A stretch of 64,000 bases of DNA from Sulfolobus acidocaldarius SUSAZ (lineage in GTDB: Archaea > Thermoproteota > Thermoprotei_A > Sulfolobales > Sulfolobaceae), in the NCBI GenBank assembly GCA_000508305.1, contig CP006977.1, positions 590,621 through 654,620 of the forward strand. The letters are read 5' to 3'. Below are positions 1-64,000 of the stretch, piece by piece (positions within the stretch are counted from its first letter, which is position 1; each line of letters begins with the position of its first letter). The notes under the pieces were generated by a model. The model was not told where the DNA came from and made no database searches. It worked only from the letters and a program-made list of their open reading frames with translations. Both the position numbers and the translations under genes were made by a program.

Positions 1-634
1 TTTCCTTGCCTTTTCTTAGTCCCATCACTTTTATATCTTCGCCTATCTCAGGTATTTTAGATCTTATCTCTTTGGAATTTAACAATCTTTCAGTGCTTAA
101 AACCAAATTTTCAAGTGTTGAATAAGGTGCAAATCCAACTCCAAAGCTCGTATCATTAGAAAGTGGAACTTGCTTGTTAGCCTCGAATAGTCCCACCAAA
201 TCAGTCGAACCCTTACCTATTTTATAATCAACAACTACATGCTTTTCCACATCAAGATATCTGAAATTCTCCTTTATCCAGTCCTTTACACTTTCAATTA
301 TAATTGTTCCGATAGGTATATTTTCAACTCCACTAGGTGTCTTAACCTCTGTTGTAGCTCTTCCAGATACAATTACGTAAATCGGTTGAACCACATCTCC
401 TCCTTTATATTTAGGAGTTGCTTGTCCTCCTACTACTAGTGTTTTGTCCAAGTTGTGGTGTAATATTGTACCAAATGCTTTTAGATAATAAAGAGATAGT
501 TTCCTACTAGCTTCCTCAGATGCCGAGTCAGCAATATAATCTGGGTGTCCTACTCCTTTTCTTTCTGCTAATTCAACTTCTAATTTATCAGGATTAGCCC
601 AGTGACTTTGTTGTACATTTATATTTTTTGTCAT
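1..634 (-). CDS. mat: S-adenosylmethionine synthetase, archaeal type (N-terminal half; cut by window edge)
   Basis: Makes S-adenosylmethionine from methionine and ATP in the cytoplasm. The 211 codons visible begin [16 protein letters not shown] and include the archaeal MAT signature region [14 protein letters not shown] near residue 24. The C-terminal half lies left of the window; the family is about 400 residues. I chose the ATG at 634 because a Shine-Dalgarno-like GAGGAG (640-645) sits five bases upstream. An in-frame ATG at 652 would add six residues but has no such signal. The gene follows the Lsm gene by a few tens of bases on the same strand, so it is probably translated from a shared transcript. 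Family identity is clear from sequence; the start is inferred. Confidence 0.93.
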
Positions 635-667
635 TAGGACTCCTCTTCTCATGAGTTTATTATAAAA

Positions 668-946
668 TTATTTTTCCTTACCCATTATTGATTCATAGTC
701 TATGCTTATAAATAGAATGTTACTTCCCCTAATAAGTACCCTTCCATATTTGGCAACTGGATCGCTAGTTCCTTCCCTATATTCAGTACAGTCCTTTAAT
801 ACTAAGTTCATTGTTCCATCGCTTTGTTCTAATCTCCCAACATATTCCTCGCCATTTTTGAGTTTAACTAGCACGATTTTATTCAACGCTGTTTTCAAAC
901 TCTTTAAAGGATTTTCTATCTTGGCTTGCACAGTAAGTCTCCTCAC
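668..946 (-). CDS. Sm-like archaeal protein (Lsm/SmAP)
   Basis: A 92-residue Sm-fold protein that would form a ring binding U-rich RNA. The Sm1 region ([17 protein letters not shown], residues ~23-39, ending SDGTMNLVL) and Sm2 region ([14 protein letters not shown], residues ~68-81) are both visible. The start is a GTG at 946. A TATA-like TTTATATT about 21-28 bases upstream fits a leaderless transcript. A second GTG five codons in is possible. It precedes the SAM synthetase gene on the same strand and is divergent from the small HTH gene at 1066. Confidence 0.9.
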
Positions 947-1065
947 TTTCTTTTTCTGATAATGTCTAATATAAAAGAGTTCTTATTTTTTCCTGTTCAC
1001 GTTAACTTACATAGTTTTACGATGAATAGTATCGCTTATAAATTTTTACAAATAATATAGCAGAT

Positions 1066-1362
1066 ATGGAATTAATATTGACTGAACCAGAGGACATAAT
1101 TAAAGTATCTAAGGCTCTCAGTGTAATGAGCAGAGTAAATATACTCAAGTTGGTTGCAGAAAAGCCAATGAGCGTAACCGAGTTAAGTGAGTTTCTTCAT
1201 ATGACAAAAGGGAATATAAGTAGCCAGTTAGCTGAACTAGAAGATGCAGGGCTAATTGAAATAAAATACGAAAATGGCATGAAAGGTATAAAGAAAATAG
1301 TGAAATCAAAATATACTACTATTGTCATATCTTTAAGCACTGGCGACACTAAGGAAGTTTAG
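1066..1362 (+). CDS. ArsR-type winged-helix protein
   Basis: A 98-residue single-domain winged-helix protein. Residues ~15-70 read as an ArsR-like fold: [19 protein letters not shown], then a recognition helix around [18 protein letters not shown]. No metal-binding CXC motif or second domain is visible. A TATAAA at about 1038-1043 lies 25-28 bases before the ATG, typical of leaderless initiation. Its last 30 bases overlap the 3' end of the convergent pyrG. The target genes are unknown; the divergent lsm-mat transcript is one candidate. Confidence 0.75.
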
Positions 1363-2922
1363 GAAAACAGGAGAAGGTGATAAAGGTCTACTCTTGTACT
1401 CTGGATGTGCTTGAGTACCTAGGAAGAACTTATGGTTTTTCAATTCTATAATCTCAACCAATCCATTTTCACTTACACCTGATATTATCATACCGTATTT
1501 CTGAAGAAGATCAACATATTCAGGGTTCACCTCATATCTATGTCTATGTCTCTCATATATGTGTGGAGAATTGTATACAGAATATGCTAAAGTGCCCTCC
1601 TTTAGTATAATTTTTTGGGCTCCTAATCTCATGGTACCACCTACCTGAACTATTTTCTTTTGATTATCCAAGAGAGTTATAATCGGATACTTCGTAGTTG
1701 GATTTACTTCGGTCGTATTAGCCTCTTTTAATCCCAACACATTTCTAGCATATTCTACAATGGCTAGTTGCATTCCAAAACAAATGCCAAGAAATGGTAT
1801 GTTATTTTCTCTAGCAAATTTTATGGCTTGTATTTTTCCTTCCACGCCTCTGGATCCAAAGCCAGGTAAAACAATAATACCGTTAACGTCCTTAAGTTTA
1901 TTAATTTCATCTTCTGATTTTTCTAGGTCTGAAGACTCTACCCATACCAATGTGGGCTTTACTCTAAGTTTTGCAGCAGCGTGATAAATCGCTTCTTTAA
2001 TACTGATGTAACTGTCCTTAAGTTTAGTATATTTTCCTACTAAAGCTATTTTAACTTCTTTTGAAGGGTTCTTCATATTTTCCACAAATTCTAACCATTC
2101 AGCAACGTTTGGTTCCTTTGGTTCCAATCCTAATTTATTAAATATCTTTTTTGTTATATTTTGCTTCTCTAAAATAAGAGGGACTTCATAGGTTAACTCT
2201 ACATCGTAATTAGACAGTATATAATCTGGTTTTACATTGGTAAATAATGCGATCTTCTTCTTCGTTTCGTCATCAAGAGGTAATATGGATCTTGCTATTA
2301 TCATGTCAGGCTGGATTCCAATTCTTCTCAGCTCTTGTACACTATGCTGTAATGGCTTTGTCTTTAATTCACCTGTAACCCTTAAGTATTCAACGAGTGC
2401 TACATGAATAAACATAAGGTTCTCTTCCTCTTCTAGCTTCATTTGTCTAACTGCTTCCAAGAAAGGCAAACCCTCTATATCACCTACAGTGCCTCCTATT
2501 TCGATTATGGCAATTTCCGCATTAGTATCATCAACTGCTTTCTTAACTAATCCCTTTATTTCGTCTGTCACATGAGGTATAATTTGAACTGTTTGTCCTA
2601 AATACTTCCCTTCTCTTTCTTTCCTTATAACCTCAAAGTAAACCCTACCTGCAGTTATATTGTTATAACGTGTCGTATTTATCCCAATAAACCTTTCATA
2701 ATGCCCCAAATCCAGATCTGTTTCAGCTCCATCATCTGTCACAAAGACTTCGCCGTGCATATATGGATTCATTGTCCCTGCATCTACATTTAGATATGGA
2801 TCAACTTTTATCGCAGTTACATTATAACCACTAGATTTTAAGAGAAAACCTATTGAAGCAACTATAGTACCCTTTCCTACACTAGATAGAACTCCTCCTG
2901 TAACTATAATGTACTTAGTCAA
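1333..2922 (-). CDS. pyrG: CTP synthase
   Basis: Converts UTP, glutamine and ATP to CTP in pyrimidine synthesis. The 529-residue length is normal. The N-terminal synthetase domain opens with the P-loop-like [10 protein letters not shown]. The C-terminal class I glutamine amidotransferase domain has the nucleophile in GICFGMQLA and the His-Glu pair in AHPEYKSRP. It stands alone on the minus strand, convergent and overlapping by 30 bases with the HTH gene, and divergent from the hexulose-phosphate synthase gene at 2993. Confidence 0.97.
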
Positions 2923-2992
2923 GGGAAATCACAGCTATAATTTTATGAACACCAGTTTTAAAAGTCAATTGTTTAGTTTAAGAGTATGAGTT

Positions 2993-3679
2993 ATGTATGA
3001 GGCGATTATGATGAGACTTATCTCTAATCTAAAAAATGCGAAGCTTATACAAGTTGCTTTAGATTTTATAAATATTCAAGATGCTGAGAAAGTTGCTATT
3101 CAGGCAATTAAAGCTGGTGCTGGTATAATAGAAGCAGGAACCCCTCTTGTAAAAGCAGAAGGGATAAGGGGTTTAAAGAGATTGAGAGAATTGAATCCAA
3201 ATGGTATAATTCTTGCTGATACGAAAACTGCTGATGCTGGAGACGTTGAAGTTGAAATAGCAAAAGCAGGAGATGCTAATATTATGACAGTTCTAGGGAT
3301 AATGGACGATGCTACAATAGAAAGCGCAGTTAAAAGGGCTCATGAGTTAGGTCTTCTAGTACAGGCAGATCTTATAAATGTAAGAGATGTTATAGGAAGA
3401 GCTCAAGAACTAAAGAAATTGCAAGTTGATATAATCGGTCTACACGTTGGGCTAGACGTTCAGAAAAAGAGAGGTATAAGTATAGTAGATTTAAAGAATG
3501 AAATAGTGGAAATAAGTAATTTGAATGTGATTATCTCTGTTGCAGGTGGATTAAATAAAGATAGAATAAAAGAGCTAGCGAATTTACCTGTAAATATATT
3601 CGTGGTAGGCGGTGCTATTACGAGGGCTTATGATCCATTCAAGGCAACTGAAGAAATAGTTAAAATAATTAATGCCTAA
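2993..3679 (+). CDS. 3-hexulose-6-phosphate synthase-like protein (OMPDC superfamily)
   Basis: A TIM-barrel protein of 228 codons. The DxKxxD-type motif ADTKTADAGDVE (residues ~75-86) and the terminal phosphate-binding region VVGGAITRAYDP mark the orotidine-phosphate-decarboxylase/hexulose-phosphate-synthase superfamily. Similarity is closest to hexulose-6-phosphate synthase, which in many archaea runs in reverse to make ribulose 5-phosphate for nucleotides. No isomerase (PHI) domain is fused. Codons 6 and 7 are also ATG (3008, 3011), so the true start may be there. A TTTAAA at about 2956-2961 is a plausible TATA box. The next ORF follows after 7 bases. Confidence 0.85.
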   Translation: MYEAIMMRLISNLKNAKLIQVALDFINIQDAEKVAIQAIKAGAGIIEAGTPLVKAEGIRGLKRLRELNPNGIILADTKTADAGDVEVEIAKAGDANIMTVLGIMDDATIESAVKRAHELGLLVQADLINVRDVIGRAQELKKLQVDIIGLHVGLDVQKKRGISIVDLKNEIVEISNLNVIISVAGGLNKDRIKELANLPVNIFVVGGAITRAYDPFKATEEIVKIINA

Positions 3680-3686
3680 TTAGTAT

Positions 3687-4160
3687 ATGAATTATCGAGG
3701 TGTTGTTTTGTCTCAACCCGGTCAGACTAAATCAAAAGATGTTAAGATGGTTAATAGACAAGTGATAACTCCTGACGCATTAAAAGAAGATAAGAAGAAA
3801 GTATTATTATTATATTTCCTAAAAACTGTAGGTGGAGTATCTGAAAAAGCACTAGTTGCAGCTCTTAATGATTTGAAGCAAAAGGGGCTAGATCTAGGAT
3901 ATCAATTTAATGTCCTTGGGAATAACGTGTATAGTCCGGTACTAAAGGAAGACCTAACCACATTATTGTACTTAGGTTTCATCGAGACTGATCCACAAAG
4001 TAAGAAACTTAAATTAACCAATAATGGTATAGAATTTCTAGACTCTCAACAGATAGAGGAAGATTTTAAGAATAATTTAACACAAAAAATAAATGATATT
4101 AAATCTAAGATAACTGCAATAGATGAAGAAAATAGATTAAGGTCAAGGAGAAGATATTAA
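3687..4160 (+). CDS. Conserved hypothetical, possible winged-helix protein
   Basis: I do not recognise a named family. The 157 residues have a charged tail with little structure at the start, then a helical region (KKKVLLLYFLKTVGGVSEKA) and a segment ending LKLTNNGIEFL that resembles a winged-helix domain of the PadR/MarR style. The C-terminus is a basic coiled segment ending RLRSRRRY. It lies 7 bases after the hexulose-phosphate synthase and is probably co-transcribed. An internal ATG at codon 21 is a possible start. Confidence 0.6.
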   Translation: MNYRGVVLSQPGQTKSKDVKMVNRQVITPDALKEDKKKVLLLYFLKTVGGVSEKALVAALNDLKQKGLDLGYQFNVLGNNVYSPVLKEDLTTLLYLGFIETDPQSKKLKLTNNGIEFLDSQQIEEDFKNNLTQKINDIKSKITAIDEENRLRSRRRY

Positions 4161-4217
4161 TTTTTAAATTAGAATACAATAATTTTTGATAAATTTTCAC
4201 TAAAAGTTAGATTAATT

Positions 4218-4640
4218 TTACATTGGCATAAATCCTCTTCTAGTCTGCTGAGGTTGCTGTCCTTCTTCTACTGGTCTGCTCCATATTAATGGATCTAGTT
4301 TTCCTTCCTTGCTTAATTTGACTACTAAGTCCTTAAATTCACTGGTATGTCTTATATCAAGTTCTAAAAGATTCTCTAGTAACTCCCAAGTTGTTTTCAT
4401 TACATCTTCGAGCATCTCTTTGGGCATGTGTTTTATTATCTGGGGATCCTGTAGCCATTGATCGAAAGCTTTTATTGTCCTTAATATATGTTGAAAGGCT
4501 ACTCTAGTTGCAAGTATTAAGTCTAATCTGTCAGAACTAGAATTTTGATACTTCTTCTCCAACTCCTTTAATGTTGCAAGAAGGTTTTTCTGCATTTTTA
4601 TCCATTCGTCAAGGTTTGAGAGATAATTACTACTTTCCAC
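4218..4640 (-). CDS. Conserved crenarchaeal helical protein (DUF2153-like)
   Basis: A 140-residue, mostly helical protein ([40 protein letters not shown]) with a short Gln/Pro-rich tail ending TRRGFMPM. It resembles the crenarchaeal DUF2153 family, recalled from memory. No catalytic motif is visible. It is convergent with the gene ending at 4160. Trm112 lies downstream on the same strand. A 7-bp inverted repeat sits just upstream of its start (4659-4687). Confidence 0.65.
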
Positions 4641-4658
4641 CTATTACACCAATAAATC

Positions 4659-4687
4659 ATATGTGATTGCAGATTAATAAACATATG
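4659..4687. repeat. Inverted repeat upstream of the DUF2153-like gene
   Basis: CATATGT and ACATATG form perfect 7-base arms separated by 15 bases. They lie 18-46 bases upstream of the start at 4640, where a TATA box or operator would be. This may be a regulator site, but nothing else supports it. Confidence 0.35.
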
Positions 4688-4693
4688 TTAGGG

Positions 4694-5089
4694 TTATTTT
4701 TCTTTCAGATTAAATGGCAGTCCTTCCTCAACTATATTTGTTGGTATCTTATCCTTATACTTCTTAAGAAAATCTATTTCTTCTTCTTTTTTCCTAAGTT
4801 TATCAGGTAACATTCTAGGTATTTCATCTATAACTGGATACCATCTTTTGCAATTTGGACAATAGAGCAGGGCATCTACGATCTCATATTGGTAACATTC
4901 ATCACATGGTAGATCTGATGATTTAGTTTCACTAATATTTATGTTCTTAAATGAGCAGAAAATTTCGCATAATGGTTTCTTTTCATCCTTTATCTCTCTT
5001 TGTATTTTCTTGTACGAAAAAATGTGATATTCTAAGGGAAAGTGTTTACAAATAGGGCATGCTAATAGGTCTAACAGCCTATACTTCAT
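4694..5089 (-). CDS. Trm112-family zinc-ribbon protein
   Basis: A 131-residue protein with the Trm112 architecture: an N-terminal [12 protein letters not shown] and a C-terminal [18 protein letters not shown], with an extra CDEC pair between. In eukaryotes and archaea Trm112 binds and activates several methyltransferases acting on tRNA, rRNA and release factor. It starts within the stop of the preceding mutase gene (4-base overlap, 5086-5089), so the two are translationally coupled. The RsmC-like methyltransferase at 8347 is a candidate partner only by proximity. Confidence 0.85.
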
Positions 5090-6450
5090 TTGCTTTCTAC
5101 AAATTTTTTTAATTCTTCAGCTAAAAGCATTGCTTTACTTTCGTCTTTAGCCTCTACTAGTATCCTAATGATAGGTTCTGTACCACTCTTTCTGACCAGG
5201 AACCAAAAGTCTTCTCCTATTATTTTAACACCATCAATAGTAATCACTTTTCTCCTATTACCATAGGACTTTATAAGATCTCCATATAACCGCTGTATGT
5301 CATATTGTGGTTTTAAATTTACCTTAGTTTTAACTAGATAATATTTAGGTAATCTATCAAATAATTGGGCTGAAGATAAATTCTCACTTGCCATAAATTC
5401 TAGCATTAAGGCAAAGCTCATTGCACCATCTCTAACGTATTGATGTGGTGGATATATGAAACCACCGTTTTCCTCAAAACCTGCTAATCCTTTCTCGTCC
5501 TGCAGTTTATGTGCAATGTCAACACTACCTACTTTTGTCCATAAAACCTCAAGACCGTATTTTACTAAATACTCCTCTGTGAGACTAGAGCTGGATACCG
5601 CAGTAACAATTACTCTACTACCCTTAGGGTTCTTCACATGACTCCAATATGATAATAAGGTCCCGCTTCTGTCTCCCCACTGAACTCTGCCTTCGGAGTC
5701 AAGAAAAATTGCTCTGTCAGCATCTCCATCATGGGCTATCGATAGATCGGCTTTTAGTGTTAATGCAATTTTTGCGGTTTCTTCTAGAGATTCAAATGTG
5801 GGTTCAGGCATTCTAGCTGGAAATAACGGATCTAAATTTCCATTTATGGTATATACTTTACATCCTAACTCTTTTGCTACTAATGGACTTGTTAACCCTC
5901 CTACACTATTTGCAGAATCAATTAATACAGTATATCCTTTTTTAGATATCTTCTCAGTATCTACATGCTGTAATATCCCTTTCACATAGGTCGGAATCAC
6001 TCTATCTTCTTTTTTCACGTCATTAGTAAGAGCTTTCCATTCAATACTATTAAACCTCTCACTAAACAAAATTTCCTCTATTTCATTTTCTTTCTCTCTT
6101 CTTATTTCAACTCCGTCCTTATCTATTACTTTGATTCCATTATACTCTGGCGGATTATGACTTGCAGTAACAATTACACCTGCATCATATCCTAACGTTT
6201 TTACAGCATACTGTAAAGTAGGAGTAGGTGCCAGTCCGCCATAAAAAACATCTACTCCTGTACTTAATAGTCCCGCTTCAACTAGTTTAACATACATATC
6301 TCCTCCGGCTCTAACATCTCTCCCTACCAATAGTTTACTGCCCTTACCGAAGAACGAGCCTATGGCTCGTGAAAGTTTAAGGACAAGCTCTGGAGACAGA
6401 TCCCTATTTATCAAGCCTCTAACTCCATCAGTGCCGAATAATTTACCCAT
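5086..6450 (-). CDS. glmM: Phosphoglucosamine/phosphomannomutase
   Basis: An alpha-D-phosphohexomutase of 454 residues. It has the phosphoserine loop [11 protein letters not shown] (~residue 95), the metal loop DGDADR (~240), the sugar-binding loop FEENGG (~325) and the phosphate-binding loop [10 protein letters not shown] (~420). The opening [10 protein letters not shown] is typical of GlmM. Archaeal members often accept several hexose phosphates and feed nucleotide-sugar synthesis for N-glycans. The downstream neighbour in the same orientation begins at 5089 (Trm112). Upstream lies the Agl16-type glycosyltransferase, which may use the pathway's products. Confidence 0.9.
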
Positions 6451-6675
6451 ACTTTTAACTAGCTTACCAAATTATATAAACGTAATTCTTCTATTAATTT
6501 TAAGGGTCAAAAATCCTTCATAAATTTGGTACAACGAAGACTATTTAGATAACAATTATGTTATGAAAAACTACGTGTTTTTTTAAGTTAGCATTCAAAT
6601 ACATGGAAATCAGAAATGCGTAATCTTAGTTGCCTAAGTCTTTATGCTAATGGCTAAAATTTGTCTTGTGATATC

Positions 6676-6694
6676 ATCTTGTCATGGACAAGAT
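6676..6694. repeat. Short perfect hairpin after the glycosyltransferase stop
   Basis: ATCTTGTC and GACAAGAT form 8-base arms around a 3-base loop directly beyond the 3' end of the gene ending at 6697. On the minus strand it would be the 3' untranslated region. It could be an mRNA end structure. Intrinsic hairpin terminators are not the rule in Sulfolobus, so I only record it. The rest of 6451-6675 shows no ORF or RNA gene. Confidence 0.4.
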
Positions 6695-6696
6695 TT

Positions 6697-7755
6697 TTAG
6701 CTTAAACTCTTGTAGAGCTCAAGCACCCTTAAAGCTACGTTCCTCCATCTCCATTCCCTAGAAATAGAGATGTTATTCTCCCCTATCTCTTTCCTTATTT
6801 TAGGGTCTCTAAGCTTCTCCACAGCATCCTTCAGGTCCTGGCAACTGGAAATCATGAACCCGTTTACCCCATCCTTCACTATCGTTGATAGAACCTTAGC
6901 TCTATTACCAACTATCACCGGGACTCCCCTGGCCATAGCCTCCTTTATGACGATACCTTCTGCCTCTATATCTGAAGTAAGAATAACAGCCAACGACTTA
7001 TCCATCAGGGAGTACTTTTCCTCCTCACTGGCTACGCCTAAATATTTCACTTTATCTTCAAGACCCAATTCACTGACTCTTGTCATAATCTTCTCTAGAT
7101 AGTCCTTATCCCTAACTTGTCCTATCAGGATAAGCTTCACGTTCAGATTTTTAATACATTCAATCGCAAAGAGCTGGTTTTTCTCGGGACTTATTCTACC
7201 AATGTAAAGTAAATAGTCTTCACGACCTTCAGATTTGGGATAATTAAATGCCATATCATCAACTCCGTTTGGGATTACGACTATCTTAGAGCCGTCATAC
7301 CCAAGGTTTATCATCTCCTCCTTCTCCCATTCACTTACTGCAATTAATTTATCGACTCTCTTTCCTATGTCTCTCTTTAACCAGTTTATGACTCTACCCT
7401 GATCACTTACAAAAATGTGGTGTGGGGTCATTACCAATGGAGCTTCTCCTAACGGTAAAGAGAAAAAGAGAAAAGTGTAAAGGTTCCAGGTACTTAACTT
7501 CCTCCCTAAGTTATGAAAGTGGAGAACTGAAGGAGAATCTCTATAGATCCACGTTCTTTTATGTCTTACTACCTTTATTCCATCTATGATCTCAAATGGA
7601 AGGAGCTTCCCTCTCTCCGTGTAAGTATCTCTCGTTGTATGAACTTCAACGTCGATAGACATTTTAACTAATTCCCTGCTTAAATTGAACACATGAACTT
7701 CTGTACCTCCTCTCACTGGAAGAAAGAGTGGAGTCAACATCCAGACCTTATACAT
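6697..7755 (-). CDS. agl16: GT4-family glycosyltransferase, probably Agl16 (N-glycan assembly)
   Basis: A 352-residue GT-B-fold glycosyltransferase of the GT4 type. The N-terminal donor/acceptor domain begins [21 protein letters not shown]. Then come [16 protein letters not shown], the hinge [13 protein letters not shown], and the C-terminal nucleotide-sugar site [18 protein letters not shown] with the E-x7-E pattern. Length, neighbourhood (next to a phosphohexomutase) and organism match Agl16 of S. acidocaldarius, reported to add the terminal glucose to the S-layer N-glycan; this identity is from memory. GC is higher than in nearby genes: about 47% over 6841-6960 by hand count, against about 34% in two sampled core lines. 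It sits between core genes and an integrase scar, which suggests acquisition by integration. Confidence 0.8.
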
Positions 7756-8042
7756 GAATCATCCTTTCCTTATCAATAACATGAAGTATAACATTAAAAC
7801 CCTTACAGTATTTCAAAAATCTTTTCAATTCTGACCTGTATCTTTCCGATAAATTAACAGAGAACAACGATTTAAAGTGACTTGAACTGATTTTTATGCA
7901 TAATATCTAATAAAAATTCAATAATTTTATGTTAATCAATATTTTGTCGTCTTGTTTCAACTAAGCGCATATTTCCATTTCAAAAATTAATGGTTTACAT
8001 AGCCTATAACTGCTAATTGTAATTGTAGTATTGGGTGTGGAG

Positions 8043-8254
8043 ATGGCGAAAAATAAGACGCGTTGCAAATACGGTGACTATATTATACGCGAGAGGAAAG
8101 GGCGGATTATGTATATAAGATAGAGAATGTGAACTGTGGGACAAGGGAAACTTACGTTGGTTCCTTAATTGACGTAGTTGAGACTTACCTAAAATTGAAA
8201 AATAGCAACGGGGGAGTGGGGGGTGTCCCCCACAGCGCCGGGGGTGGGATTTGA
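8043..8254 (+). pseudogene. Decayed N-terminal fragment of SSV-type integrase, int(N), at tRNA-Ser
   Basis: Reading from ATG 8043 gives MAKNKTRCKYGDYIIRERKG and then a frame break near 8103. One frame over, 8105-8254 gives DYVYKIENVNC...TRETYVGSLIDVVETYLKLKN. Together these match, as I recall it, the SSV1 integrase N-terminus ([21 protein letters not shown]...ERYVGPLADVVESYLKM). The reading frame runs into the antisense of the tRNA-Ser 3' end and stops at TGA 8252. This is the int(N) half left when a fusellovirus-type element integrates into a tRNA gene. The frameshift makes it non-functional. The interval 7756-8042 upstream shows no ORF or RNA. The int(C) half and second att copy are not visible. 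Confidence 0.85.
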
Positions 8255-8319
8255 ACCCACGCAGGGATAACCCTACTGGCTCTCAAGGCCAGCCCCTTGG
8301 ACCGCTCGGGCACCCCGGC
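8236..8319 (-). tRNA. tRNA-Ser (anticodon TGA)
   Basis: A complete class II tRNA of 84 nt without intron or encoded CCA. Acceptor GCCGGGG pairs with CCCCGGC, with discriminator G. The anticodon arm is CTGGC-CTTGAGA-GCCAG, giving anticodon TGA. The long variable arm is TAGGGTTATCCCTGC. The T arm is GTGGG-TTCAAAT-CCCAC. The 3' end lies inside the integrase remnant, so the gene served as an attachment site. The methyltransferase gene ends 27 bases upstream. Confidence 0.96.
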
Positions 8320-8346
8320 AGCATTATATAGATACTTTTTCACCCT

Positions 8347-8910
8347 TTAATACTTAACCGCTAGAACTAGTGAATAACCCTTAGCTCTCTTATAAACCTT
8401 CACCTCATTTAGAAACTTAGAAAATTCCATAACAACATTTGCTTCTCCCTTATATACCACTACCTCTATTATTCCTCCGATTTCAAGACGTCTTCCTGCT
8501 TCTTCAGAAAGTCTTTCTATGAATTCTTTTCCTGCTTTTAAGGGAGGATTAGAATAAATTCCAGTAAATTTTAGATCATTTGGTACGTTTTCAAATAGAT
8601 TACTTTTAATCACTGTTATTCTATTACTAAGATTGTATTTATTAACATTTTTCGATGTAAAGTGTATTGCTTTCTTATCGACATCGATCATGTAGACTTT
8701 AAGGTTCTGATTTACAAGAGCAATGTATATACCTATTGGTCCATATCCACATCCTATATCGGCTACAATTCCATGATTAGGCAAAACTAAGTTCTCTAGT
8801 AAAATTCTTGTACCTAGATCTAGCTTATCTTTGGAAAATAAACCTCTACTACTTTCCAGGCTTAGAGGTATTCCGTTCACTACATCATTCACTATTATCT
8901 TTTCGCTCAT
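8347..8910 (-). CDS. Class I methyltransferase, RsmC/MTS-domain type
   Basis: A 187-residue SAM-dependent methyltransferase with motif I VADIGCGYGPIG (~residue 49) and the motif IV tetrapeptide NPPL (SNPPLKAG, ~residue 120), typical of base N-methyltransferases such as RsmC and of the MTS domain. The substrate is probably rRNA or another RNA but cannot be read from sequence. It starts one base after the cbf5 stop in the L14e-cbf5 operon, which supports a role in ribosome or RNA modification. Confidence 0.82.
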   Translation of the reverse strand: MSEKIIVNDVVNGIPLSLESSRGLFSKDKLDLGTRILLENLVLPNHGIVADIGCGYGPIGIYIALVNQNLKVYMIDVDKKAIHFTSKNVNKYNLSNRITVIKSNLFENVPNDLKFTGIYSNPPLKAGKEFIERLSEEAGRRLEIGGIIEVVVYKGEANVVMEFSKFLNEVKVYKRAKGYSLVLAVKY

Positions 8911-8911
8911 C

Positions 8912-9938
8912 TCATTTCCAACTTTTTGGGTATATGTCTCTTTCCATAAAAATTCTTTTAGGCCTTATAACTTCGCCTTTTTTACCAGATTCTAATTGCT
9001 TACTTTCTACAATACTCTCTCCTATAGCCACAAGTTCACCTTTAAGAGTTAGAATCGCTACGTCTTGATTTTTACGAAAGTTCTGATAAGCCAGTATACC
9101 AGGTAGGTTTAATTTAGCTCCATACGTTATTGCGTTTACTGCCGTATCGCTCACTATAACTTTTGGAATTCCGCATACCCCGTACTCCATAGGGAGTAGA
9201 ATTCTCCTCAAATCACTCTCATCTTTACAGTTTCTGTATAGGTATAATGATTCTGAAACTTCTTGGAGTGTAACCATATTAGTTTTTTCTGTAAATATAC
9301 CAGACCTAATTCTTCTTAACTCTCTCATATGTGAACCACAGCCTGCTATAACACCTACATCATGACACAATTTTCTCATATAAGTTCCTGCGTCAGACTC
9401 GACTCTTAGTAGTATTAATTTATCCTGAATATCTAAAATATCGATGGCGTAAATTCTCCTTTTTCTTATCCTTCTTTTTACTGAGGATCTTACTGGCGGT
9501 TTCTGATATATTTCGCCTACGAATTGGCTTATTATTTCTTTTAACTCCTTTGGGTCTACATTACAGTGCATTTGTAATAAGCAAATGTATTCCTTTCCAC
9601 TCTTGCTAATGTAATTCATTAATTTTGTTGCATTCTGTAATCCTATCGGTAATACTCCGGTAACCTTGGGATTTCCCCACCCGTTATACGGGTTCTAGGG
9701 TTCCTCCATGTCCTGCCTTGGTAATGTTAAAAAGCTTTTTTACCCAATAAGCTACCTCATGGCTTGTTGGACCAGGTGGTTTATCTAGATTGATTATGGA
9801 GTTTTTTATCAAAGATTCGATTGGTCTCTTATCTGCATAAAAGCCAAATTTCTCCTCAGTGTCTTCTTCTCTCAAGATTTTCCATCTATTTTCATAACTA
9901 CAAAAAGAATCTATCTTGTTTATAAATTCATAAATCAT
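8912..9938 (-). CDS. cbf5: H/ACA RNA-guided pseudouridine synthase Cbf5, interrupted by a 22-nt intron
   Basis: The catalytic subunit of H/ACA RNPs, making pseudouridine in rRNA. Exon 1 (9938-9695) encodes INLDKPPGPTSHEVAYW and ends in GHGGTL. Exon 2 (9672-8912) resumes with PKVTGVLPIGLQNATKL and ends in the PUA domain. The joined coding length is 1005 bases, or 334 residues, normal for the family. Unspliced, the frame stops at TAA shortly after GGTLEPV. Splicing restores GGTLDP, where D is the catalytic aspartate. Cbf5 introns are known in several crenarchaea. The gene begins 1 base after L14e and ends 1 base before the methyltransferase gene. Confidence 0.95.
9673..9694 (-). other. Archaeal mRNA intron in cbf5 with bulge-helix-bulge motif
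   Basis: The transcript around the break reads GGA-A-CCCU-AGA-ACCCG-UAUAA-CGGGU-GGGG-AAA-UCC. The central helix is CCCU/GGGG. The two 3-base bulges are AGA and AAA. The inner hairpin is ACCCG/CGGGU. Cutting after the second base of each bulge removes exactly 22 nt (9694-9673) and joins CTA-G to AT-CCC, giving Leu-Asp-Pro in frame. The RNA structure and the protein alignment independently give the same boundaries. The tRNA-type splicing endonuclease (gene at 46893-47438) is the expected enzyme. Confidence 0.93.
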
Positions 9939-9939
9939 A

Positions 9940-10230
9940 CTAAATCACAGGTATTTTCGGTTTAACTGCCTCTTTTATAAAATCAGTCAAACCTGATTGC
10001 TCTATAGCCTGTTTTACTTCTTGATCTGTTGCTCCTTTATTTATTTCTACTTTCTTGTCTGTTGGTTCAATATGAAGTATATTAACTCTTCTCCTTTTGA
10101 CTCCATTAATCTCTTTTGGTCCTGTTACTAGGACAAAATTACTATCTATGATATCTACAATTACACATTTTTTACCAGCTTCTCTGCCTCTAGTTTTTAC
10201 ACAAATCCTACCAATCTCTATCGCAGGCAT
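9940..10230 (-). CDS. rpl14e: Ribosomal protein eL14 (L14e)
   Basis: A large-subunit protein of 96 residues with an SH3-like fold: MPAIEIGRICVKTRGREAGK, then CVIVDIIDSNFVLVTGP and KRRRVNILHIEPT. This matches the archaeal/eukaryotic L14e family over its full length. It is the first gene of a run L14e-cbf5-methyltransferase with one-base gaps. A TATA-like TATTTTTATAC lies about 30-40 bases upstream on the minus strand. Confidence 0.95.
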   Translation of the reverse strand: MPAIEIGRICVKTRGREAGKKCVIVDIIDSNFVLVTGPKEINGVKRRRVNILHIEPTDKKVEINKGATDQEVKQAIEQSGLTDFIKEAVKPKIPVI

Positions 10231-10274
10231 ATTCTACCTAACCTAAAAAACAAGAGTTGTATAAAAATATAAAC

Positions 10275-13010
10275 TTACTGCCAGTACTTGCGTGTTCTTA
10301 AAAACTTTCTTTCCTCCTCAAGTAGACTCTCAAAAAACCTGTCCTCTCCATCACTGAGCTTATTAAGAACTTTCCCAATGTTATTTATTCCTACTCCTCT
10401 TGCACTTAATCCTATGGCGACATATTTTTTGTAAGTTGAAAACATTGATGAGATATTCTGAAGTATTTCAAATCTCTTTTTTTCGTTCTTCGAGATCTTT
10501 GAACCTTTAATGACCTTTTTAACAATTTCGACACTTTCTTTATCATCCTCATCAGTTACGGTTAGGAATATTGAGCCACACTTGGTACATCTATCCGGTA
10601 CCTCAGCAGCATAATATATATTATTCCACCCGCACACCATACAAATTATTTTAACCTTATTATTTAACAATTTACGTTTAAAGATCTCTATCATTACTCC
10701 TTTTTCATCTGAATGTGCTGCAACAAATAGTTTGTTAAGGAATTCTTTAGCTAGTGGGGAGAAGCCTGGTACTTCTATACATTCCCAAGTAAGTCGAGTT
10801 AGGAATTCCTTAAGTGTTACATCGTAGTTTTTATACATAAGTTCTTTCACTGCTTCTTCTCCAACTAAGGTATCAGTATAAGCTTTAAGGAGAGTCTGCG
10901 AGAATGTTATATCGGTTTTTTGTTTGTCTATAAGACCGAATCTTTCCGCTTCAATCAAGAGTTTCCATTTATATTGTGGACTTTCTTTTATAGCCCTCTT
11001 TAGAAGGTCTTCAAATTCACTAGAACTTAAACTATTTAGTATTTTTATTGCTTTTGTAAATTCCTCCTTTGATACTGGAACTAAAGAGGCTATTGCTATA
11101 TGATAGGGATCACACCTATATGTAGTTCTCACTCCTTTTACTTGGGTTAATAAAAGTGATAGTAACGCACCTAGGGTGTTATTACCTCTACTTCCTAATC
11201 CTGCATGTAAAACTATTAGATCATTGTTTATTTCTACAAGGATTTTACTTTTAGTTGGAACAGGGTATCCTCGTCTTTTTTGCTCTTCTAGTAACGAAGA
11301 GATCTTTTCGAGTATTTCTTTTGGTAGGTCTATTTGCTCTCCTCTTTCTATTCTTTCGATATAATCATAGACCTTAATGGAAATTTCTCTTTCAACTGGT
11401 ATTGATTCACCAAACCAGCTTGGCAAGACTCCGCTTTTTAGTTGTGCGTTTTCGACATAAATACGATTTTCCTCTATTGATACTACTCTCCAAATTTTTC
11501 CTCCCAGTATGAATACGGTATTTTCGTCCAGTGTAGCCACGAATTCATAGTCTAACGTTCCTATTTTAGTGTTAGAAATATGGTCTATGACTATGTAGTC
11601 TTTTATAGAATCCGGTATCATATTTGTACTGTAATAATACCTCCATAATCTTCCTGCCGGTGATATCTTATCTTTATTATTTCTAATTATTCTTGCAGAT
11701 TCAAGTATACTTAATGTTTCTTCAAATTCCTCTTCTGTTAAGTCATTGTATTGAAATGATGATTTGATTAAGTTAAAGATTTCTTTCTTATCTGTAATGC
11801 CTTCTAGTACTAGACCTGCTATTTCGTGGGCCATAACATCATAAGGTTTAGGTTCTACTATTGGTTTTTCTAGGTATCCTTCCTTTAAATTGTCAATTAT
11901 ACTTTTGCATTCTAATATGTCAAAAATATCATGAGAAGGTAATAGAAAACCACTAGAAACTTTATTTATTGAATGCCCACTTCTTCCGATTCTTTGTACA
12001 AGTCTTATAACTTGCTTTGGAGAGGTATATTGAATTACTCCATTTATTGCTCCTATATCTATTCCAAGTTCTAAGCTTGAAGTGGCTATTAATGCATCAA
12101 GATTGCCAGTCTTAAATTCTTTTTCAGCTTCTAATCTTATTTCTCTTGATAGAGATCCATGATGTGTTCTCACTTTTAGTTGAGACAATTTTGATAATTC
12201 AGAGGCTAGAAATTCTGTACTCTCTCTAACGTTAGTGAAAACAAGAACTGGTCTATTCTCTCTTATCAATCTTTCAAGTTCTCTTATTCTAGCCAGCGTA
12301 TCTGGATGTAAGCCTGTCTTATATGATAACTCAGCAAGATCCTTTGAAACTGTTGGTATGACCAGCTCTATTTTTACATCTTTTCTGGTATTGTATTCAG
12401 CGACCTCTACATTCCTTCCAATAAACCTCTTCGCTAATTCGATATCGCCTATTGTTGCTGAGAGTCCAATTAGTTGAATTTCATGCTTACTTAACCTCTT
12501 TAATCTTTGAATAGCTAAAAGTAATTCATAACCCCGTTTCTCATCAAGCATTTCTTGTAATTCATCTATAATGATCCATCTTATATTTCCTAGTAATTCT
12601 CTTATTTTCTGGTTTACTAGTAAATAGAGTAATGTTTCAGGTGTTGTGAGAAGTAAATCAGGTGGATCTTCTAAGATCCTTTTTCTTTGCCTCTCCGTCG
12701 AATCTCCGTGTCGAATCGCTATTTTTATTCCTAATACACTACCTATCTTACTTAATCTATCTTCAAGATCTCTATTTAATGCTCTTAACGGAGTGATATA
12801 TATAGTAGAAATTTTCTCAGTATTTGAGCTTAGTATTTTATAAAAAACTGGGAAAATAGCAGTTTCTGTTTTTCCAAAGCCAGTTGGTGCAATAACAATA
12901 GTGTTCTTACCCTTAAGTATAATTGGTATTCCTATTTTTTGTATAGGGGTAAGACTCTTATAGCCAAGTTCGTTCAACTTATTGATAAATGTCTGAGAAA
13001 CACTTATCAT
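10275..13010 (-). CDS. Lhr-type superfamily 2 helicase
   Basis: A 911-residue DNA/RNA helicase of the archaeal Lhr family. Motifs in order: Q-motif region LTPIQ, Walker A APTGFGKTETA (~residue 40), DELQ in place of DEVH (IIDELQEML, ~148), SATIGD (~180), VFTNVRES (~250) and QRIGRSGH (~330). The large Lhr C-terminal region follows. A zinc-binding module CMVCGW...DRCTKCGS lies near residues 790-820. Lhr proteins act in DNA repair and, in Sulfolobus relatives, in RNA interactions. The gene is divergent from the HerA-like ATPase with only 40 bases between. Confidence 0.9.
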   Translation of the reverse strand: MISVSQTFINKLNELGYKSLTPIQKIGIPIILKGKNTIVIAPTGFGKTETAIFPVFYKILSSNTEKISTIYITPLRALNRDLEDRLSKIGSVLGIKIAIRHGDSTERQRKRILEDPPDLLLTTPETLLYLLVNQKIRELLGNIRWIIIDELQEMLDEKRGYELLLAIQRLKRLSKHEIQLIGLSATIGDIELAKRFIGRNVEVAEYNTRKDVKIELVIPTVSKDLAELSYKTGLHPDTLARIRELERLIRENRPVLVFTNVRESTEFLASELSKLSQLKVRTHHGSLSREIRLEAEKEFKTGNLDALIATSSLELGIDIGAINGVIQYTSPKQVIRLVQRIGRSGHSINKVSSGFLLPSHDIFDILECKSIIDNLKEGYLEKPIVEPKPYDVMAHEIAGLVLEGITDKKEIFNLIKSSFQYNDLTEEEFEETLSILESARIIRNNKDKISPAGRLWRYYYSTNMIPDSIKDYIVIDHISNTKIGTLDYEFVATLDENTVFILGGKIWRVVSIEENRIYVENAQLKSGVLPSWFGESIPVEREISIKVYDYIERIERGEQIDLPKEILEKISSLLEEQKRRGYPVPTKSKILVEINNDLIVLHAGLGSRGNNTLGALLSLLLTQVKGVRTTYRCDPYHIAIASLVPVSKEEFTKAIKILNSLSSSEFEDLLKRAIKESPQYKWKLLIEAERFGLIDKQKTDITFSQTLLKAYTDTLVGEEAVKELMYKNYDVTLKEFLTRLTWECIEVPGFSPLAKEFLNKLFVAAHSDEKGVMIEIFKRKLLNNKVKIICMVCGWNNIYYAAEVPDRCTKCGSIFLTVTDEDDKESVEIVKKVIKGSKISKNEKKRFEILQNISSMFSTYKKYVAIGLSARGVGINNIGKVLNKLSDGEDRFFESLLEEERKFLRTRKYWQ

Positions 13011-13050
13011 AAACTACATAATAACCTTATTTCTGAGACTAATATAAGAT

Positions 13051-14751
13051 ATGTTGAGAAAACACATTATAATAATAGTCTTTTTAGTCCTTGAATTTCT
13101 CATATTTACGTATTTAGTTAATACTGGATATTTGAATATTTCAAATATAAATCTATATATATTCACTTTATATCTCATAAGTGTTATTATAGCTATAAAT
13201 GGAGTAATAATCTTTATTTTGACTGGTTCCTTAATTATTTCATTTTCCTATTTTCCTGTTCAATTATTCATTTATCAACTTATAGCAGGTAATATTACAA
13301 TTTCATTCCTAACAAATGTTCTATTGCCAAGTCTAATAGGATATTTTTATCTTTTATTTTTCATTTCAATAATTACGTGGATTATAAGAAGGAATATATC
13401 AGATTCATGGTTGGATCAGATAAGAACTTACGGTCATAAGTTTTCTATCAAGAGACTCGCTATTTCTTTAGTCATAAGTGTAGTTGAATTAATTCTTCTT
13501 AAAAATTATTATTTATTTTTTGGTTCACTTCTTTCTTCTATCGGTCTTTCATTTTTTGGAGAGGTTACAGATGTTCCGTTGGTTCTTCTTTCATGGATAA
13601 TCTTTCCTTATTCGATTTCTCCAAAAATTCACACTGAAAATAAGGGTATATGCATAGGTAAAATAGTTGGAGTTTTATCTAAGGGTAGCATTCTAGATTC
13701 TTCTTTAGACAATATCATCACAACTTCTAAGTACAAGTGGATAAAATTAAATCAGGATTTTTGTGTTAACTTTAGTAATTCTAAAAATTTCAACTCAATA
13801 ATTATAGGTACAAGCGGATCGGGCAAGTCCAGTTTGGCTACTCTGATTTCAAAAAAGCTTAACGTCTCATTTACCATATTTGATCTTCATGGAGAATATT
13901 CTATTCCTAATGCAGTTAAAATTGATATGTCAAAAGTTACCATAAATCCACTAAGTCTATTTGGTCGAAGTCCAAAGGAAAGAGCATTAGAAGTAAGTTA
14001 CATGCTCAAGAGTCTCTTTAATCTGGGCAATATCCAGACAATTGAGCTATCTAACCTAATACTTGAGGCTTATATGGAGAAAGGAATAGATCCTGATGAT
14101 ATAGACACATGGAAGAATCCTACGCCAAATTTTAGGGATTTGCTTCTCTTGCTCGAACGTAAGAAAAAAGCCGCCATAACTTCACAGGATATATCCAAAT
14201 ACCAGTCAATAGAACCTTATTTGATATTTCTTTCCTCTACAATATTTACCCAAAATAACGTCAATATTACTGATATCCTAGAAAAGAATTATGTACTTGA
14301 TTTTTCTACTATACCAACCAATGAGGTTAAACACATAGTAATGGAGACTATTCTTAAGGCAATACAGAGCTACATGTACTTGGAGAAGTTTCCTGACGTA
14401 AGGAAAATGATAATCATAGATGAAGCACCATTTCTACTGAGTAAGGATTCATCAAGGGAGTTGGTTAAAAGATTATTTTCAGAAGGGAGAAAGTTCGGGT
14501 TTGGTTTTGTGGTAATTTCGCAGACAGTAGATTATGTCAAAGATCTGTTTGGAAATGCATATCTTACTTTTGTATTAAATGTATTGGAACCTAGAGAATC
14601 GGAATATTTGAGTAGATATTTTGGTGGACAAGATAATGACATGTACTTAGCTGTATATGAGACTTTACAAAAATTACCCAGAGGATTTTTTATTGTAAGG
14701 GATTTATTAGGTAGATTTATATATTTAGTTCAGGCTGACATTGGTGAGTAA
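13051..14751 (+). CDS. Membrane-anchored HerA/VirB4-like ATPase
   Basis: A 566-residue protein. The first ~195 residues carry several hydrophobic membrane segments (e.g. IIIIVFLVLEFLIFTYLV). A cytoplasmic DUF87-type ATPase follows, with Walker A GTSGSGKSS (~residue 254), FDLHGEYS (~275), Walker B IIDEAPFLL (~450) and ISQTVDYV (~490). These features place it with HerA/VirB4/TraG-like translocation ATPases. Unlike cytosolic HerA, this one is membrane-bound, and NurA/Mre11/Rad50 genes are absent nearby. It is followed after 2 bases by rpo13 and then pcna1. The substrate is unknown. Confidence 0.82.
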   Translation: MLRKHIIIIVFLVLEFLIFTYLVNTGYLNISNINLYIFTLYLISVIIAINGVIIFILTGSLIISFSYFPVQLFIYQLIAGNITISFLTNVLLPSLIGYFYLLFFISIITWIIRRNISDSWLDQIRTYGHKFSIKRLAISLVISVVELILLKNYYLFFGSLLSSIGLSFFGEVTDVPLVLLSWIIFPYSISPKIHTENKGICIGKIVGVLSKGSILDSSLDNIITTSKYKWIKLNQDFCVNFSNSKNFNSIIIGTSGSGKSSLATLISKKLNVSFTIFDLHGEYSIPNAVKIDMSKVTINPLSLFGRSPKERALEVSYMLKSLFNLGNIQTIELSNLILEAYMEKGIDPDDIDTWKNPTPNFRDLLLLLERKKKAAITSQDISKYQSIEPYLIFLSSTIFTQNNVNITDILEKNYVLDFSTIPTNEVKHIVMETILKAIQSYMYLEKFPDVRKMIIIDEAPFLLSKDSSRELVKRLFSEGRKFGFGFVVISQTVDYVKDLFGNAYLTFVLNVLEPRESEYLSRYFGGQDNDMYLAVYETLQKLPRGFFIVRDLLGRFIYLVQADIGE

Positions 14752-14753
14752 TT

Positions 14754-15071
14754 ATGTCTGAGGACGATTCTAAAAAGGAGCCTGAGCCGGAAGAAACTGA
14801 GGCAGAATTAAAGCACGAAGAAATTAGCAGAGAAGAGGATGATGAGGGGGGAGAGTTTTCTACAGTCACTATTTCAGATATTGAGATGTTACTAAAAGAT
14901 ACAGAAATATGGGACAAACTATTAAGGAACGAATTAAGTATCGAGGAAGCTAAAAAAATGTTTGATGACGTAGCTAGATCGTACTCAAAAGCCGATAAGA
15001 AGAAAAGAAGAGTAGAGAAAAAGCCTAAAAAAGGAAAAGTGACTAAGAAATCTGATGAGGAAGAAGAATGA
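14754..15071 (+). CDS. rpo13: RNA polymerase subunit Rpo13
   Basis: A Sulfolobales-type RNA polymerase subunit that contacts downstream DNA near the clamp. The 105 residues comprise an acidic, unstructured N-terminus (EPEPEETEAEL), a central helix-turn-helix segment (TISDIEMLLKDTEIWDKLL, residues ~42-60, then SIEEAKKMFDD), and a basic Lys-rich tail ending in acidic residues. The central part closely matches the Rpo13 sequence of S. shibatae as I remember it. It is sandwiched between the HerA-like gene (2-base gap) and pcna1 (4-base overlap). Confidence 0.88.
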   Translation: MSEDDSKKEPEPEETEAELKHEEISREEDDEGGEFSTVTISDIEMLLKDTEIWDKLLRNELSIEEAKKMFDDVARSYSKADKKKRRVEKKPKKGKVTKKSDEEEE

Positions 15072-15820
15072 TTAAAGCAATATATGGCAGTGCTAAAGAT
15101 TTTTATGATATTATTCAAGGCGTATCTAATGTAACCGATTCTATAACTTTATACTTTACCGAAGAGGAAGTAATATCAAGATACTTAACTGAAGATAAAA
15201 CATTGATGGTTTTACTTAAAATATCCAAGGAGTACATGGAAGAATATATTATAGAAAAACCACTAGGGATAAAAATACAGTTAAATGAATTGAAGAAAGT
15301 TCTTAATAAAGCTAAGAGTAAGAGCGCAGTAATAAATATAGAGGAGACAGATGCTGGGATGAAGATAACAGTAAGAGACGAAAAAACTGGACTTAAGAGT
15401 TCTATTTACCTCAAGGGCGAGAAAATAACTAATATAGAAAATATAGTTGAACCAAAAGTTGGCTTAACTATATCTTTTACTTGCAGTGGAAATATAATAA
15501 AAAATGTTGTGGATGAAGCCAGCAGTATAAGTGAGCAGATTCAGATTGAAGGTAATGATAACCAAATAATCTTTAGCACAGAAGAAAGTGGAAGAGGATA
15601 CAAAGCTTATTTGGTAATGGATAAGCCTCTAAAGGGGCTTGAAATACAATCAAGTGGAAAATCATCATATGGTGTTGAGGTACTAAAAACTGCACTTAGG
15701 GCTTCTGCATTCTCTGAAAACTTAACAGTTAGATTTGGAAATAATATTCCGATGAAAATAGAAGCTCCAGTGCAGTCTGGTGGTCAGCTTATATTTTGGA
15801 TAGCACCCAGATTATCGTAG
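15068..15820 (+). CDS. pcna1: DNA sliding clamp subunit PCNA1
   Basis: A 250-residue sliding-clamp protein with the two-domain PCNA fold, ending LIFWIAPRLS. Sulfolobales use heterotrimeric PCNA. The pattern (NVTDSITLYFTEEEVISRYL; SSYGVEVLKTALRA; PMKIEAP...GGQLIFWIAPRL) matches the PCNA1 class rather than PCNA3, which is encoded at 21845. It follows rpo13 with a 4-base ATGA overlap. Its last 37 bases overlap the convergent amidohydrolase gene. Confidence 0.93.
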   Translation: MIKAIYGSAKDFYDIIQGVSNVTDSITLYFTEEEVISRYLTEDKTLMVLLKISKEYMEEYIIEKPLGIKIQLNELKKVLNKAKSKSAVINIEETDAGMKITVRDEKTGLKSSIYLKGEKITNIENIVEPKVGLTISFTCSGNIIKNVVDEASSISEQIQIEGNDNQIIFSTEESGRGYKAYLVMDKPLKGLEIQSSGKSSYGVEVLKTALRASAFSENLTVRFGNNIPMKIEAPVQSGGQLIFWIAPRLS

Positions 15821-16887
15821 ATGAGATTACCAGAAGCTCTCTTAATAATAGCAATATGTTTGTTTACAGCATTAAATATTGTATTTCCACTTATAAGTAC
15901 AAACTTCGCTTCTTTTCCCTCTTCTATACCCCAATTTAAGTTAAATTGTTTATACGCATTATATGTAGCTCCTCTCAAAATTTCTTTTGAATAATCGGAC
16001 ATTGGTTCTTGAATCCTAGTTATTAATAGACCTAATTCTAGGTCTAGCCATAAGTTTGGAGAAAGGAGACCTGCATTATCTGTACCAAAAAGGATATTTA
16101 TGTTTGCATTTATTGCGTCTACTATTCTAGGAACTCCCACACCAAACCACATGTTGCTCCTTGGGCAAAATACCACTGACGTTCCTAATTCCCGAAAGTC
16201 AGGATATTTAAAATGAGTTGCATGAATTAAGAGATTAGGCTTATAGGATTCAGTGATGTATCTAAAGTCATCCAAAAGATACTGTTTTAAGGTCTCAGAA
16301 ATATGAACTGCTCTTATCTTGGTTGAAAAAGCATTAAAAATCTCAAGTAATTCCTGTTTACTATTTGAGGAAATTGAAGGGAGTCCATAGCCGTCTGTAA
16401 TTTTAGACAACTCATTCAATTCATAAGTATCAAAGAAATCCAATCTTCCTAAGATAATGTACTTAATATCATTTCGTCTTCTGAGCTCACTGACCAATTT
16501 GGCACCATTTATACCTTGTTCTCTAAAATCTACTATTGCTAAGACACCAAACTTCTGTGAATCTATTATAAAATTCTCTATGCCATTGCGTATAATACTT
16601 GGATCTATTGACTTAAAATAAGTGTATTTTTGACTTAATGGGTCACCTACGACTTCCTTAATGCTTTGTCTAATACCGTACTCAGGGAATGAATAATCGG
16701 CTGTATGTGTATGTGAGTTTACTAATGGGGGAAATAGAATGAAATTTCTAAAATCTTTTGCATTAGTGTCATATCCGTGACCTATGTGAGATATTATTCC
16801 ATCAGAAATTTCAACGTTTACCTTTTCAACGTAATCAAATTCAGACCCTAAAAAAGCAGCACCTACATTTATTCTAAAATTTTCCAT
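15784..16887 (-). CDS. Amidohydrolase-superfamily enzyme (deaminase-like) in the riboflavin operon
   Basis: A 367-residue metal-dependent hydrolase of the ATZ/TRZ-cytosine deaminase type. Metal and catalytic motifs are intact: NSHTHT (~residue 58), VHISE (~196), IHATH (~222), CPRSN (~238) and GTDN (~270). HxSE and CPxSN are typical of deaminating members acting on purines or pyrimidines. The start overlaps the GTP cyclohydrolase III gene by 19 bases, making it the last gene of the riboflavin operon. The archaeal pathway needs FAPy deformylation and a pyrimidine deamination, and this enzyme could do one of them. That is inference from context. Confidence 0.82.
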   Translation of the reverse strand: MENFRINVGAAFLGSEFDYVEKVNVEISDGIISHIGHGYDTNAKDFRNFILFPPLVNSHTHTADYSFPEYGIRQSIKEVVGDPLSQKYTYFKSIDPSIIRNGIENFIIDSQKFGVLAIVDFREQGINGAKLVSELRRRNDIKYIILGRLDFFDTYELNELSKITDGYGLPSISSNSKQELLEIFNAFSTKIRAVHISETLKQYLLDDFRYITESYKPNLLIHATHFKYPDFRELGTSVVFCPRSNMWFGVGVPRIVDAINANINILFGTDNAGLLSPNLWLDLELGLLITRIQEPMSDYSKEILRGATYNAYKQFNLNWGIEEGKEAKFVLISGNTIFNAVNKHIAIIKRASGNLIYDNLGAIQNIS

Positions 16888-17528
16888 TTTATTTCCCTAT
16901 TTTTTCTTACGTATTCCAATGCAGTAGTTGCTTTCATTAAGGCTTTTCTGGGATTCTCTGCTATTCCAATTCCAGTCTTTACGTTATCATATAAATTAGT
17001 AATAGTAAGCATTGAATCTAAATCTTTCTTGCTGGCAAAGAGACCTACATTATCTCCACCAAAATAATAAGCTATCCCGCCAACTTTTTCCGACAAAGAA
17101 AATACATTACCCTTTAGTTCTTCAATTTCTTGCATAGCTGTTCTTTTATCTAATCTTGTTATACCATTGATATCATAATGTGCTACAACTATTTTATCAT
17201 CAGGCTTATCATCTAATGTATCTACGCAATTGAATATTGATTCATAGATTGTTTCACCATATCCTTTACAAATTTGCATTTTCGTTGGTGAATATTTTTC
17301 ACTCACTTCTCTAATTACATGAAGCACTTCCTTCTCCTTTACACCATCCACTAATACAATGTAAGAGTCATATCTAATTGGTATGGGGAAAGCATTAACC
17401 TCAGCTAATTTACTATATAGAATGGATGCAAAATAATGCTGAAAAGCTTGTATTCTCCATTCCCTATCGCATCCCAGACTTTCTGTCCATTCCTTATATC
17501 CCACTAAATCTAATATTATAGTTTTCAT
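16869..17528 (-). CDS. GTP cyclohydrolase III (archaeal)
   Basis: Opens the archaeal riboflavin (and often F420) pathway by converting GTP to a formylaminopyrimidine (FAPy). The 219 residues match the family, beginning [19 protein letters not shown], with [11 protein letters not shown] (~residue 118) and [13 protein letters not shown] (~155-167), which resemble the catalytic segment of nucleotide cyclases. It overlaps ribH by 4 bases (17525-17528) and is followed by the amidohydrolase gene. Confidence 0.92.
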
Positions 17529-18001
17529 TCTATGCTCACGTTAGTTTCCTTTGTAAGGTCTATTTCTCTTAGCTTTTTTAATCTTTTAATTAATTTAACA
17601 GCGCTTTCTACTGCCCTCATGGAGTATTCTTCTATTCTTTCAACAGCCTGCTCATGGGTAACTCCATGCCCTATTATTCCTAAAGTGACAGGTTTACCAT
17701 ATTCTACTGATAAATCCATTAGTTTTCTTGCAGTCTGCGTTGCAACTATTTCATCGTGTTTAGTTTCACCTTTAATTACAGCTCCTAAAGTTACTACTCC
17801 GTCTATTTCATCTCTCTTTAGCAGTTCTTTAACTATTACAGCCATATCATAGCTTCCAGGAACTTTCACTACGACTTTCACTGTAACTCCAAGAAACTCT
17901 GCATGAGATAAGGCTCTCTGCAACATTAAAGATGTTATATCATAATTAAATTCACTTACTACTATACCTAAATTAATCTTCAATTGGTCCTGCATTTCCA
18001 T
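17525..18001 (-). CDS. ribH: 6,7-dimethyl-8-ribityllumazine synthase
   Basis: Condenses 5-amino-6-ribitylaminouracil with dihydroxybutanone phosphate. The 158-residue length is typical. Recognisable segments are VVSEFNYDI (substrate pocket Phe), KVPGSYDMA (~residue 47) and [14 protein letters not shown] (~residue 78, with the catalytic His). It overlaps the riboflavin synthase gene by 29 bases and the GTP cyclohydrolase III gene by 4. Met1 and Met3 are both possible starts. Confidence 0.96.
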
Positions 18002-18443
18002 AACCCTGTCTTAAACCTTTTCCTGCAAAAGGTGTTAGTGAATTTTTACCATCTCTTATTAACTTAACTAAGTTTATTGAGTGCTTGGTTACTCTGTCTA
18101 TTGCTATATTTTTAAGTTGCTCCTCGTCCTCGGCTTCATCTTCATGGATTGTAACGTCTATTACGTGCTTACTTGTAATTATTTGAGTTGTTATCAAACC
18201 TATACTTGCTGCTAAATAACTATATTTATCTAACATACTTTTTCCAACCCACCCAAGTGTAATTACCCCCTCACAGCCGCTATCCAGTAATCTCTTTGCA
18301 GCGACAGGTAAATCTTTGATTCCTGGTACCGTATATCTTACTATTTCTGCTTCAGGGTCTTCCTTTGTAATAGTCTTAATTGCAATTGCGCCCATATCTA
18401 TTCTAGAAAATGTAGTATCTGCTACGCCATATTTTCTCCTCAT
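17973..18443 (-). CDS. ribC: Riboflavin synthase, archaeal (lumazine-synthase-like) type
   Basis: Dismutates two dimethylribityllumazine molecules to riboflavin. The 156-residue archaeal enzyme is unrelated to bacterial RibE and resembles lumazine synthase. Characteristic segments: [17 protein letters not shown] at the start, [16 protein letters not shown] (~residue 38) and VTLGWVGKS (~61). It overlaps ribB by 4 bases and ribH by 29. Confidence 0.94.
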
Positions 18444-19102
18444 AGTCCTACCACCTCCTTAATAATCTCTTTCCCATCTATCAAAGGAAACCCATTATTT
18501 CGGGAATAAATGAGCGATTTTTCTTTCGATAAACTTATATTGTTATCTAGCATCTCTGCTATTATAGCGCTTTTCTTTAATCCTAAATAACTGAATAAAG
18601 CCATTGTCAGTTCAGTATGTCCTTTTCTTGTCGATAAACCCCTAGAAAGTAAAATTGGTACATGACCTGGTGAATAAAATTCATTGTAGAATTTTTGAAT
18701 TGCTTCATCTATGTTATTATTCTCAATTAATTCTATGACTGTATGTAATTCTCTTATAGTTTTAGCCCTATCTTCATCACTTATTCCTGTCTTTGTATCG
18801 ATGTGGTTTACCCATAACGAGAATGCCGGCTCATCCCCATATTTTGGTCTTTTGTAAAGTTTTGGATAATTATTTTTTATTATTTCGGAGATAAAAGTAA
18901 TGCCGATCTGTTGTCCTATATCCTTGCTGGTGACATAACATATTAATCCGCCTGCCTGTGTCCTTAGAGTATTAATTACTTTCCATGTCACTTTCTCTCC
19001 GTAGAAAACCATATCTGTTTCCTCTTCTCTTCCATCAAAATCATATATTAAAATAGGAAGACCTTGCTCTAAATGCCTTCTTAAAGTGATCCTATCCAGC
19101 AT
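18440..19102 (-). CDS. ribB: 3,4-dihydroxy-2-butanone 4-phosphate synthase
   Basis: Makes the four-carbon donor for lumazine from ribulose 5-phosphate. The 220-residue protein has LIYDFDGREEETDMVF (acidic metal loop, residues ~18-33), GGLICYVTS (~51) and the HTELTMAL segment (~165) typical of RibB. It is the first gene of the operon ribB-ribC-ribH-GCH III-amidohydrolase. A TATA-like TTAAATATT lies about 25-32 bases upstream. No riboswitch-like structure fits in the short leader. Confidence 0.95.
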   Translation of the reverse strand: MLDRITLRRHLEQGLPILIYDFDGREEETDMVFYGEKVTWKVINTLRTQAGGLICYVTSKDIGQQIGITFISEIIKNNYPKLYKRPKYGDEPAFSLWVNHIDTKTGISDEDRAKTIRELHTVIELIENNNIDEAIQKFYNEFYSPGHVPILLSRGLSTRKGHTELTMALFSYLGLKKSAIIAEMLDNNISLSKEKSLIYSRNNGFPLIDGKEIIKEVVGL

Positions 19103-19142
19103 TGTTTAATACATAATAATCTAAAATATTTAAGCGTATGTA

Positions 19143-19706
19143 CTATCTGTTTTTATATCTTCTTAATGTTAAAAATACTATTATGCCAATTACAGCTATA
19201 ATAATAAAAATATAATCTGTATTTAATATGCCACCACTTTCTATATTGTGTGTAGTTTCGTTTCCCTGCTGAAAATTAGAACTATTATATTCACTTTCGC
19301 TACCGGTAAAATAAATAATAATAGTAGCGTTCTGAGGGTTACTTACGATATCTATATTTGTTTCATTATTTTGACTGAAATAATTTATTATTGCATTACC
19401 AGTTAATACAATGCTCAAAGTTGAATTCTGGCTATTGATAATTAAAGTTAGATTTTTAGGGTAGATGATACGCAATGGAGATACGTTATTAGAAATTGAC
19501 AACACTATACTTCCAGACTGGGCTATGGAGTAGTTTATATCTAGTGGTTTATAAGTGAAATTTTGAATTATCTTTATCTCGAATTCAGGTAATCCAGGAT
19601 AAGATATCGTGTTCGAGTATAATGACGTATACCCAAATAGGATATCACATCTCAATGGCAATATGACTATGATTAAGAGTATTAGCGGAAGGATTTTTTT
19701 GCTCAT
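19143..19706 (-). CDS. Secreted, C-terminally membrane-anchored protein
   Basis: Not a recognised family. The 187 residues start with a signal-peptide-like segment (KKILPLILLIIVILPL). A Ser/Thr/Asn-rich extracellular part with many NxS/T sequons follows, and a C-terminal transmembrane helix (YIFIIIAVIGIIVFLTL) with a basic tail RRYKNR. This is the usual plan of Sulfolobus cell-surface proteins, likely N-glycosylated. It is divergent from the gene at 19768. Confidence 0.7.
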   Translation of the reverse strand: MSKKILPLILLIIVILPLRCDILFGYTSLYSNTISYPGLPEFEIKIIQNFTYKPLDINYSIAQSGSIVLSISNNVSPLRIIYPKNLTLIINSQNSTLSIVLTGNAIINYFSQNNETNIDIVSNPQNATIIIYFTGSESEYNSSNFQQGNETTHNIESGGILNTDYIFIIIAVIGIIVFLTLRRYKNR

Positions 19707-19767
19707 TTATAGTTCAGTTTATTTTAACGTATATTTTATTAGCTTTGATAAATAGTGTATAGTTGAT

Positions 19768-20532
19768 ATGTCTAATCAAAATCAGCCTTACAATCCATAC
19801 AACTGGAAAATGATTTTACTATCACAAACTTCTATAGTTATAATATCTTTTGTACTGTCTCTTTATTCGAAATATTTCTTGCCAGTGTATATTGCATATT
19901 TGATAATTTACTTCATAATAATGACTACTTTAATGGCTAGAAGTAATCCTATGCTATCTGAGAGGAAATACCTTTCAGAGATAGTTAATGCACGAACTAT
20001 ACTTGAGGAGAAGAAGGCTGGTGAGTTAATACAAAATGATGAGGAGTATATTAAAAAGTTCCAAGCAATAACTAGTGCTAATCTAAAATCATTTGGAATA
20101 ATGTTTGTTTACTTGATAGTCATACTAATATTCTATAATTTTGTAGTTCTCAGATATGTTAGTAATGTGACGCAGATACAAAAATTGATAGTATTCCTAG
20201 TCTATTCAGAAGCATTATTCCTATTTGGTATGTTTGTTAACAGAAGAATAATGAGGGTTCAAATGATGGAAATAATGGCACCATTTACATACAAGATAAC
20301 TGAAAAAGGTATAGTTTCAACTGATAGAAGTGCAGTATTTTTACACTCTAGACATCTCGTAAATGCATCTATATTAGAGAACAGGGATAAGAAGTACGTT
20401 GAAATATCTCCTACTACTCTAAAACTTCCATATAAATTAAGACTATATAGTAATGATATAGATAGGATATTGGACGCAATAAACAGAGTAAAGAGATTAG
20501 AGTTAAAAAGACAACAATCTTCTAGTTCTTGA
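19768..20532 (+). CDS. Integral membrane protein, DUF2208-like
   Basis: A 254-residue protein with two N-terminal membrane helices (residues ~14-55), a charged cytoplasmic stretch, two further helices (~112-160) and a C-terminal soluble domain. I associate it with the crenarchaeal DUF2208 family from memory; the function is unknown. Its 3' end overlaps cobyrinate synthase by 30 bases, convergently. It shares a 61-base divergent promoter region with the surface protein. Confidence 0.65.
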   Translation: MSNQNQPYNPYNWKMILLSQTSIVIISFVLSLYSKYFLPVYIAYLIIYFIIMTTLMARSNPMLSERKYLSEIVNARTILEEKKAGELIQNDEEYIKKFQAITSANLKSFGIMFVYLIVILIFYNFVVLRYVSNVTQIQKLIVFLVYSEALFLFGMFVNRRIMRVQMMEIMAPFTYKITEKGIVSTDRSAVFLHSRHLVNASILENRDKKYVEISPTTLKLPYKLRLYSNDIDRILDAINRVKRLELKRQQSSSS

Positions 20533-21807
20533 AAAGTGGAAGTGTGAGTAAGATCCTAAACTATTCTCCACGTAAACTCCATCTTTTCCATTCCATATGC
20601 CCTTTCCATGTTTATTTTTGAAGGCAAAATTTACATCTCCAACACTTATAGCTTTCGATACATGAAATTCATGTCCTCTTATACTTTCTCCATTGATGGA
20701 AAGTAAGTTATCCTTTTCCGTCTCAAGTTCGGTATAGCCAATAGTCAGTTTATCCTTTGCCTTTATCTGTATATCGTATAGTCCTATCATTCTGTAACTT
20801 TTTTCATTTATTATTTCGTTTGACAAAAACATGAATCCACCACATTCCGCTAAAAGCTTTACTCCTTTCTCCACGTTTCTCTTTATCCAATCCTTAGTTC
20901 TAGTAGAATTTTCGAGTTCCTCTAAATGTAACTCTGGATATCCACCACCTATGTAAATAAAGGAGGGTTGGTCAGCTGGGGCATCATTATTAAGTGGACT
21001 AAAGAATTCCACGTCATACCTCTTTTTTAAAATATCTATATTCTCGTTATAATAAAACGAGAACGCTGAATCATACGCCACATAAGCCTTACCTACTATA
21101 TTTCGTTCCTCAATTTCATTTGAGTCCTGTAGTTCATTTGCTTCCTCTGCAATTTCCACTATTTTGTCAACATCTACATTCATTTCAATCAAGTTAGCTG
21201 TTGCATTAATGACATCCTTTGCGTTCTTAAAATCCTCCGTGGTATAAAGACCTAGATGTCTACTGGGTATAGAAAGACTCTTATCTATAGGGAGATACCC
21301 AAGTACTTCAACGTTTTCAGGTATCGATTTTTTGCAGTAGTCTAAATGTTTCTCAGACGCAATGTAGTTGAATATTACACCTCTCACGTTAGCGTTTCTG
21401 TATTCTTTCAATCCTTTAACTATAGCTCCAACTGTAGAAGATAGATTGCTACAGTTGATCACAAGGATCAGAGGTGTATGAGTCAATTCAGATAATTTAT
21501 ATGTACTATAATCTTCGTATAATCCATCATAAAGACCCATTACTCCTTCTATGATTCCAACGTCAAAGTGCTTACCATATTTTGTGAGACTTGAATATAC
21601 CCCTGATTCTCCCATTAACCATAAATCTAGGTTTATCACTGGGTGTCCACTAGCTATTTTATGATACATAGGGTCGATAAAATCTGGACCTACTTTATAT
21701 CCTCTTACCTTATATCTATTCGATAATACTTTGATTAGCCCGGCTGTAACTAACGTTTTACCTGAGTTACTTCTATCAGAGGAAATAATAATACGGGGAA
21801 ACCTCAT
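20503..21807 (-). CDS. cbiA: Cobyrinic acid a,c-diamide synthase (CbiA/CobB)
   Basis: Amidates cobyrinic acid in B12 synthesis. The 434 residues begin with the dethiobiotin-synthetase-like ATPase domain (P-loop SSDRSNSGKTLVTAG, residues ~9-23). They end with a class I-like glutamine amidotransferase domain: nucleophile in LLAECGGFMFLS (~residue 318) and GHEFHVSK (~385) with the partner His. CbiX at 25015 is the other B12 gene nearby. The 5' end faces pcna3. Confidence 0.9.
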   Translation of the reverse strand: MRFPRIIISSDRSNSGKTLVTAGLIKVLSNRYKVRGYKVGPDFIDPMYHKIASGHPVINLDLWLMGESGVYSSLTKYGKHFDVGIIEGVMGLYDGLYEDYSTYKLSELTHTPLILVINCSNLSSTVGAIVKGLKEYRNANVRGVIFNYIASEKHLDYCKKSIPENVEVLGYLPIDKSLSIPSRHLGLYTTEDFKNAKDVINATANLIEMNVDVDKIVEIAEEANELQDSNEIEERNIVGKAYVAYDSAFSFYYNENIDILKKRYDVEFFSPLNNDAPADQPSFIYIGGGYPELHLEELENSTRTKDWIKRNVEKGVKLLAECGGFMFLSNEIINEKSYRMIGLYDIQIKAKDKLTIGYTELETEKDNLLSINGESIRGHEFHVSKAISVGDVNFAFKNKHGKGIWNGKDGVYVENSLGSYSHFHFSRTRRLLSF

Positions 21808-21844
21808 GATAAAAAATAAAGTTATGTCAGATAAATTGTTAATT

Positions 21845-22588
21845 ATGCGTATAGTTTATGATGACGTAAGAGACTTGAAAAACATAGTGGAGACTTTGAC
21901 TAAGTTTATAGATGAGGGTTTGTTTGAAATAGGTCAAGACGGCATAAGACTAGTGGCTGTAGACAAGGCGCATGTATCCTTAATTAATATTGAATTGTAT
22001 AAAGAACTATTCAAGGAGTATGAAGTAGAAGACGAATTTAAATTTGGTTTTAACAGCCAGTACTTAGCTAAAATTTTGAGTGTCGCCAAAAGAAAAGAGG
22101 AAATTTCAATAGAGTCTGATTCTCCTGAAAGGGTTAAAATAACATTAGGCGGTGCCTTAAATAGAGTGTTTATAATAAATAATATTCAGGTATCCCCGCC
22201 CGAGGTTCCTGAAGTTAATTTAGAATTTGAAGTTAAAGCCTCATTATCATCAAAAGCGTTTAAGACTACAATTAACGAGATATCTGCAGTAACAGATACA
22301 GTGGATATTATTGCAGTGGAGGATAGAGTTATTTTGAAAGGGGAGGGAAAGGAGGGTAGTCAAATAGAAAATGAATTTAGCAAGGATACTGGAGCTATTT
22401 CTGATATGGAGTTTAAGAATGAGGCTGAGTCTCCATATGATGTAAATTACCTCAGTGATATCTTATCTTTGACAAATCTTTCAGATTATACTAGCTTAGC
22501 ATTCTCTACCAAGAAGCCTTTAGAATTGGAATTTAATATGGAAGGAGGAGGGAAAGTTACTTATTTACTTGCACCCAAACTATCCTGA
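21845..22588 (+). CDS. pcna3: DNA sliding clamp subunit PCNA3
   Basis: A 247-residue PCNA paralogue. The start MRIVYDDVRDLK and the C-terminus NMEGGGKVTYLLAPKLS match PCNA3 of S. solfataricus as I recall it. ATG 21845 is chosen because homologues begin at that Met. An in-frame ATG at 21824 would add seven residues, and codons further upstream overlap the divergent cobyrinate synthase gene and are unlikely. PCNA3 joins a PCNA1-PCNA2 dimer to close the ring. The stop overlaps the next start by one base (TGATG). No PCNA2 gene is in the window. Confidence 0.92.
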   Translation: MRIVYDDVRDLKNIVETLTKFIDEGLFEIGQDGIRLVAVDKAHVSLINIELYKELFKEYEVEDEFKFGFNSQYLAKILSVAKRKEEISIESDSPERVKITLGGALNRVFIINNIQVSPPEVPEVNLEFEVKASLSSKAFKTTINEISAVTDTVDIIAVEDRVILKGEGKEGSQIENEFSKDTGAISDMEFKNEAESPYDVNYLSDILSLTNLSDYTSLAFSTKKPLELEFNMEGGGKVTYLLAPKLS

Positions 22589-23562
22589 TGAAATTTTATA
22601 CTGCATTAGTAGGAAGCTACCCTAAACCTGTAAAGATAGCTAAGGTAATATCTAGGCTCAAAAGCGGCAAGATAGAGAAAAGTAAGGCATATGAAGAGCT
22701 AATCAAGTTTGAAAAAAGAATTTTAGAAGAGGTAAAGGAATACGAGCTAGATTATACTACAGACGGTATGGTAGGATGGGATGATGTTGCTGATCTCACG
22801 ACATCTTTTCTAGAGGGTGTAGAAAAAGGCGCTTTGGAGAGGTTTTTCGATAATAATTTCTACTATAGAAAGATTGTGATAAATCAAAAGTTAGGTTATA
22901 AATCTCAAAATGACTATGTACAGTACTTTAAGCGAGTAAAAGAAATTTCTAAGGATCTAAAGTCAAAAATTAAAATAGTAATATTAGGTCCATTAACTTT
23001 CCTACAGCTGGCTGAAAACAATTATTATGATGATGTTGGAAACATAATTGATGATTATGCTAAAAGTACTAATAGCTTATTGAGAGACTTAATTGACTAT
23101 TACGATGTTGTAGAGGTTCATGAACCTTCATTGTTTCAGAAAGGAATTAAAGCAGGATTACTTCAAAGTTCTCAGCAAGTATATGAAAAACTGTTTAATG
23201 GAATTAATAAGGAGAAACACGTTTTAACATATTTTGATATTAGGTTTGATAGAATTCAGTATTTACTAAACTTGCCTGCAGATTATTTTGGATTCGACGT
23301 AACAGAACAGAACAAGACTAAACTTGGAAGATTATACGGTTATGTGAAAGATATGAATGTCTATCTAGGAGTAATAGACTCAAGAAATACTAAAATGGAT
23401 AAAATATCTACCATTAGAAGGATAATTGAAAAAGTTCATGAGAAAGGTGCTAAAAGTTTGATTATTGGTAATTCGAGTTTCAATGATTTCATACCTGAGA
23501 TTGTGGTGAGGAGAAAGCTTAAATTACTTCAAAAAACTAAGAGGTTGGTCGCAAATGTCTGA
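22588..23562 (+). CDS. MetE N-terminal-domain-like protein
   Basis: A 324-residue TIM-barrel protein related to cobalamin-independent methionine synthase: [16 protein letters not shown] at the start, [12 protein letters not shown] (~residue 53), [15 protein letters not shown] (~130), [13 protein letters not shown] (~173), [12 protein letters not shown] near the end. It lacks an obvious zinc-ligand set (no HxC...C pattern), unlike its partner at 23555, and probably acts with it. It is coupled to pcna3 by a one-base overlap and to the next gene by eight bases. Confidence 0.82.
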
Positions 23563-24574
23563 TGAAATCACTATTTTACCTACCACAGTTATTGGAAGTT
23601 ATCCTAGACCAAAGTGGCTAAGGGAAACTATTAGACTACACAGAGCTGGAAAGGTTAACCAGGAGGATCTTGAGGAGGCATTTAATGATGCAGTTGTAAC
23701 AGTAGTTAGGGATCATCAAGAAGCAGGGATTGATGTTCCAACTGATGGTGAAATGAGAAGAGACGAAATGGTGGAGTTTTTTGCAGAGAGACTGTCAGGA
23801 TTTAAATTTTATGGACACGTTAGAGTTTGGGGAGATCATTATTATAGGAAACCTTCAGTTACTGGAAAAATAAAGTACAACAATCCTATGCTTTTAGATG
23901 AAGTAAACTTTGCTAAAAGCGTGTCTTATACGCAGAATCTTAAAGTAACAATTACTGGACCATATACTATTTCAGAATGGTCTTATAACGAGTATTATAA
24001 AACTCAGAGGGACATGGCTTTCGACCTCGCTAAGGTTATAAATCAAGAAATAAAGAACTTAGTTGATATAGGGATAAAGGTTATTCAAGTCGATGAGCCT
24101 GCTATACATACAAGAAAAGAAGATGTTGAATGGGCTATTGATTCAATAAATGAGTCTATTAAAGGTGTAAATGTTAAAGTAGTCTTACATGTATGCTATG
24201 GTGAATATTCGTATTTAGAACCCCACTTGGACAAATTGAAGGTTGATCAAATTAATCTTGCCCTAAAGAACTACAATTATACACCTGTGAAATTATTTAA
24301 GAAATGGGATAGGGAGATCGGAGTAGGGGTAATAGATGTCCACAACAGGAAAATCGAAAGTGTGGAAGAAGTAGCTGAAGATCTGAGAAAATTACTCGAG
24401 TATTTTAAACCTGAAATGATATGGGTAAATCCTGATTGTGGTTTAAAATTACTTCCAAGAAAAATAGCTCTCCAGAAACTTATTAATATGGTAAAAGGTA
24501 CGCTGATTGTAAGAGAAGAACTTAAAAAGAAAGGTTACACAAATACTACACTCAAGCCATTAATTAATAGGTGA
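23555..24574 (+). CDS. MetE catalytic-domain-like methionine synthase
   Basis: A 339-residue cobalamin-independent methionine synthase core. Zinc-ligand motifs are present: LHVCYGEYS (His and Cys, ~residue 211) and NPDCGLK (Cys, ~292). Substrate motifs include [11 protein letters not shown] at the start, [11 protein letters not shown] (~133) and [13 protein letters not shown] (~178). Two-gene versions in crenarchaea are thought to use a methyl donor other than polyglutamyl methyl-tetrahydrofolate (a corrinoid or modified pterin). The donor cannot be read from this sequence. Confidence 0.87.
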
Positions 24575-24579
24575 GCTGA

Positions 24580-25041
24580 TTGAATAAGAAGAGGGCAAAG
24601 GGAAACTCACACTCAATAAGACCTGTTAGGAGCGGACCTCCTAAGTGGGTGAGGTTCACAAGAGAGGAGGTAGAGCTATTAGTAGAGGAGTTAGCAAAGA
24701 GAGGCTATCCGCCTAGCATGATAGGAATGGTGTTGAGAGATCAGTATGGTGTGCCTTTAGTAAAACAAATAACGGGGAGGAAGCTTACGGCAATTCTTCA
24801 GGATAGGAATATGAAGCCTAAGATACCTGAAGATCTATTTAATCTTATGAGAAGGGCAGTAAACATTAGACGTCACTTATTTGAATACCCTAAGGATAAA
24901 AGTGCTAAACGTGGATTGGAGGAAGTTGAATCCAAGATAAGAAGATTAGCAAGTTATTACAAAGAAACAGGCAAGTTATCACAAGAGTGGAGTTACGACC
25001 CAGCCAAAGCCGAACTATTGGTAACTGGTTCCCTCTACTGA
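24580..25041 (+). CDS. rps15: Ribosomal protein uS15 (S15)
   Basis: A small-subunit protein of 153 residues, the archaeal/eukaryotic S15 (S13e) length. The S15 core reads [19 protein letters not shown] and [20 protein letters not shown]. The start is a TTG at 24580, six bases after the previous stop, with a GGTGAG just upstream as ribosome-binding site. Its 3' end overlaps the convergent cbiX by 27 bases. Confidence 0.95.
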
Positions 25042-25386
25042 TAAAGCCTTTTCTGCTTTTTCCTTAAGTATATCTACTATTCTTTTATCGAATCCTATTG
25101 GTTCTGCTATAATGATCTTAGCTTTATTAGACGTCTCCTTTAATTGATTTGGTATATCCCTCTTGAAATGCATGCCAGCAGCAAACAGTAATGGAACTAC
25201 AACAATTGTATCAGCACCTCTCTCTACTAACTTTTTAGCGGCTTCATCAATTTTAGGTTCATTAATTTCTATGAATCCATACTCTACCAGTGGAAAATGT
25301 TGTTTTAGTTCCTCTGCATAATTAATTACAATTTCTTGCCACTCTTTTATCTTGCTTCCATGAAGCACTAATAATAATCCTATCAT
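25015..25386 (-). CDS. cbiX: Sirohydrochlorin cobaltochelatase, small CbiX type
   Basis: Inserts Co2+ (or Ni/Fe) into sirohydrochlorin early in anaerobic B12 synthesis. The 123-residue single domain is the archaeal short CbiX, which works as a homodimer. Metal-binding histidines are in LVLHGSK (~residue 9) and [11 protein letters not shown] (~73). It lies between two ribosomal protein genes and is divergent from S6e. Confidence 0.88.
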
Positions 25387-25449
25387 AGATAAACTTTCGA
25401 CTTCGATTTTAAATACTTGTTTTTTAATTTACCTTAATAGTGGTAAATA

Positions 25450-26091
25450 TTGCCTGACTTTAAGATTGTGGTATCTGATCCCAAAACGAAAGAGGATAAG
25501 AGGGAAAAACTAAAAGTAAAAGCTTCCGATAAGGTTAAATCAAATCAGGGTGAGAAAGAAGGAAAAGCCATACCTTTGGCGAGAATTAATGATAAAATTA
25601 AACAGGCTTTAAACTTAGATGATTTTCTGACACTGGAAATAACTAAGCAAGAAGGTGATAAAAAAGTAAAGATTAAAGGTCATTTTAAGATAGAAGTAGA
25701 TAATACAGTGCCTGACGGAGAAGTGTGGATATCAAAATCTATGGCAGAAAAATTTGGTGCTGAAGAGTTTGAGGCTTTAGCATATAGGACTAGAGCCTTT
25801 CAACTATCTTTAGATCAGTCTAAATTACCTAATTTGGTTGGAACTAAAATCGCTGACGTTATAGATATTAATGTATCAGGTATTAATCTTAAATTAAAGA
25901 TAACTGGAGGTTCCGATAACTCAGGCTTCTCTATGAGATTTGACGTAGGAGGCGGAGCCAAGAGAAAAATACTAGTTAGTGGTCCACCAGGCTATTATCC
26001 TAAAGAAGATGGATTAAGGAGAAAGAGAACTGTCAGGGGGAATATGATAACTCCTGAAATAGTTCAAATTAATACTATAATGATTAGGTGA
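25450..26091 (+). CDS. rps6e: Ribosomal protein eS6 (S6e)
   Basis: A 213-residue protein. [20 protein letters not shown], the internal [16 protein letters not shown] (~residue 150) and the basic [11 protein letters not shown] (~190) identify S6e. It appears to carry an N-terminal duplication-like segment before the S6e core, as in other Sulfolobales. The start is a TTG at 25450. It overlaps the aIF2-gamma start (GTGATG) and leads the translation/transcription cluster. Confidence 0.94.
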
Positions 26092-27350
26092 TGATCCGTT
26101 TGGCATGGCCAAGAGTACAACCTGAAGCCAATATAGGTGTTGTGGGTCATGTAGACCACGGTAAAACTACTTTAGTCCAGGCTCTAACTGGAATTTGGAC
26201 TTCGAAACATTCTGAAGAGCTAAAAAGAGGCATGACAATCAAACTGGGATATGCCGAAGCTAACATAGGTTTATGTGAGTCTTGTAAATTACCAGATGGT
26301 TATGTAACTGAACCATCATGTTCACAATGCAATTCTAGTGAAGAACCAAAATTTTTAAGAAAGGTCTCATTTATAGACGCACCAGGTCATGAGATATTAA
26401 TGGCTACTATGCTTTCCGGAGCTGCATTGATGGATGGTGCAATTTTAGTTGTGGCTGCAAATGAACCATTTCCTCAACCACAAACTAGGGAGCACTTTGT
26501 CGCTCTTGGTATAGTTGATGTTAAGAGATTGGTAATAGTTCAAAATAAGGTAGATGTAGTAAGTAGAGAAGAAGCTATAAAGCAGTATAAACAGATTAGG
26601 GAATTTCTGAAGGGTACGTGGGCTGAAAATGCGCCTATAATTCCCGCAAGCTCGCTACATAAGATTAACATAGATGCTGTTATTGGTGCATTACAGGATC
26701 ATATACCTACACCTGAGAGAGATTTGAGTAAAGATCCAATAATGCTCATAATAAGAAGCTTTGATGTAAATAAGCCAGGAACCAGTTATGACAAGTTGAG
26801 CGGTGGTGTTATAGGGGGCAGTATAATCCAAGGTAAATTTAAGGTAGGAGACGAAATAAAGATATTGCCAGGTATAAGGATTGAGAAACCTGATGGAAAA
26901 GCTGAATATATTCCACTCTATACTACAGTATCATCTATAAGGTTTATGGACTTAGAGGTTGAAGAAGCTAAACCTGGTGGATTAGTAGCAATAGGAACAA
27001 AACTTGATCCATCATATGTCAAGGCTGACAATTTGATAGGTAGTGTTGCAGTGAAGGCTGATAGGGATATACCAGTAGTAACCGAAGTGACCATTGAGAA
27101 TTTTCAGTTATTAGAGAGAGTTGTAGGAACAAAGGAATTAGTTAAGGTTGATTCCATAAGACCTAAGGAATCCCTTATGATAAGCTTTGGTTCAGCTACC
27201 ACTATAGGTGTTACAAAATCTGTAAAGGGAGGTAGAGTTGAGGTAGAACTTAAAAGACCTATAGTATTATGGGACAAGAATTTGAGAATAGTAGTTAGTA
27301 GGCAAATAGGCGGAAGATGGAGATTAATAGGATGGGGAATAATAAGCTAA
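26088..27350 (+). CDS. eif2g: Translation initiation factor aIF2 subunit gamma
   Basis: The GTPase that delivers initiator tRNA. P-loop [13 protein letters not shown] (~residue 18), a zinc knuckle with four cysteines ([10 protein letters not shown]...SCSQC, ~62-80), DAPGH (G3, ~95), NKVD (G4, ~150) and SSL (G5). Domains II and III follow, ending [11 protein letters not shown]. The length of 420 is typical. Starts GTG 26088 and ATG 26091 are both possible. The 3' end overlaps the PIN gene. Confidence 0.97.
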
Positions 27351-27748
27351 AGATCTTAGTAGACACGAATATTCTTATGAACGTATATGACGGTATTGAT
27401 CCTTTTGAATTGGTAATTTCTTATCTTGAATATAAGCCTGAATTTTATGTCTCAAAGGCTACTATCATGGAGCTTGATAAGTTTTTGAATGAGGAGAAAA
27501 GTGTCATAAAACAGAAGAGAGCCAGAGTCGCAATGTTATATTTAGAGACCAATAAGAATTCATGGACACTAATAGAGGAAGGTGATAATATCCTAGTGGA
27601 CAATTTATTATTAGAGCTATGCAAGCAGTATAACTTTATAATTTTCACTTCAGACAGGATATTGAAGAACAGAGCACTAAAAGAAGGAATAAAGGTTATA
27701 TACCTCGTACCAAAAGGTAAAAATATAAGTCTTAATTTTATTATCTAG
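27332..27748 (+). CDS. PIN-domain protein, FCF1/Utp24-like
   Basis: A single-domain PIN nuclease-fold protein of 138 residues. Acidic metal ligands are in [10 protein letters not shown] (Asp ~residue 10), [13 protein letters not shown] (Glu ~43) and [13 protein letters not shown] (Asp ~107). Free-standing PIN proteins next to aIF2-gamma resemble FCF1/Utp24-type rRNA-processing factors. I place the start at ATG 27332 ([12 protein letters not shown]); an ATG at 27317 would add five residues. There is no antitoxin partner beside it, so a toxin role is unlikely. Confidence 0.8.
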
Positions 27749-27752
27749 TTTG

Positions 27753-28304
27753 ATGTTTAAGCTAGTTAGAGCTAAAGGTATTGTTAGAATTCCCCCTGAG
27801 TATTTTGGTCAGTCTGTTGATGAAATCGCTATAAAAATTTTAAGGCAAGAATATCAGGAGAAGCTCATTAAAGATATCGGTGTTGTATTAGGTATTGTAA
27901 ACGCTAAGGCTAGTGAAGAAGGTTTCATTATATTCGGTGATGGTGCTACGTATCATGAAGTGGAATTTGATATGTTAGTTTATTCACCTGTAATACATGA
28001 AGTGATTGAAGGAGAAGTAAGCCAAGTCGACAATTACGGTGTTTATGTTAATATGGGTCCCGTTGATGGTCTAGTTCATATATCTCAAATAACTGATGAC
28101 AATTTGAAGTTTGACTCTAATAGAGGAATATTAATAGGTGAGAAGAGTAAGAAGAGCATACAAAAAGGTGATAGAGTAAGAGCAATGATAATTAGTGCAT
28201 CTATGAGTAGTGGGAGACTTCCTAGAATAGCATTAACTATGAAGCAACCCTATTTAGGGAAAATAGAATGGATAAATCAAGAAATTGCGAAGGCGAGTAA
28301 GTGA
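27753..28304 (+). CDS. rpo7: RNA polymerase subunit Rpo7 (RpoE1)
   Basis: The Rpo7 half of the Rpo4/7 stalk. The N-terminal RNP-like domain starts [19 protein letters not shown]. The C-terminal S1 domain is [28 protein letters not shown] (~residues 85-112). The 183-residue length matches. The start is ATG 27753, directly after an in-frame TTG. It overlaps spt4 by one base, an old archaeal gene pair. Rpo4 is not in the window. Confidence 0.96.
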
Positions 28305-28510
28305 TGTCGGAGAAGAAGGGTACCAGTTTTAAGGCATGTAAAAACTGTAGAGCATTAGTACCTCCAGAAACAAGTATATGTCCCCTTTGTCATTCGTCTT
28401 CCTTTAGTGATGAGTGGAATGGCATGATAATAATACTAAATGAGAAATCAGAAGTTGGACAGATGTTTGGGGCTACAACTCCTTGGAGATACGCAATAAT
28501 AGTGAAATAG
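28304..28510 (+). CDS. spt4: Transcription elongation factor Spt4
   Basis: A 68-residue zinc protein partnering Spt5/NusG for processive transcription. Two zinc-knuckle pairs are visible: KACKNCRALVP and SICPLCHSSSF, then DEWNGMIIILN typical of Spt4. The start ATG overlaps the rpo7 stop (28302-28304); a GTG at 28301 is the alternative. The 3' end overlaps the kinase gene by 28 bases. Confidence 0.95.
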   Translation: MSEKKGTSFKACKNCRALVPPETSICPLCHSSSFSDEWNGMIIILNEKSEVGQMFGATTPWRYAIIVK

Positions 28511-29019
28511 ATCTTTGCTTTATCTTGCCAAGAAATTTAAGGGCAGAACTTAGCAAACCATATGGGGTTCTTTTTATTAATGAAAATAAATTAAAGCAAT
28601 TTCTTAAAAATATGTCCAACAGTAGGCTAATAACAGTAGGCGATGTCGTCACCCAAACTATACTTAAATTCAATATCAGACCATTTTTGGCGATAGTAGA
28701 TGGTAAAACTAAGAGAAAGTTAGTTCAAGAAAATTTTGGACAATTTGAATACTTAAAAGTTAAAAATGAACCTGGTCTTATACGGCTTTCAACTATAAGA
28801 GTGATAAAAGATATTTTAGTTTATAATGAAAAGGATAGGATTTTAATGGTTGATGGAGAGGAGGATCTTTTGGTTATTCCTGTAATAATATATGGCAATT
28901 TTGGTGATATGATAATATACGGTCAACCTAATGCAGGCGTAGTATTAATGCTGAATAACGATTTTATTAAAAGAAGAGTTTTGGAGATTTTCAAAAAATT
29001 TCAGATCACTTCATGTTAA
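28483..29019 (+). CDS. GTP-dependent dephospho-CoA kinase (DUF359)
   Basis: Catalyses the last step of CoA synthesis in archaea that lack bacterial CoaE; the family (DUF359) was characterised in Thermococcus. Conserved segments are KPYGVLFIN (~residue 26), TVGDVVTQTIL (~52), FLAIVDGKTKRK (~69), LMVDGEEDLLVIPVI (~125-139) and VIIYGQPNAGVV (~150). The start is a TTG at 28483 inside spt4. The last bases overlap the antisense sRNA candidate at 28996-29053. Confidence 0.85.
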   Translation: MEIRNNSEIDLCFILPRNLRAELSKPYGVLFINENKLKQFLKNMSNSRLITVGDVVTQTILKFNIRPFLAIVDGKTKRKLVQENFGQFEYLKVKNEPGLIRLSTIRVIKDILVYNEKDRILMVDGEEDLLVIPVIIYGNFGDMIIYGQPNAGVVLMLNNDFIKRRVLEIFKKFQITSC

Positions 29020-29053
29020 ACTAAATCCGACCTGCGCGGGGTCATCATAATTT
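28996..29053 (-). ncRNA. Candidate box C/D sRNA, antisense to the DUF359 gene end
   Basis: On the minus strand the RNA would read terminal-stem AAATT, C box AUGAUGA (29048-29042), a guide-like CCCCGCGCAGGU, a degenerate D' (CGGA), a 21-base stretch, D box CUGA (29004-29001), then AATTT closing the stem. C-to-D length is 48 bases, as expected for archaeal guides. The GC-rich guide stands out in AT-rich DNA. The internal D'/C' pair is poor, so confidence is moderate. It follows the apgM stop on the same strand and covers the last bases of the kinase gene in antisense. Confidence 0.5.
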
Positions 29054-29071
29054 CAGACCTTTCGAGCCTCT

Positions 29072-30313
29072 TCATGCTCCAAATTTCTCGTATCTATATG
29101 AGTAGTTCAGTAATAGATTTATTACATCTAACCCTTTTATTCTTAGAGACCCTTTATGTAATTGCTTTTCATTAAAATCGTTTACGCTATCAGCCACTAT
29201 ATTATATGGAACGTATAGCAGGAAAGGTACAGGGTCACCTGTATGTTCCTTTACCTCAACAGGAGTTGCATGATCTCCTGTGATAGCTATTATTAATTCT
29301 GAGCCATAAGTGTCCAATATTCTTCCTATCATTTTATCTATCATACTTATGGCATACAATTTACCTTCAATATTTCCGTCATGTGACGCTGCGTCAGTAG
29401 CTTTTAAGTGAAGAAATACCATGTCGTATTCTTTAAGTAATTTCGACGCTTCTTCTGCTTTACCTATATAGTTAGTATCTAGCCCGCCTGTGGCTCCCTT
29501 GGGAGTAACTACATTCATTCCAATTTGGCTACATATACCTTTTATTAACGCTGTTGCAGATACCGCTGCAGCATTAATCTTAGTATAATCATAAAATTTG
29601 GGTAGCTCAACATATTGTGCAGCCCCCCTAAGAAGTACTATATTTGCAGGTAACTCTCCTCTTTCAATTCTTTTTTTATTTAATTCTGAACCAGAGAGCA
29701 CTTCGTATATTTTATTTGTAAGTTTATTGAGAACTTCAGCAGTAATCTTAGCCTCTCTCGTATCCTCAGTTGCCTCACTTTTTTTAACTTTAACTCCAGT
29801 CTCATGAGGATCAGTATCGCTGATTTTATCGCTTAAGCCTTTACCACTAAGTACAACTGCTACTCTATGTTCTGTGCCGTGATAGAATTTAACTTGAACT
29901 CCGTCTATTTCTCCAATCTTTGTGTTTAACTCTTGCACCAGCTCCTTTGCTTCATCAACCTTCCTTCCCGCTCTTCTATCTACCACAGTAAGGTTACTGT
30001 CTACAGTTGCGAAATTCCCTCTAAAAGCTACATCTCCTGCTTTGAGTCTTGCACCAGCTCCAATAGCTTCAAACGCTCCTCTTCCCCTATAATACTTAAA
30101 TGGATCTATTCCAAAGATAGCTAAATGAGATGTATCACTTCCTGGTACTATTCCAGGGGATATAGGGTCCATTAACCCAGCTATAGAGTTCTTAAGTAAT
30201 TCACCTATATTTGGTTTCTCCACGGCCTCAAGAGGCGTCTTATGTTCTAGTTTAGTGACAGGACGGTCTCCTAGACCATCTGCAATGAAGAAGAGAATTT
30301 TATATTGCTTCAT
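29072..30313 (-). CDS. apgM: 2,3-bisphosphoglycerate-independent phosphoglycerate mutase, archaeal type
   Basis: Interconverts 2- and 3-phosphoglycerate. The 413-residue alkaline-phosphatase-superfamily enzyme has metal-site DGLGDRP (~residue 11), the catalytic Ser in [11 protein letters not shown] (~58-68), THLK-type [15 protein letters not shown] (~290) and ITGDHATP (~330). It overlaps the cdc48 stop by 4 bases, so is translationally coupled to it. Confidence 0.95.
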
Positions 30314-32553
30314 GCTATCGCCCTCTTTAGCTCCTTTGAAAATCTCTCATATCTTTGTATATCAGCTTGAGTAAGGGAAGCTTTTACAACATTTAAGGCT
30401 TTTTCGAAATCTTCTTTACTTACCTTAAATGAGGTTTTGTTCATGCATTCTTTTATGTGCTTTTGATAGCATTCCATGTTACCCTTGCATTCATCTCTAG
30501 ACTGTTTATCGCACATAGAGTAAATAGATCTCATGGCGTTAATAGTAGCTTCTCTAACTAGAGCCTCTAGGTCTGCTCCTGTATATCCTTCTGCTTTTTC
30601 TGCGATATCCTCAAGTGACACATCTTCGGCCAATGGCACATTTTTAGTGTGAACCTTCAAAATCTCAAACCTTGCAGTCTTATCAGGCGGAGGAACATAA
30701 ATCAACCTATCAAACCTACCAGGCCTAAGCAAAGCAGGATCCAAAATATCAGGCCTATTAGTAGCAGCAATTATAACCACTTTATTTAATGGTACTATTC
30801 CGTCCATTTCTGCTAGTAGTTGGTTTACTATTCTTTCTGTTACTCCGCTGTCTGTTGATAGTCCTCTTATTGGTGCTATTGAGTCTATTTCGTCGAAGAA
30901 TATTACTGTTGGTGCTGCTTGTCTTGCTTTTCTGAATATTTCTCTTATTGCTTTTTCACTTTCCCCAACCCATTTTGATAGTATTTCTGGTCCCCTTACT
31001 GCTATGAAGTTTGCACCACTCTCTGTTGCAACAGCCTTTGCAAGCATAGTCTTACCAGTACCAGGAGGACCAAACAACAAAATACCCTTAGGAGGTGTTA
31101 CACCTGACTTAGTAAATAACTCAGGGAATCTCAAAGGCCATTCCACAGCCTCTCTTAGTTGTTGCTTAACGTAATCCAGTCCTCCAATATCATTCCAATT
31201 TACTTTAGGAACTTCTACATATACTTCTCTCAATAGAGATGGCTGTATTGATTTTAGTGCATTCAGGAAATCGTTCATAGATACTTTTAGTTCCTTTATT
31301 ATCTCTGCAGGAATAGTTGGTTGATCGAGGTTTAATTTCTTCTCGTCTACAAATCTTCTTAGTGCATATATTGCAGCTTCTTTTGCCAAAGCCGCTAAAT
31401 CTGCTCCAGTATAACCATATGTCATCTCGGCTAATTTATCTAGATCAACATCATCTGTAATAGGCATATTTCTAGTATGAACTTGAAGTATATCCTTTCT
31501 CCCCTTGGTGTCTGGTGGTCTTATTTCAATTTCTCTATCGAATCTACCTGGTCTTCTCAAAGCAGGATCTATTGCGTCTGGTCTGTTAGTGGCACCAATA
31601 ACTATAACTCTACCTCTTCCTTTAATTCCGTCCATAAGTGTTAATAGCTGTGCTACTACTCTTTTTTCTACTTCTCCAGTAACATCTTCTCTTTTTGGTG
31701 CTATAGCATCTATTTCATCAATAAATATTATTGACGGTGCGTTTTCTTCGGCTTCTTTAAATATCTCTCTTATTCTTTGTTCGCTCTCCCCATAGAATTT
31801 ACTCATTATTTCTGGTCCATTAACGGTTATAAAGTAGGCTCCAATCTCATTTGCTAACGCTCTTGCTAGTAAGGTTTTACCTGTACCTGGTGGGCCGTAT
31901 AATAGTATTCCCTTGGGTGGGTCAATTCCTAGTCTCTGGAATAGTTCTGGATGTCTCATGGGCCATTCCACAATTTCTCTTATTTTCTGTTTTGCTTCCT
32001 CTAAATCGCCGATATCTTCCCAGCTTACTTTAGGATAAGCTAATGAGCTCTCTTTTACCGGTTCTTCTTTTATTTCAATATTTGTACTACCTGTAACATA
32101 AACGTAATTTGAGGGTTGTGTATTCACAACTGTCAGTTCTAAGGTTCCTGTGTAGATTGGTATTGGAAGTGTCTCTCCCTTAGCTAATGGTTTGTCCATT
32201 AGTGTATCTTTTACATATTCTACAAAACTATTGTCAAACCTAATTGGCTGTGTCGGTGCTAATACTACTTTACTTGCTGGTGACACATTGGTTTTTCTGA
32301 CAGTTACGTCATCTCCTATTCCAACTTTTATAGACTTTCTGATGTAACCGTCTATTCTAATTTCGTCATCTGATATATCGTATGCAGGCATCACTTGAGC
32401 TAAAGCAGAATTTCCATCTTGTCCTATAATTTCTATATAATCTCCAGCTTCTACATTTAATTTTCTCATGGAAGTTTCTGAAATTCTAGCTACTTTTTTT
32501 CCAACGTCTCTCTGTCTAGCTTCAGTAACTCTAAACTTAATACTTTGACTCAT
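30310..32553 (-). CDS. cdc48: Cdc48/VAT-type double AAA+ ATPase (SAV)
   Basis: An unfoldase of the p97/VAT family. The N-domain (residues ~1-180: [19 protein letters not shown]) precedes two AAA modules, each with GPPGTGKT Walker [11 protein letters not shown] / [10 protein letters not shown] Walker B and R-finger regions. The D2 end carries four cysteines within ~25 residues ([10 protein letters not shown]...MECYQ...KECM), possibly metal-binding or disulfide-forming. The ORF is open to 32652 (780 residues), overlapping reverse gyrase. I prefer ATG 32553 (747 residues), because a TTTAAA box sits about 20 bases upstream and MSQSIKFRV is the conserved start. It was described in S. acidocaldarius as SAV. 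Confidence 0.95.
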
Positions 32554-32570
32554 GTGACATATTACTTTAA

Positions 32571-32584
32571 CCTTTTTAAATAAG
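32571..32584. promoter_or_regulatory. Shared divergent TATA element of cdc48 and reverse gyrase
   Basis: The sequence CCTTTTTAAATAAG contains a TTTAAA palindrome that reads as a TATA box on both strands. It lies about 19-25 bases before the cdc48 ATG at 32553 and about 23-30 bases before the reverse-gyrase GTG at 32607, both consistent with leaderless starts. With only 53 bases between the coding regions, the two promoters must overlap. Polymerase binding for one gene would exclude the other. Confidence 0.6.
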
Positions 32585-32606
32585 TCTAACTGTAATAAAA
32601 TACTGT

Positions 32607-35600
32607 GTGCAGTCTTTGAGTGATATTCCACCCTCAATATATTTATTCTCATGTCCTAATTGTGGGAGATCTATTTCGACATATAGGTTACTTCTAGGAT
32701 CAGTATGCAATATATGTCTAGAGGACGATAAAGAATATAAAAATATTGGGGACTTAATAAAGGACATAGAAAAACAGGGGAATTTAATTAAATTGAAAGA
32801 TATTCAGAGAGTGCTAGATGATTATGAAAGTTTTGTTTCTATATTTAAGAGATTATTAGGCTTTCCACCCTTCGGTCCTCAAAAAAGTTGGATATATAGG
32901 TTGCTAAGCGGAGAGAGCTTTGCAATAATAGCTCCTCCTGGTTTAGGCAAAACCACCTTTGGTCTTATTTCATCTATTTACCTCTATTTAAGAGGCAAGA
33001 AATCAATATTAGTGTTCCCAACTAAAAGCCTTGTAAGGCAAGCTATTGATAAATTATCCTCTTATATACAAAATCTAGCCGAGATAAAGGAGAATCCTCC
33101 AAAAGTCATTTATTATTACTCAGGAATGTCAGCTTCAGAGAGAAAAGAGGCAGATGAAGGATTACAGTCAAAGATATTTGATATTTTCATATCTACAAAT
33201 AGATTTTTGATTGATAATATAGACCAGATTTCCTCAACTAGTTATCAGTTCTTATTTGTAGACGATGTGGATACCGCATTGAAGTCTAGCAAGAGTGCAC
33301 AGGCTATTCTTAAATTATTAGGATTTACGCCTAATGACCAAGACAAAATTAAAGAGACTTTGAAAAAATATAGAGAAAATACTCAGAAAAATGAACAAAA
33401 TGAATACATTTTTGAGGAAATAGATAAAATTAGAAAAGATAGGTTAGCATCAAAGACTGTTATATTTTCGTCAGCAACCTTAAATCGTAGTAATCCAATT
33501 TTGACGTCATTAGTGGGATTTAAGCCAGGAAGTTCAGTGATATATATTAGAAAAGTATATGACATGTATGTTAAGCAGCCTGATAAAGAACAAGAGACTT
33601 TTAACCTAATTAAATCTCTCCTGCATAAGTTGGGCGACGGCGGATTAATATTTGTGCCAGTAGACAAAAAACAAGAATATATTAAAAGATTACAAAGTGA
33701 GTTAAGTAATGAGTTCAATGTAGCTGCCATAACCTCGACATCAGCAACTAAAATAGATGATTTCGCTAATGGTGAAATAGACGTATTAATCGGTTCTGCA
33801 ACCCATTACGGTATTCTTGTAAGAGGGTTAGATCTTCCCTGGAGGGTAAAGTACTCAATATTTGTCGGAATACCTAAGTTCAAGTTCAGATTAGGAGAAA
33901 AGGTAAATCTACTCACTTTAAGTCGATTATTAAGTTTGATAGCGCTCATTACAAAGGATCAAGAAGTTATATATATATCAAGAAGAGTTAAGGATAAAAT
34001 ACGAAGGCTATCTCCTGCAGCATTAACCATGTTATCAGTTCAGGCAAAGGAAGGTAAACTAGAGGATAATATATTACTTAAAGCATATGATTTGTTGAAT
34101 AAGTATCTTAGTAATCAAAATGTCCTGAAGAGAATAAGCGAGATAGGCGATTTCGTATTATCTCCTGATAATGACATATTAATTCCAGACTATCTTACCT
34201 ATGTTCAGGCTAGCGGAAGAACGTCCAGGATATATGCAGGAGATGTTACCACTGGTCTATCTGTTCTATTAGTCGATGATTTTAATTTGTTTAGACTTCT
34301 AAATAAAAAGTTGCAATATATATTAGATGATATACAATGGCGAGAATTAGATGTTGAAAAGTGGACAGCAGGAGACGTGGAAATAAAGTATCTAATTTCA
34401 AAAATTAATGAAGAGAGGAATGAGATATCGAAACTGAAAAATGAGGGTAATGTGGCGCCTGCACTGCAAAAAGTTAAGACTGTTCTTCTAGTTGTAGAAT
34501 CTCCCAATAAAGCTAAAACTATATCCAGTTTCTTTTCAAGACCTAGTATTAGGCAAATTGGAAATATGAGAGTATATGAGACAGTGCTAGGTGATAAAGT
34601 TCTCATGGTTACAGCATCTGGTGGTCATGTTTACGACTTAACGACTCAGGACATGGGTATTTATGGAGTAGATATAATGAAACAGAATTCCTCTTTAGTC
34701 TTCATTCCTATATATAATAGTATAAAGAAGTGTGAAAACAATCATCAGTTTACCGATTTCTTTGAATCAAATAAGTGTCCTAGGTGTATGACAACAAAGG
34801 TGCGCTACGATAGTTTGAAATCTATAAACGTTTTAAGGAATTTAGCCGTAGAGGCTGACGAGGTGTTAATAGGCACTGATCCTGATACAGAAGGTGAGAA
34901 AATAGCATGGGATCTGTATTTAGCTTTAAGACCTTACAACAGTAATATCAGGAGAGCTGAATTTCATGAAGTAACCAGAAAAGCTATATTACAAGCTATT
35001 AATCAGCCTAGAGAATTTAACGTAAATTTAGTTAAATCACAATTGGTAAGAAGAATCGAGGATAGATGGATAGGGTTTAAACTATCGTCAATATTACAGA
35101 CTAGGTTTTGGCCTGAATATTGTAAATCTCTATCATCGAATAAACAGCTTAACTGTAATGAAAATAAGAATCTGAGTGCAGGCAGGGTTCAAACTCCTGT
35201 CTTAAGCTGGATAGTTGGCAGGTACACCGAATATCAGAGAAATAAGAGTAGGGTATATTATGGAAAGATAGACCAGTTGCAAGATATAGTTATCTACGTA
35301 CCTAAGCAAGATGGTGTTAGAAAGAATAGTAAAATTGTTGTAGTTTTTAATGATATTAATCAATTGGAGGAAGAGTTTGGTCCTCTACCGCCATATACCA
35401 CAGATACATTACTTTCTGAATCTAACAATTTCTTTGGTCTTTCTGCACCAGAGACCATGAGAATTGCTCAAGATCTTTTTGAACTTGGACTTATAACTTA
35501 TCATAGAACTGATAGTAACAGGATATCAAATACTGGAATTAGTGTAGCAGAGAACTATTTGAAAGATGTTCTTGGCAATAAGTACACTAATATTTTTAAA

Positions 35601-36353
35601 CCAAGAAGTTGGGGAGACGGCGGAGCTCATGAAGGGATTAGACCAACTAAACCTATCGATGTAGAACAACTAAGATTGTTAATAGAGGAGGGTGAGTTAG
35701 AGTTAGCGAAAAAATTAACTAATAATCATTTCAAAGTCTATGATATAATATTTAGACGATTTATTTCTAGTCAAATAATTCCTTTAAAAGTTCGCAAAGA
35801 AATTGTTAAAATAGAATTATATGGCGAAAATAAGAAAGAAAAAATAAATAGTAATCAAAATATAATAGAAGTTATAACGGGGATTACTTTGCCCGGTATC
35901 GATACTGAAATCTCTAAATTTGCATATGTACCCGTAAGGAATGTATCAAGGTCCGTTGCAGAGAGGTTGAGGGAACTTGGTCGTTCAATACCAGCAGAGT
36001 TTTCAATTGAAATTTCCAATTCGTTTATCAAAAGCACAGTTAATTTATATACTCAGGCAGATTTAGTTATGGAGATGAAGAATAAAAAGATCGGCAGACC
36101 TAGTACTTATGCAACAATTATAGGTACTATTCTTAGAAGAGGTTATGTCTTAGAAAGTCTTAAAACTAAAAAATTAATACCAACAAGGCTAGGCGTAGAG
36201 GTCAATAAGTATTTAAATGAAAATTACGGTAGATTTGTTTCAGAGGATAGAACAAGAAAATTGTTACAGTTGATGGATATGGTTGAGGCGGGTCAAGAAA
36301 AATATGAAGAAGTGTTGAAGCAAGTTTATGAAGAAATAAACGAAATACGGTGA
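32607..36353 (+). CDS. topR: Reverse gyrase
   Basis: Introduces positive supercoils; a hallmark of hyperthermophiles. The 1248 residues contain an N-terminal zinc finger ([10 protein letters not shown]...CNICLED), a helicase-like module (Walker [10 protein letters not shown] ~residue 113, VDDVDTAL ~218, SSATL ~289) and a type IA topoisomerase module from ~625 ([15 protein letters not shown]). A second zinc finger (KCENNHQF...KCPRC ~710-725) and the catalytic Tyr in [12 protein letters not shown] (~967) follow. The start is a GTG at 32607. Size and divergent cdc48 neighbour match the first described reverse gyrase (S. acidocaldarius); synteny suggests the TopR1 class. Confidence 0.97.
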
Positions 36354-36357
36354 AAAA

Positions 36358-37251
36358 ATGCTCATAGGTTTACTTCATTTAAGATTAAAAGAAGCTAGTA
36401 GAAAAGCTAACATCGAGAAAGCTCGTAGACTAATAAAAGTGGCTAAAGAGAAAGGAGCTAAACTGGTAGTCCTTCCCTCATTATTTCCTATAGGGAATCT
36501 TTTTGAGGTCTATGAAAACGAGAAGAAATCTCGTAGTGTAATACGAAATTTAGCTGAGAAGATTCCAGGTTCTATAAGTGAAATGCTAATTAATTTAGCG
36601 ATGGAGGGAGAAGTTCACTTAATGGCTGGTCCAATTTTAGAGCAAGCCGGTCCAAAAATATTTCTTACCAGTCTAATTATTTCACCTCAAGGTGAAATAA
36701 TAGGTAAATATCGTAAAGTCATAATATCCGAGAAAGATACGAGGCTAGGAATATCTTCAGGAAAAGAGCCAATGTTCTTGTCATTAGACAAGCGATACGG
36801 AATTATATCAGAAGACGATTTGTTTTCGCCAGAAATAAATAGAATTTTGGCGTTAGGAAGCAGTGTTGCTGTTATTGGCTCAATTAAGGCATATTCAAAG
36901 AACAACAGTAGTGACATTATTAAACATGTAGCTATATCAAGAACTCTAGAAAACGAAATACCGTATATTTTAGTTGGTGAAATGATAGAGGACGAAAATG
37001 GAGATATTATAGGTAGTTCGCCAACTTTTGTTACCAGTGTGAACTCATTAGTGTACAAGCAAGCTGAAGAAGATGATACTGTATTATACGTCGAGACAAC
37101 AGTGCTTCTACAGGAGAGCGGGAGTCAGGATAAATTAGGTAAAGTAGGTAATTTAGAAAATATTATATTAGGTCTTTGTAAAAACGCCAAGAAAATGAAA
37201 GGTGTAGAAAGAAAGAGGATTGTAGATAAAGAAAAGATAGAAGATAACTAA
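36358..37251 (+). CDS. Nitrilase-fold protein lacking catalytic residues (probable pseudoenzyme)
   Basis: A 297-residue carbon-nitrogen hydrolase homologue: [25 protein letters not shown] and [15 protein letters not shown] align with the three nitrilase motifs. The catalytic Lys (KYRK) is kept. The Glu of LPE is Ser (LPS), and the Cys of the ICYD-type motif is Ser (ISED). Two of three catalytic residues are therefore missing, so hydrolase activity is unlikely. It starts 4 bases after reverse gyrase and is presumably co-transcribed. A structural or ligand-sensing role is possible. Confidence 0.75.
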
Positions 37252-37267
37252 GTAAAACAAATAATTT

Positions 37268-37597
37268 TTAAGAATTTAATTGATAAACTACAATTCTTCT
37301 GTTTTTTGTAACTTTCGCAAGCATCCCTTGTCTTTCTAGTTCCTCAAGAATCTTTTTAGCTACACTAATTGTCACATTTATTTTGCTTGCCAGCGCATAC
37401 GGTGTTATAATTTTCTCTTTCTTTAATTCCTCTTGTACTTTGGATACAGTATCTTTGTCTATCGTTATAGATTTAGATGTTATTTCTTTACCTGTCTTTG
37501 AAGTGGCTCTTTTCTGTCCTTTTTTCTGCTGTTCTTCCTCCATTTTCTTTACTCTTTTTTCTATTGTACCGATTGGCTTTTTACTTGCTCCGCCCAT
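37268..37597 (-). CDS. rps25e: Ribosomal protein eS25 (S25e)
   Basis: A 109-residue small-subunit protein with a Lys/Gln-rich N-terminus (KRVKKMEEEQQKKGQKR) and a winged-helix core (SKVQEELKKEKIITPYALASK, AKKILEELERQGMLAKV). The full length matches archaeal S25e. It is convergent with the nitrilase-like gene and divergent from the TrmB-type regulator gene. Confidence 0.93.
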   Translation of the reverse strand: MGGASKKPIGTIEKRVKKMEEEQQKKGQKRATSKTGKEITSKSITIDKDTVSKVQEELKKEKIITPYALASKINVTISVAKKILEELERQGMLAKVTKNRRIVVYQLNS

Positions 37598-37646
37598 TAC
37601 TTACACCAGCTAATACTTTAATCCTTTAAACTATTAAACGTTTCTC

Positions 37647-38402
37647 ATGAGTAAACAGATTTCAGTAGATGAAATAATAGGAAGAATAGGTAAGATAGGA
37701 TCTGTCTTCGGTATAAGTAGAAATGAGCTAAAAGTGTATTTCCTTCTTTTAGTTAACGGAAAAATGACAGCTAAAGACGTTTCCAACAACATGAATATAT
37801 CGTACACTAAAGTATATACTGTTCTATCTAAATTAGAGGCTAGGGGATGGATAAAGAGAGTGGGAAAAAAGCCATCTCTTTATTCAGCTAATCCAGTAAC
37901 GGATGTCTGGGTTAGTGTAAAGAGAAATATCATGGATATGGTGGAAAGAATAGAGAGAGAATTGATCATTCCAATGAGTATATTATTTTCTTCAACGACG
38001 TCACTATATAACGTCATATCAGTGTCCTCAGAGAATTTACCTAATATGATTACCCAATTATTAGCAGAACCATCCAATATTTACTATTTTGCACTATCGT
38101 TTGACGGAATATTAAATGATCATATAGTGAAATTGTTGGAGAGCAATTCATATAGGAGTGACGTCAAGGTTATTTTGGTAGATAATATAAAGATAGAGTT
38201 GCCACAAGTCATTCAAAAGAAATATGTTAATTCAATGTTTGGCAGTGGTCTTATCACGGATAAGGGTATCTTACTTATCATAAAGTCATCTGAGGAATCG
38301 TTATATGGGCTATATTCAAATCATGTTTATTTCATAGACATAGGAAAGGTTTATTTTCAATATTTATGGGGTCAGTATGAGAATTTAGGGAAAAACGCTT
38401 AA
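37647..38402 (+). CDS. TrmB-family transcriptional regulator
   Basis: A 251-residue protein with an N-terminal winged helix (ISRNELKVYFLLLVNGKMTAKDVSN...YTKVYTVLSKLEARGWI, residues ~23-75), a linker coiled coil (WVSVKRNIMDMVERIERE) and a C-terminal domain with no recognised sugar-binding signature. Its effector is unknown. A palindromic AAACGTTT lies just upstream of its start, and the larger AAACGCTTA palindrome begins at its stop, so the protein may bind AAACG-type sites. Confidence 0.78.
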   Translation: MSKQISVDEIIGRIGKIGSVFGISRNELKVYFLLLVNGKMTAKDVSNNMNISYTKVYTVLSKLEARGWIKRVGKKPSLYSANPVTDVWVSVKRNIMDMVERIERELIIPMSILFSSTTSLYNVISVSSENLPNMITQLLAEPSNIYYFALSFDGILNDHIVKLLESNSYRSDVKVILVDNIKIELPQVIQKKYVNSMFGSGLITDKGILLIIKSSEESLYGLYSNHVYFIDIGKVYFQYLWGQYENLGKNA

Positions 38403-38416
38403 AAATGTAAGCGTTT
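38393..38416. promoter_or_regulatory. 24-bp palindromic operator before the RHH gene
   Basis: AAACGCTTA and TAAGCGTTT form perfect 9-base arms with a 6-base spacer. The site overlaps the TrmB-like gene's stop and lies 24 bases before the RHH ATG at 38440. Immediately after it comes a TATA-like GATATATACG (38422-38431). Its position upstream of that box and its symmetry suit an autoregulatory RHH or TrmB site. It could also form an mRNA 3' hairpin. Confidence 0.6.
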
Positions 38417-38439
38417 CAAAGTGATATATACGATATAGG

Positions 38440-38592
38440 ATGAGAATAATTACAGTAAAGCTTCCGGAGCAATTCCTAGAAGCCATAGACGAGTTGGTAA
38501 ACACGGGAAGGTATACATCTAGAAGTGAAGTTATAAGACTTGCATTAAATGATTTTATAAGGAAGGAACTATGGGTAAGTGATAGTAAGTGA
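38440..38592 (+). CDS. Small ribbon-helix-helix (CopG-like) DNA-binding protein
   Basis: A 50-residue protein, [20 protein letters not shown] at the start, then [20 protein letters not shown]. This is the RHH pattern: a short beta strand (ITVKL), helix A, the turn with SRSE, and helix B. The C-terminus is only ten residues beyond the fold. No toxin gene follows, so it is more likely a free-standing regulator than an antitoxin. Translation would be leaderless from the TATA-like box at 38422-38431. Confidence 0.85.
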
Positions 38593-38669
38593 TGAAAGCT
38601 GGTATTTTTGATCAGTGAAATAAGACATCAGAACTGATTTTAAATTATACTCCTAGTATATTCTTCCCA

Positions 38670-39437
38670 ATGCCATTAAATGAAGGAGATCCTGTAGTAA
38701 TATGGGTTGATCCAAAAAGAATATATTTAGTTAAGCTAATCCAAAACAAGGTTTTTAGTACAGATAAGGGCTACATTGATCTAGGTAAATTAATAGGCTT
38801 AGAATATGGTTCAGAAATACTGCTTTCAACTGGGATTAAGGCATATTTACTGAAGCCAACGCCTATAGATCTATACAGAGGATTGAAAAGACTATCACAA
38901 GTATTGTATCCAAAAGATATAGGATATATAATCTACTCTTCAGGCGTTCAACCAGGGAGTACTGTTGTGGAAGCAGGAACAGGTTCAGGATTCCTTACTC
39001 TTTCACTTGCATATTTTTTAGGTAATTCGACAAAAATCGTAACTTATGACGTTAGGGAAGATATGCAAGATATTGCCAAAAGGAATGCGTCCTATTTAGG
39101 ACTCTCAGATAGAATAATATTTAAGTTAAAGGATATAAGGGAAGGTATAGAAGAGGTCAATGTAGATGCAATATTCTTAGATATGCCAGACCCTTGGAAT
39201 GCAATGGAGACTGTGAGAAAAGCACTGAAGCCCTCTGGATCCTTAATCATATTTGTTCCCACTGTAAATCAAATAGAAAAAGTAATACCATCACTAACTG
39301 ATTTCGTAGACGTTCATGCGGAGGAGTTAATAATAAGGGAGTATCAAATGAAGGAGAATGCTGTTAGACCAAGAAATATAGGAGTAATCCATACTGGATA
39401 TATAATTAGAGGAAGAAAACGAATAAAAGTGAGTTAA
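38670..39437 (+). CDS. trmI: tRNA (adenine-N1)-methyltransferase TrmI
   Basis: Makes m1A57/58 in the tRNA T-loop, stabilising tRNA in thermophiles. The 255 residues include an N-terminal small domain ([18 protein letters not shown]), the TrmI helix [15 protein letters not shown] motif [16 protein letters not shown] (~residue 97) and DMPDPW (~172). A TTTTAAAT at 38638-38645 lies about 25 bases before the ATG, consistent with its own promoter. Confidence 0.92.
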
Positions 39438-39454
39438 TATTAATTCATACCAAG

Positions 39455-39784
39455 ATGTCTTCAAAGATTAAAGTTTATGCGGACGCCGTAGTTAAGTATG
39501 AAACTAATCTGAAAGAGATAGAGAAAAAGATCGCTGAAGACGGAAAGAAACTTATTTTACTTTCTGAAAGTCTTACCCAAAAATTGAAATCCGTAGCAGA
39601 AGAATACGTAACCAATATTTCTGCTGAGTTGGAAAGGAAGTATGCAGAAGAAGCAAATAAACTTAGATTAAAATATGGTGAAGAGAGAAGTAAGGAGATT
39701 AATAAAATAAAGCAGTTAGCAGAAGCTAATCTAGATAAGGCTGTAGATTTTGTTATATCAAAACTTCTGGAGGCTTATAAATGA
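39455..39784 (+). CDS. A-type ATP synthase peripheral-stalk-like subunit (H/G type)
   Basis: A 109-residue almost fully helical, Lys/Glu-rich protein with heptad character (KYETNLKEIEKKIAEDGKKL; LERKYAEEANKLRLKYGEER). This matches short coiled-coil peripheral-stalk subunits of A/V-ATPases. The call rests mainly on its 4-base overlap with the subunit C-like gene that follows. The main ATPase operon is not in this window, so the gene pair is separated from it. Confidence 0.55.
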   Translation: MSSKIKVYADAVVKYETNLKEIEKKIAEDGKKLILLSESLTQKLKSVAEEYVTNISAELERKYAEEANKLRLKYGEERSKEINKIKQLAEANLDKAVDFVISKLLEAYK

Positions 39785-40740
39785 GTACAAACGTATATAT
39801 AACAGCATTAGCTAGGGTATACAAAGCTAATACTCTAACCAAATCCACAGTATTAGAGCTATTAGACACTAAGAACTGGAAAGATGCTGTTACAATACTT
39901 AAAGATAAAGGTCTAATTCCAGAGATTCCCTCAAAGTTAGAGGATGCGGAAAATTTATTGAGGGATAAGGCAGTAAAAACTGTTGCAACATTGAAACAAT
40001 ATACATTAAACTCTAAGGTGGCTGCTCAAATTTTGGATTTGTACGAATTTATACTAACTATGGAGGATATAGAAGCTGTAATATCGGCTAGTATTCTAGG
40101 CAAGAAAGATGGCGTAAATGTTAGGTACTTAAAGGAGCTTGTTGATGTAAGACCACAATCATTAGAGGATGTAGTTTCTACTGTGAAAGGAACCTATAAG
40201 GAGGCTCTTAGATTTTCTCTAGATAAAGCAGGGAATAAAACGCCATCTCGGATAAATTCCTACTTAGAATACTATTTCATCGATCGATTATATCAAATTA
40301 TTAGTAATATAACCGGAGATGCGAGGATGAAGGCACAAGAGATTATATGTGGCTATGTTGACTATGTCGCAGTTTCCCTTGCATTCACGTTAAAGGAGCA
40401 GGAGAGGTCTATATGTAAAATTTCATCAGATATAATTAGAGATATAATTAACATGGCTAGACCAGATGAACTTAGTAATATATTGAGCAGAACGAGTTAT
40501 GCAAAACTTCTCACCTTAGGTAATCCTTATGATTTATTAGCCTCATTTAAACGTGCTGCTAGAGTTCTTGCTCGAAACGCTTCAATAAACGCATTTATGA
40601 ATTCACCATCTGTAGTGTCTATTTTGGCAATTGCGGAGTTAACAAAATTAGATTATGAGGATCTAGTAACAATACTAAATGGTATAGCTCTTAAAATAAA
40701 CGACAAGATAAAGAACCAACTCTCATTTGATATAGTCTAA
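39781..40740 (+). CDS. atpC: A-type ATP synthase subunit C (V-ATPase d-like)
   Basis: A 319-residue all-helical protein. It begins YITALARVYKANTLTKSTV, and later has LEYYFIDRLYQIISNITGDA (~residue 160) and NPYDLLASFKRAARVLARNA near the end. This fits the funnel-shaped C/d subunit linking the central shaft to the membrane ring. Its 5' overlap with the coiled-coil gene supports an ATPase role. Its 3' end overlaps the convergent hypothetical gene by 18 bases. Confidence 0.68.
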   Translation: MSTNVYITALARVYKANTLTKSTVLELLDTKNWKDAVTILKDKGLIPEIPSKLEDAENLLRDKAVKTVATLKQYTLNSKVAAQILDLYEFILTMEDIEAVISASILGKKDGVNVRYLKELVDVRPQSLEDVVSTVKGTYKEALRFSLDKAGNKTPSRINSYLEYYFIDRLYQIISNITGDARMKAQEIICGYVDYVAVSLAFTLKEQERSICKISSDIIRDIINMARPDELSNILSRTSYAKLLTLGNPYDLLASFKRAARVLARNASINAFMNSPSVVSILAIAELTKLDYEDLVTILNGIALKINDKIKNQLSFDIV

Positions 40741-41052
40741 AATTTTTGAATCTATTATATATTCACCATCTTTATTTCTAACTATTGTATAATCAGGTAT
40801 GTTAGGTGGATCTGGCATATTTGGATATGGTTTCTCCCTGCCTAGATAAATCCATCTAAGTTTACCTTTATTCTTTTCCAATTTGTACCAGTATTTACCA
40901 ATGTAAATGTACTTCCTATCGTTCTTGTAAACTAAATGATAAGGCTTTAGATATACTCCAAAGTCCTTTATACTATCATTATAATCGTAAACTTTTGACT
41001 TCAATTCTGATATAATTGTCTCAAAAACTCTTTGTGGTACTTTTACCAGCAT
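40723..41052 (-). CDS. Conserved hypothetical protein
   Basis: Family not recognised. From ATG 41052 (MLVKVPQRVFETIISELKSK) the protein is 109 residues, rich in Tyr and Lys, with a beta-like segment (YKNDRKYIYIGKYWYKLEK) and a Pro-rich stretch (KPYPNMPDPPNIPDY). The ORF stays open to 41223, adding a hydrophobic helix, but that part overlaps the divergent aldo-keto reductase start. I therefore prefer the shorter form. If the ATG at 41112 is used, the protein would carry one membrane helix. Confidence 0.6.
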   Translation of the reverse strand: MLVKVPQRVFETIISELKSKVYDYNDSIKDFGVYLKPYHLVYKNDRKYIYIGKYWYKLEKNKGKLRWIYLGREKPYPNMPDPPNIPDYTIVRNKDGEYIIDSKILDYIK

Positions 41053-41110
41053 TGTATACACTAATCTTTTTACTTTCAAAAAAGAAATCAGTAATGCGAA
41101 GGGTATTAGC

Positions 41111-42091
41111 ATGAGAACAAGAACTATAAGTAATACAGGGATCGAGATTTCTGAGCTAGGGATTGGGCTTTGGAGTTTGGTGACGAAAGAATGGGGTGCT
41201 GACGTTAATAAGGCTGAAGACATACTAAGACGTGCTTTTGAATTAGGGATTAACTTTTATGATACTGCCGATGTATACGGAGAAGGATTAGGAGAAAGGA
41301 TTTTAGCTAAAGTATTCTCGTCTAAGCGAGATAGAGTAGTGATTTTAACTAAAATAGGATTAGACTTCTATCATAACTCGGTAAATGGGAAATACCCTCG
41401 AAACTACAGTCTTGATTATCTATCATTTGCTTTTGAAAAAAGCCTTGAACGTTTGAACACAGACTATGTTGATATACTTATGATTCACAACCCTAAAATA
41501 AATGATATAAGGAATAAAAAACTGTACGACTTTTTGGATAGCCTGAGGAAGGACGGTAAAGCACGGGTTATAGGTGTAGCTTTAGGTCCAACATTGGGAT
41601 GGGGTGAGGAAGGATTAGAGGCAATAAAAATGGGATATGGCTCTCTTGAATATATATACAACTTAATTGAACTAAGACCAGGAATCGAGTTCTTGAACTA
41701 TGACATAGCCCATTTTGTTAGAGTTCCTCATGCATCAGACGCTTTAAATGAATCCAAGTGGCCTATATATAATGTTCCTAAATTTCATAGAAGATATAAG
41801 GATATAAACTGGATAAATAAAGCAATTGAAAGATCAAGAGACCTTATATCATTTGCAAGGTCTAAACAAATGACTCTAGCTGAATTAGCACTTAAGTTCA
41901 TTTTATATAATAGGAGAGTTACCTCAGTAATTCCCAATATAGCATCTATTAGTGAATTAGAAGAATTTGCAAAAGTTGAAAATTTGGAAGAATTAACCGA
42001 AACAGAATACGATTATCTGTATTCTTACTCAATACAAAATTATAGAGATTTAAACGACGAGAGTATTGAGGAGACTAAACAGTATAAGTAG
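41111..42091 (+). CDS. Aldo/keto reductase
   Basis: An NAD(P)H-dependent oxidoreductase of 326 residues with a TIM barrel. The catalytic tetrad is present: Asp and Tyr in YDTADVYGEGLGE (~residue 53-65), Lys in ILTKIG (~82) and His in ILMIHNP (~127). LGIGLWSLV at the start and the C-terminal LALKFILYNRRVTSVIPNIAS match the family. The physiological substrate cannot be inferred from its neighbours. Confidence 0.88.
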   Translation: MRTRTISNTGIEISELGIGLWSLVTKEWGADVNKAEDILRRAFELGINFYDTADVYGEGLGERILAKVFSSKRDRVVILTKIGLDFYHNSVNGKYPRNYSLDYLSFAFEKSLERLNTDYVDILMIHNPKINDIRNKKLYDFLDSLRKDGKARVIGVALGPTLGWGEEGLEAIKMGYGSLEYIYNLIELRPGIEFLNYDIAHFVRVPHASDALNESKWPIYNVPKFHRRYKDINWINKAIERSRDLISFARSKQMTLAELALKFILYNRRVTSVIPNIASISELEEFAKVENLEELTETEYDYLYSYSIQNYRDLNDESIEETKQYK

Positions 42092-42650
42092 CTAAATATT
42101 CTATAAATTTTCTAAATGCTATAGCTCTATGGGAATACTTATTCTTCTCTTCTGTGCTCATTTCTCCAAAAGTTAGGTTTACTCCATCTGGTATAAATAT
42201 AGGATCATATCCAAACCCTTTGGTTCCTCTTATTTCAGTACTAATACTACCATATACTCTACCCTCAAATAATTTTAGTTGAGTACTATCAACATAAGCT
42301 AATACAGTTGAGAAGTATGCTTTTCTATTTTTTTCCCCTTCTAATAATCTAATAATCCCCTCCATCCCTATCTTTCTTCTGACGTAATTACTATAAGGTC
42401 CTGGAAATCCGTTTAAAGCCTCTATAAATAATCCACTATCTTCTACAATCAAAGGTCTATTGATTTGATTATACGCTATAATTGCTGAAAATTTAACAAT
42501 CTCCTCTAGCGAATCAGCCTGAATCTCCACCTTAGGTATGTTAAACCATATTAGTGAGACGTTAGAATTCTGAGCCATACTATTCATTTCTTTGAACTTA
42601 TTCTCATTGGACGTGACTAGTATTATCTCTCTTTTTTCTTCTTTCTTCAA
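42075..42650 (-). CDS. XTP/ITP (non-canonical purine NTP) pyrophosphatase, HAM1/RdgB
   Basis: Cleans the nucleotide pool of dITP/XTP. The 191-residue protein shows SNENKFKEM (~residue 15), VEDSGLFIEALNGFPGPYS (~67-85), GFGYDPIFIP (~150) and SHRAIAFRKF near the end, all HAM1 hallmarks. Its start lies inside bud32 (47-base overlap), and its 3' end overlaps the aldo-keto reductase gene by 17 bases. It is the last gene of the S24e-S27ae-kae1-bud32 cluster. Confidence 0.92.
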   Translation of the reverse strand: MKKEEKREIILVTSNENKFKEMNSMAQNSNVSLIWFNIPKVEIQADSLEEIVKFSAIIAYNQINRPLIVEDSGLFIEALNGFPGPYSNYVRRKIGMEGIIRLLEGEKNRKAYFSTVLAYVDSTQLKLFEGRVYGSISTEIRGTKGFGYDPIFIPDGVNLTFGEMSTEEKNKYSHRAIAFRKFIEYLATYTV

Positions 42651-43263
42651 CGTATCTTCCCCTCATTCTAATCTCCTTCATTTTTTCTATAACTTTATCT
42701 GAGTCCATCATGGTAGAGTATCCTTCCTTGAATCCTTCAAATATTTCATCTTTAAAATGACTGTGAACACTTTCTAGGGATCTCAATAAAACATGAATAT
42801 CTGTTGCAAAATCCTCAATATCATTACTTTTCTTAGCAAGTCCGAAATCAATTAGAAATAATCCTTCATCTGTGTATATCATATTTGTCGTAGTTAGATC
42901 TCCGTGGATTATATTAGCCTTATGAAGAAGAGATATCATTAAGCCCATTTCTTTTCCTAACTCCCTTAAGTTTCTTCCTTGATTAAATATATCCCTTAGT
43001 GTAGTACCCTCTATATATTCCATTACTATCAGGAATTGTATAGGATCAACCAAAAGTATTGCTGGTACATTTACCCCAGATTTTAGAGCTGAGTATATCA
43101 TTTTAGCTTCCAATTTGGTTCTGCTCTCATTAATGGCTCTATCAACAATATCGTTTCTATAACTCTTTTTTATCCTTTTTTTAAACACAGCATGTATGCC
43201 TGCAAAATACCCTTCATATATTATAGCTTCCGCTCCTCTTTTTATCTCTCTGACTATCTCCAT
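42604..43263 (-). CDS. bud32: KEOPS complex kinase/ATPase Bud32
   Basis: An atypical RIO-like kinase of 219 residues working with Kae1 in tRNA t6A synthesis. It has a small N-lobe ([12 protein letters not shown]), the catalytic loop [11 protein letters not shown] (~residue 127) and the metal motif IDFGLAKK (~145). The C-terminal tail is basic ([15 protein letters not shown]). It overlaps kae1 by 10 bases, so is translated coupled, consistent with the fused Kae1-Bud32 of some archaea. Confidence 0.94.
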
Positions 43264-44252
43264 GATATATCAACTTTATCTATTCTCCACCTTGGTCTTA
43301 TTATGGACTTTTCTATAGGTATAAATACTCTGTGTTTAGCCGCCAATAATCCTGTATAAGCTATCATTGCACCATTATCACCGGAATATTGTGAAGGAAC
43401 TATTTTTAGCTCAGCCCCCCTATCAGCAGCTAATTTCTCAAGTTTACTCTTTAGACTAACACTAGCTGCAACACCACCCACTACTAGAATTTCATTTTTT
43501 CCCGTAAGAGCCATTGCTCTCTCGGTAGCCTCCAATAGCATGTCAAAAGCTATTTCTCTGACACTATAGCAGATATCTGGTAAATTTCTCTTGTTTAGCA
43601 GCTTTAGGGCTGCAGTTAGTAAACCTGAATAAGACATATCTTGTCCTTTCACTATGTATGGTAGTTCAACATACTCCCTACCTTTGTCTGCACAAATATC
43701 TATTTGGTGAACACCATTTACAACATAGGGAGGAGCAAGTCCAGCTTCTCTCACAAATACGTCGATCATATTACCTAATGCGATGTCTAGTGTTTCTCCG
43801 AAAACTCTATATTTTCTATCAAAGAAGATAGAGATTATAGTGTTTCCTCCTGAAAGATATAGGATAAGAGGATCTTTTGCATTCGTAGAGTATATACCAA
43901 TTTCTATGTGAGCTATTCCGTGATTTACAGGGATAAGTTTCTTATTGAAAGATAAAGCTAATGCTCTAGCAACCGTAGCACCTACTCTCAATGCAGGACC
44001 TATACCTGGACCTAAAGCTACCGCTATGCCATCTATATCTTTCATATTTACTTTGGCTTCATGTAAAGCTTTCTTCACTATAATAGGTGCTTGTTCAACA
44101 TGATGTCTAGCTAACTCTGATGGTTTCATACCACCTTGTGGCGGTATGTAAGTATCCTTAACATTAGCTAAAAATTTGATATTATTGTTTTCTTCTTTGA
44201 CTATACCTACACCAAAAGTATGAGCCGTACTCTCTATTCCTAATATTATCAT
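43254..44252 (-). CDS. kae1: KEOPS complex tRNA threonylcarbamoyltransferase Kae1
   Basis: Transfers threonylcarbamoyl to A37 of ANN-decoding tRNAs. The 332-residue ASKHA-fold protein has [15 protein letters not shown] at the start, the metal-binding ARHHVEQAP (HxxE/H region, ~residue 48), [13 protein letters not shown] (~82) and LYLSGGNTI (~130). It overlaps S27ae by 4 bases and bud32 by 10. Pcc1, Cgi121 and the Sua5-type enzyme are not nearby. Confidence 0.96.
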
Positions 44253-44452
44253 CTGGATTTACCTATAAATTCGGTATAGCCACATTTACCGCATGCCCAT
44301 CGCTCCAAAGGCTTCATGTGATGAGCCATGATACTACCGCATCTAGGACATTTTTTATTCTTTAGCTTTATTGAATCTTGTTCTATTTCATAATAAGTTC
44401 TTACTACAGCTTTAGATTGATTTTCATTGTTGTTTTTGGGCACTCTTACCAC
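44249..44452 (-). CDS. rps27ae: Ribosomal protein eS31 (S27ae)
   Basis: A 67-residue zinc-ribbon ribosomal protein with [13 protein letters not shown] and [11 protein letters not shown] supplying four cysteines. The start overlaps S24e by 29 bases and the end overlaps kae1 by 4, the ancestral archaeal arrangement. Unlike the eukaryotic homologue it has no ubiquitin fusion. Confidence 0.95.
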
Positions 44453-44780
44453 CCTTCTTTATCTTTTGCCCAGTATCTCTTCCTATTAAATATTGCGGTT
44501 CAAGTTTTTGGAGACTATCCTTATCTTTGTATACATTCACTCTTGCATAACTTATTCCAGATCCATAGTTTGTAAATACCTTTTTTATTACCACAAGATC
44601 CTCAGTTGTACTAAATGTAGAGGCTATAGCTTTCACTAGCTCTTTCCTTGATGGAGTTCCAGAACCTATGTGAAAGAGTTTAATGTATAGTTCTCTTCTG
44701 TTGGCAACATTATTTTGAATATCTCTTTCAACTATACCTTCAACCTTATCTGAGACCTTAATTTTGATTTGTTGAGACAT
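44424..44780 (-). CDS. rps24e: Ribosomal protein eS24 (S24e)
   Basis: A 118-residue small-subunit protein. Typical S24e segments: [33 protein letters not shown] and the basic C-terminal tail [13 protein letters not shown]. It is the first gene of the S24e-S27ae-kae1-bud32-ITPase run, 26 bases from the thi4 stop region. Confidence 0.94.
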
Positions 44781-44806
44781 CGGATAATAAAAATAGGAAA
44801 TAGACT

Positions 44807-45604
44807 TTAAGAGTTACGGAGATCCTTTATAATATCTTCAGCAACTTTTTTACCTGACAGAACCATGGAACCGAATATTGGACCCATTCTAGGTAAACCT
44901 CTAACTTCGGTTACTGACATACCTGCAACATAGAGTCCAGGAGCAACTACACCTGTTTGTTCTACAGTAAGTTTTTCAGCCATTTCACTATAAGCAGATC
45001 TTTCACCTGGAATAACTATTCCTAACTCTGGTATCTTTCTTGAAGCTACTGCAACAACCTCTGCGTCATGACCTGTGGCATCAACAACAGCTTTAGCTGA
45101 TATAAACACCGGGTCAACATGGAGTCCAGCCATTTGCGTTGCTGTCCATTCTACTGCAACACCTGCAACTCTAAGTGGATTTTCTCTAAATATTACATCA
45201 TCTACAGTAACTCCATGTATAATTTTTGCCCCAGCATCAATTGCAGATGCAGCTAGTTTTGCCATAAATTCTGCTGAATCTACGATATAAACTCCATCTT
45301 CAACTTTTTCTAGTCTTATATTCATTTCTTTTAATACTTCATCAGCAGGACTCTCAATCACTAATTTATGAAAGAGCATGGCACCTCCTCCTATACCTCC
45401 ACCAAAGCTTAACCTTCTTTCGAAAACTAATGTCTTCAAACCATGTTTTGCTAAGTAATATGCTGCACTCATACCAGCCGGTCCTGCTCCTACAATAACT
45501 ACATCATTTTCAACAAAGTTCATCCAATCTTCCATTGTTTGCTTTATAATATACCTGCTAATTTTCACTTCATCTATTGCTTTGATTTTGATTGAATCTG
45601 ACAT
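44807..45604 (-). CDS. thi4: Thiazole synthase Thi4, sulfide-dependent archaeal type
   Basis: Makes the thiazole phosphate of thiamine from NAD, glycine and sulfur. The 265-residue flavoprotein-like fold has [16 protein letters not shown] (~residue 34), GGGIGGGAM (~68) and [14 protein letters not shown] at the end. At the position of the yeast sulfur-donor Cys, this protein has His ([10 protein letters not shown]), as in archaeal Thi4 that use free sulfide and act catalytically. No TPP riboswitch is visible in the 82-base upstream gap, which instead holds two copies of a shared promoter box. Confidence 0.93.
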
Positions 45605-45616
45605 GTCTTATCAATT

Positions 45617-45672
45617 AAATAGGTTATAAACTCACTTATATGTATTTTTATATCATACTTATTAACCTATTT
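45617..45672. promoter_or_regulatory. Divergent promoter with duplicated TAACCTATTT box (thi4 / zinc-finger-ubiX)
   Basis: The 10-mer TAACCTATTT occurs twice in opposite orientation: 45663-45672 on the plus strand and 45626-45617 on the minus strand. In each direction it directly overlaps or follows a TATA-like element (TTATTAA, TTTATAA) and ends 12-14 bases before the start codon. The same box at the same place in both promoters suggests one regulator controls thi4 and the zinc-finger/ubiX genes together. Confidence 0.6.
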
Positions 45673-45686
45673 GAAGAGTAATAGTT

Positions 45687-45896
45687 ATGCCAATGCAATT
45701 AAATACGAATATAACAGCCGTAAGGTGCAGTTGGTGCGGTAAAGTCATAAATAATGAACCTATTGTGGTCAAGACTTGTTGTAATAACAAACCATGGGTT
45801 TTTTGTAGCAGGCAGTGTTACAATATGTGGGTGAGAGATTGGCTGAAGAGTCAAGAACAACAGAGAGGAGCAAAGAAAAAAGGAGGAATGTTGTAG
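45687..45896 (+). CDS. Small zinc-finger (MYM/TRASH-like) protein
   Basis: A 69-residue protein with a treble-clef-like cysteine arrangement: RCSWCGKVIN (~residue 14), KTCCNNKPWVFCSRQCYNMWV (~30-49), then a basic Lys/Arg tail (QQRGAKKKGG). The CxxC...FCSxxC pattern resembles TRASH/MYM metal-binding fingers seen in metal trafficking and prenyl-FMN-linked proteins. It overlaps the UbiX-type ORF, and the two are surely co-transcribed. Confidence 0.78.
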   Translation: MPMQLNTNITAVRCSWCGKVINNEPIVVKTCCNNKPWVFCSRQCYNMWVRDWLKSQEQQRGAKKKGGML

Positions 45897-46489
45897 TAGG
45901 CATATCAGGTGCTAGTGGAGTAATTTATGGTATAAGAACAGTAAAAACTTTAAATGATTTAGGCTATAATCAAGAAATTATTATCTCGAATGGTGCTATA
46001 AAAGTAGCGGAAAAAGAATGTGGTTTAGATTTAGTTTCTACAATTAGTAAATTTGTAGACGGTAAAATATATAGGGAGGAAGAAATAGACGCTCCACCCT
46101 CAAGTTCTAGTCATGTGGTTAAATCTCTGGGAATGGTTGTAGTTCCCTGTAGCATTAAGACTCTTGCAGAAATATCTAACGGTTTATCTTCTAATTTAAT
46201 ATCTCGTACAGCTTTAAACTTTCTACGAATTAAGGGTAAATTGGTATTAGTTTTGAGAGAGACTCCCCTAGGGGCTGTAGAGCTAAGGAACGCTTTAAGG
46301 GTAACTAATGCAGGTGCAATAGTATTGCCTGCATCACCCGGATTTTACCATAATCCAAAAACTTTCGATGATTTAGTGAATTTTGTAGTGGGAAAAATCT
46401 TAGATATGCTTGGAATAGAGAATAATTTGTATAAACATTGGGATACTTCTTCTAAAACAGATCAACGTCCTTGCGACCAAGTTTCTTAG
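45815..46489 (+). CDS. ubiX: UbiX-type flavin prenyltransferase, overlapping the zinc-finger gene
   Basis: Makes prenylated FMN for UbiD decarboxylases. FMN-site VVVGISGASGVIYG, SSSSHVVKSLGMVVVPCS and LVLRETPLGAVEL are diagnostic. The UbiX core begins at RNVVVGIS, but no ATG, GTG or TTG lies close before it. The nearest in-frame starts are TTG 45839 and ATG 45815, giving a 20-30 residue basic extension that overlaps the zinc-finger gene. A run AAAAAAGG at 45879-45886 could alternatively let ribosomes slip -1 and fuse the two. No UbiD gene is nearby. The 3' end overlaps a convergent gene by 38 bases. Confidence 0.85.
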   Translation: MLQYVGERLAEESRTTERSKEKRRNVVVGISGASGVIYGIRTVKTLNDLGYNQEIIISNGAIKVAEKECGLDLVSTISKFVDGKIYREEEIDAPPSSSSHVVKSLGMVVVPCSIKTLAEISNGLSSNLISRTALNFLRIKGKLVLVLRETPLGAVELRNALRVTNAGAIVLPASPGFYHNPKTFDDLVNFVVGKILDMLGIENNLYKHWDTSSKTDQRPCDQVS

Positions 46490-46850
46490 ATAGTAGTTCT
46501 TTGACTTTACTATCATAGTCATTGTTCTTTCTTAGTTCCTTTTCCATATCCTCATTTTCACCATTCTTCTTACTGACTGCGAAAGCACATTTGTTTCCAG
46601 GTAACAAAGCTCTCTTTTCACAATAAGCATATTGGCATTCTCCGGTAATACATACGTCTCCAACCCACATACAATATCCAATCTTCTGTGGTGTACCTTT
46701 AATGTATTTCTTCTGTATACTTAACGCTTTTTTATTACATCTGAAAAATGGGCAAAGGTAGTTACACTTTTCACCTAAAGGTGTAGGTTTAGGTTCCTGT
46801 AGCCCAAAGTCAGTCCTTTCGTGCTTGGGGGCATTATCTCTAATCACCAA
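46452..46850 (-). CDS. Cysteine-rich conserved protein
   Basis: Family not recognised. The 132 residues contain eight cysteines in the first ~90 positions: CNYLCPFFRC, YCMWVGDVC, GECQYAYC and NKCAF. The tail is charged and helical. The spacing suggests one or two metal or Fe-S clusters. It follows the tRNA endonuclease gene on the same strand after 42 bases. Its role is unknown. Confidence 0.65.
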   Translation of the reverse strand: MVIRDNAPKHERTDFGLQEPKPTPLGEKCNYLCPFFRCNKKALSIQKKYIKGTPQKIGYCMWVGDVCITGECQYAYCEKRALLPGNKCAFAVSKKNGENEDMEKELRKNNDYDSKVKELLSKKLGRKDVDLF

Positions 46851-46892
46851 ACCTTATATCACCCATGAAATCTCTGCTACTTCATAATAATT

Positions 46893-47438
46893 TTATAATT
46901 TCAACCATTTAAACATTATGTACCTTATGCTCCTATTCCTTTGATTCACAATAGATAGTATTAAATTTTTTCTAGTACTATGCGAAACCCTTCCGAAACC
47001 TAGAATTTCATTCGGTGAAATCTCTTGTTCTTCGTCTATTGCTATTACAAGATACGGTGCATGTTCAAGACCCGGCGCAACCGTATAAATTGCAAAATCA
47101 GCACCATACTTCATCCCCGACCTGACCACAAACTTCTTCTCTCTTAAGTCCTCATAGACAGTATATAGTAATTGAAACCTGGGTATATTCTCCATCCCGA
47201 TTTTGTATAAGAGTGCGTCATCGATCACTTTACCATCTCTCACAACCTCTATAATTTTCTTCTTTGAGAGATACAGGGCTTCTATAAGAGATAGAATGAG
47301 AGGTTTTTTTATGTCTTCAGGGCTTTTAGGCTTTGTTATGTCTAATGGTTTGCCGTAATATCCCAACTTATATATTTCTTTAGCTTTCTCTACATCATTA
47401 ATTAGCACTTTATCTCCTAATATTTCCCCTTGGATCAT
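46893..47438 (-). CDS. endA: tRNA-intron splicing endonuclease, catalytic subunit
   Basis: Cuts bulge-helix-bulge introns. The 181 residues carry the catalytic triad region: Tyr in GMKYGADFAIY (~residue 109-119), His in GLEHAPYLV (~123) and Lys in RKNLILSIV (~160). Crenarchaeal enzymes are heterotetramers needing a second, structural subunit, which is not in this window. The cbf5 intron at 9673 and the tRNA-Glu insertion at 53575 are natural substrates inside the same window. Confidence 0.93.
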   Translation of the reverse strand: MIQGEILGDKVLINDVEKAKEIYKLGYYGKPLDITKPKSPEDIKKPLILSLIEALYLSKKKIIEVVRDGKVIDDALLYKIGMENIPRFQLLYTVYEDLREKKFVVRSGMKYGADFAIYTVAPGLEHAPYLVIAIDEEQEISPNEILGFGRVSHSTRKNLILSIVNQRNRSIRYIMFKWLKL

Positions 47439-47447
47439 TGAATCATC

Positions 47448-48080
47448 CTATTCTCTTAGAAAGCTTATATAAAGTATACTATTTGCCACATTTCGTAGTA
47501 GATCTGCGCAATCTTCCAACCTATCTGCAACATCCTTAGTAAGTAAAATATAAGCAATACCACTTTGTTCTCTTTCGAAAAGTTTAACCTCAAAATTCCT
47601 ATACAGGTCATCTACCTCTTCCTCGATTTTAATTACATTTCTAGCTTTCTCTGATGCTTTTTTTGAACTTACTGATAACAAGCGTATGGCTTCTATAGTA
47701 TTCATTAATGCTGCAATCAATTTTTCTGTTATTGTAATACTTAGATTTTGAAGTACATTATCATACACTTTAATTACGTTATTTAAAACTCCAAATCTAT
47801 AAGACGCTGCGCTTATATTTTGTGATATTTTCTCAAAATCACTTAAAATATCTAAGTATAATTCTTTGTTATTTATCCCTTCTGCTACTCTAAATATATA
47901 TTCTCCCAACTTATATTTCAAATCTTCTACGGACGATTTTATTCCGTCTATTTTCGAATAGACTTGAGTATGGTTAGCGTTGTTCTCGGTAAATTGTTGA
48001 TATAATATCCTCAGTTGGTCTAATATCTGGTTGGCTATATACTGTAATTGTTCTTCGATTGAGACTTCTGGTAAACTCAT
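47448..48080 (-). CDS. PhoU/DUF47-like helical protein
   Basis: A 210-residue all-helical protein. The C-terminal half (KARNVIKIEEEVDDLYRNFEVKLF..., then LLTKDVADRLEDCADLLRNVANSI) has the ExxxD and KxxxDRLEDxAD pattern of PhoU/DUF47 proteins, which bind metals and regulate phosphate transport. No phosphate transporter is nearby. It lies 9 bases before endA and after a second helical protein. Confidence 0.68.
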   Translation of the reverse strand: MSLPEVSIEEQLQYIANQILDQLRILYQQFTENNANHTQVYSKIDGIKSSVEDLKYKLGEYIFRVAEGINNKELYLDILSDFEKISQNISAASYRFGVLNNVIKVYDNVLQNLSITITEKLIAALMNTIEAIRLLSVSSKKASEKARNVIKIEEEVDDLYRNFEVKLFEREQSGIAYILLTKDVADRLEDCADLLRNVANSILYISFLRE

Positions 48081-48104
48081 TCACTCAGTAGTTTTGATTA
48101 ATGG

Positions 48105-48503
48105 TTAATAAATGAATTTTAGTATTAAGCCCCTGATTTTTGATATTGTTTCGATGTCTTTGTCTATATTCTGATCAGTAGAAGCACTTCTTTCTTTAAG
48201 CGTTCTCAGGACATTTTCTTCGTCCTCAAGACCTACTACATAGAAGTAATTTATTAAGCCTAGAGCTTCCTCTTTTAGCTTAGTATCTTTAACATTTTCC
48301 ACATAATTTGATATGGTTTCTATTCCTTGAAGGATTTCCTTCCTTGTCCTTCTTAGCCTCTTTATAAGGACATCTATTTTTTCTGTGTCCACTTCTGGTA
48401 TCTGTGCATAATTTTCTAATTTATCTAATGTGTTGTTATGTTCTTCTATTACTCTCTCGAAATATAATAATACTCTTCCAACCTCAATATCGCTTTGGCT
48501 CAT
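48105..48503 (-). CDS. Conserved helical hypothetical protein
   Basis: Not recognised. The 132 residues are strongly helical (LLYFERVIEEHNNTLDKLEN; IKRLRRTRKEILQGIETISN) without motifs or membrane segments. It overlaps the gene at 48500 by 4 bases and precedes the PhoU-like gene by 24 bases. Its co-occurrence suggests a small helical complex encoded between glyS and endA. Confidence 0.6.
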   Translation of the reverse strand: MSQSDIEVGRVLLYFERVIEEHNNTLDKLENYAQIPEVDTEKIDVLIKRLRRTRKEILQGIETISNYVENVKDTKLKEEALGLINYFYVVGLEDEENVLRTLKERSASTDQNIDKDIETISKIRGLILKFIY

Positions 48504-48868
48504 TTAGATGACCTCACACTTACTGTACTATTATCCTCTAATCCCAATTTCAGCATATCTTCACTATTACTCCAAATCTCTATGGCTGGAACATTATCTT
48601 GAATAATTATCTTGAACTTATTTCTTCTTCCTTTAACAGAAATCTCTATTTCATCTTTAGCATTTATTTCATTTGCTAACTTTGATGATATAATAACTGT
48701 TCCAGCATCAACCTCAGTCTTCTTTCTAATTTTTACTCTTTTTTCCTTCACTTCAGTCTTCTCTTTTCTTAATGAAGATGCAGGAGGAATTATATTCACA
48801 AGCGACTTTATATCTACTTTCTTATTTTTCTCCTCTACTTCCTCCTTATCAGTGTCTTCCTTACTCAT
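48500..48868 (-). CDS. Conserved hypothetical with possible beta-barrel domain
   Basis: Not recognised. A charged N-terminal linker ([16 protein letters not shown]) is followed, from about residue 50, by a beta-rich segment ([32 protein letters not shown]) reminiscent of double-psi barrels of the AbrB/Cdc48-N type. The 122-residue ORF overlaps glyS by 8 bases and the next gene by 4, so it is translated together with them. Confidence 0.58.
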
Positions 48869-50585
48869 TGTTACTAACTACTTTGCCTAGCTTATTAAAA
48901 TCTTCACCTTTAAATAACCTATCTAATACGTTCATTAAGTCAGTTATATTTACCCTTATTTGTTGCCAACTATCCCTATCTCTTATTGTTACAGTATTAT
49001 CAGTCAATGTCATAGGATCTACGGTAATTGAGTAGGGCACACCGATTTCATCAACTCTGGCGTATCTTTTTCCGATACTACCACTGTCATCGAAGATTAT
49101 ATCGTATTTTTCCTTTAACGAATCGTAAATTTCTCTAGCTTTCTTTATCAGTTCATCCTTTTCAAGAAGCGGAAATATAGCTATATCATATGGTGAAAGT
49201 CTCTTTGGAAGTGAGAGTATAATCCTACCATCTTTTTCCATATAGGAGTTAAGGAGTGTTAGATAAAGGCATCTCTCAACACCAAATGAAGGTTCAATAA
49301 CATGAGGGATAACACGTTCACCGCTAATTTTCTCTTCCCTTTCAACTATTTTCACATACATATCTATGTCTTTACCTAGAACTTTCTCTTTATTAAGTAT
49401 CATTCTTTCTATTTCTTCAACGGTTTTAGTATTTATTATTTCCATGATTGTTTTATTGAAATCTCTCCCTTCTTTTGTAACTAAGTCCTTGTTTAATATT
49501 AATGTTTTCTTCTTAACAATTTTGGGTGTATCAAATTTCTTAAAAATACTCAAATCTTGTCCACTATAGGTTGAATGTCTTGATAAGTCATAATCAGATC
49601 TATACGCATGACCCGAGATTTCAACTTTTACGTTATCGATAACTACTATCTGGTCAAAGGTTTGTTTAGAATAATGTGCTCTTTCATGTGGTAGCTTTTC
49701 CTCAAAGTAAAATGACGAAATGCCTAGTGAATTAACAAAATTTGAGGCAACACCCATCCAATAAGCCATCCATTTGTTGATAACTATTTTCTCATTAACT
49801 ATTTCACTGAACTTGTATTTTGTATATTTTTCTTCGCCTCTTGCTTTGTCGTCCCCTCTGAGAATATTAATTTCTAGATCATATAATCTATCTAAGGGAG
49901 GTTCTACGTCTGAAGTTGGATCAAAGAAGAATTCAACTTCCATTATAGTAAATTCTCTCATTCTTATGAGTCCTTGTCGGGGGGAGATCTCATTTCTACC
50001 TACTTTTCCGATTTGTGCAATACCTATTGGTAACTTCTGTCTAAATGCTTCATATACTCTCTTAAACGATGTAAACATTCCTTGAGCTGTCTCTGGTCTT
50101 AAAAATGCTTTATTTGTGGAATAAGGGCCTATTCTGGTTTCAAATAATAGGTTGAATAGTCTAACTTCTCCAAGCTCGCCACCACATTTAGGACATTTTA
50201 TTCCTTTCTCTCTAATTATTTTGTCTAACTCAGAAGGAGGAAGACCTTCAGTTGTGACCTTGGCTATTTCTTCCACCAAATGATCTGCTCTATATACATT
50301 GTGGCATGAATTACATTCAACCACTGGATCAGTGAAATTATCCACATGGCCACTGGCTTCTAGTACTTTATACGGCGTTAAAGCTGGTGTATCTATTTCT
50401 ACAACGAAGTCAGAATTGTCTTTGATAAAATGCTTTCTCCAAAGGTCTACTATCTTATTTTTTATTCTAACCCCTATAGGACCTATGTCATATAGTCCAG
50501 CTACGCCTCCATATATCTCATATGAAGGCCAAAAAATTCCTCTTCTTCTGGCAAGCTCGATAACCTTTGTTTGTAGATCAGGCAT
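48861..50585 (-). CDS. glyS: Glycyl-tRNA synthetase (class II, alpha2 type)
   Basis: Charges tRNA-Gly. The 574 residues include the GlyRS-specific start [20 protein letters not shown], a zinc-binding region ([16 protein letters not shown], ~residues 98-155), motif 2 around [17 protein letters not shown] (~200-216) and motif 3 [14 protein letters not shown] (~440). A C-terminal anticodon-binding domain follows. It heads a run with three small helical genes and endA. Confidence 0.96.
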
Positions 50586-50625
50586 ACAAGATTAAGCATA
50601 TTAAAGAGGATAAAAAACTTCTATT

Positions 50626-51516
50626 ATGGTCGATTCAAGGCTTTTGTACCTCAACGAGAATTCAAGGCAGTTTGCAGGTTTCAATAAAACTACATCTCCT
50701 TTTGTAATAGTAGGGATACCACTAGATATTACAAGCAGTTTTAGACCAGGCTCCAGATTCGCTCCCTCAGTAATCAGAGAAGTTGCGCAATATATAGAAT
50801 TTTATTCCATGAGAACTGGAATAGATATGGGTGAAATAGGATTTAGTGATGTAGGAGACATTGTTATGCATCCATCAAATGTGGAAGAAAATATAAAACG
50901 CATAAAAGACGTAGTTTCTTACTTCTCTGAGAAGGGGAAAATTGTTATAAGCATAGGTGGAGAGCATAGTATAACAGTAGGTACAACTGAAGGAACAAAT
51001 GCAGATTGTGTATTAAGTATCGATGCTCATCTTGATCTTAGGGACGAGTATATGGGTTATAAGTACGATCACGCTTGCGTAATGAGAAGGATTTCCGAAA
51101 GGGGAGTAAAGATTATTGAGCTAGGTACCAGAGCAGTATCTAAGGAGGAACTCGAATACGCAAACCAAAAGGGTATAATGTATCTAAATCCAAGGCAAAT
51201 CAATTTATTAGGAATTAGAGGTACTGCTGAAAAGGTAAAAAGGGGATTAACGGAATGTAAGAGGATATACTTAACTTATGATATGGACGGAATCGATCCT
51301 GCATACGCTCCAGGAGTGGCGACGCCAGAGCCTGAAGGATTAGATCCTACTACAGTTCTAGAAATAGTTAATATGATTATAGATAAAAGAATTGTTGGGT
51401 TTGATGTGGTGGAAATATCGCCACCTCACGATCCATCCAACATAACTAGTGTCTTAGCATCTAGATTTATACTTGAAACAGCATCTATAATATTTAAATC
51501 GCTTTCACTATCTTAA
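50626..51516 (+). CDS. speB: Agmatinase/arginase-family ureohydrolase
   Basis: A manganese ureohydrolase of 296 residues: [11 protein letters not shown] (~residue 110), [12 protein letters not shown] (~131), [19 protein letters not shown] (~218-236) and [14 protein letters not shown] supply the conserved His/Asp ligands. The most likely reaction is agmatine to putrescine plus urea, needed for polyamine synthesis. The substrate within the family is not certain from sequence. The 3' end overlaps rpo12 by 23 bases. Confidence 0.87.
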
Positions 51517-51640
51517 CGGTAGGTTTTCTAACCATATAGATTATTCTGTAACCGCAATATGGACATCTTACGCCAGGAAGTGTCTTTAGCTGGTCGTCAT
51601 CTAATTCTTTCCAACACTTTCCACATCTGTACTTTGCCAT
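51494..51640 (-). CDS. rpo12: RNA polymerase subunit Rpo12 (RpoP)
   Basis: A 48-residue zinc-ribbon subunit needed for RNA polymerase assembly: [17 protein letters not shown], then [18 protein letters not shown]. Both CxxC pairs are present and the length is right. The gene lies in the gap between the ureohydrolase and aSUI1 genes, overlapping the former by 23 bases. Confidence 0.95.
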
Positions 51641-51727
51641 ATTTTGTTATACTTTTGTAAGGGGTATTAAACCTAACTATTTGGTAGAAAAGTTGAAAAA
51701 TCCCATTGTCATAAATTTTCTTGGAAA

Positions 51728-52027
51728 ATGTCTGATCTATGTGGAGGATTGCCACCAGATATATGTGAGCAATTAACAAAAGAGGAACAATTTATAAAAA
51801 TAAAGGTTGAAAAAAGAAGATACGGGAAAGAGGTAACTATTGTAGAGGGAATATCAAATGATGAAACTGAATTAAAGAAAATAGCGTCAGAACTAAAATC
51901 AAAGTTAGCTGCAGGAGGAACTGTTAAGAATGGGAAAATTGAACTACAGGGAGATCATAGGGATAGAGTTAAAGAGCTGTTAATTAAAATGGGATTTCCT
52001 GAATCAAATATTCTTGTAATAGAATAA
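51728..52027 (+). CDS. Translation factor aSUI1/aIF1
   Basis: The eIF1 homologue controlling start-codon selection. The 99 residues match SUI1: [11 protein letters not shown] at the start, then [16 protein letters not shown] (~30-45), [20 protein letters not shown] (~61-80) and [14 protein letters not shown]. It is convergent with the tfb gene 95 bases away. Confidence 0.94.
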
Positions 52028-52121
52028 AAATGAAAAGGAGGTAAGAAATATTCTTATATACAGATAGTTTATAACTTAGGACAAATAAAAGGTCTAGTTT
52101 AAAGGGAATTATTTATTACGC

Positions 52122-53045
52122 TTATTGACTTGGAATCTGTATCTTTAATTCTTGCGTTAATTCTTTATATCTGTTCCTAACCGTAACTTCTGTTACGCCG
52201 GCTACCTGTGCAATTTCCTTCTGCGTTCTTCTTTCGTCATTCAGTAATGCTGCTATATAAATTGCAGCAGCCGCTAGTCCCGCAGGATCTTTACCAGCAG
52301 TTAATCCTGAATTCTTAGCCTTTTCTATTATCTCTGCAGCATGCTTCATTGTTATACCACTTAAACTTAACAGAGTACCTATTCTAGTAACGTAATCCTT
52401 AGGATCACTAACTGGTACTTCTATATCTAATTCTCTCAGTATTAGCCTATAACATCTGGCAACTTCTTTCCTATTAGCCTTCGTGAATTGGGCTATTTCG
52501 TCTAGTGTTCTAGCCATTTTCATTCTTCTACATGCTGCATAAATTGAAGCTGCAACTACACTCTCGATACTTCTTCCTCTGACCAATCCTTTCTCTACGG
52601 CTTTTCTGTAAATTAGAGCAGCTTCATCCTTAACTGCTTTAGGCAAATTGAGTAAATTACCAATTCTCTCAAGCTCATTCATAGCTTGTGCTAGATTTCT
52701 GTCTATTGAGGATTGGATCCTTGTCCTTATCTGCCATTTTCTCCATCTTAGTACTTCTAATCTCCTCTTAGGGTCTAAAGACCTTCCCATTGCATCTTTG
52801 TCCTTCCAATCTATAACAGTAGATATTCCCATGTCATGAATTGTTTGATTTAAAGGTCCACCTACTCTACTCCTCTTCTCTTTCTCCTCTGGAGTAAATG
52901 CCCTCCACTCAGGACCTTGATCAATTATTCTTTCTTCTATTACTTCACCTGTCTCAGTACAAATATATTCTCCACGTTCTTCATCAAATATTATCTTGTC
53001 AGGTGGACATAGGGAGGAAGAAGGAACCTTACTTTGTTCTACCAT
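52122..53045 (-). CDS. tfb1: Transcription initiation factor TFB
   Basis: The TFIIB homologue recruiting RNA polymerase to TBP-DNA. The N-terminal ribbon region reads [21 protein letters not shown], keeping only two of the usual zinc cysteines, as in the S. solfataricus TFB1 I recall. The B-finger ([20 protein letters not shown]) and two cyclin folds follow. The HTH of the second repeat ([20 protein letters not shown]) binds the BRE. I place the start at ATG 53045, 23 bases after a TTTAAA. The ORF continues to TTG 53057. Confidence 0.95.
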
Positions 53046-53153
53046 TTCACCACCCAAAATACAAAAATTTTAAAAACCCTCTTTATATCGTCTACAGAAA
53101 CATATTTAAGTTTTTTGCTCCTTAAGAATATATAAGGGGAAATCGAAGTGAAC

Positions 53154-53423
53154 ATGAGACTTATATTAACAGGTCTTGGTTTGGTATTTATTGGCGCTAT
53201 AATAATAGCATTTTCAGAAGTATTATCATCCCCCCAAGTATCAGGTACAACTAGTAGTAATGTGGGAGGTTTTATCCTTATAGGACCTATACCTATAGTA
53301 TTTGGAAGTGGCAATCAAGCGTTATTTCCACAACTTATGACCTTTGGAATAATACTGACAATAATAACAATATTATTTTATGTATTACCATTTATCCTCC
53401 TTAAGAAAAATCGAAGAAATTAA
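53154..53423 (+). CDS. Small membrane protein, DUF131-like
   Basis: An 89-residue protein with two membrane helices (LILTGLGLVFIGAIIIAF; FGIILTIITILFYVLPFILL) and the central GGFILIGPIPIVFGS signature I associate with the archaeal DUF131/TIGR00304 family. The function is unknown. A TATA-like ATATATAAG at 53128-53136 precedes it; GTG 53148 is the alternative start. Confidence 0.72.
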   Translation: MRLILTGLGLVFIGAIIIAFSEVLSSPQVSGTTSSNVGGFILIGPIPIVFGSGNQALFPQLMTFGIILTIITILFYVLPFILLKKNRRN

Positions 53424-53527
53424 GAAGCAGAATTTTCATTTTGATTTCATTTTAATTAGGTTTATTTATATCCCCCAATAGCTAACTCTTCCTCTCAATC
53501 TGCATTTCTATCCTAACGTAAATCTTT

Positions 53528-53818
53528 TTAATTCATTGGGCTTAATATATCTCGCCGCGGTAGTACAGCCCGGTCAAGCTTAATGCGCCGGTAGTATGCG
53601 GGCCTCTCAAGCCCGTGACCCGGGTTCAAATCCCGGCCGCGGCACTTTATTAAGGGGTTTCCCCCTAATACCCCCATATAAGTTTCTATGATCTTATCTA
53701 AAGCACCAACGTAAGTCTGCCTTTCCTTACCGTCTTGACCCTTCTCTATAACATAGACGTAATACTTCCCCTTAATCTCTTTTACATAGAATTTAGAAGA
53801 GACGTAAAAGTTAGGCAT
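53528..53818 (-). CDS. SSV-type integrase N-terminal fragment, int(N), uninterrupted, at tRNA-Glu
   Basis: From ATG 53818 it reads MPNFYVSSKFYVKEIKGKYYVYVIEK, and then QTYVGALDKIIETYMGVLGG and CRGRDLNPGH. KGKYYVY and YVGALDKIIETY match the fuselloviral integrase N-terminus. The frame runs antisense through the entire tRNA-Glu before stopping at 53528. This is the int(N) half of an integrated element whose catalytic C-terminal half is absent here. An upstream ATG at 53842 is in frame. Unlike the copy at 8043, the frame is intact, suggesting a later event. The fragment lacks the tyrosine recombinase catalytic residues. Confidence 0.85.
   Translation of the reverse strand: MPNFYVSSKFYVKEIKGKYYVYVIEKGQDGKERQTYVGALDKIIETYMGVLGGNPLIKCRGRDLNPGHGLERPAYYRRIKLDRAVLPRRDILSPMN
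53554..53644 (+). tRNA. tRNA-Glu (anticodon CTC) with a D-loop insertion
   Basis: Acceptor GCCGCGG pairs with CCGCGGC, with discriminator A. The anticodon arm is CGGGC-CTCTCAA-GCCCG, so the anticodon is CTC. The T arm CCGGG-TTCAAAT-CCCGG is canonical. The D stem GTAC/GTAT is separated by a 27-base loop, about 18 bases too long, indicating an intron. CCA is not encoded. An oligo-T/A box TTTTTAA about 25 bases upstream is a plausible promoter. It is the attachment site of the int(N) fragment on the opposite strand. Confidence 0.9.
53575..53592 (+). other. Probable ~18-nt intron in the D-loop of tRNA-Glu
   Basis: Removing 18 bases here leaves a normal D-loop AGCCCGGTA. The repeated CCGGT at both edges lets the exact borders shift by up to five bases. 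CCGG at 53570-53573 can pair with CCGG at 53588-53591 as a four-base central helix for a relaxed bulge-helix-bulge. The strict motif is not clear, so the borders are approximate. Confidence 0.6.
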
Positions 53819-53844
53819 TCTATTGCGATATTTCACGCACACTT

Positions 53845-54421
53845 ATATATTCATTCTCTGTTACAAAATATCTCACCAATCAAAAGAAGGGGAAAATCTC
53901 GTCTAGAATACGGGAATTATGGTTTATTATCATTACAATTTTCAGTGATAAACCAGGAGGTTATTATAAAATTATCGATTTAATAGATGCTCAGCAAAAT
54001 ATTTTTGTTAAGTACTTGGAAATTCCCTTCTCAATTAGTCAACTCAATTAGTCAAGGAAGATGAGTTTACAAAACTTGTCCTCAACTTTGAAAGCTTATG
54101 AAATCATATTTAACATGGACGTCTTTATAATATTCTAGTTTATTCTTATTCTGAGCGTCAGTAATGATAAGTAGACTACATTATTGTTTTGTAACACACG
54201 TTGATAAAGTTGCTTTTAAGGATTTTTAGTCACTACAGAATGTAAAAGGGAGGGTTTTTGATACAAGTTAGTCAAAAAGATGATAAAAGTCTAGCCCCTA
54301 TTAATTTGGGCAGAGATATCTTAAGAATCAGTGGAATTTCTCTCACACTTAAAAACTTCTTTGGCTAGAAAAGATCAATTAATCGAGCTAACGTATCCAT
54401 AATTCTTAATCCATTTCATTT
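53845..54421 (+). other. Non-coding remnant DNA beside int(N)
   Basis: No ORF of convincing composition, RNA gene or promoter pair is seen in these ~580 bases. A 13-base tandem repeat (TCAATTAGTCAAC twice, about 54031-54056) is present. The stretch separates the integrase fragment from a broken glycosyltransferase gene. It looks like the decayed body of an integrated element. Confidence 0.5.
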
Positions 54422-55489
54422 TTAGCTAGTCAACTCTTTCTCAATGAACCCCTACATCCTTGACCTGAATTTATCTTCACTGAACTCGATTGCACTCTCG
54501 TGAAGTTCTTTCCTGAATCTCCTATCGACCTCCATTGCTTCCTTGATTAGTTTACTCACCTCCTCCACGTTTTTATACTTAAACTCAGGTGCAACCTCCT
54601 TAGCTCCGCTCTCTTCAGGGACAACAGGCACTAGACCTGCTGACATTGCCTCAACATCTGGGATTCCAAAGTGTTCACCCAGGGTAGGGTGGAAATACAC
54701 AGATGCCCTGCTCATGAGCTTAACCAATTCTTGGGGTGTAAGATCAGTCAAGATGTGAATATCCGCACCTATCCTTCTTGAAAGTTTTAATAACTTGTTA
54801 TAGTACCCTTTTTCTCTGAGAGATCCAACAATTACTCCTTTTACCTTAGATAAAGCGGATACTAATACAGCGTTCTCCAACATCTTACCCCTCTCTATTC
54901 TTCCTACAGTCAAGAAGAACTTTTCCCTTTCTCCCTCATGATATGCACTTGAGAAAGTTTCGACATCCACTGGTGGATATACCACGTCCCTAACCTCTAT
55001 CTGATAGACTTTGGACAAAGCCTGAGCGGAGTACCAGGAGTTAGCCACAAACCTGGCTTTCTTAGCCTCGTCTTTTAACGACGAAAGAATTCCCCTAAAG
55101 GGTAACAGGTAGATCTTCCAGATACCAGAGGAATATTTGCTAGGTAAATCTGAGATTGCGGGAGCTCCTGCATATATTATATGCTTAGTGAAATTAGAAA
55201 GGGGAATATGAACTCCAGACGCGTTAAGAAATGCGTCCAAACTAACCTTGACCCTTATAGCACTGAAATATGTTAACAGCCGTTGATATTTATCAAATCT
55301 GGGGATCGAGAAGGGAACCAAATAAACTGGGTTCCTTACTTGAACTAAGGGCTTCGCAAAACTTACTGAGAAGTAGTCGACCCCTTTCTCCTCCAGCATT
55401 TTGAGAAATGATTTATATACCCTCCCCTCTCTACTATATCACTTACTCATACCAATGCCGTGTGCTATTACTGCAATTTTTAGCCTCAT
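54422..55489 (-). pseudogene. GT4-family glycosyltransferase pseudogene
   Basis: The frame starts at ATG 55489 with MRLKIAVIAHGIGMSK, meets TGA at 55441-55439, and resumes in the same frame with YSREGRVYKSFLKMLEEKG. The GT-B hinge LTVGRIERGKM and donor site GEHFGIPDVEAMSAGLVPVV are intact. A second in-frame stop, TAG at 54454-54452, precedes the expected last residues GFIEKELTS. Two nonsense codons with no frame slip indicate point decay of a recently functional gene. The open piece 55399-54452 lacks the first Rossmann strand. GC over 54601-54720 is about 52% by hand count, higher than core genes. Confidence 0.8.
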
Positions 55490-55507
55490 ATTTACTAAAT
55501 TTAATTT

Positions 55508-56381
55508 ATGGTAGAGATTATAATTCCTGTTGGACCAGGGGACAGGCTAGAGTAGGTGAGAGAAAGTGTAAGTTCAGCCCCTAAGACAGAAGGTGGACAG
55601 GGTAGTGGTATACGATAATAGTGAGAGACCCGAGCTAGGCGATTATCTTAGTTCTCTTGCCGTCGAATACATCAAGGGACCTAGGATGAGAAAAATAAAT
55701 ATGGCTAAATTAAGAAACGTCATGTTATCCTTGTCAAAAGACGACATGATCATCATGTTAGATAGTGACGTTGTTATTCCATACGATTGGAGCCAGAGAC
55801 TAGTAGAGAGAATAAGAAGTGGTGTACACTTTACCTGGATGCATTACGCATATTTGACTAATGACATTATGAAACCGCTCTCTCCAGTTGAGAATAATCC
55901 CAACCTAGGGTGTTCAGCCCTCTCTTCTAAGGTTAAGGATATAGAGTTCGATGAGAGGTACGAGAGGGACGAAGACATATGGCTTTATGCCAAACTTAAA
56001 AAATTAGGTTTTAAGGCCGAGCCAACTGAAGGAAGATGTCTTCATTTGAACTCTACCCACGCTAGACTAGACTTCAGGTCTTCCCTGAAGGAGGCAAAGA
56101 GGAACCTTTGGAGATCCAAGTATGATATGAGACTAATAAGGGATGGGTTAGTTGATTTCACGTTTCTTACAGGTTATTCTTACTATGGGAGCTATTTTAT
56201 AGTGAGAGTTCTAGGAGTAATATACGCTCCACTTTGGCTACTCTACCTTCCAATAATAGCATATGGAATAAAGTATTACGGTGGTGTTAATAGCTTCCTT
56301 CTAAATCTTATCCCTGGACTGGCTCTAGTAACTTCTCTGCCATATGGGCTGGTCAGAGCTCTTAAGGATTGGTATACTTAA
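55508..56381 (+). pseudogene. GT2-family membrane glycosyltransferase pseudogene
   Basis: The start MVEIIIPVGPGDRLE from ATG 55508 is broken by TAG at 55553. It continues VRESVSSAPKT and then needs a frame change near 55590 to enter the long open segment 55593-56381: VDRVVVYDNSERPELG, MIIMLDSDVVIP, NPNLGCSALSSKV and YERDEDIWLYAKL. DSD is the GT2 metal motif, and the C-terminus carries two membrane helices. One nonsense and one frameshift make it a pseudogene, although the 262-codon remainder is long. It is divergent from the GT4 pseudogene. Confidence 0.78.
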
Positions 56382-57015
56382 AAATTAGTCTTTTCGATGT
56401 CGTAGTCACCTTATCCCAACTTGAGTTTAGTTTTAAGTTGAGGTTAACAGGCTAGATGTTTCGCTCGCCCTAGATCTATTTTTCCTGATTTTCCCGAGAA
56501 GTTAAGAGCATTTTCAGTCAGCCGTGTCCTTTCATCAAACTCTCTAACAAATCAAATACAAGGAAGATTATTATATGCACTTTTAACGGTATATATGTTG
56601 TAGTAGACTACAGGCATACCGGTCACTAGGGACTCTAATCAACCAATTAAAAGTTATCATAGTTGGAGTGAGAAATTAATTCTCTAGTCCTAATGACTAC
56701 TTGACTAACTACTCCAGCTAGTTTTTCTCTTTTTAGGAAATTGGACATTCTATGCTGTTTCTTACTTTGAGTTTCACTTATGTCTTTATCCCCTTAGCTT
56801 AAGCTAGATATTGAAGATTGGTGTTTGTTTTCATAGTCTTGAGTGATCTGAAAGCTCCTTCCGCTAAGACGAGTAGATACAAGCAAAGCCACGTCTTATA
56901 CAGTTATTTCTAGTGTTATTTGGTCCCTTGATCTAGTTGATATAATCCATCAGTGTTATTTTAATATTTTAATCCGAACGCATTCTAAAACTACCATAGA
57001 CTGATTTCCTTAAGT
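56382..57015 (+). other. Long non-coding interval
   Basis: About 630 bases with stops in all frames, no tRNA and no clear promoter. It is unusually long for this compact genome and follows the GT2 pseudogene. No copy of the tRNA-Glu 3' end (the expected second att site) is visible. I read it as decayed accessory DNA up to the core gene htpX. Confidence 0.5.
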
Positions 57016-57933
57016 TCACTGTAATATACTGTACAACATTTTTACTCTTTTTGCAGGATGAGGATGTGTCATCAGTATATCTGCGAATGGAGATATATGC
57101 TCGTGCAACCATTTCATAACTAGCTCTTCTGCGTCTCTTTCGTTCTCCTTTAGCTTTATTGGTGGAGCAGTTATTATAATTCCTGTAAACGGATCTGTTC
57201 TAATATTTTGTGCATATATCTGAATTTTAGCTAGAGCAGTAGCTAGATAAGGTGCTTTATCTTTGTAAAGTGTTGCTGAATGAAAATCAGCAAAGGATTC
57301 TCTCAATCTATTGAACCAAAGTACAAATATTTGTAATAAGAAAGTAAGTACGAATAGTACACCTCCTATTGCGAGCATAGCAAGCCCTAAAATTAACTCT
57401 ACTTCATCTCCTGCAAAGAATAATAATGTCCAACCTGTAAATAGTAGAAAGTTACCTACGTATCCTATTATAGTAGGTATGAGACCTAGTGCCATTCCAA
57501 TTTCTACGTCCAAATGCTTTATATGTCCAACTTCATGTGCTAATACAGCCTCAAGTTCATCTTGGTTTAATATATCTAGTAAAGGTTTAGTGACTGCTAC
57601 TCTTTTTCCTGTTATATAATTACCAAATGCAAAGGCATTTGGATACTCCTCATATGATATAAAGACTCTAGGAGTAGGAACTTTTGATTCCATAGCTATT
57701 TTTCTCACAATTTCATATAATGGGTCACCAGGACCTACTTCTTCCGTATTTCTCCCTACTAGATAAGGGGCTATTAGCCATTGTACTAACCATAAGATAA
57801 CTAAAAAAATGGCAGTAAATATTGTAGGGATACCAATAATTAAGACAATGAGATAAGTTATAATTCCCTCAGCTACTATAGTTAATGTTCCTGACAAGAA
57901 CATTAATGTTTTAAGTTTTCTTCCTACGTTCAC
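57016..57933 (-). CDS. htpX: HtpX-type membrane metalloprotease (M48)
   Basis: A zinc protease for membrane-protein quality control. The 305 residues have two N-terminal membrane helices (LKTLMFLSGTLTIVAEGIIT...; PTIFTAIFLVILWLVQWLI), the catalytic HEVGHIKHLD (~residue 135), two more membrane segments and the third ligand region RLRESFADFHSA (~218). The start is a GTG at 57933. It marks the return to core genes after the accessory island. Confidence 0.92.
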   Translation of the reverse strand: MNVGRKLKTLMFLSGTLTIVAEGIITYLIVLIIGIPTIFTAIFLVILWLVQWLIAPYLVGRNTEEVGPGDPLYEIVRKIAMESKVPTPRVFISYEEYPNAFAFGNYITGKRVAVTKPLLDILNQDELEAVLAHEVGHIKHLDVEIGMALGLIPTIIGYVGNFLLFTGWTLLFFAGDEVELILGLAMLAIGGVLFVLTFLLQIFVLWFNRLRESFADFHSATLYKDKAPYLATALAKIQIYAQNIRTDPFTGIIITAPPIKLKENERDAEELVMKWLHEHISPFADILMTHPHPAKRVKMLYSILQ

Positions 57934-58080
57934 GGTTTGTTTTTAGTAACCCTCCAAATTATATTTTTTATTCAAGAGACTTGGCTTTAAGTCAAACAGG
58001 GATAGAGAGATGAAATTCGCTTAGATGTTGGTATTATATACTATACAGTATTTCTTCACGGTAAGCTTTCCATATAAGTT

Positions 58081-60306
58081 TCACTGAACGAGACTCCATA
58101 AAACAACACTAACGCTGTTCATTGACATCGCTAAAGCTGCAATTTCAGGAGATATGTAAATATGAGGATAAAGGAGACCAGCAGCTAGAGGCATTAATAT
58201 TATATTGTAGACTAAAGCCCATAATACATTTTCTTTAACCTTTCTTACTATTCTGGCACTCTGGCTTAGTAAGTATGGAAGTTGCGACAGATTGGAAATT
58301 ATTATATCTCCTGCATATTTTGCGATATCGGTTCCTGAAGAAATGGCGATTCCAACGTGAGATTCTTTTAATGCAATAGCATCATTTACACCATCACCAA
58401 TAAACACTGTAGGTTTTTCTTTAACTAATTCTGCTTTTTCCTCTGCTGAGAGTCCTTTATGTAATTTTAAACCTAGTGATTTAGCTACTTCATCTGCAAA
58501 TTTACTGGAGTCGCCAGTAGCTATTTCTAAGTCATAACCATGTTTTTTCAAATACTCTATGACCATTTTTGCTTCGGGTCTAATCTCGTCGGCGATCCAA
58601 ATTTTTCCTTCTAACTTACCATCCTTACAGACAAGAATGTCCGCATCATCCACGATTTCATCAGTTTGACAATTGTTTAATACGAATTCCTTTTTCCCCA
58701 CGATTATTTCATGTCCGTTAATCTTACCGTAAACTCCTTGACCTTGGAATTCAGTGAAATTTTCAATCTTCTTCTCTGTCATATCTGAATGTAGCTGGGA
58801 TATAGCTTTTGCAATGGGATGATTACTAAGGCTTTCTAATGCTGAGGCTAGTTGTATGTCTCCCTCAGCCTTCATGATTTTTATTTTCCCTGACGTTATC
58901 GTACCAGTTTTATCAAAAATAACTCTCTTGGTCTCATTTAGCCTCTGTAGAGCATCACCGTTCCTTACAATTATACCTCTTTTAGCAAGTTTTCTTATGC
59001 CTATCATTATAGCAGTAGGTGTAGCAAGTCCAAATCCACAAGGGCATGCAGATGCAAGAACTGCTATTCCTATTAATAAGGAGAATGTAAAGGCAGCGTG
59101 AAAAATATAGTACCAAAAGATTGACGATAAAAGTGAAATTATTATTACAAACGGTACAAAAATAGATGATACTTTGTCAACTAATTTTTGAATGGGTAAT
59201 TTGGTAAATTCAGCCTCTTTTATTGCGCTTACTACTTGAGAGATATATGCCCTGTTGCCACTTCTCGTGACATATACCGTTAACGCGCCTGTTTGAACTA
59301 TGGATCCTCCTATAACTGGATCACCTTTCTTTTTGGTAGTTGGTAACGCTTCTCCTGTATAGATGGACTCGTCAACAGTAGCCTCACCACTTTCAACCAC
59401 ACCATCTGCGGGTATAATATCACCGGTTTTTACGATTACCAAATCACCCACTTTTAATTCGTTAGAGTTAATTTCGTATTCTTTTCCATTCTCAATTTTT
59501 CTTGCTTTTACTTGTGTTAGTTTTATGACATCCTCACTGATCTTTTCTTTTAGGAATGCTTCTAGAAGCTTTCCAATAAGTATAAATGTAATTAGTGATG
59601 AGGAAGTAAGGAAGAAAGGCTCTTTTCCAATAAACATCTGGATTAGGCTGTAAATCCATGCTGTATTGGAAGATAAGGAGACTAAAACGTCCATATTTGT
59701 AGTTCCGTTTCTTATAGCTCTAATCATCCCTCTATGAAATGGGTATCCCGAATAGAATTGAGTTGGAATAGACAATATGAGCTGGAGAACTATATTGTTT
59801 ACGAACAAAAGGGGTAAGGTAGTAAATACGGCTACTAATAATCTGACTAAAAAATCTTTATATTCAGATCTTTTAGTTATTTTCTCTGTTTCAATATTTG
59901 CTTTATATCCTTTCCTATTTATTTCGTCTAATATTACCTCAGGTGATACACTAAGTGGATTTAATTCAACTATCACTCTTTCCATTCCGGCTTTTACGGA
60001 AATGACTCCATCGATATTTTCTATTATATCCTTAACCTTGCCTATTTCGTCCTGATTAATATTTAATTTCACAATAAACTCTAGAGTTATTATATCATAG
60101 CCAGCTTTCCTGATAGCCTGTATAACGTTCTTCAGTTTTTTGTTATCCTCGATTATTATCTTAGCCTCTCCTGAAGTAAGGTTAACTGAAGCATCTTTTA
60201 CACCCTGAACACTCAATATAGCCTTTGTAACAGTTTCTACGCACGTAGCGCAATGCATACCAACTACTTTTAATTCTTCCTCTTTGGAAATTCTATAGTT
60301 AGGCAT
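58081..60306 (-). CDS. copA: Copper-transporting P1B-type ATPase CopA
   Basis: Exports Cu+. The 741 residues have one intact heavy-metal domain (VVGMHCATCVETV, ~residue 12), a second without CxxC (~75-140), membrane pairs, TGEALPTTK (~320), the transport site SACPCGFGLATP (~420), the phosphorylation site DKTGTIT (~467), NHPIAKA and GDGVNDAIAL (~645). Helices 7/8 carry YN and MSMNS, the Cu+ class pattern. The start overlaps the YHS protein gene by 8 bases. Confidence 0.95.
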   Translation of the reverse strand: MPNYRISKEEELKVVGMHCATCVETVTKAILSVQGVKDASVNLTSGEAKIIIEDNKKLKNVIQAIRKAGYDIITLEFIVKLNINQDEIGKVKDIIENIDGVISVKAGMERVIVELNPLSVSPEVILDEINRKGYKANIETEKITKRSEYKDFLVRLLVAVFTTLPLLFVNNIVLQLILSIPTQFYSGYPFHRGMIRAIRNGTTNMDVLVSLSSNTAWIYSLIQMFIGKEPFFLTSSSLITFILIGKLLEAFLKEKISEDVIKLTQVKARKIENGKEYEINSNELKVGDLVIVKTGDIIPADGVVESGEATVDESIYTGEALPTTKKKGDPVIGGSIVQTGALTVYVTRSGNRAYISQVVSAIKEAEFTKLPIQKLVDKVSSIFVPFVIIISLLSSIFWYYIFHAAFTFSLLIGIAVLASACPCGFGLATPTAIMIGIRKLAKRGIIVRNGDALQRLNETKRVIFDKTGTITSGKIKIMKAEGDIQLASALESLSNHPIAKAISQLHSDMTEKKIENFTEFQGQGVYGKINGHEIIVGKKEFVLNNCQTDEIVDDADILVCKDGKLEGKIWIADEIRPEAKMVIEYLKKHGYDLEIATGDSSKFADEVAKSLGLKLHKGLSAEEKAELVKEKPTVFIGDGVNDAIALKESHVGIAISSGTDIAKYAGDIIISNLSQLPYLLSQSARIVRKVKENVLWALVYNIILMPLAAGLLYPHIYISPEIAALAMSMNSVSVVLWSLVQ

Positions 60307-60466
60307 CTGGCATGCCTTTTGGTCCTTTGGTTAAATATTCCTGAGGATCTTTATCGAATGCTTTCTTGCACTGGGGACTACAGAAGTAATATATTTTTCC
60401 CTTATACATGCTTTTATATTGACTATTTTCTTTTACTTCCATACCACAGACTGGATCTATTTGCAT
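60299..60466 (-). CDS. YHS/TRASH-domain copper chaperone (CopM/CopT-like)
   Basis: A 55-residue metal-binding protein: MQIDPVCGMEVKENSQYK, then GKIYYFCSPQCKKAFDKDPQ. The DPVCGM and FCSPQC cysteines form the YHS/TRASH site. In S. solfataricus the equivalent small protein sits in the copper operon with the regulator and CopA (naming differs between papers: copM or copT). The stop overlaps the copA ATG, so it is coupled to the transporter. Confidence 0.92.
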   Translation of the reverse strand: MQIDPVCGMEVKENSQYKSMYKGKIYYFCSPQCKKAFDKDPQEYLTKGPKGMPDA

Positions 60467-60541
60467 AAGATTAACTCAATAGCAATAAATAAATAGATAT
60501 CATTGACATTATCCACATTAATATTAGAAACAACGCAGTTT

Positions 60542-60558
60542 AATTTACTTTGTAAATT
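60542..60558. promoter_or_regulatory. Inverted repeat upstream of the CopR-type regulator gene
   Basis: AATTTAC-TTT-GTAAATT is a perfect 7-base inverted repeat with a 3-base spacer, ending 2 bases before ATG 60561 and about 38 bases before ATG 60597. It lies between the divergent regulator and chaperone/copA genes and could be the copper-responsive operator. Confidence 0.5.
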
Positions 60559-60560
60559 TA

Positions 60561-61106
60561 ATGACGGCTTTTAAGATACAAAGCATATTATTTACTATGG
60601 CTGTTAAATTAACGCCATTAGAGTATAAGGTTCTTAATATACTTAAACATGATTCTAGGAGGAGCGCAAGTAGTATAGCTAAAGAGTTACAAGTGAGTAG
60701 AGCCACAATAGCTAAGACGATCAAATCACTTAGAAGTAAAAACATTAAATTCTCAGTGGAATATTGGGAGGAAGGAGAATTAGCAGTATTTGCTATATCC
60801 AAAGAATGTTTAAAGGGTTCTAAGGAGTGTTACAAGCTTATAGACGGGAGGTCTGTGTCGATTATTAGAGGTAGTTTTGATCATATACAACAGATTCTTG
60901 AGCAGAATAAGATAAAGAATTACCTATTGGCAGTGGATAAAGTGGACTCAATTAAGGTCATTAAGGAAGGGTTATATTGTGATTATTGCGGTGGTGAAAT
61001 AAAGGGTACTCCTATTACTTTAAAGGTTAGAAGAAGGATTTATTACACTTGTTGTAATACATGCAAAGAACATTTGAGAAAAAAATTAAGTACTAGTCAA
61101 ATTTAA
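60561..61106 (+). CDS. Copper-responsive HTH-TRASH regulator (CopR/CopT type)
   Basis: A 181-residue two-domain protein: an Lrp-like winged helix (LEYKVLNILKHDSRRSASSIAKEL...RATIAKTIKSL, residues ~20-60) and a C-terminal TRASH finger (YCDYCGGEI...YYTCCNTCKEHL, ~137-170) that senses metal. It is divergent from the chaperone-copA genes, matching the copper locus of S. solfataricus (called copR or copT). ATG 60597 (MAVKLTPLEYKV) may be the true start. Confidence 0.9.
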   Translation: MTAFKIQSILFTMAVKLTPLEYKVLNILKHDSRRSASSIAKELQVSRATIAKTIKSLRSKNIKFSVEYWEEGELAVFAISKECLKGSKECYKLIDGRSVSIIRGSFDHIQQILEQNKIKNYLLAVDKVDSIKVIKEGLYCDYCGGEIKGTPITLKVRRRIYYTCCNTCKEHLRKKLSTSQI

Positions 61107-61132
61107 AACGATCTAAACTAAAATAAATCATA

Positions 61133-61411
61133 ATGGATAAAGCAATTGAAGCTGGATTATTGAAATTTTCAGAATACGTAGAGAAGGCTGGATTGTTTGT
61201 AGACAATGATGGAAACTACTTTTTAATAGGTGTGGGTAAGGTAAATTGTAAGAAAAACTCCGCAATTGTAGATCAGGTATTAGACGAAATTTATAAATAT
61301 ACTAATGAAATAAATGTCACAATTTTAATAGTCCCTGAAGAAGTTTACTCTAACATTTCTACTGGAAATTATAAAAAAATAACTGAAATGATGAATTTTA
61401 GGGGAGCCTGA
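61133..61411 (+). CDS. Conserved hypothetical protein
   Basis: Not recognised. The 92 residues contain alternating helix and strand (MDKAIEAGLLKFSEYVEKAG; YFLIGVGKVNCKKNSAIV; NVTILIVPEEVYSNI) without catalytic motifs. It follows the copper regulator by 26 bases. Its last codons and stop overlap the box C/D sRNA at 61388-61437. Confidence 0.6.
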   Translation: MDKAIEAGLLKFSEYVEKAGLFVDNDGNYFLIGVGKVNCKKNSAIVDQVLDEIYKYTNEINVTILIVPEEVYSNISTGNYKKITEMMNFRGA

Positions 61412-61437
61412 TTGGTGAGGACGCGGTTACTCGCTGA
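61388..61437 (+). ncRNA. Box C/D guide sRNA
   Basis: All four boxes are in order: C AUGAUGA (61388-61394), 13-base guide AUUUUAGGGGAGC, D' CUGA (61408-61411), spacer UUG, C' GUGAGGA (61415-61421), 12-base guide CGCGGUUACUCG and D CUGA (61434-61437). Total 50 bases, ideal for archaeal 2'-O-methylation guides. The two guide lengths are the expected 12-13 bases. The D' box supplies the stop codon of the overlapping ORF. Targets are presumably rRNA or tRNA; I could not verify them. Confidence 0.82.
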
Positions 61438-61474
61438 AGATATATATTTTTTGTCATAGTATCTTTAATTTAAT

Positions 61475-63247
61475 ATGGTATCTACCAACACTAATACTAC
61501 TGCAATACCTACCTTATTGAGTGATTATTCTAGTTATATAATCCTTGCAATTCAGGTGTTACTGTTCATTATACCAATACTATTCTTTGTGTATTATATG
61601 AGGCGAATGGGAATTGGAGTTGGTAACAGGAAAAAAGAATTGGAGGCTAAAATGAGAAATATACCCTCAGTTTCATGGGAGCAAATATATGATATGAAAG
61701 AACTAAAGCAGAAACTTCTAGATATATCAAACTATGTGATGTCAAGAAAGAGGTCATATGGTGTAATCCTTTTCGGTCCTCCCGGAACAGGTAAGACCAG
61801 TATTGCAAAAGCCTTAGCTAACAACTTAAAGTGGAATTATTTTGAGTTAAGAAGTAGCGATATACTTAGTAAATGGTACGGAGAGAGTGAATTTTTATTA
61901 GAAAATTTCTTTAATACAGTAGAGCTTAATGTGCCTGCTATTATTGTAATAGATGAGATAGATGGCTTCACTTTAAGGAGAGAAGGAGATATTCATGAAG
62001 TAACGCATAGACTTGTGAATATACTCCTTAACAGGCTACAAGATATTCACGATAAGAGACTACCAGTAATCATAATTGGCACCACTAATTTGCCACAGGA
62101 GATAGACGAAGCATTACTTAGACCTGGAAGATTCGACGAAATAATTTATGTACCTTTACCAGATGAAAAGGCTAGAGAAGAGATATGGTTAGGTTACACC
62201 AAGGGTTTGAGTGTTGATTGTAAGTTGTTAGCCAATAAGAGTAATAGACTATCTCCTGCAGATATAAAAGAGATAGTAGAGAGTGTGAGTATAGAATGTA
62301 GCAAAGAGGGGAGAGAGCCAACCACGCAAGATTTCATAAGGTATTTGGATAATTTCAAGCCTTCTGTATCTATTCAGACTTTGATAAAATTCGAAAATTT
62401 ATCTAAGAAATACTCAAGGCATAAATTGGGAGAAAAGCCCTATGGAGTAGCTAATATAAAATGGGACGACCTAGGAGATCTTGACGAGATAAAGAAAGTA
62501 ATTAGAGAGTCAGTAGAATTGCCTATGAAAAACAAAGATATAGCAAATAAATTGGGAATTAAGCCTGTAAAAGGCATTTTGTTGTATGGTCCTCCCGGAA
62601 CAGGTAAGACCAGTATTGCAAAGGCGCTTGCAAACGAGTTACAGGCATCTTTTATTGTCATTTCAGGAGACGAGATCTCTTCTGTGGGTCCTTTTAAAGC
62701 AGGTGAACTTATAGCTGAAAAATTTCATATCGCTAAGGATAACACTCCTTCTATAATTTTTATTGATGAAATAGATATGATAGCTAGGACTAGAGGTGAG
62801 AATGAGTGGCGAGGTGCATTGACCGAGCTCTTATCAGAAATGGACGGGATTAGGGAGAACGAGGATGTGATTGTTGTAGGTGCCACAAATAGACCATGGG
62901 ATTTGGATCCCGCTTTACTTAGAGCAGGTAGATTTGATAGGATTATTTATGTGCCTCCACCTGACTATGAGGGGAGAGTGAAGGTACTTAAAGTTCTCAC
63001 TAAAGATTTGTCCGTTGATGAAGAAATACTTGAAAAAGTTTCAAAAATGACAAATAATTATACACCAGCAGATCTCAAGCTTCTAGTGGACGAGATTAGA
63101 AGGAATCTGTTAAAGGAAGCTACCTCCACAGGAAATATAAGGACAAGCCTAAACTTTGAGGATTTTGTAAGAGTCTTAGCATACATTAAACCTAGTGTAA
63201 ATGTAGAATTACTAAAGATGTATGAACAATTCAGAGTTGAAAGGTAA
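61475..63247 (+). CDS. Membrane-anchored double AAA+ ATPase
   Basis: A 590-residue protein. An N-terminal helix (YIILAIQVLLFIIPILFFVYY, ~residues 20-41) anchors two AAA modules. Walker [17 protein letters not shown] is present in both (~103 and ~373), with Walker B IIVIDEIDGF and [10 protein letters not shown] and arginine fingers RPGRFDEI / RAGRFDRI. It differs from Cdc48 in lacking an N-domain and being membrane-tethered. The two Walker A coding segments are identical over 35 bases (61775-61809, 62588-62622). The substrate is unknown; membrane-protein turnover or extraction is one possibility. Confidence 0.85.
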   Translation: MVSTNTNTTAIPTLLSDYSSYIILAIQVLLFIIPILFFVYYMRRMGIGVGNRKKELEAKMRNIPSVSWEQIYDMKELKQKLLDISNYVMSRKRSYGVILFGPPGTGKTSIAKALANNLKWNYFELRSSDILSKWYGESEFLLENFFNTVELNVPAIIVIDEIDGFTLRREGDIHEVTHRLVNILLNRLQDIHDKRLPVIIIGTTNLPQEIDEALLRPGRFDEIIYVPLPDEKAREEIWLGYTKGLSVDCKLLANKSNRLSPADIKEIVESVSIECSKEGREPTTQDFIRYLDNFKPSVSIQTLIKFENLSKKYSRHKLGEKPYGVANIKWDDLGDLDEIKKVIRESVELPMKNKDIANKLGIKPVKGILLYGPPGTGKTSIAKALANELQASFIVISGDEISSVGPFKAGELIAEKFHIAKDNTPSIIFIDEIDMIARTRGENEWRGALTELLSEMDGIRENEDVIVVGATNRPWDLDPALLRAGRFDRIIYVPPPDYEGRVKVLKVLTKDLSVDEEILEKVSKMTNNYTPADLKLLVDEIRRNLLKEATSTGNIRTSLNFEDFVRVLAYIKPSVNVELLKMYEQFRVER

Positions 63248-63278
63248 TTTTTAAATTATCGGAAATTAATTTTTATGC

Positions 63279-63836
63279 ATGAAAACTGTATTTAATGATA
63301 GACGTGCAATAATATATGGTGTAGTGTTCTCTATAGCGTCATATGTGACCGCTGCAATATTAGCTGTGGGATCATCAGTTTATGCTTTAGGATCTTTCTT
63401 AGATCCCATAGTTACGCTGACTGTACCCTTAATACTTATATCAATTGGATTACAGGCTATGAATAAGAGATATAGTATTATACTTTTAGCATTGATAAAT
63501 TCTCTTCTTTATTATATTACTAGTCCTGCACTTCTGTTTATGGTTCCTACATTTCTAGTTTCAGGAGTAATAGATGAAGTAATCTCGTGGACTATAGGAT
63601 ACAGAGGATTAAGGGCTGTAATGATAAATACAACAGTAGTTGGTGGGCTTATAGGTGTTCTCAGTGTATTTTTTGGGAGTATACTTATAGGAATTTATGG
63701 TTCTGTACCATTTAGTAGCCTATTGTTAGCTTATGTAATATTTGGAGTGATATATTTCGTAGAAAGTGCAATTATGGGATATATATCTTATAAGATTGGT
63801 TCTTACTTAATAAATTCAGGAATAATGAAATCTTGA
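63279..63836 (+). CDS. Integral membrane protein, ECF transporter S-component-like
   Basis: A 185-residue protein with about five membrane helices (AIIYGVVFSIASYVTAAILAV; LDPIVTLTVPLILISIGLQA; VMINTTVVGGLIGVLSVFFG). Size and helix pattern resemble vitamin-binding S components of ECF transporters, but no substrate motif is identifiable. Its stop overlaps the next start (TGATG), so a transporter partner may follow. Confidence 0.55.
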   Translation: MKTVFNDRRAIIYGVVFSIASYVTAAILAVGSSVYALGSFLDPIVTLTVPLILISIGLQAMNKRYSIILLALINSLLYYITSPALLFMVPTFLVSGVIDEVISWTIGYRGLRAVMINTTVVGGLIGVLSVFFGSILIGIYGSVPFSSLLLAYVIFGVIYFVESAIMGYISYKIGSYLINSGIMKS

Positions 63837-64000
63837 TGAATGATCTTGCTCCTGAGAAGATGAGGATAATGCAGGTCGCTGACAGTAAGTTATCTTTCTT
63901 TTATTCCATCTTCTCAGTATTTTTTATTTTTTATTCTGTTTCATTTTCAATTTCTATCATACCATTCCTATTTAGTGTTTTTCTTACATTAAAGAGAGGA
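63836..64000 (+). CDS. Membrane protein, N-terminal part (cut by window edge)
   Basis: The frame from ATG 63836 reads MNDLAPEKMRIMQVADSKLS, followed by strongly hydrophobic sequence (FFYSIFSVFFIFYSVSFSIS, then IIPFLFSVFLTL). It remains open to the window end (55 codons). Coupling to the S-component-like gene suggests an ECF T component, but too little is visible to decide. Confidence 0.5.
   Translation, partial: MNDLAPEKMRIMQVADSKLSFFYSIFSVFFIFYSVSFSISIIPFLFSVFLTLKRG

Follow-up and report, generated by a model that had tools for sequence, protein, structure and literature searches.

The glycosyltransferase (GT) genes on the element side of two SSV-type integration scars in Sulfolobus acidocaldarius SUSAZ were either acquired at or relocated to tRNA integration hotspots of the genus Sulfolobus, and are not ancestral neighbours of the tRNA genes. 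One of the three is identified by its sequence as the gene for Agl16, and the other two form a divergent GT4/GT2 pair. The explanation that we favour, and consider probable, is gene capture at tRNA integration hotspots with a GT content owing to chance. The window that was analysed is a stretch of 64,000 nucleotides (G000:C1:590621-654620) of the SUSAZ genome (G000; 2,061,920 bp). The sole congener searched, G001 (2,225,959 bp), belongs to the same genus, Sulfolobus (g1); where it was examined it is colinear with the window, and there too the int(N) traces and the GTs accompany both tRNA genes. A sequence-only reading of this DNA had noticed GC-rich GTs on the element side of int(N) at both tRNA-Ser and tRNA-Glu, which we confirmed in the window. 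The features are listed in Table 1.

Table 1. Features at the two integration sites, in window coordinates
Feature	Position	Strand	Evidence
Agl16, GT4 glycosyltransferase, orthologue of saci_0807	6697..7755	-	NCBIfam NF041010 glycosy_Agl16; GT4 1e-28
Decayed int(N) relic running into tRNA-Ser	about 8043..8245	+	PF07935, 54.9 bits at G000:598725-598862
tRNA-Ser(TGA), second attachment site	8235..8319	-	ARAGORN
tRNA-Glu(CTC) with 18-nt D-loop insert (intron), element attachment site	53554..53645	+	ARAGORN; refolding after insert removal
int(N), N-terminal part of SSV-type integrase, decaying	53594..53842	-	PF07935; SSV4 identity; dN/dS
GT4 glycosyltransferase pseudogene	54452..55489	-	PF00534 8.6e-17 (ORF 54452-55399); frame comparison with G001
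GT2 glycosyltransferase pseudogene, divergent from GT4	55508..56381	+	PF00535 3e-6 (ORF 55593-56381)
Candidate int(C) relic	56811..56956	-	SSV4 integrase residues 122-142 and 142-170, across two neighbouring frames
M48 peptidase gene, first intact gene past the remnant	57016..57933	-	PF01435 1.3e-30

The tRNA at 53554-53645 was called tRNA-Tyr by ARAGORN from the raw sequence, because of an 18-nt insert in the D-loop (TCAAGCTTAATGCGCCGG). With the insert removed it folds cleanly as tRNA-Glu(ctc), and in G009 the corresponding tRNA is called as Glu; the Tyr assignment was rejected on these grounds and the identity given in the sequence-only reading is right. The homologous tRNAs in G004 and G009 contain a similar D-loop insert and are either miscalled or called with an intron. 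The 3' half of the tRNA-Glu gene is read antisense by int(N), and the end reported by ARAGORN takes in two extra bases. The ORF at 53528-53842 on the minus strand matches PF07935 (SSV1 ORF D-335) with an E value of 3.3e-10 and is 69% identical to residues 1-67 of the SSV4 integrase, which bears out an SSV-type int(N) overlapping this tRNA. It is present in G001 too, with a dN/dS of 0.55 between the two genomes. Its matches in phage records (39, all from Sulfolobus viruses) are led by SSV4- and SSV3-like fuselloviruses, and one plasmid, pXZ1, also matches. The integrase N-termini of SSV4, SSV3 and SSV2 (Alphafusellovirus) are among the best matches, at 59-69% identity; these differ from the present remnant in being viruses of about 15 kb, and neither the pair's GT4 nor Agl16 has a recognisable relative in the Sulfolobus virus records.

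Between the GT2 and M48 genes lies a candidate int(C) relic (56811-56956), whose orientation is the one to be expected at the distal end of the element. In linked tblastn matches to five integrases, 0-4 of 1500 dinucleotide shuffles scored as well as the candidate, and 5 to 99 of 1500 did so for the orthologous stretch of G001. Of the 22 intergenic stretches of the window, the candidate is the best (E = 0.024; next, 0.18). A search with an int(C) C-terminal profile gave 5.4 bits (E = 10), a score at noise level in the window; the assignment therefore rests on the linked matches and the shuffles, and the stretch is best described as a suggestive int(C) remnant that is weak by profile. With such a relic beyond it, the GT pair may lie inside the remains of an element. 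No second copy of the tRNA-Glu 3' end that could serve as attR occurs in the window within three mismatches, and blastn gave no further copies of the 3' end of either tRNA; what is shown is the trace of an element rather than a complete integrated one. Apart from the GT pair, the ORFs of at least 60 aa from int(N) to the M48 gene are one that runs antisense within GT4 and a short one that covers the scar; none of them is a fusellovirus gene other than the integrase (capsid, DnaA-like or others). The arrangement is like SSV-type gene capture at archaeal tRNA genes, credited to She et al. (2001, 2004) in a review (PMC8371274), in its split integrase gene, in the position of int(N) over the tRNA 3' half and in the stranding of element genes in the chromosome. 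It is unlike it in that only GTs and integrase scraps are left here, with no attR and a rearranged far end.

At the tRNA-Ser site the int(N) frame is decayed, and the PF07935 score in Table 1 bears out the SSV-type int(N) that had been proposed to overlap this tRNA as well; G001 has an open copy at G001:648600-648794. No int(C) was found for the tRNA-Ser element. In most genera examined, tRNA-Ser(TGA) is preceded by a conserved block of genes (methyltransferase, pseudouridine synthase, ribosomal protein and helicase). The pseudouridine synthase gene (cbf5-like, window 8912-9938) is split into two frames, as in other genera; cbf5 of Crenarchaeota contains an intron.

The gene at 6697-7755 scores 628 bits against the equivalog model NF041010, for which the cut-off is 575, and adjoins the gene corresponding to saci_0806 (PGM, PMC6335949; archaeal GlmM in NCBIfam naming). 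By both the equivalog match and this neighbour it is the same gene as saci_0807 of S. acidocaldarius, and the protein shows no difference; what is added to saci_0807 as known is that it borders an SSV-type scar at tRNA-Ser on the element side and that its distribution in the family is patchy. saci_0807/Agl16 has been shown to add the terminal glucose to the S-layer N-glycan, and S-layer N-glycosylation is altered when the gene is deleted (PMC8993221). The product of 6697-7755 is predicted from its sequence to be this enzyme, and to this extent the link to S-layer glycans made in the sequence-only reading holds. That reading had also supposed that the glycan serves viruses as a receptor; SlaB-depleted cultures are less susceptible to SSV1 (PMC6805947), and a link of the S-layer glycan to viral receptors is plausible. 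Agl16 is 95% identical between G000 and G001; its dS between the two (0.27) is about twice the value for the neighbouring genes. Homologues are patchy in the family, with identities of 43-58% in G018, G016, G011, G012, G007 and G008. In the sister genera g4 and g9 the gene is either absent at an E value of 1e-20 or represented by distant matches only.

The sequence-only reading had described a divergent GT4/GT2 pair at tRNA-Glu; the pair is present, divergent and on the element side, but both frames are broken in the window. GT4 is interrupted by a TGA in codon 17 (55439-55441) and ends early, at a stop close to the C-terminus (54452-54454); GT2 has a TAG in codon 16 (55553-55555) and, near codon 27, a frameshift. 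The G001 copy of GT4 is intact, and that of GT2 has a stop two codons short of where the window's frame ends but is otherwise open. The dN/dS of GT2 is 0.295, compared with a median of 0.0735 for genes of at least 120 codons. The pair is thus in the course of being lost in G000 and is essentially open in its close relative G001. A second GT4 at G000:C1:1515981-1516919 (locus L142), found in G000 only, is 50% identical to the tRNA-Glu GT4 and has the G018 copy as its nearest relative in the gene tree; it may be a replacement for the decaying gene.

All three GTs stand out in composition. Their GC contents (GT4, 42.9%; GT2, 40.7%; Agl16, 40.5%) exceed the mean of 34.9% for 53 genes and place them among the four GC-richest of these genes, and their GC3 z scores (3.3, 2.6 and 3.0, respectively) are the three highest of the 14 genes listed, so that the claim that the GTs are GC-richer than core genes is upheld. 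The GC of the pair in other genera is much nearer to the local GC. A divergent GT4/GT2 pair occurs in most of the Sulfolobaceae genomes searched and is a family-wide pair rather than one specific to an element. Four other genera (g2, g3, g5 and g6) share one conserved block of genes that includes it. The corresponding site is empty in g1, g4 and g9, where F3 and F5 come immediately after F22, or in g1 just F5. These three genera form a clade in the species tree (support 100/100), and the pair lies at a different place in each: at tRNA-Glu in g1, between two tRNA-Lys genes in g4 (G004) and adjoining the 3' end of tRNA-Ile in g9. An AU test rejects a g1+g4+g9 grouping for both GT4 (p = 0.003) and GT2 (p = 0.004); a grouping of g1 with g4 alone passes the test for GT4 (p = 0.185) and is only marginally rejected for GT2 (p = 0.04), and the conflict in these trees may owe much to g9.

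These comparisons bear on the possibility that the GTs are old residents of both loci, beside which the scars came later. Homologues of the pair are found in nearly every Sulfolobaceae genome searched, as such a reading would have it, but the conserved locus of the pair is elsewhere and stands empty in the window's clade, and the sister genera g4 and g9 have the sparse Agl16 record given above; we regard this reading as highly improbable, and ancestral adjacency of the GTs to tRNA-Ser or tRNA-Glu was rejected by synteny. The empty ancestral site, the tree conflict and the anomalous GC3 support an arrival of the GTs at the tRNA sites, and we infer that they arrived by horizontal transfer.

The sequence-only reading went further and suggested an undescribed class of tRNA-targeting elements that carry surface-glycan GTs and perhaps alter the virus receptor. 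Of ten scars in the window genome, two have a GT no more than 3 kb away on the 3' side of the tRNA, against an expected 0.32 (P = 0.04), and in G001 it is the same two out of 16 (P = 0.10); the expectation was obtained by rotation of the GT positions (3.2% of scars in G000), and both P values are generous because the pattern had been noticed before it was tested. The survey that had been put forward as a check was carried out on int(N) loci from 12 other Sulfolobaceae genomes (79 distinct loci and 16 more, 95 in all; 72 of the first 79 have a tRNA at the integrase 3' end), with GTs called by local GT4 and GT2 profiles that were checked on control loci. GTs were found within 3 kb on the element side at three of the 95 loci (L186, L228 and L227) and on the tRNA side at three of the 95 (L145, L194 and L218), in a sample that is phylogenetically non-independent and made up mostly of the stronger int(N) hits. 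There is thus no enrichment on the element side, and the frequency is near the rotation expectation for G000. The GTs at L228, L145 and L194 belong to one family, which we take to be TreT-like, with 91% identity between L228 and L145; this family accounts for one element-side and two other-side cases. Scars as such are therefore no marker of GT cargo.

No relatives of the pair's GT4 were found among IMG/VR contigs or Sulfolobus virus records, Agl16 gave only distant phage matches and no close viral relative, and a search for GT4 proteins in viral contigs, phage records and plasmids returned no relevant relatives. By local profiles, none of seven viral contigs with a related integrase contains a GT. 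In favour of a GT-carrying class are the two GT-flanked scars of G000, the few element-side GTs elsewhere (L186 and L227), the position of the pair near tRNAs in three sister genera, at a different place in each, and the Agl16 homologue of G018, which is GC-rich (49%, against 35% locally) and is separated by 32 nt from the 3' end of tRNA-Leu. Set against the even split of the survey, closest integrases that are fuselloviral and the lack of close viral GT relatives, they leave the proposed class, taken as elements that carry such genes routinely, without support, and we consider it very unlikely.

A further alternative is coincidence: tRNA genes would be breakpoints of rearrangement in Sulfolobaceae, and host GTs would have moved there independently of the int(N) elements. 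Several observations fit. Gene order on the 3' side of tRNA-Ser varies between genera while the other side is conserved; the M48 gene does not adjoin the tRNA-Glu/TFB block in the other genera checked; the GT frequency at scars elsewhere is at chance level; and the pair of G004 is on the 5' sides of its two tRNA-Lys genes, a side that SSV-type elements do not use for insertion. Rearrangement has affected the chromosome beyond both tRNAs and could by itself have brought in the GTs, and the rearranged far flank also precludes an empty-site comparison at tRNA-Glu. The int(C)-like relic beyond the pair, the GC3 anomaly of all three GTs and the gene-tree conflict of the pair speak against coincidence, to which we assign a lesser, though real, chance.

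Under capture at hotspots, which we prefer, both tRNA genes would be sites at which foreign or relocated DNA was captured on the 3' side in the genus Sulfolobus. An SSV-type (fusellovirus-like) element would have integrated at each, splitting its own integrase gene, and would then have decayed to int(N), probably leaving some int(C) sequence as well at tRNA-Glu. Of what was acquired in these intervals, the GT genes would have lasted longest: Agl16 would be retained at tRNA-Ser because it completes the S-layer N-glycan, and the pair, lost from its ancestral locus in this clade, would have been kept in G001 and would now be decaying in the window genome. Whether the elements themselves brought the GTs is a separate matter. 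At tRNA-Glu the int(C) relic favours cargo, and we hold it possible, tentatively, that the element carried the pair; that Agl16 was carried by the element at tRNA-Ser seems doubtful. Unlikely, too, is the wider scheme in which SSV-type elements would move surface-glycan GTs (the pair and Agl16) from one member of the Sulfolobaceae to another and leave them at tRNA genes, the pair having been lost from its ancestral locus in the g1/g4/g9 clade and regained at three tRNA-proximal sites, and still standing between int(N) and int(C) remains at tRNA-Glu.

Through Agl16, a characterised S-layer glycosylation enzyme is tied to a virus-type integration hotspot, and a conserved GT pair is seen to have left its ancestral locus and to be decaying among close relatives within Sulfolobus. 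If such genes are indeed supplied by virus-like elements, surface glycans, which are possibly relevant to mating and infection, would be partly element-driven. Another element border was observed in G015, where a long int(C) (L077, 13866-14693, plus strand; 411.8 bits) starts at a tRNA-Gly gene about 4.5 kb from the conserved GT pair.
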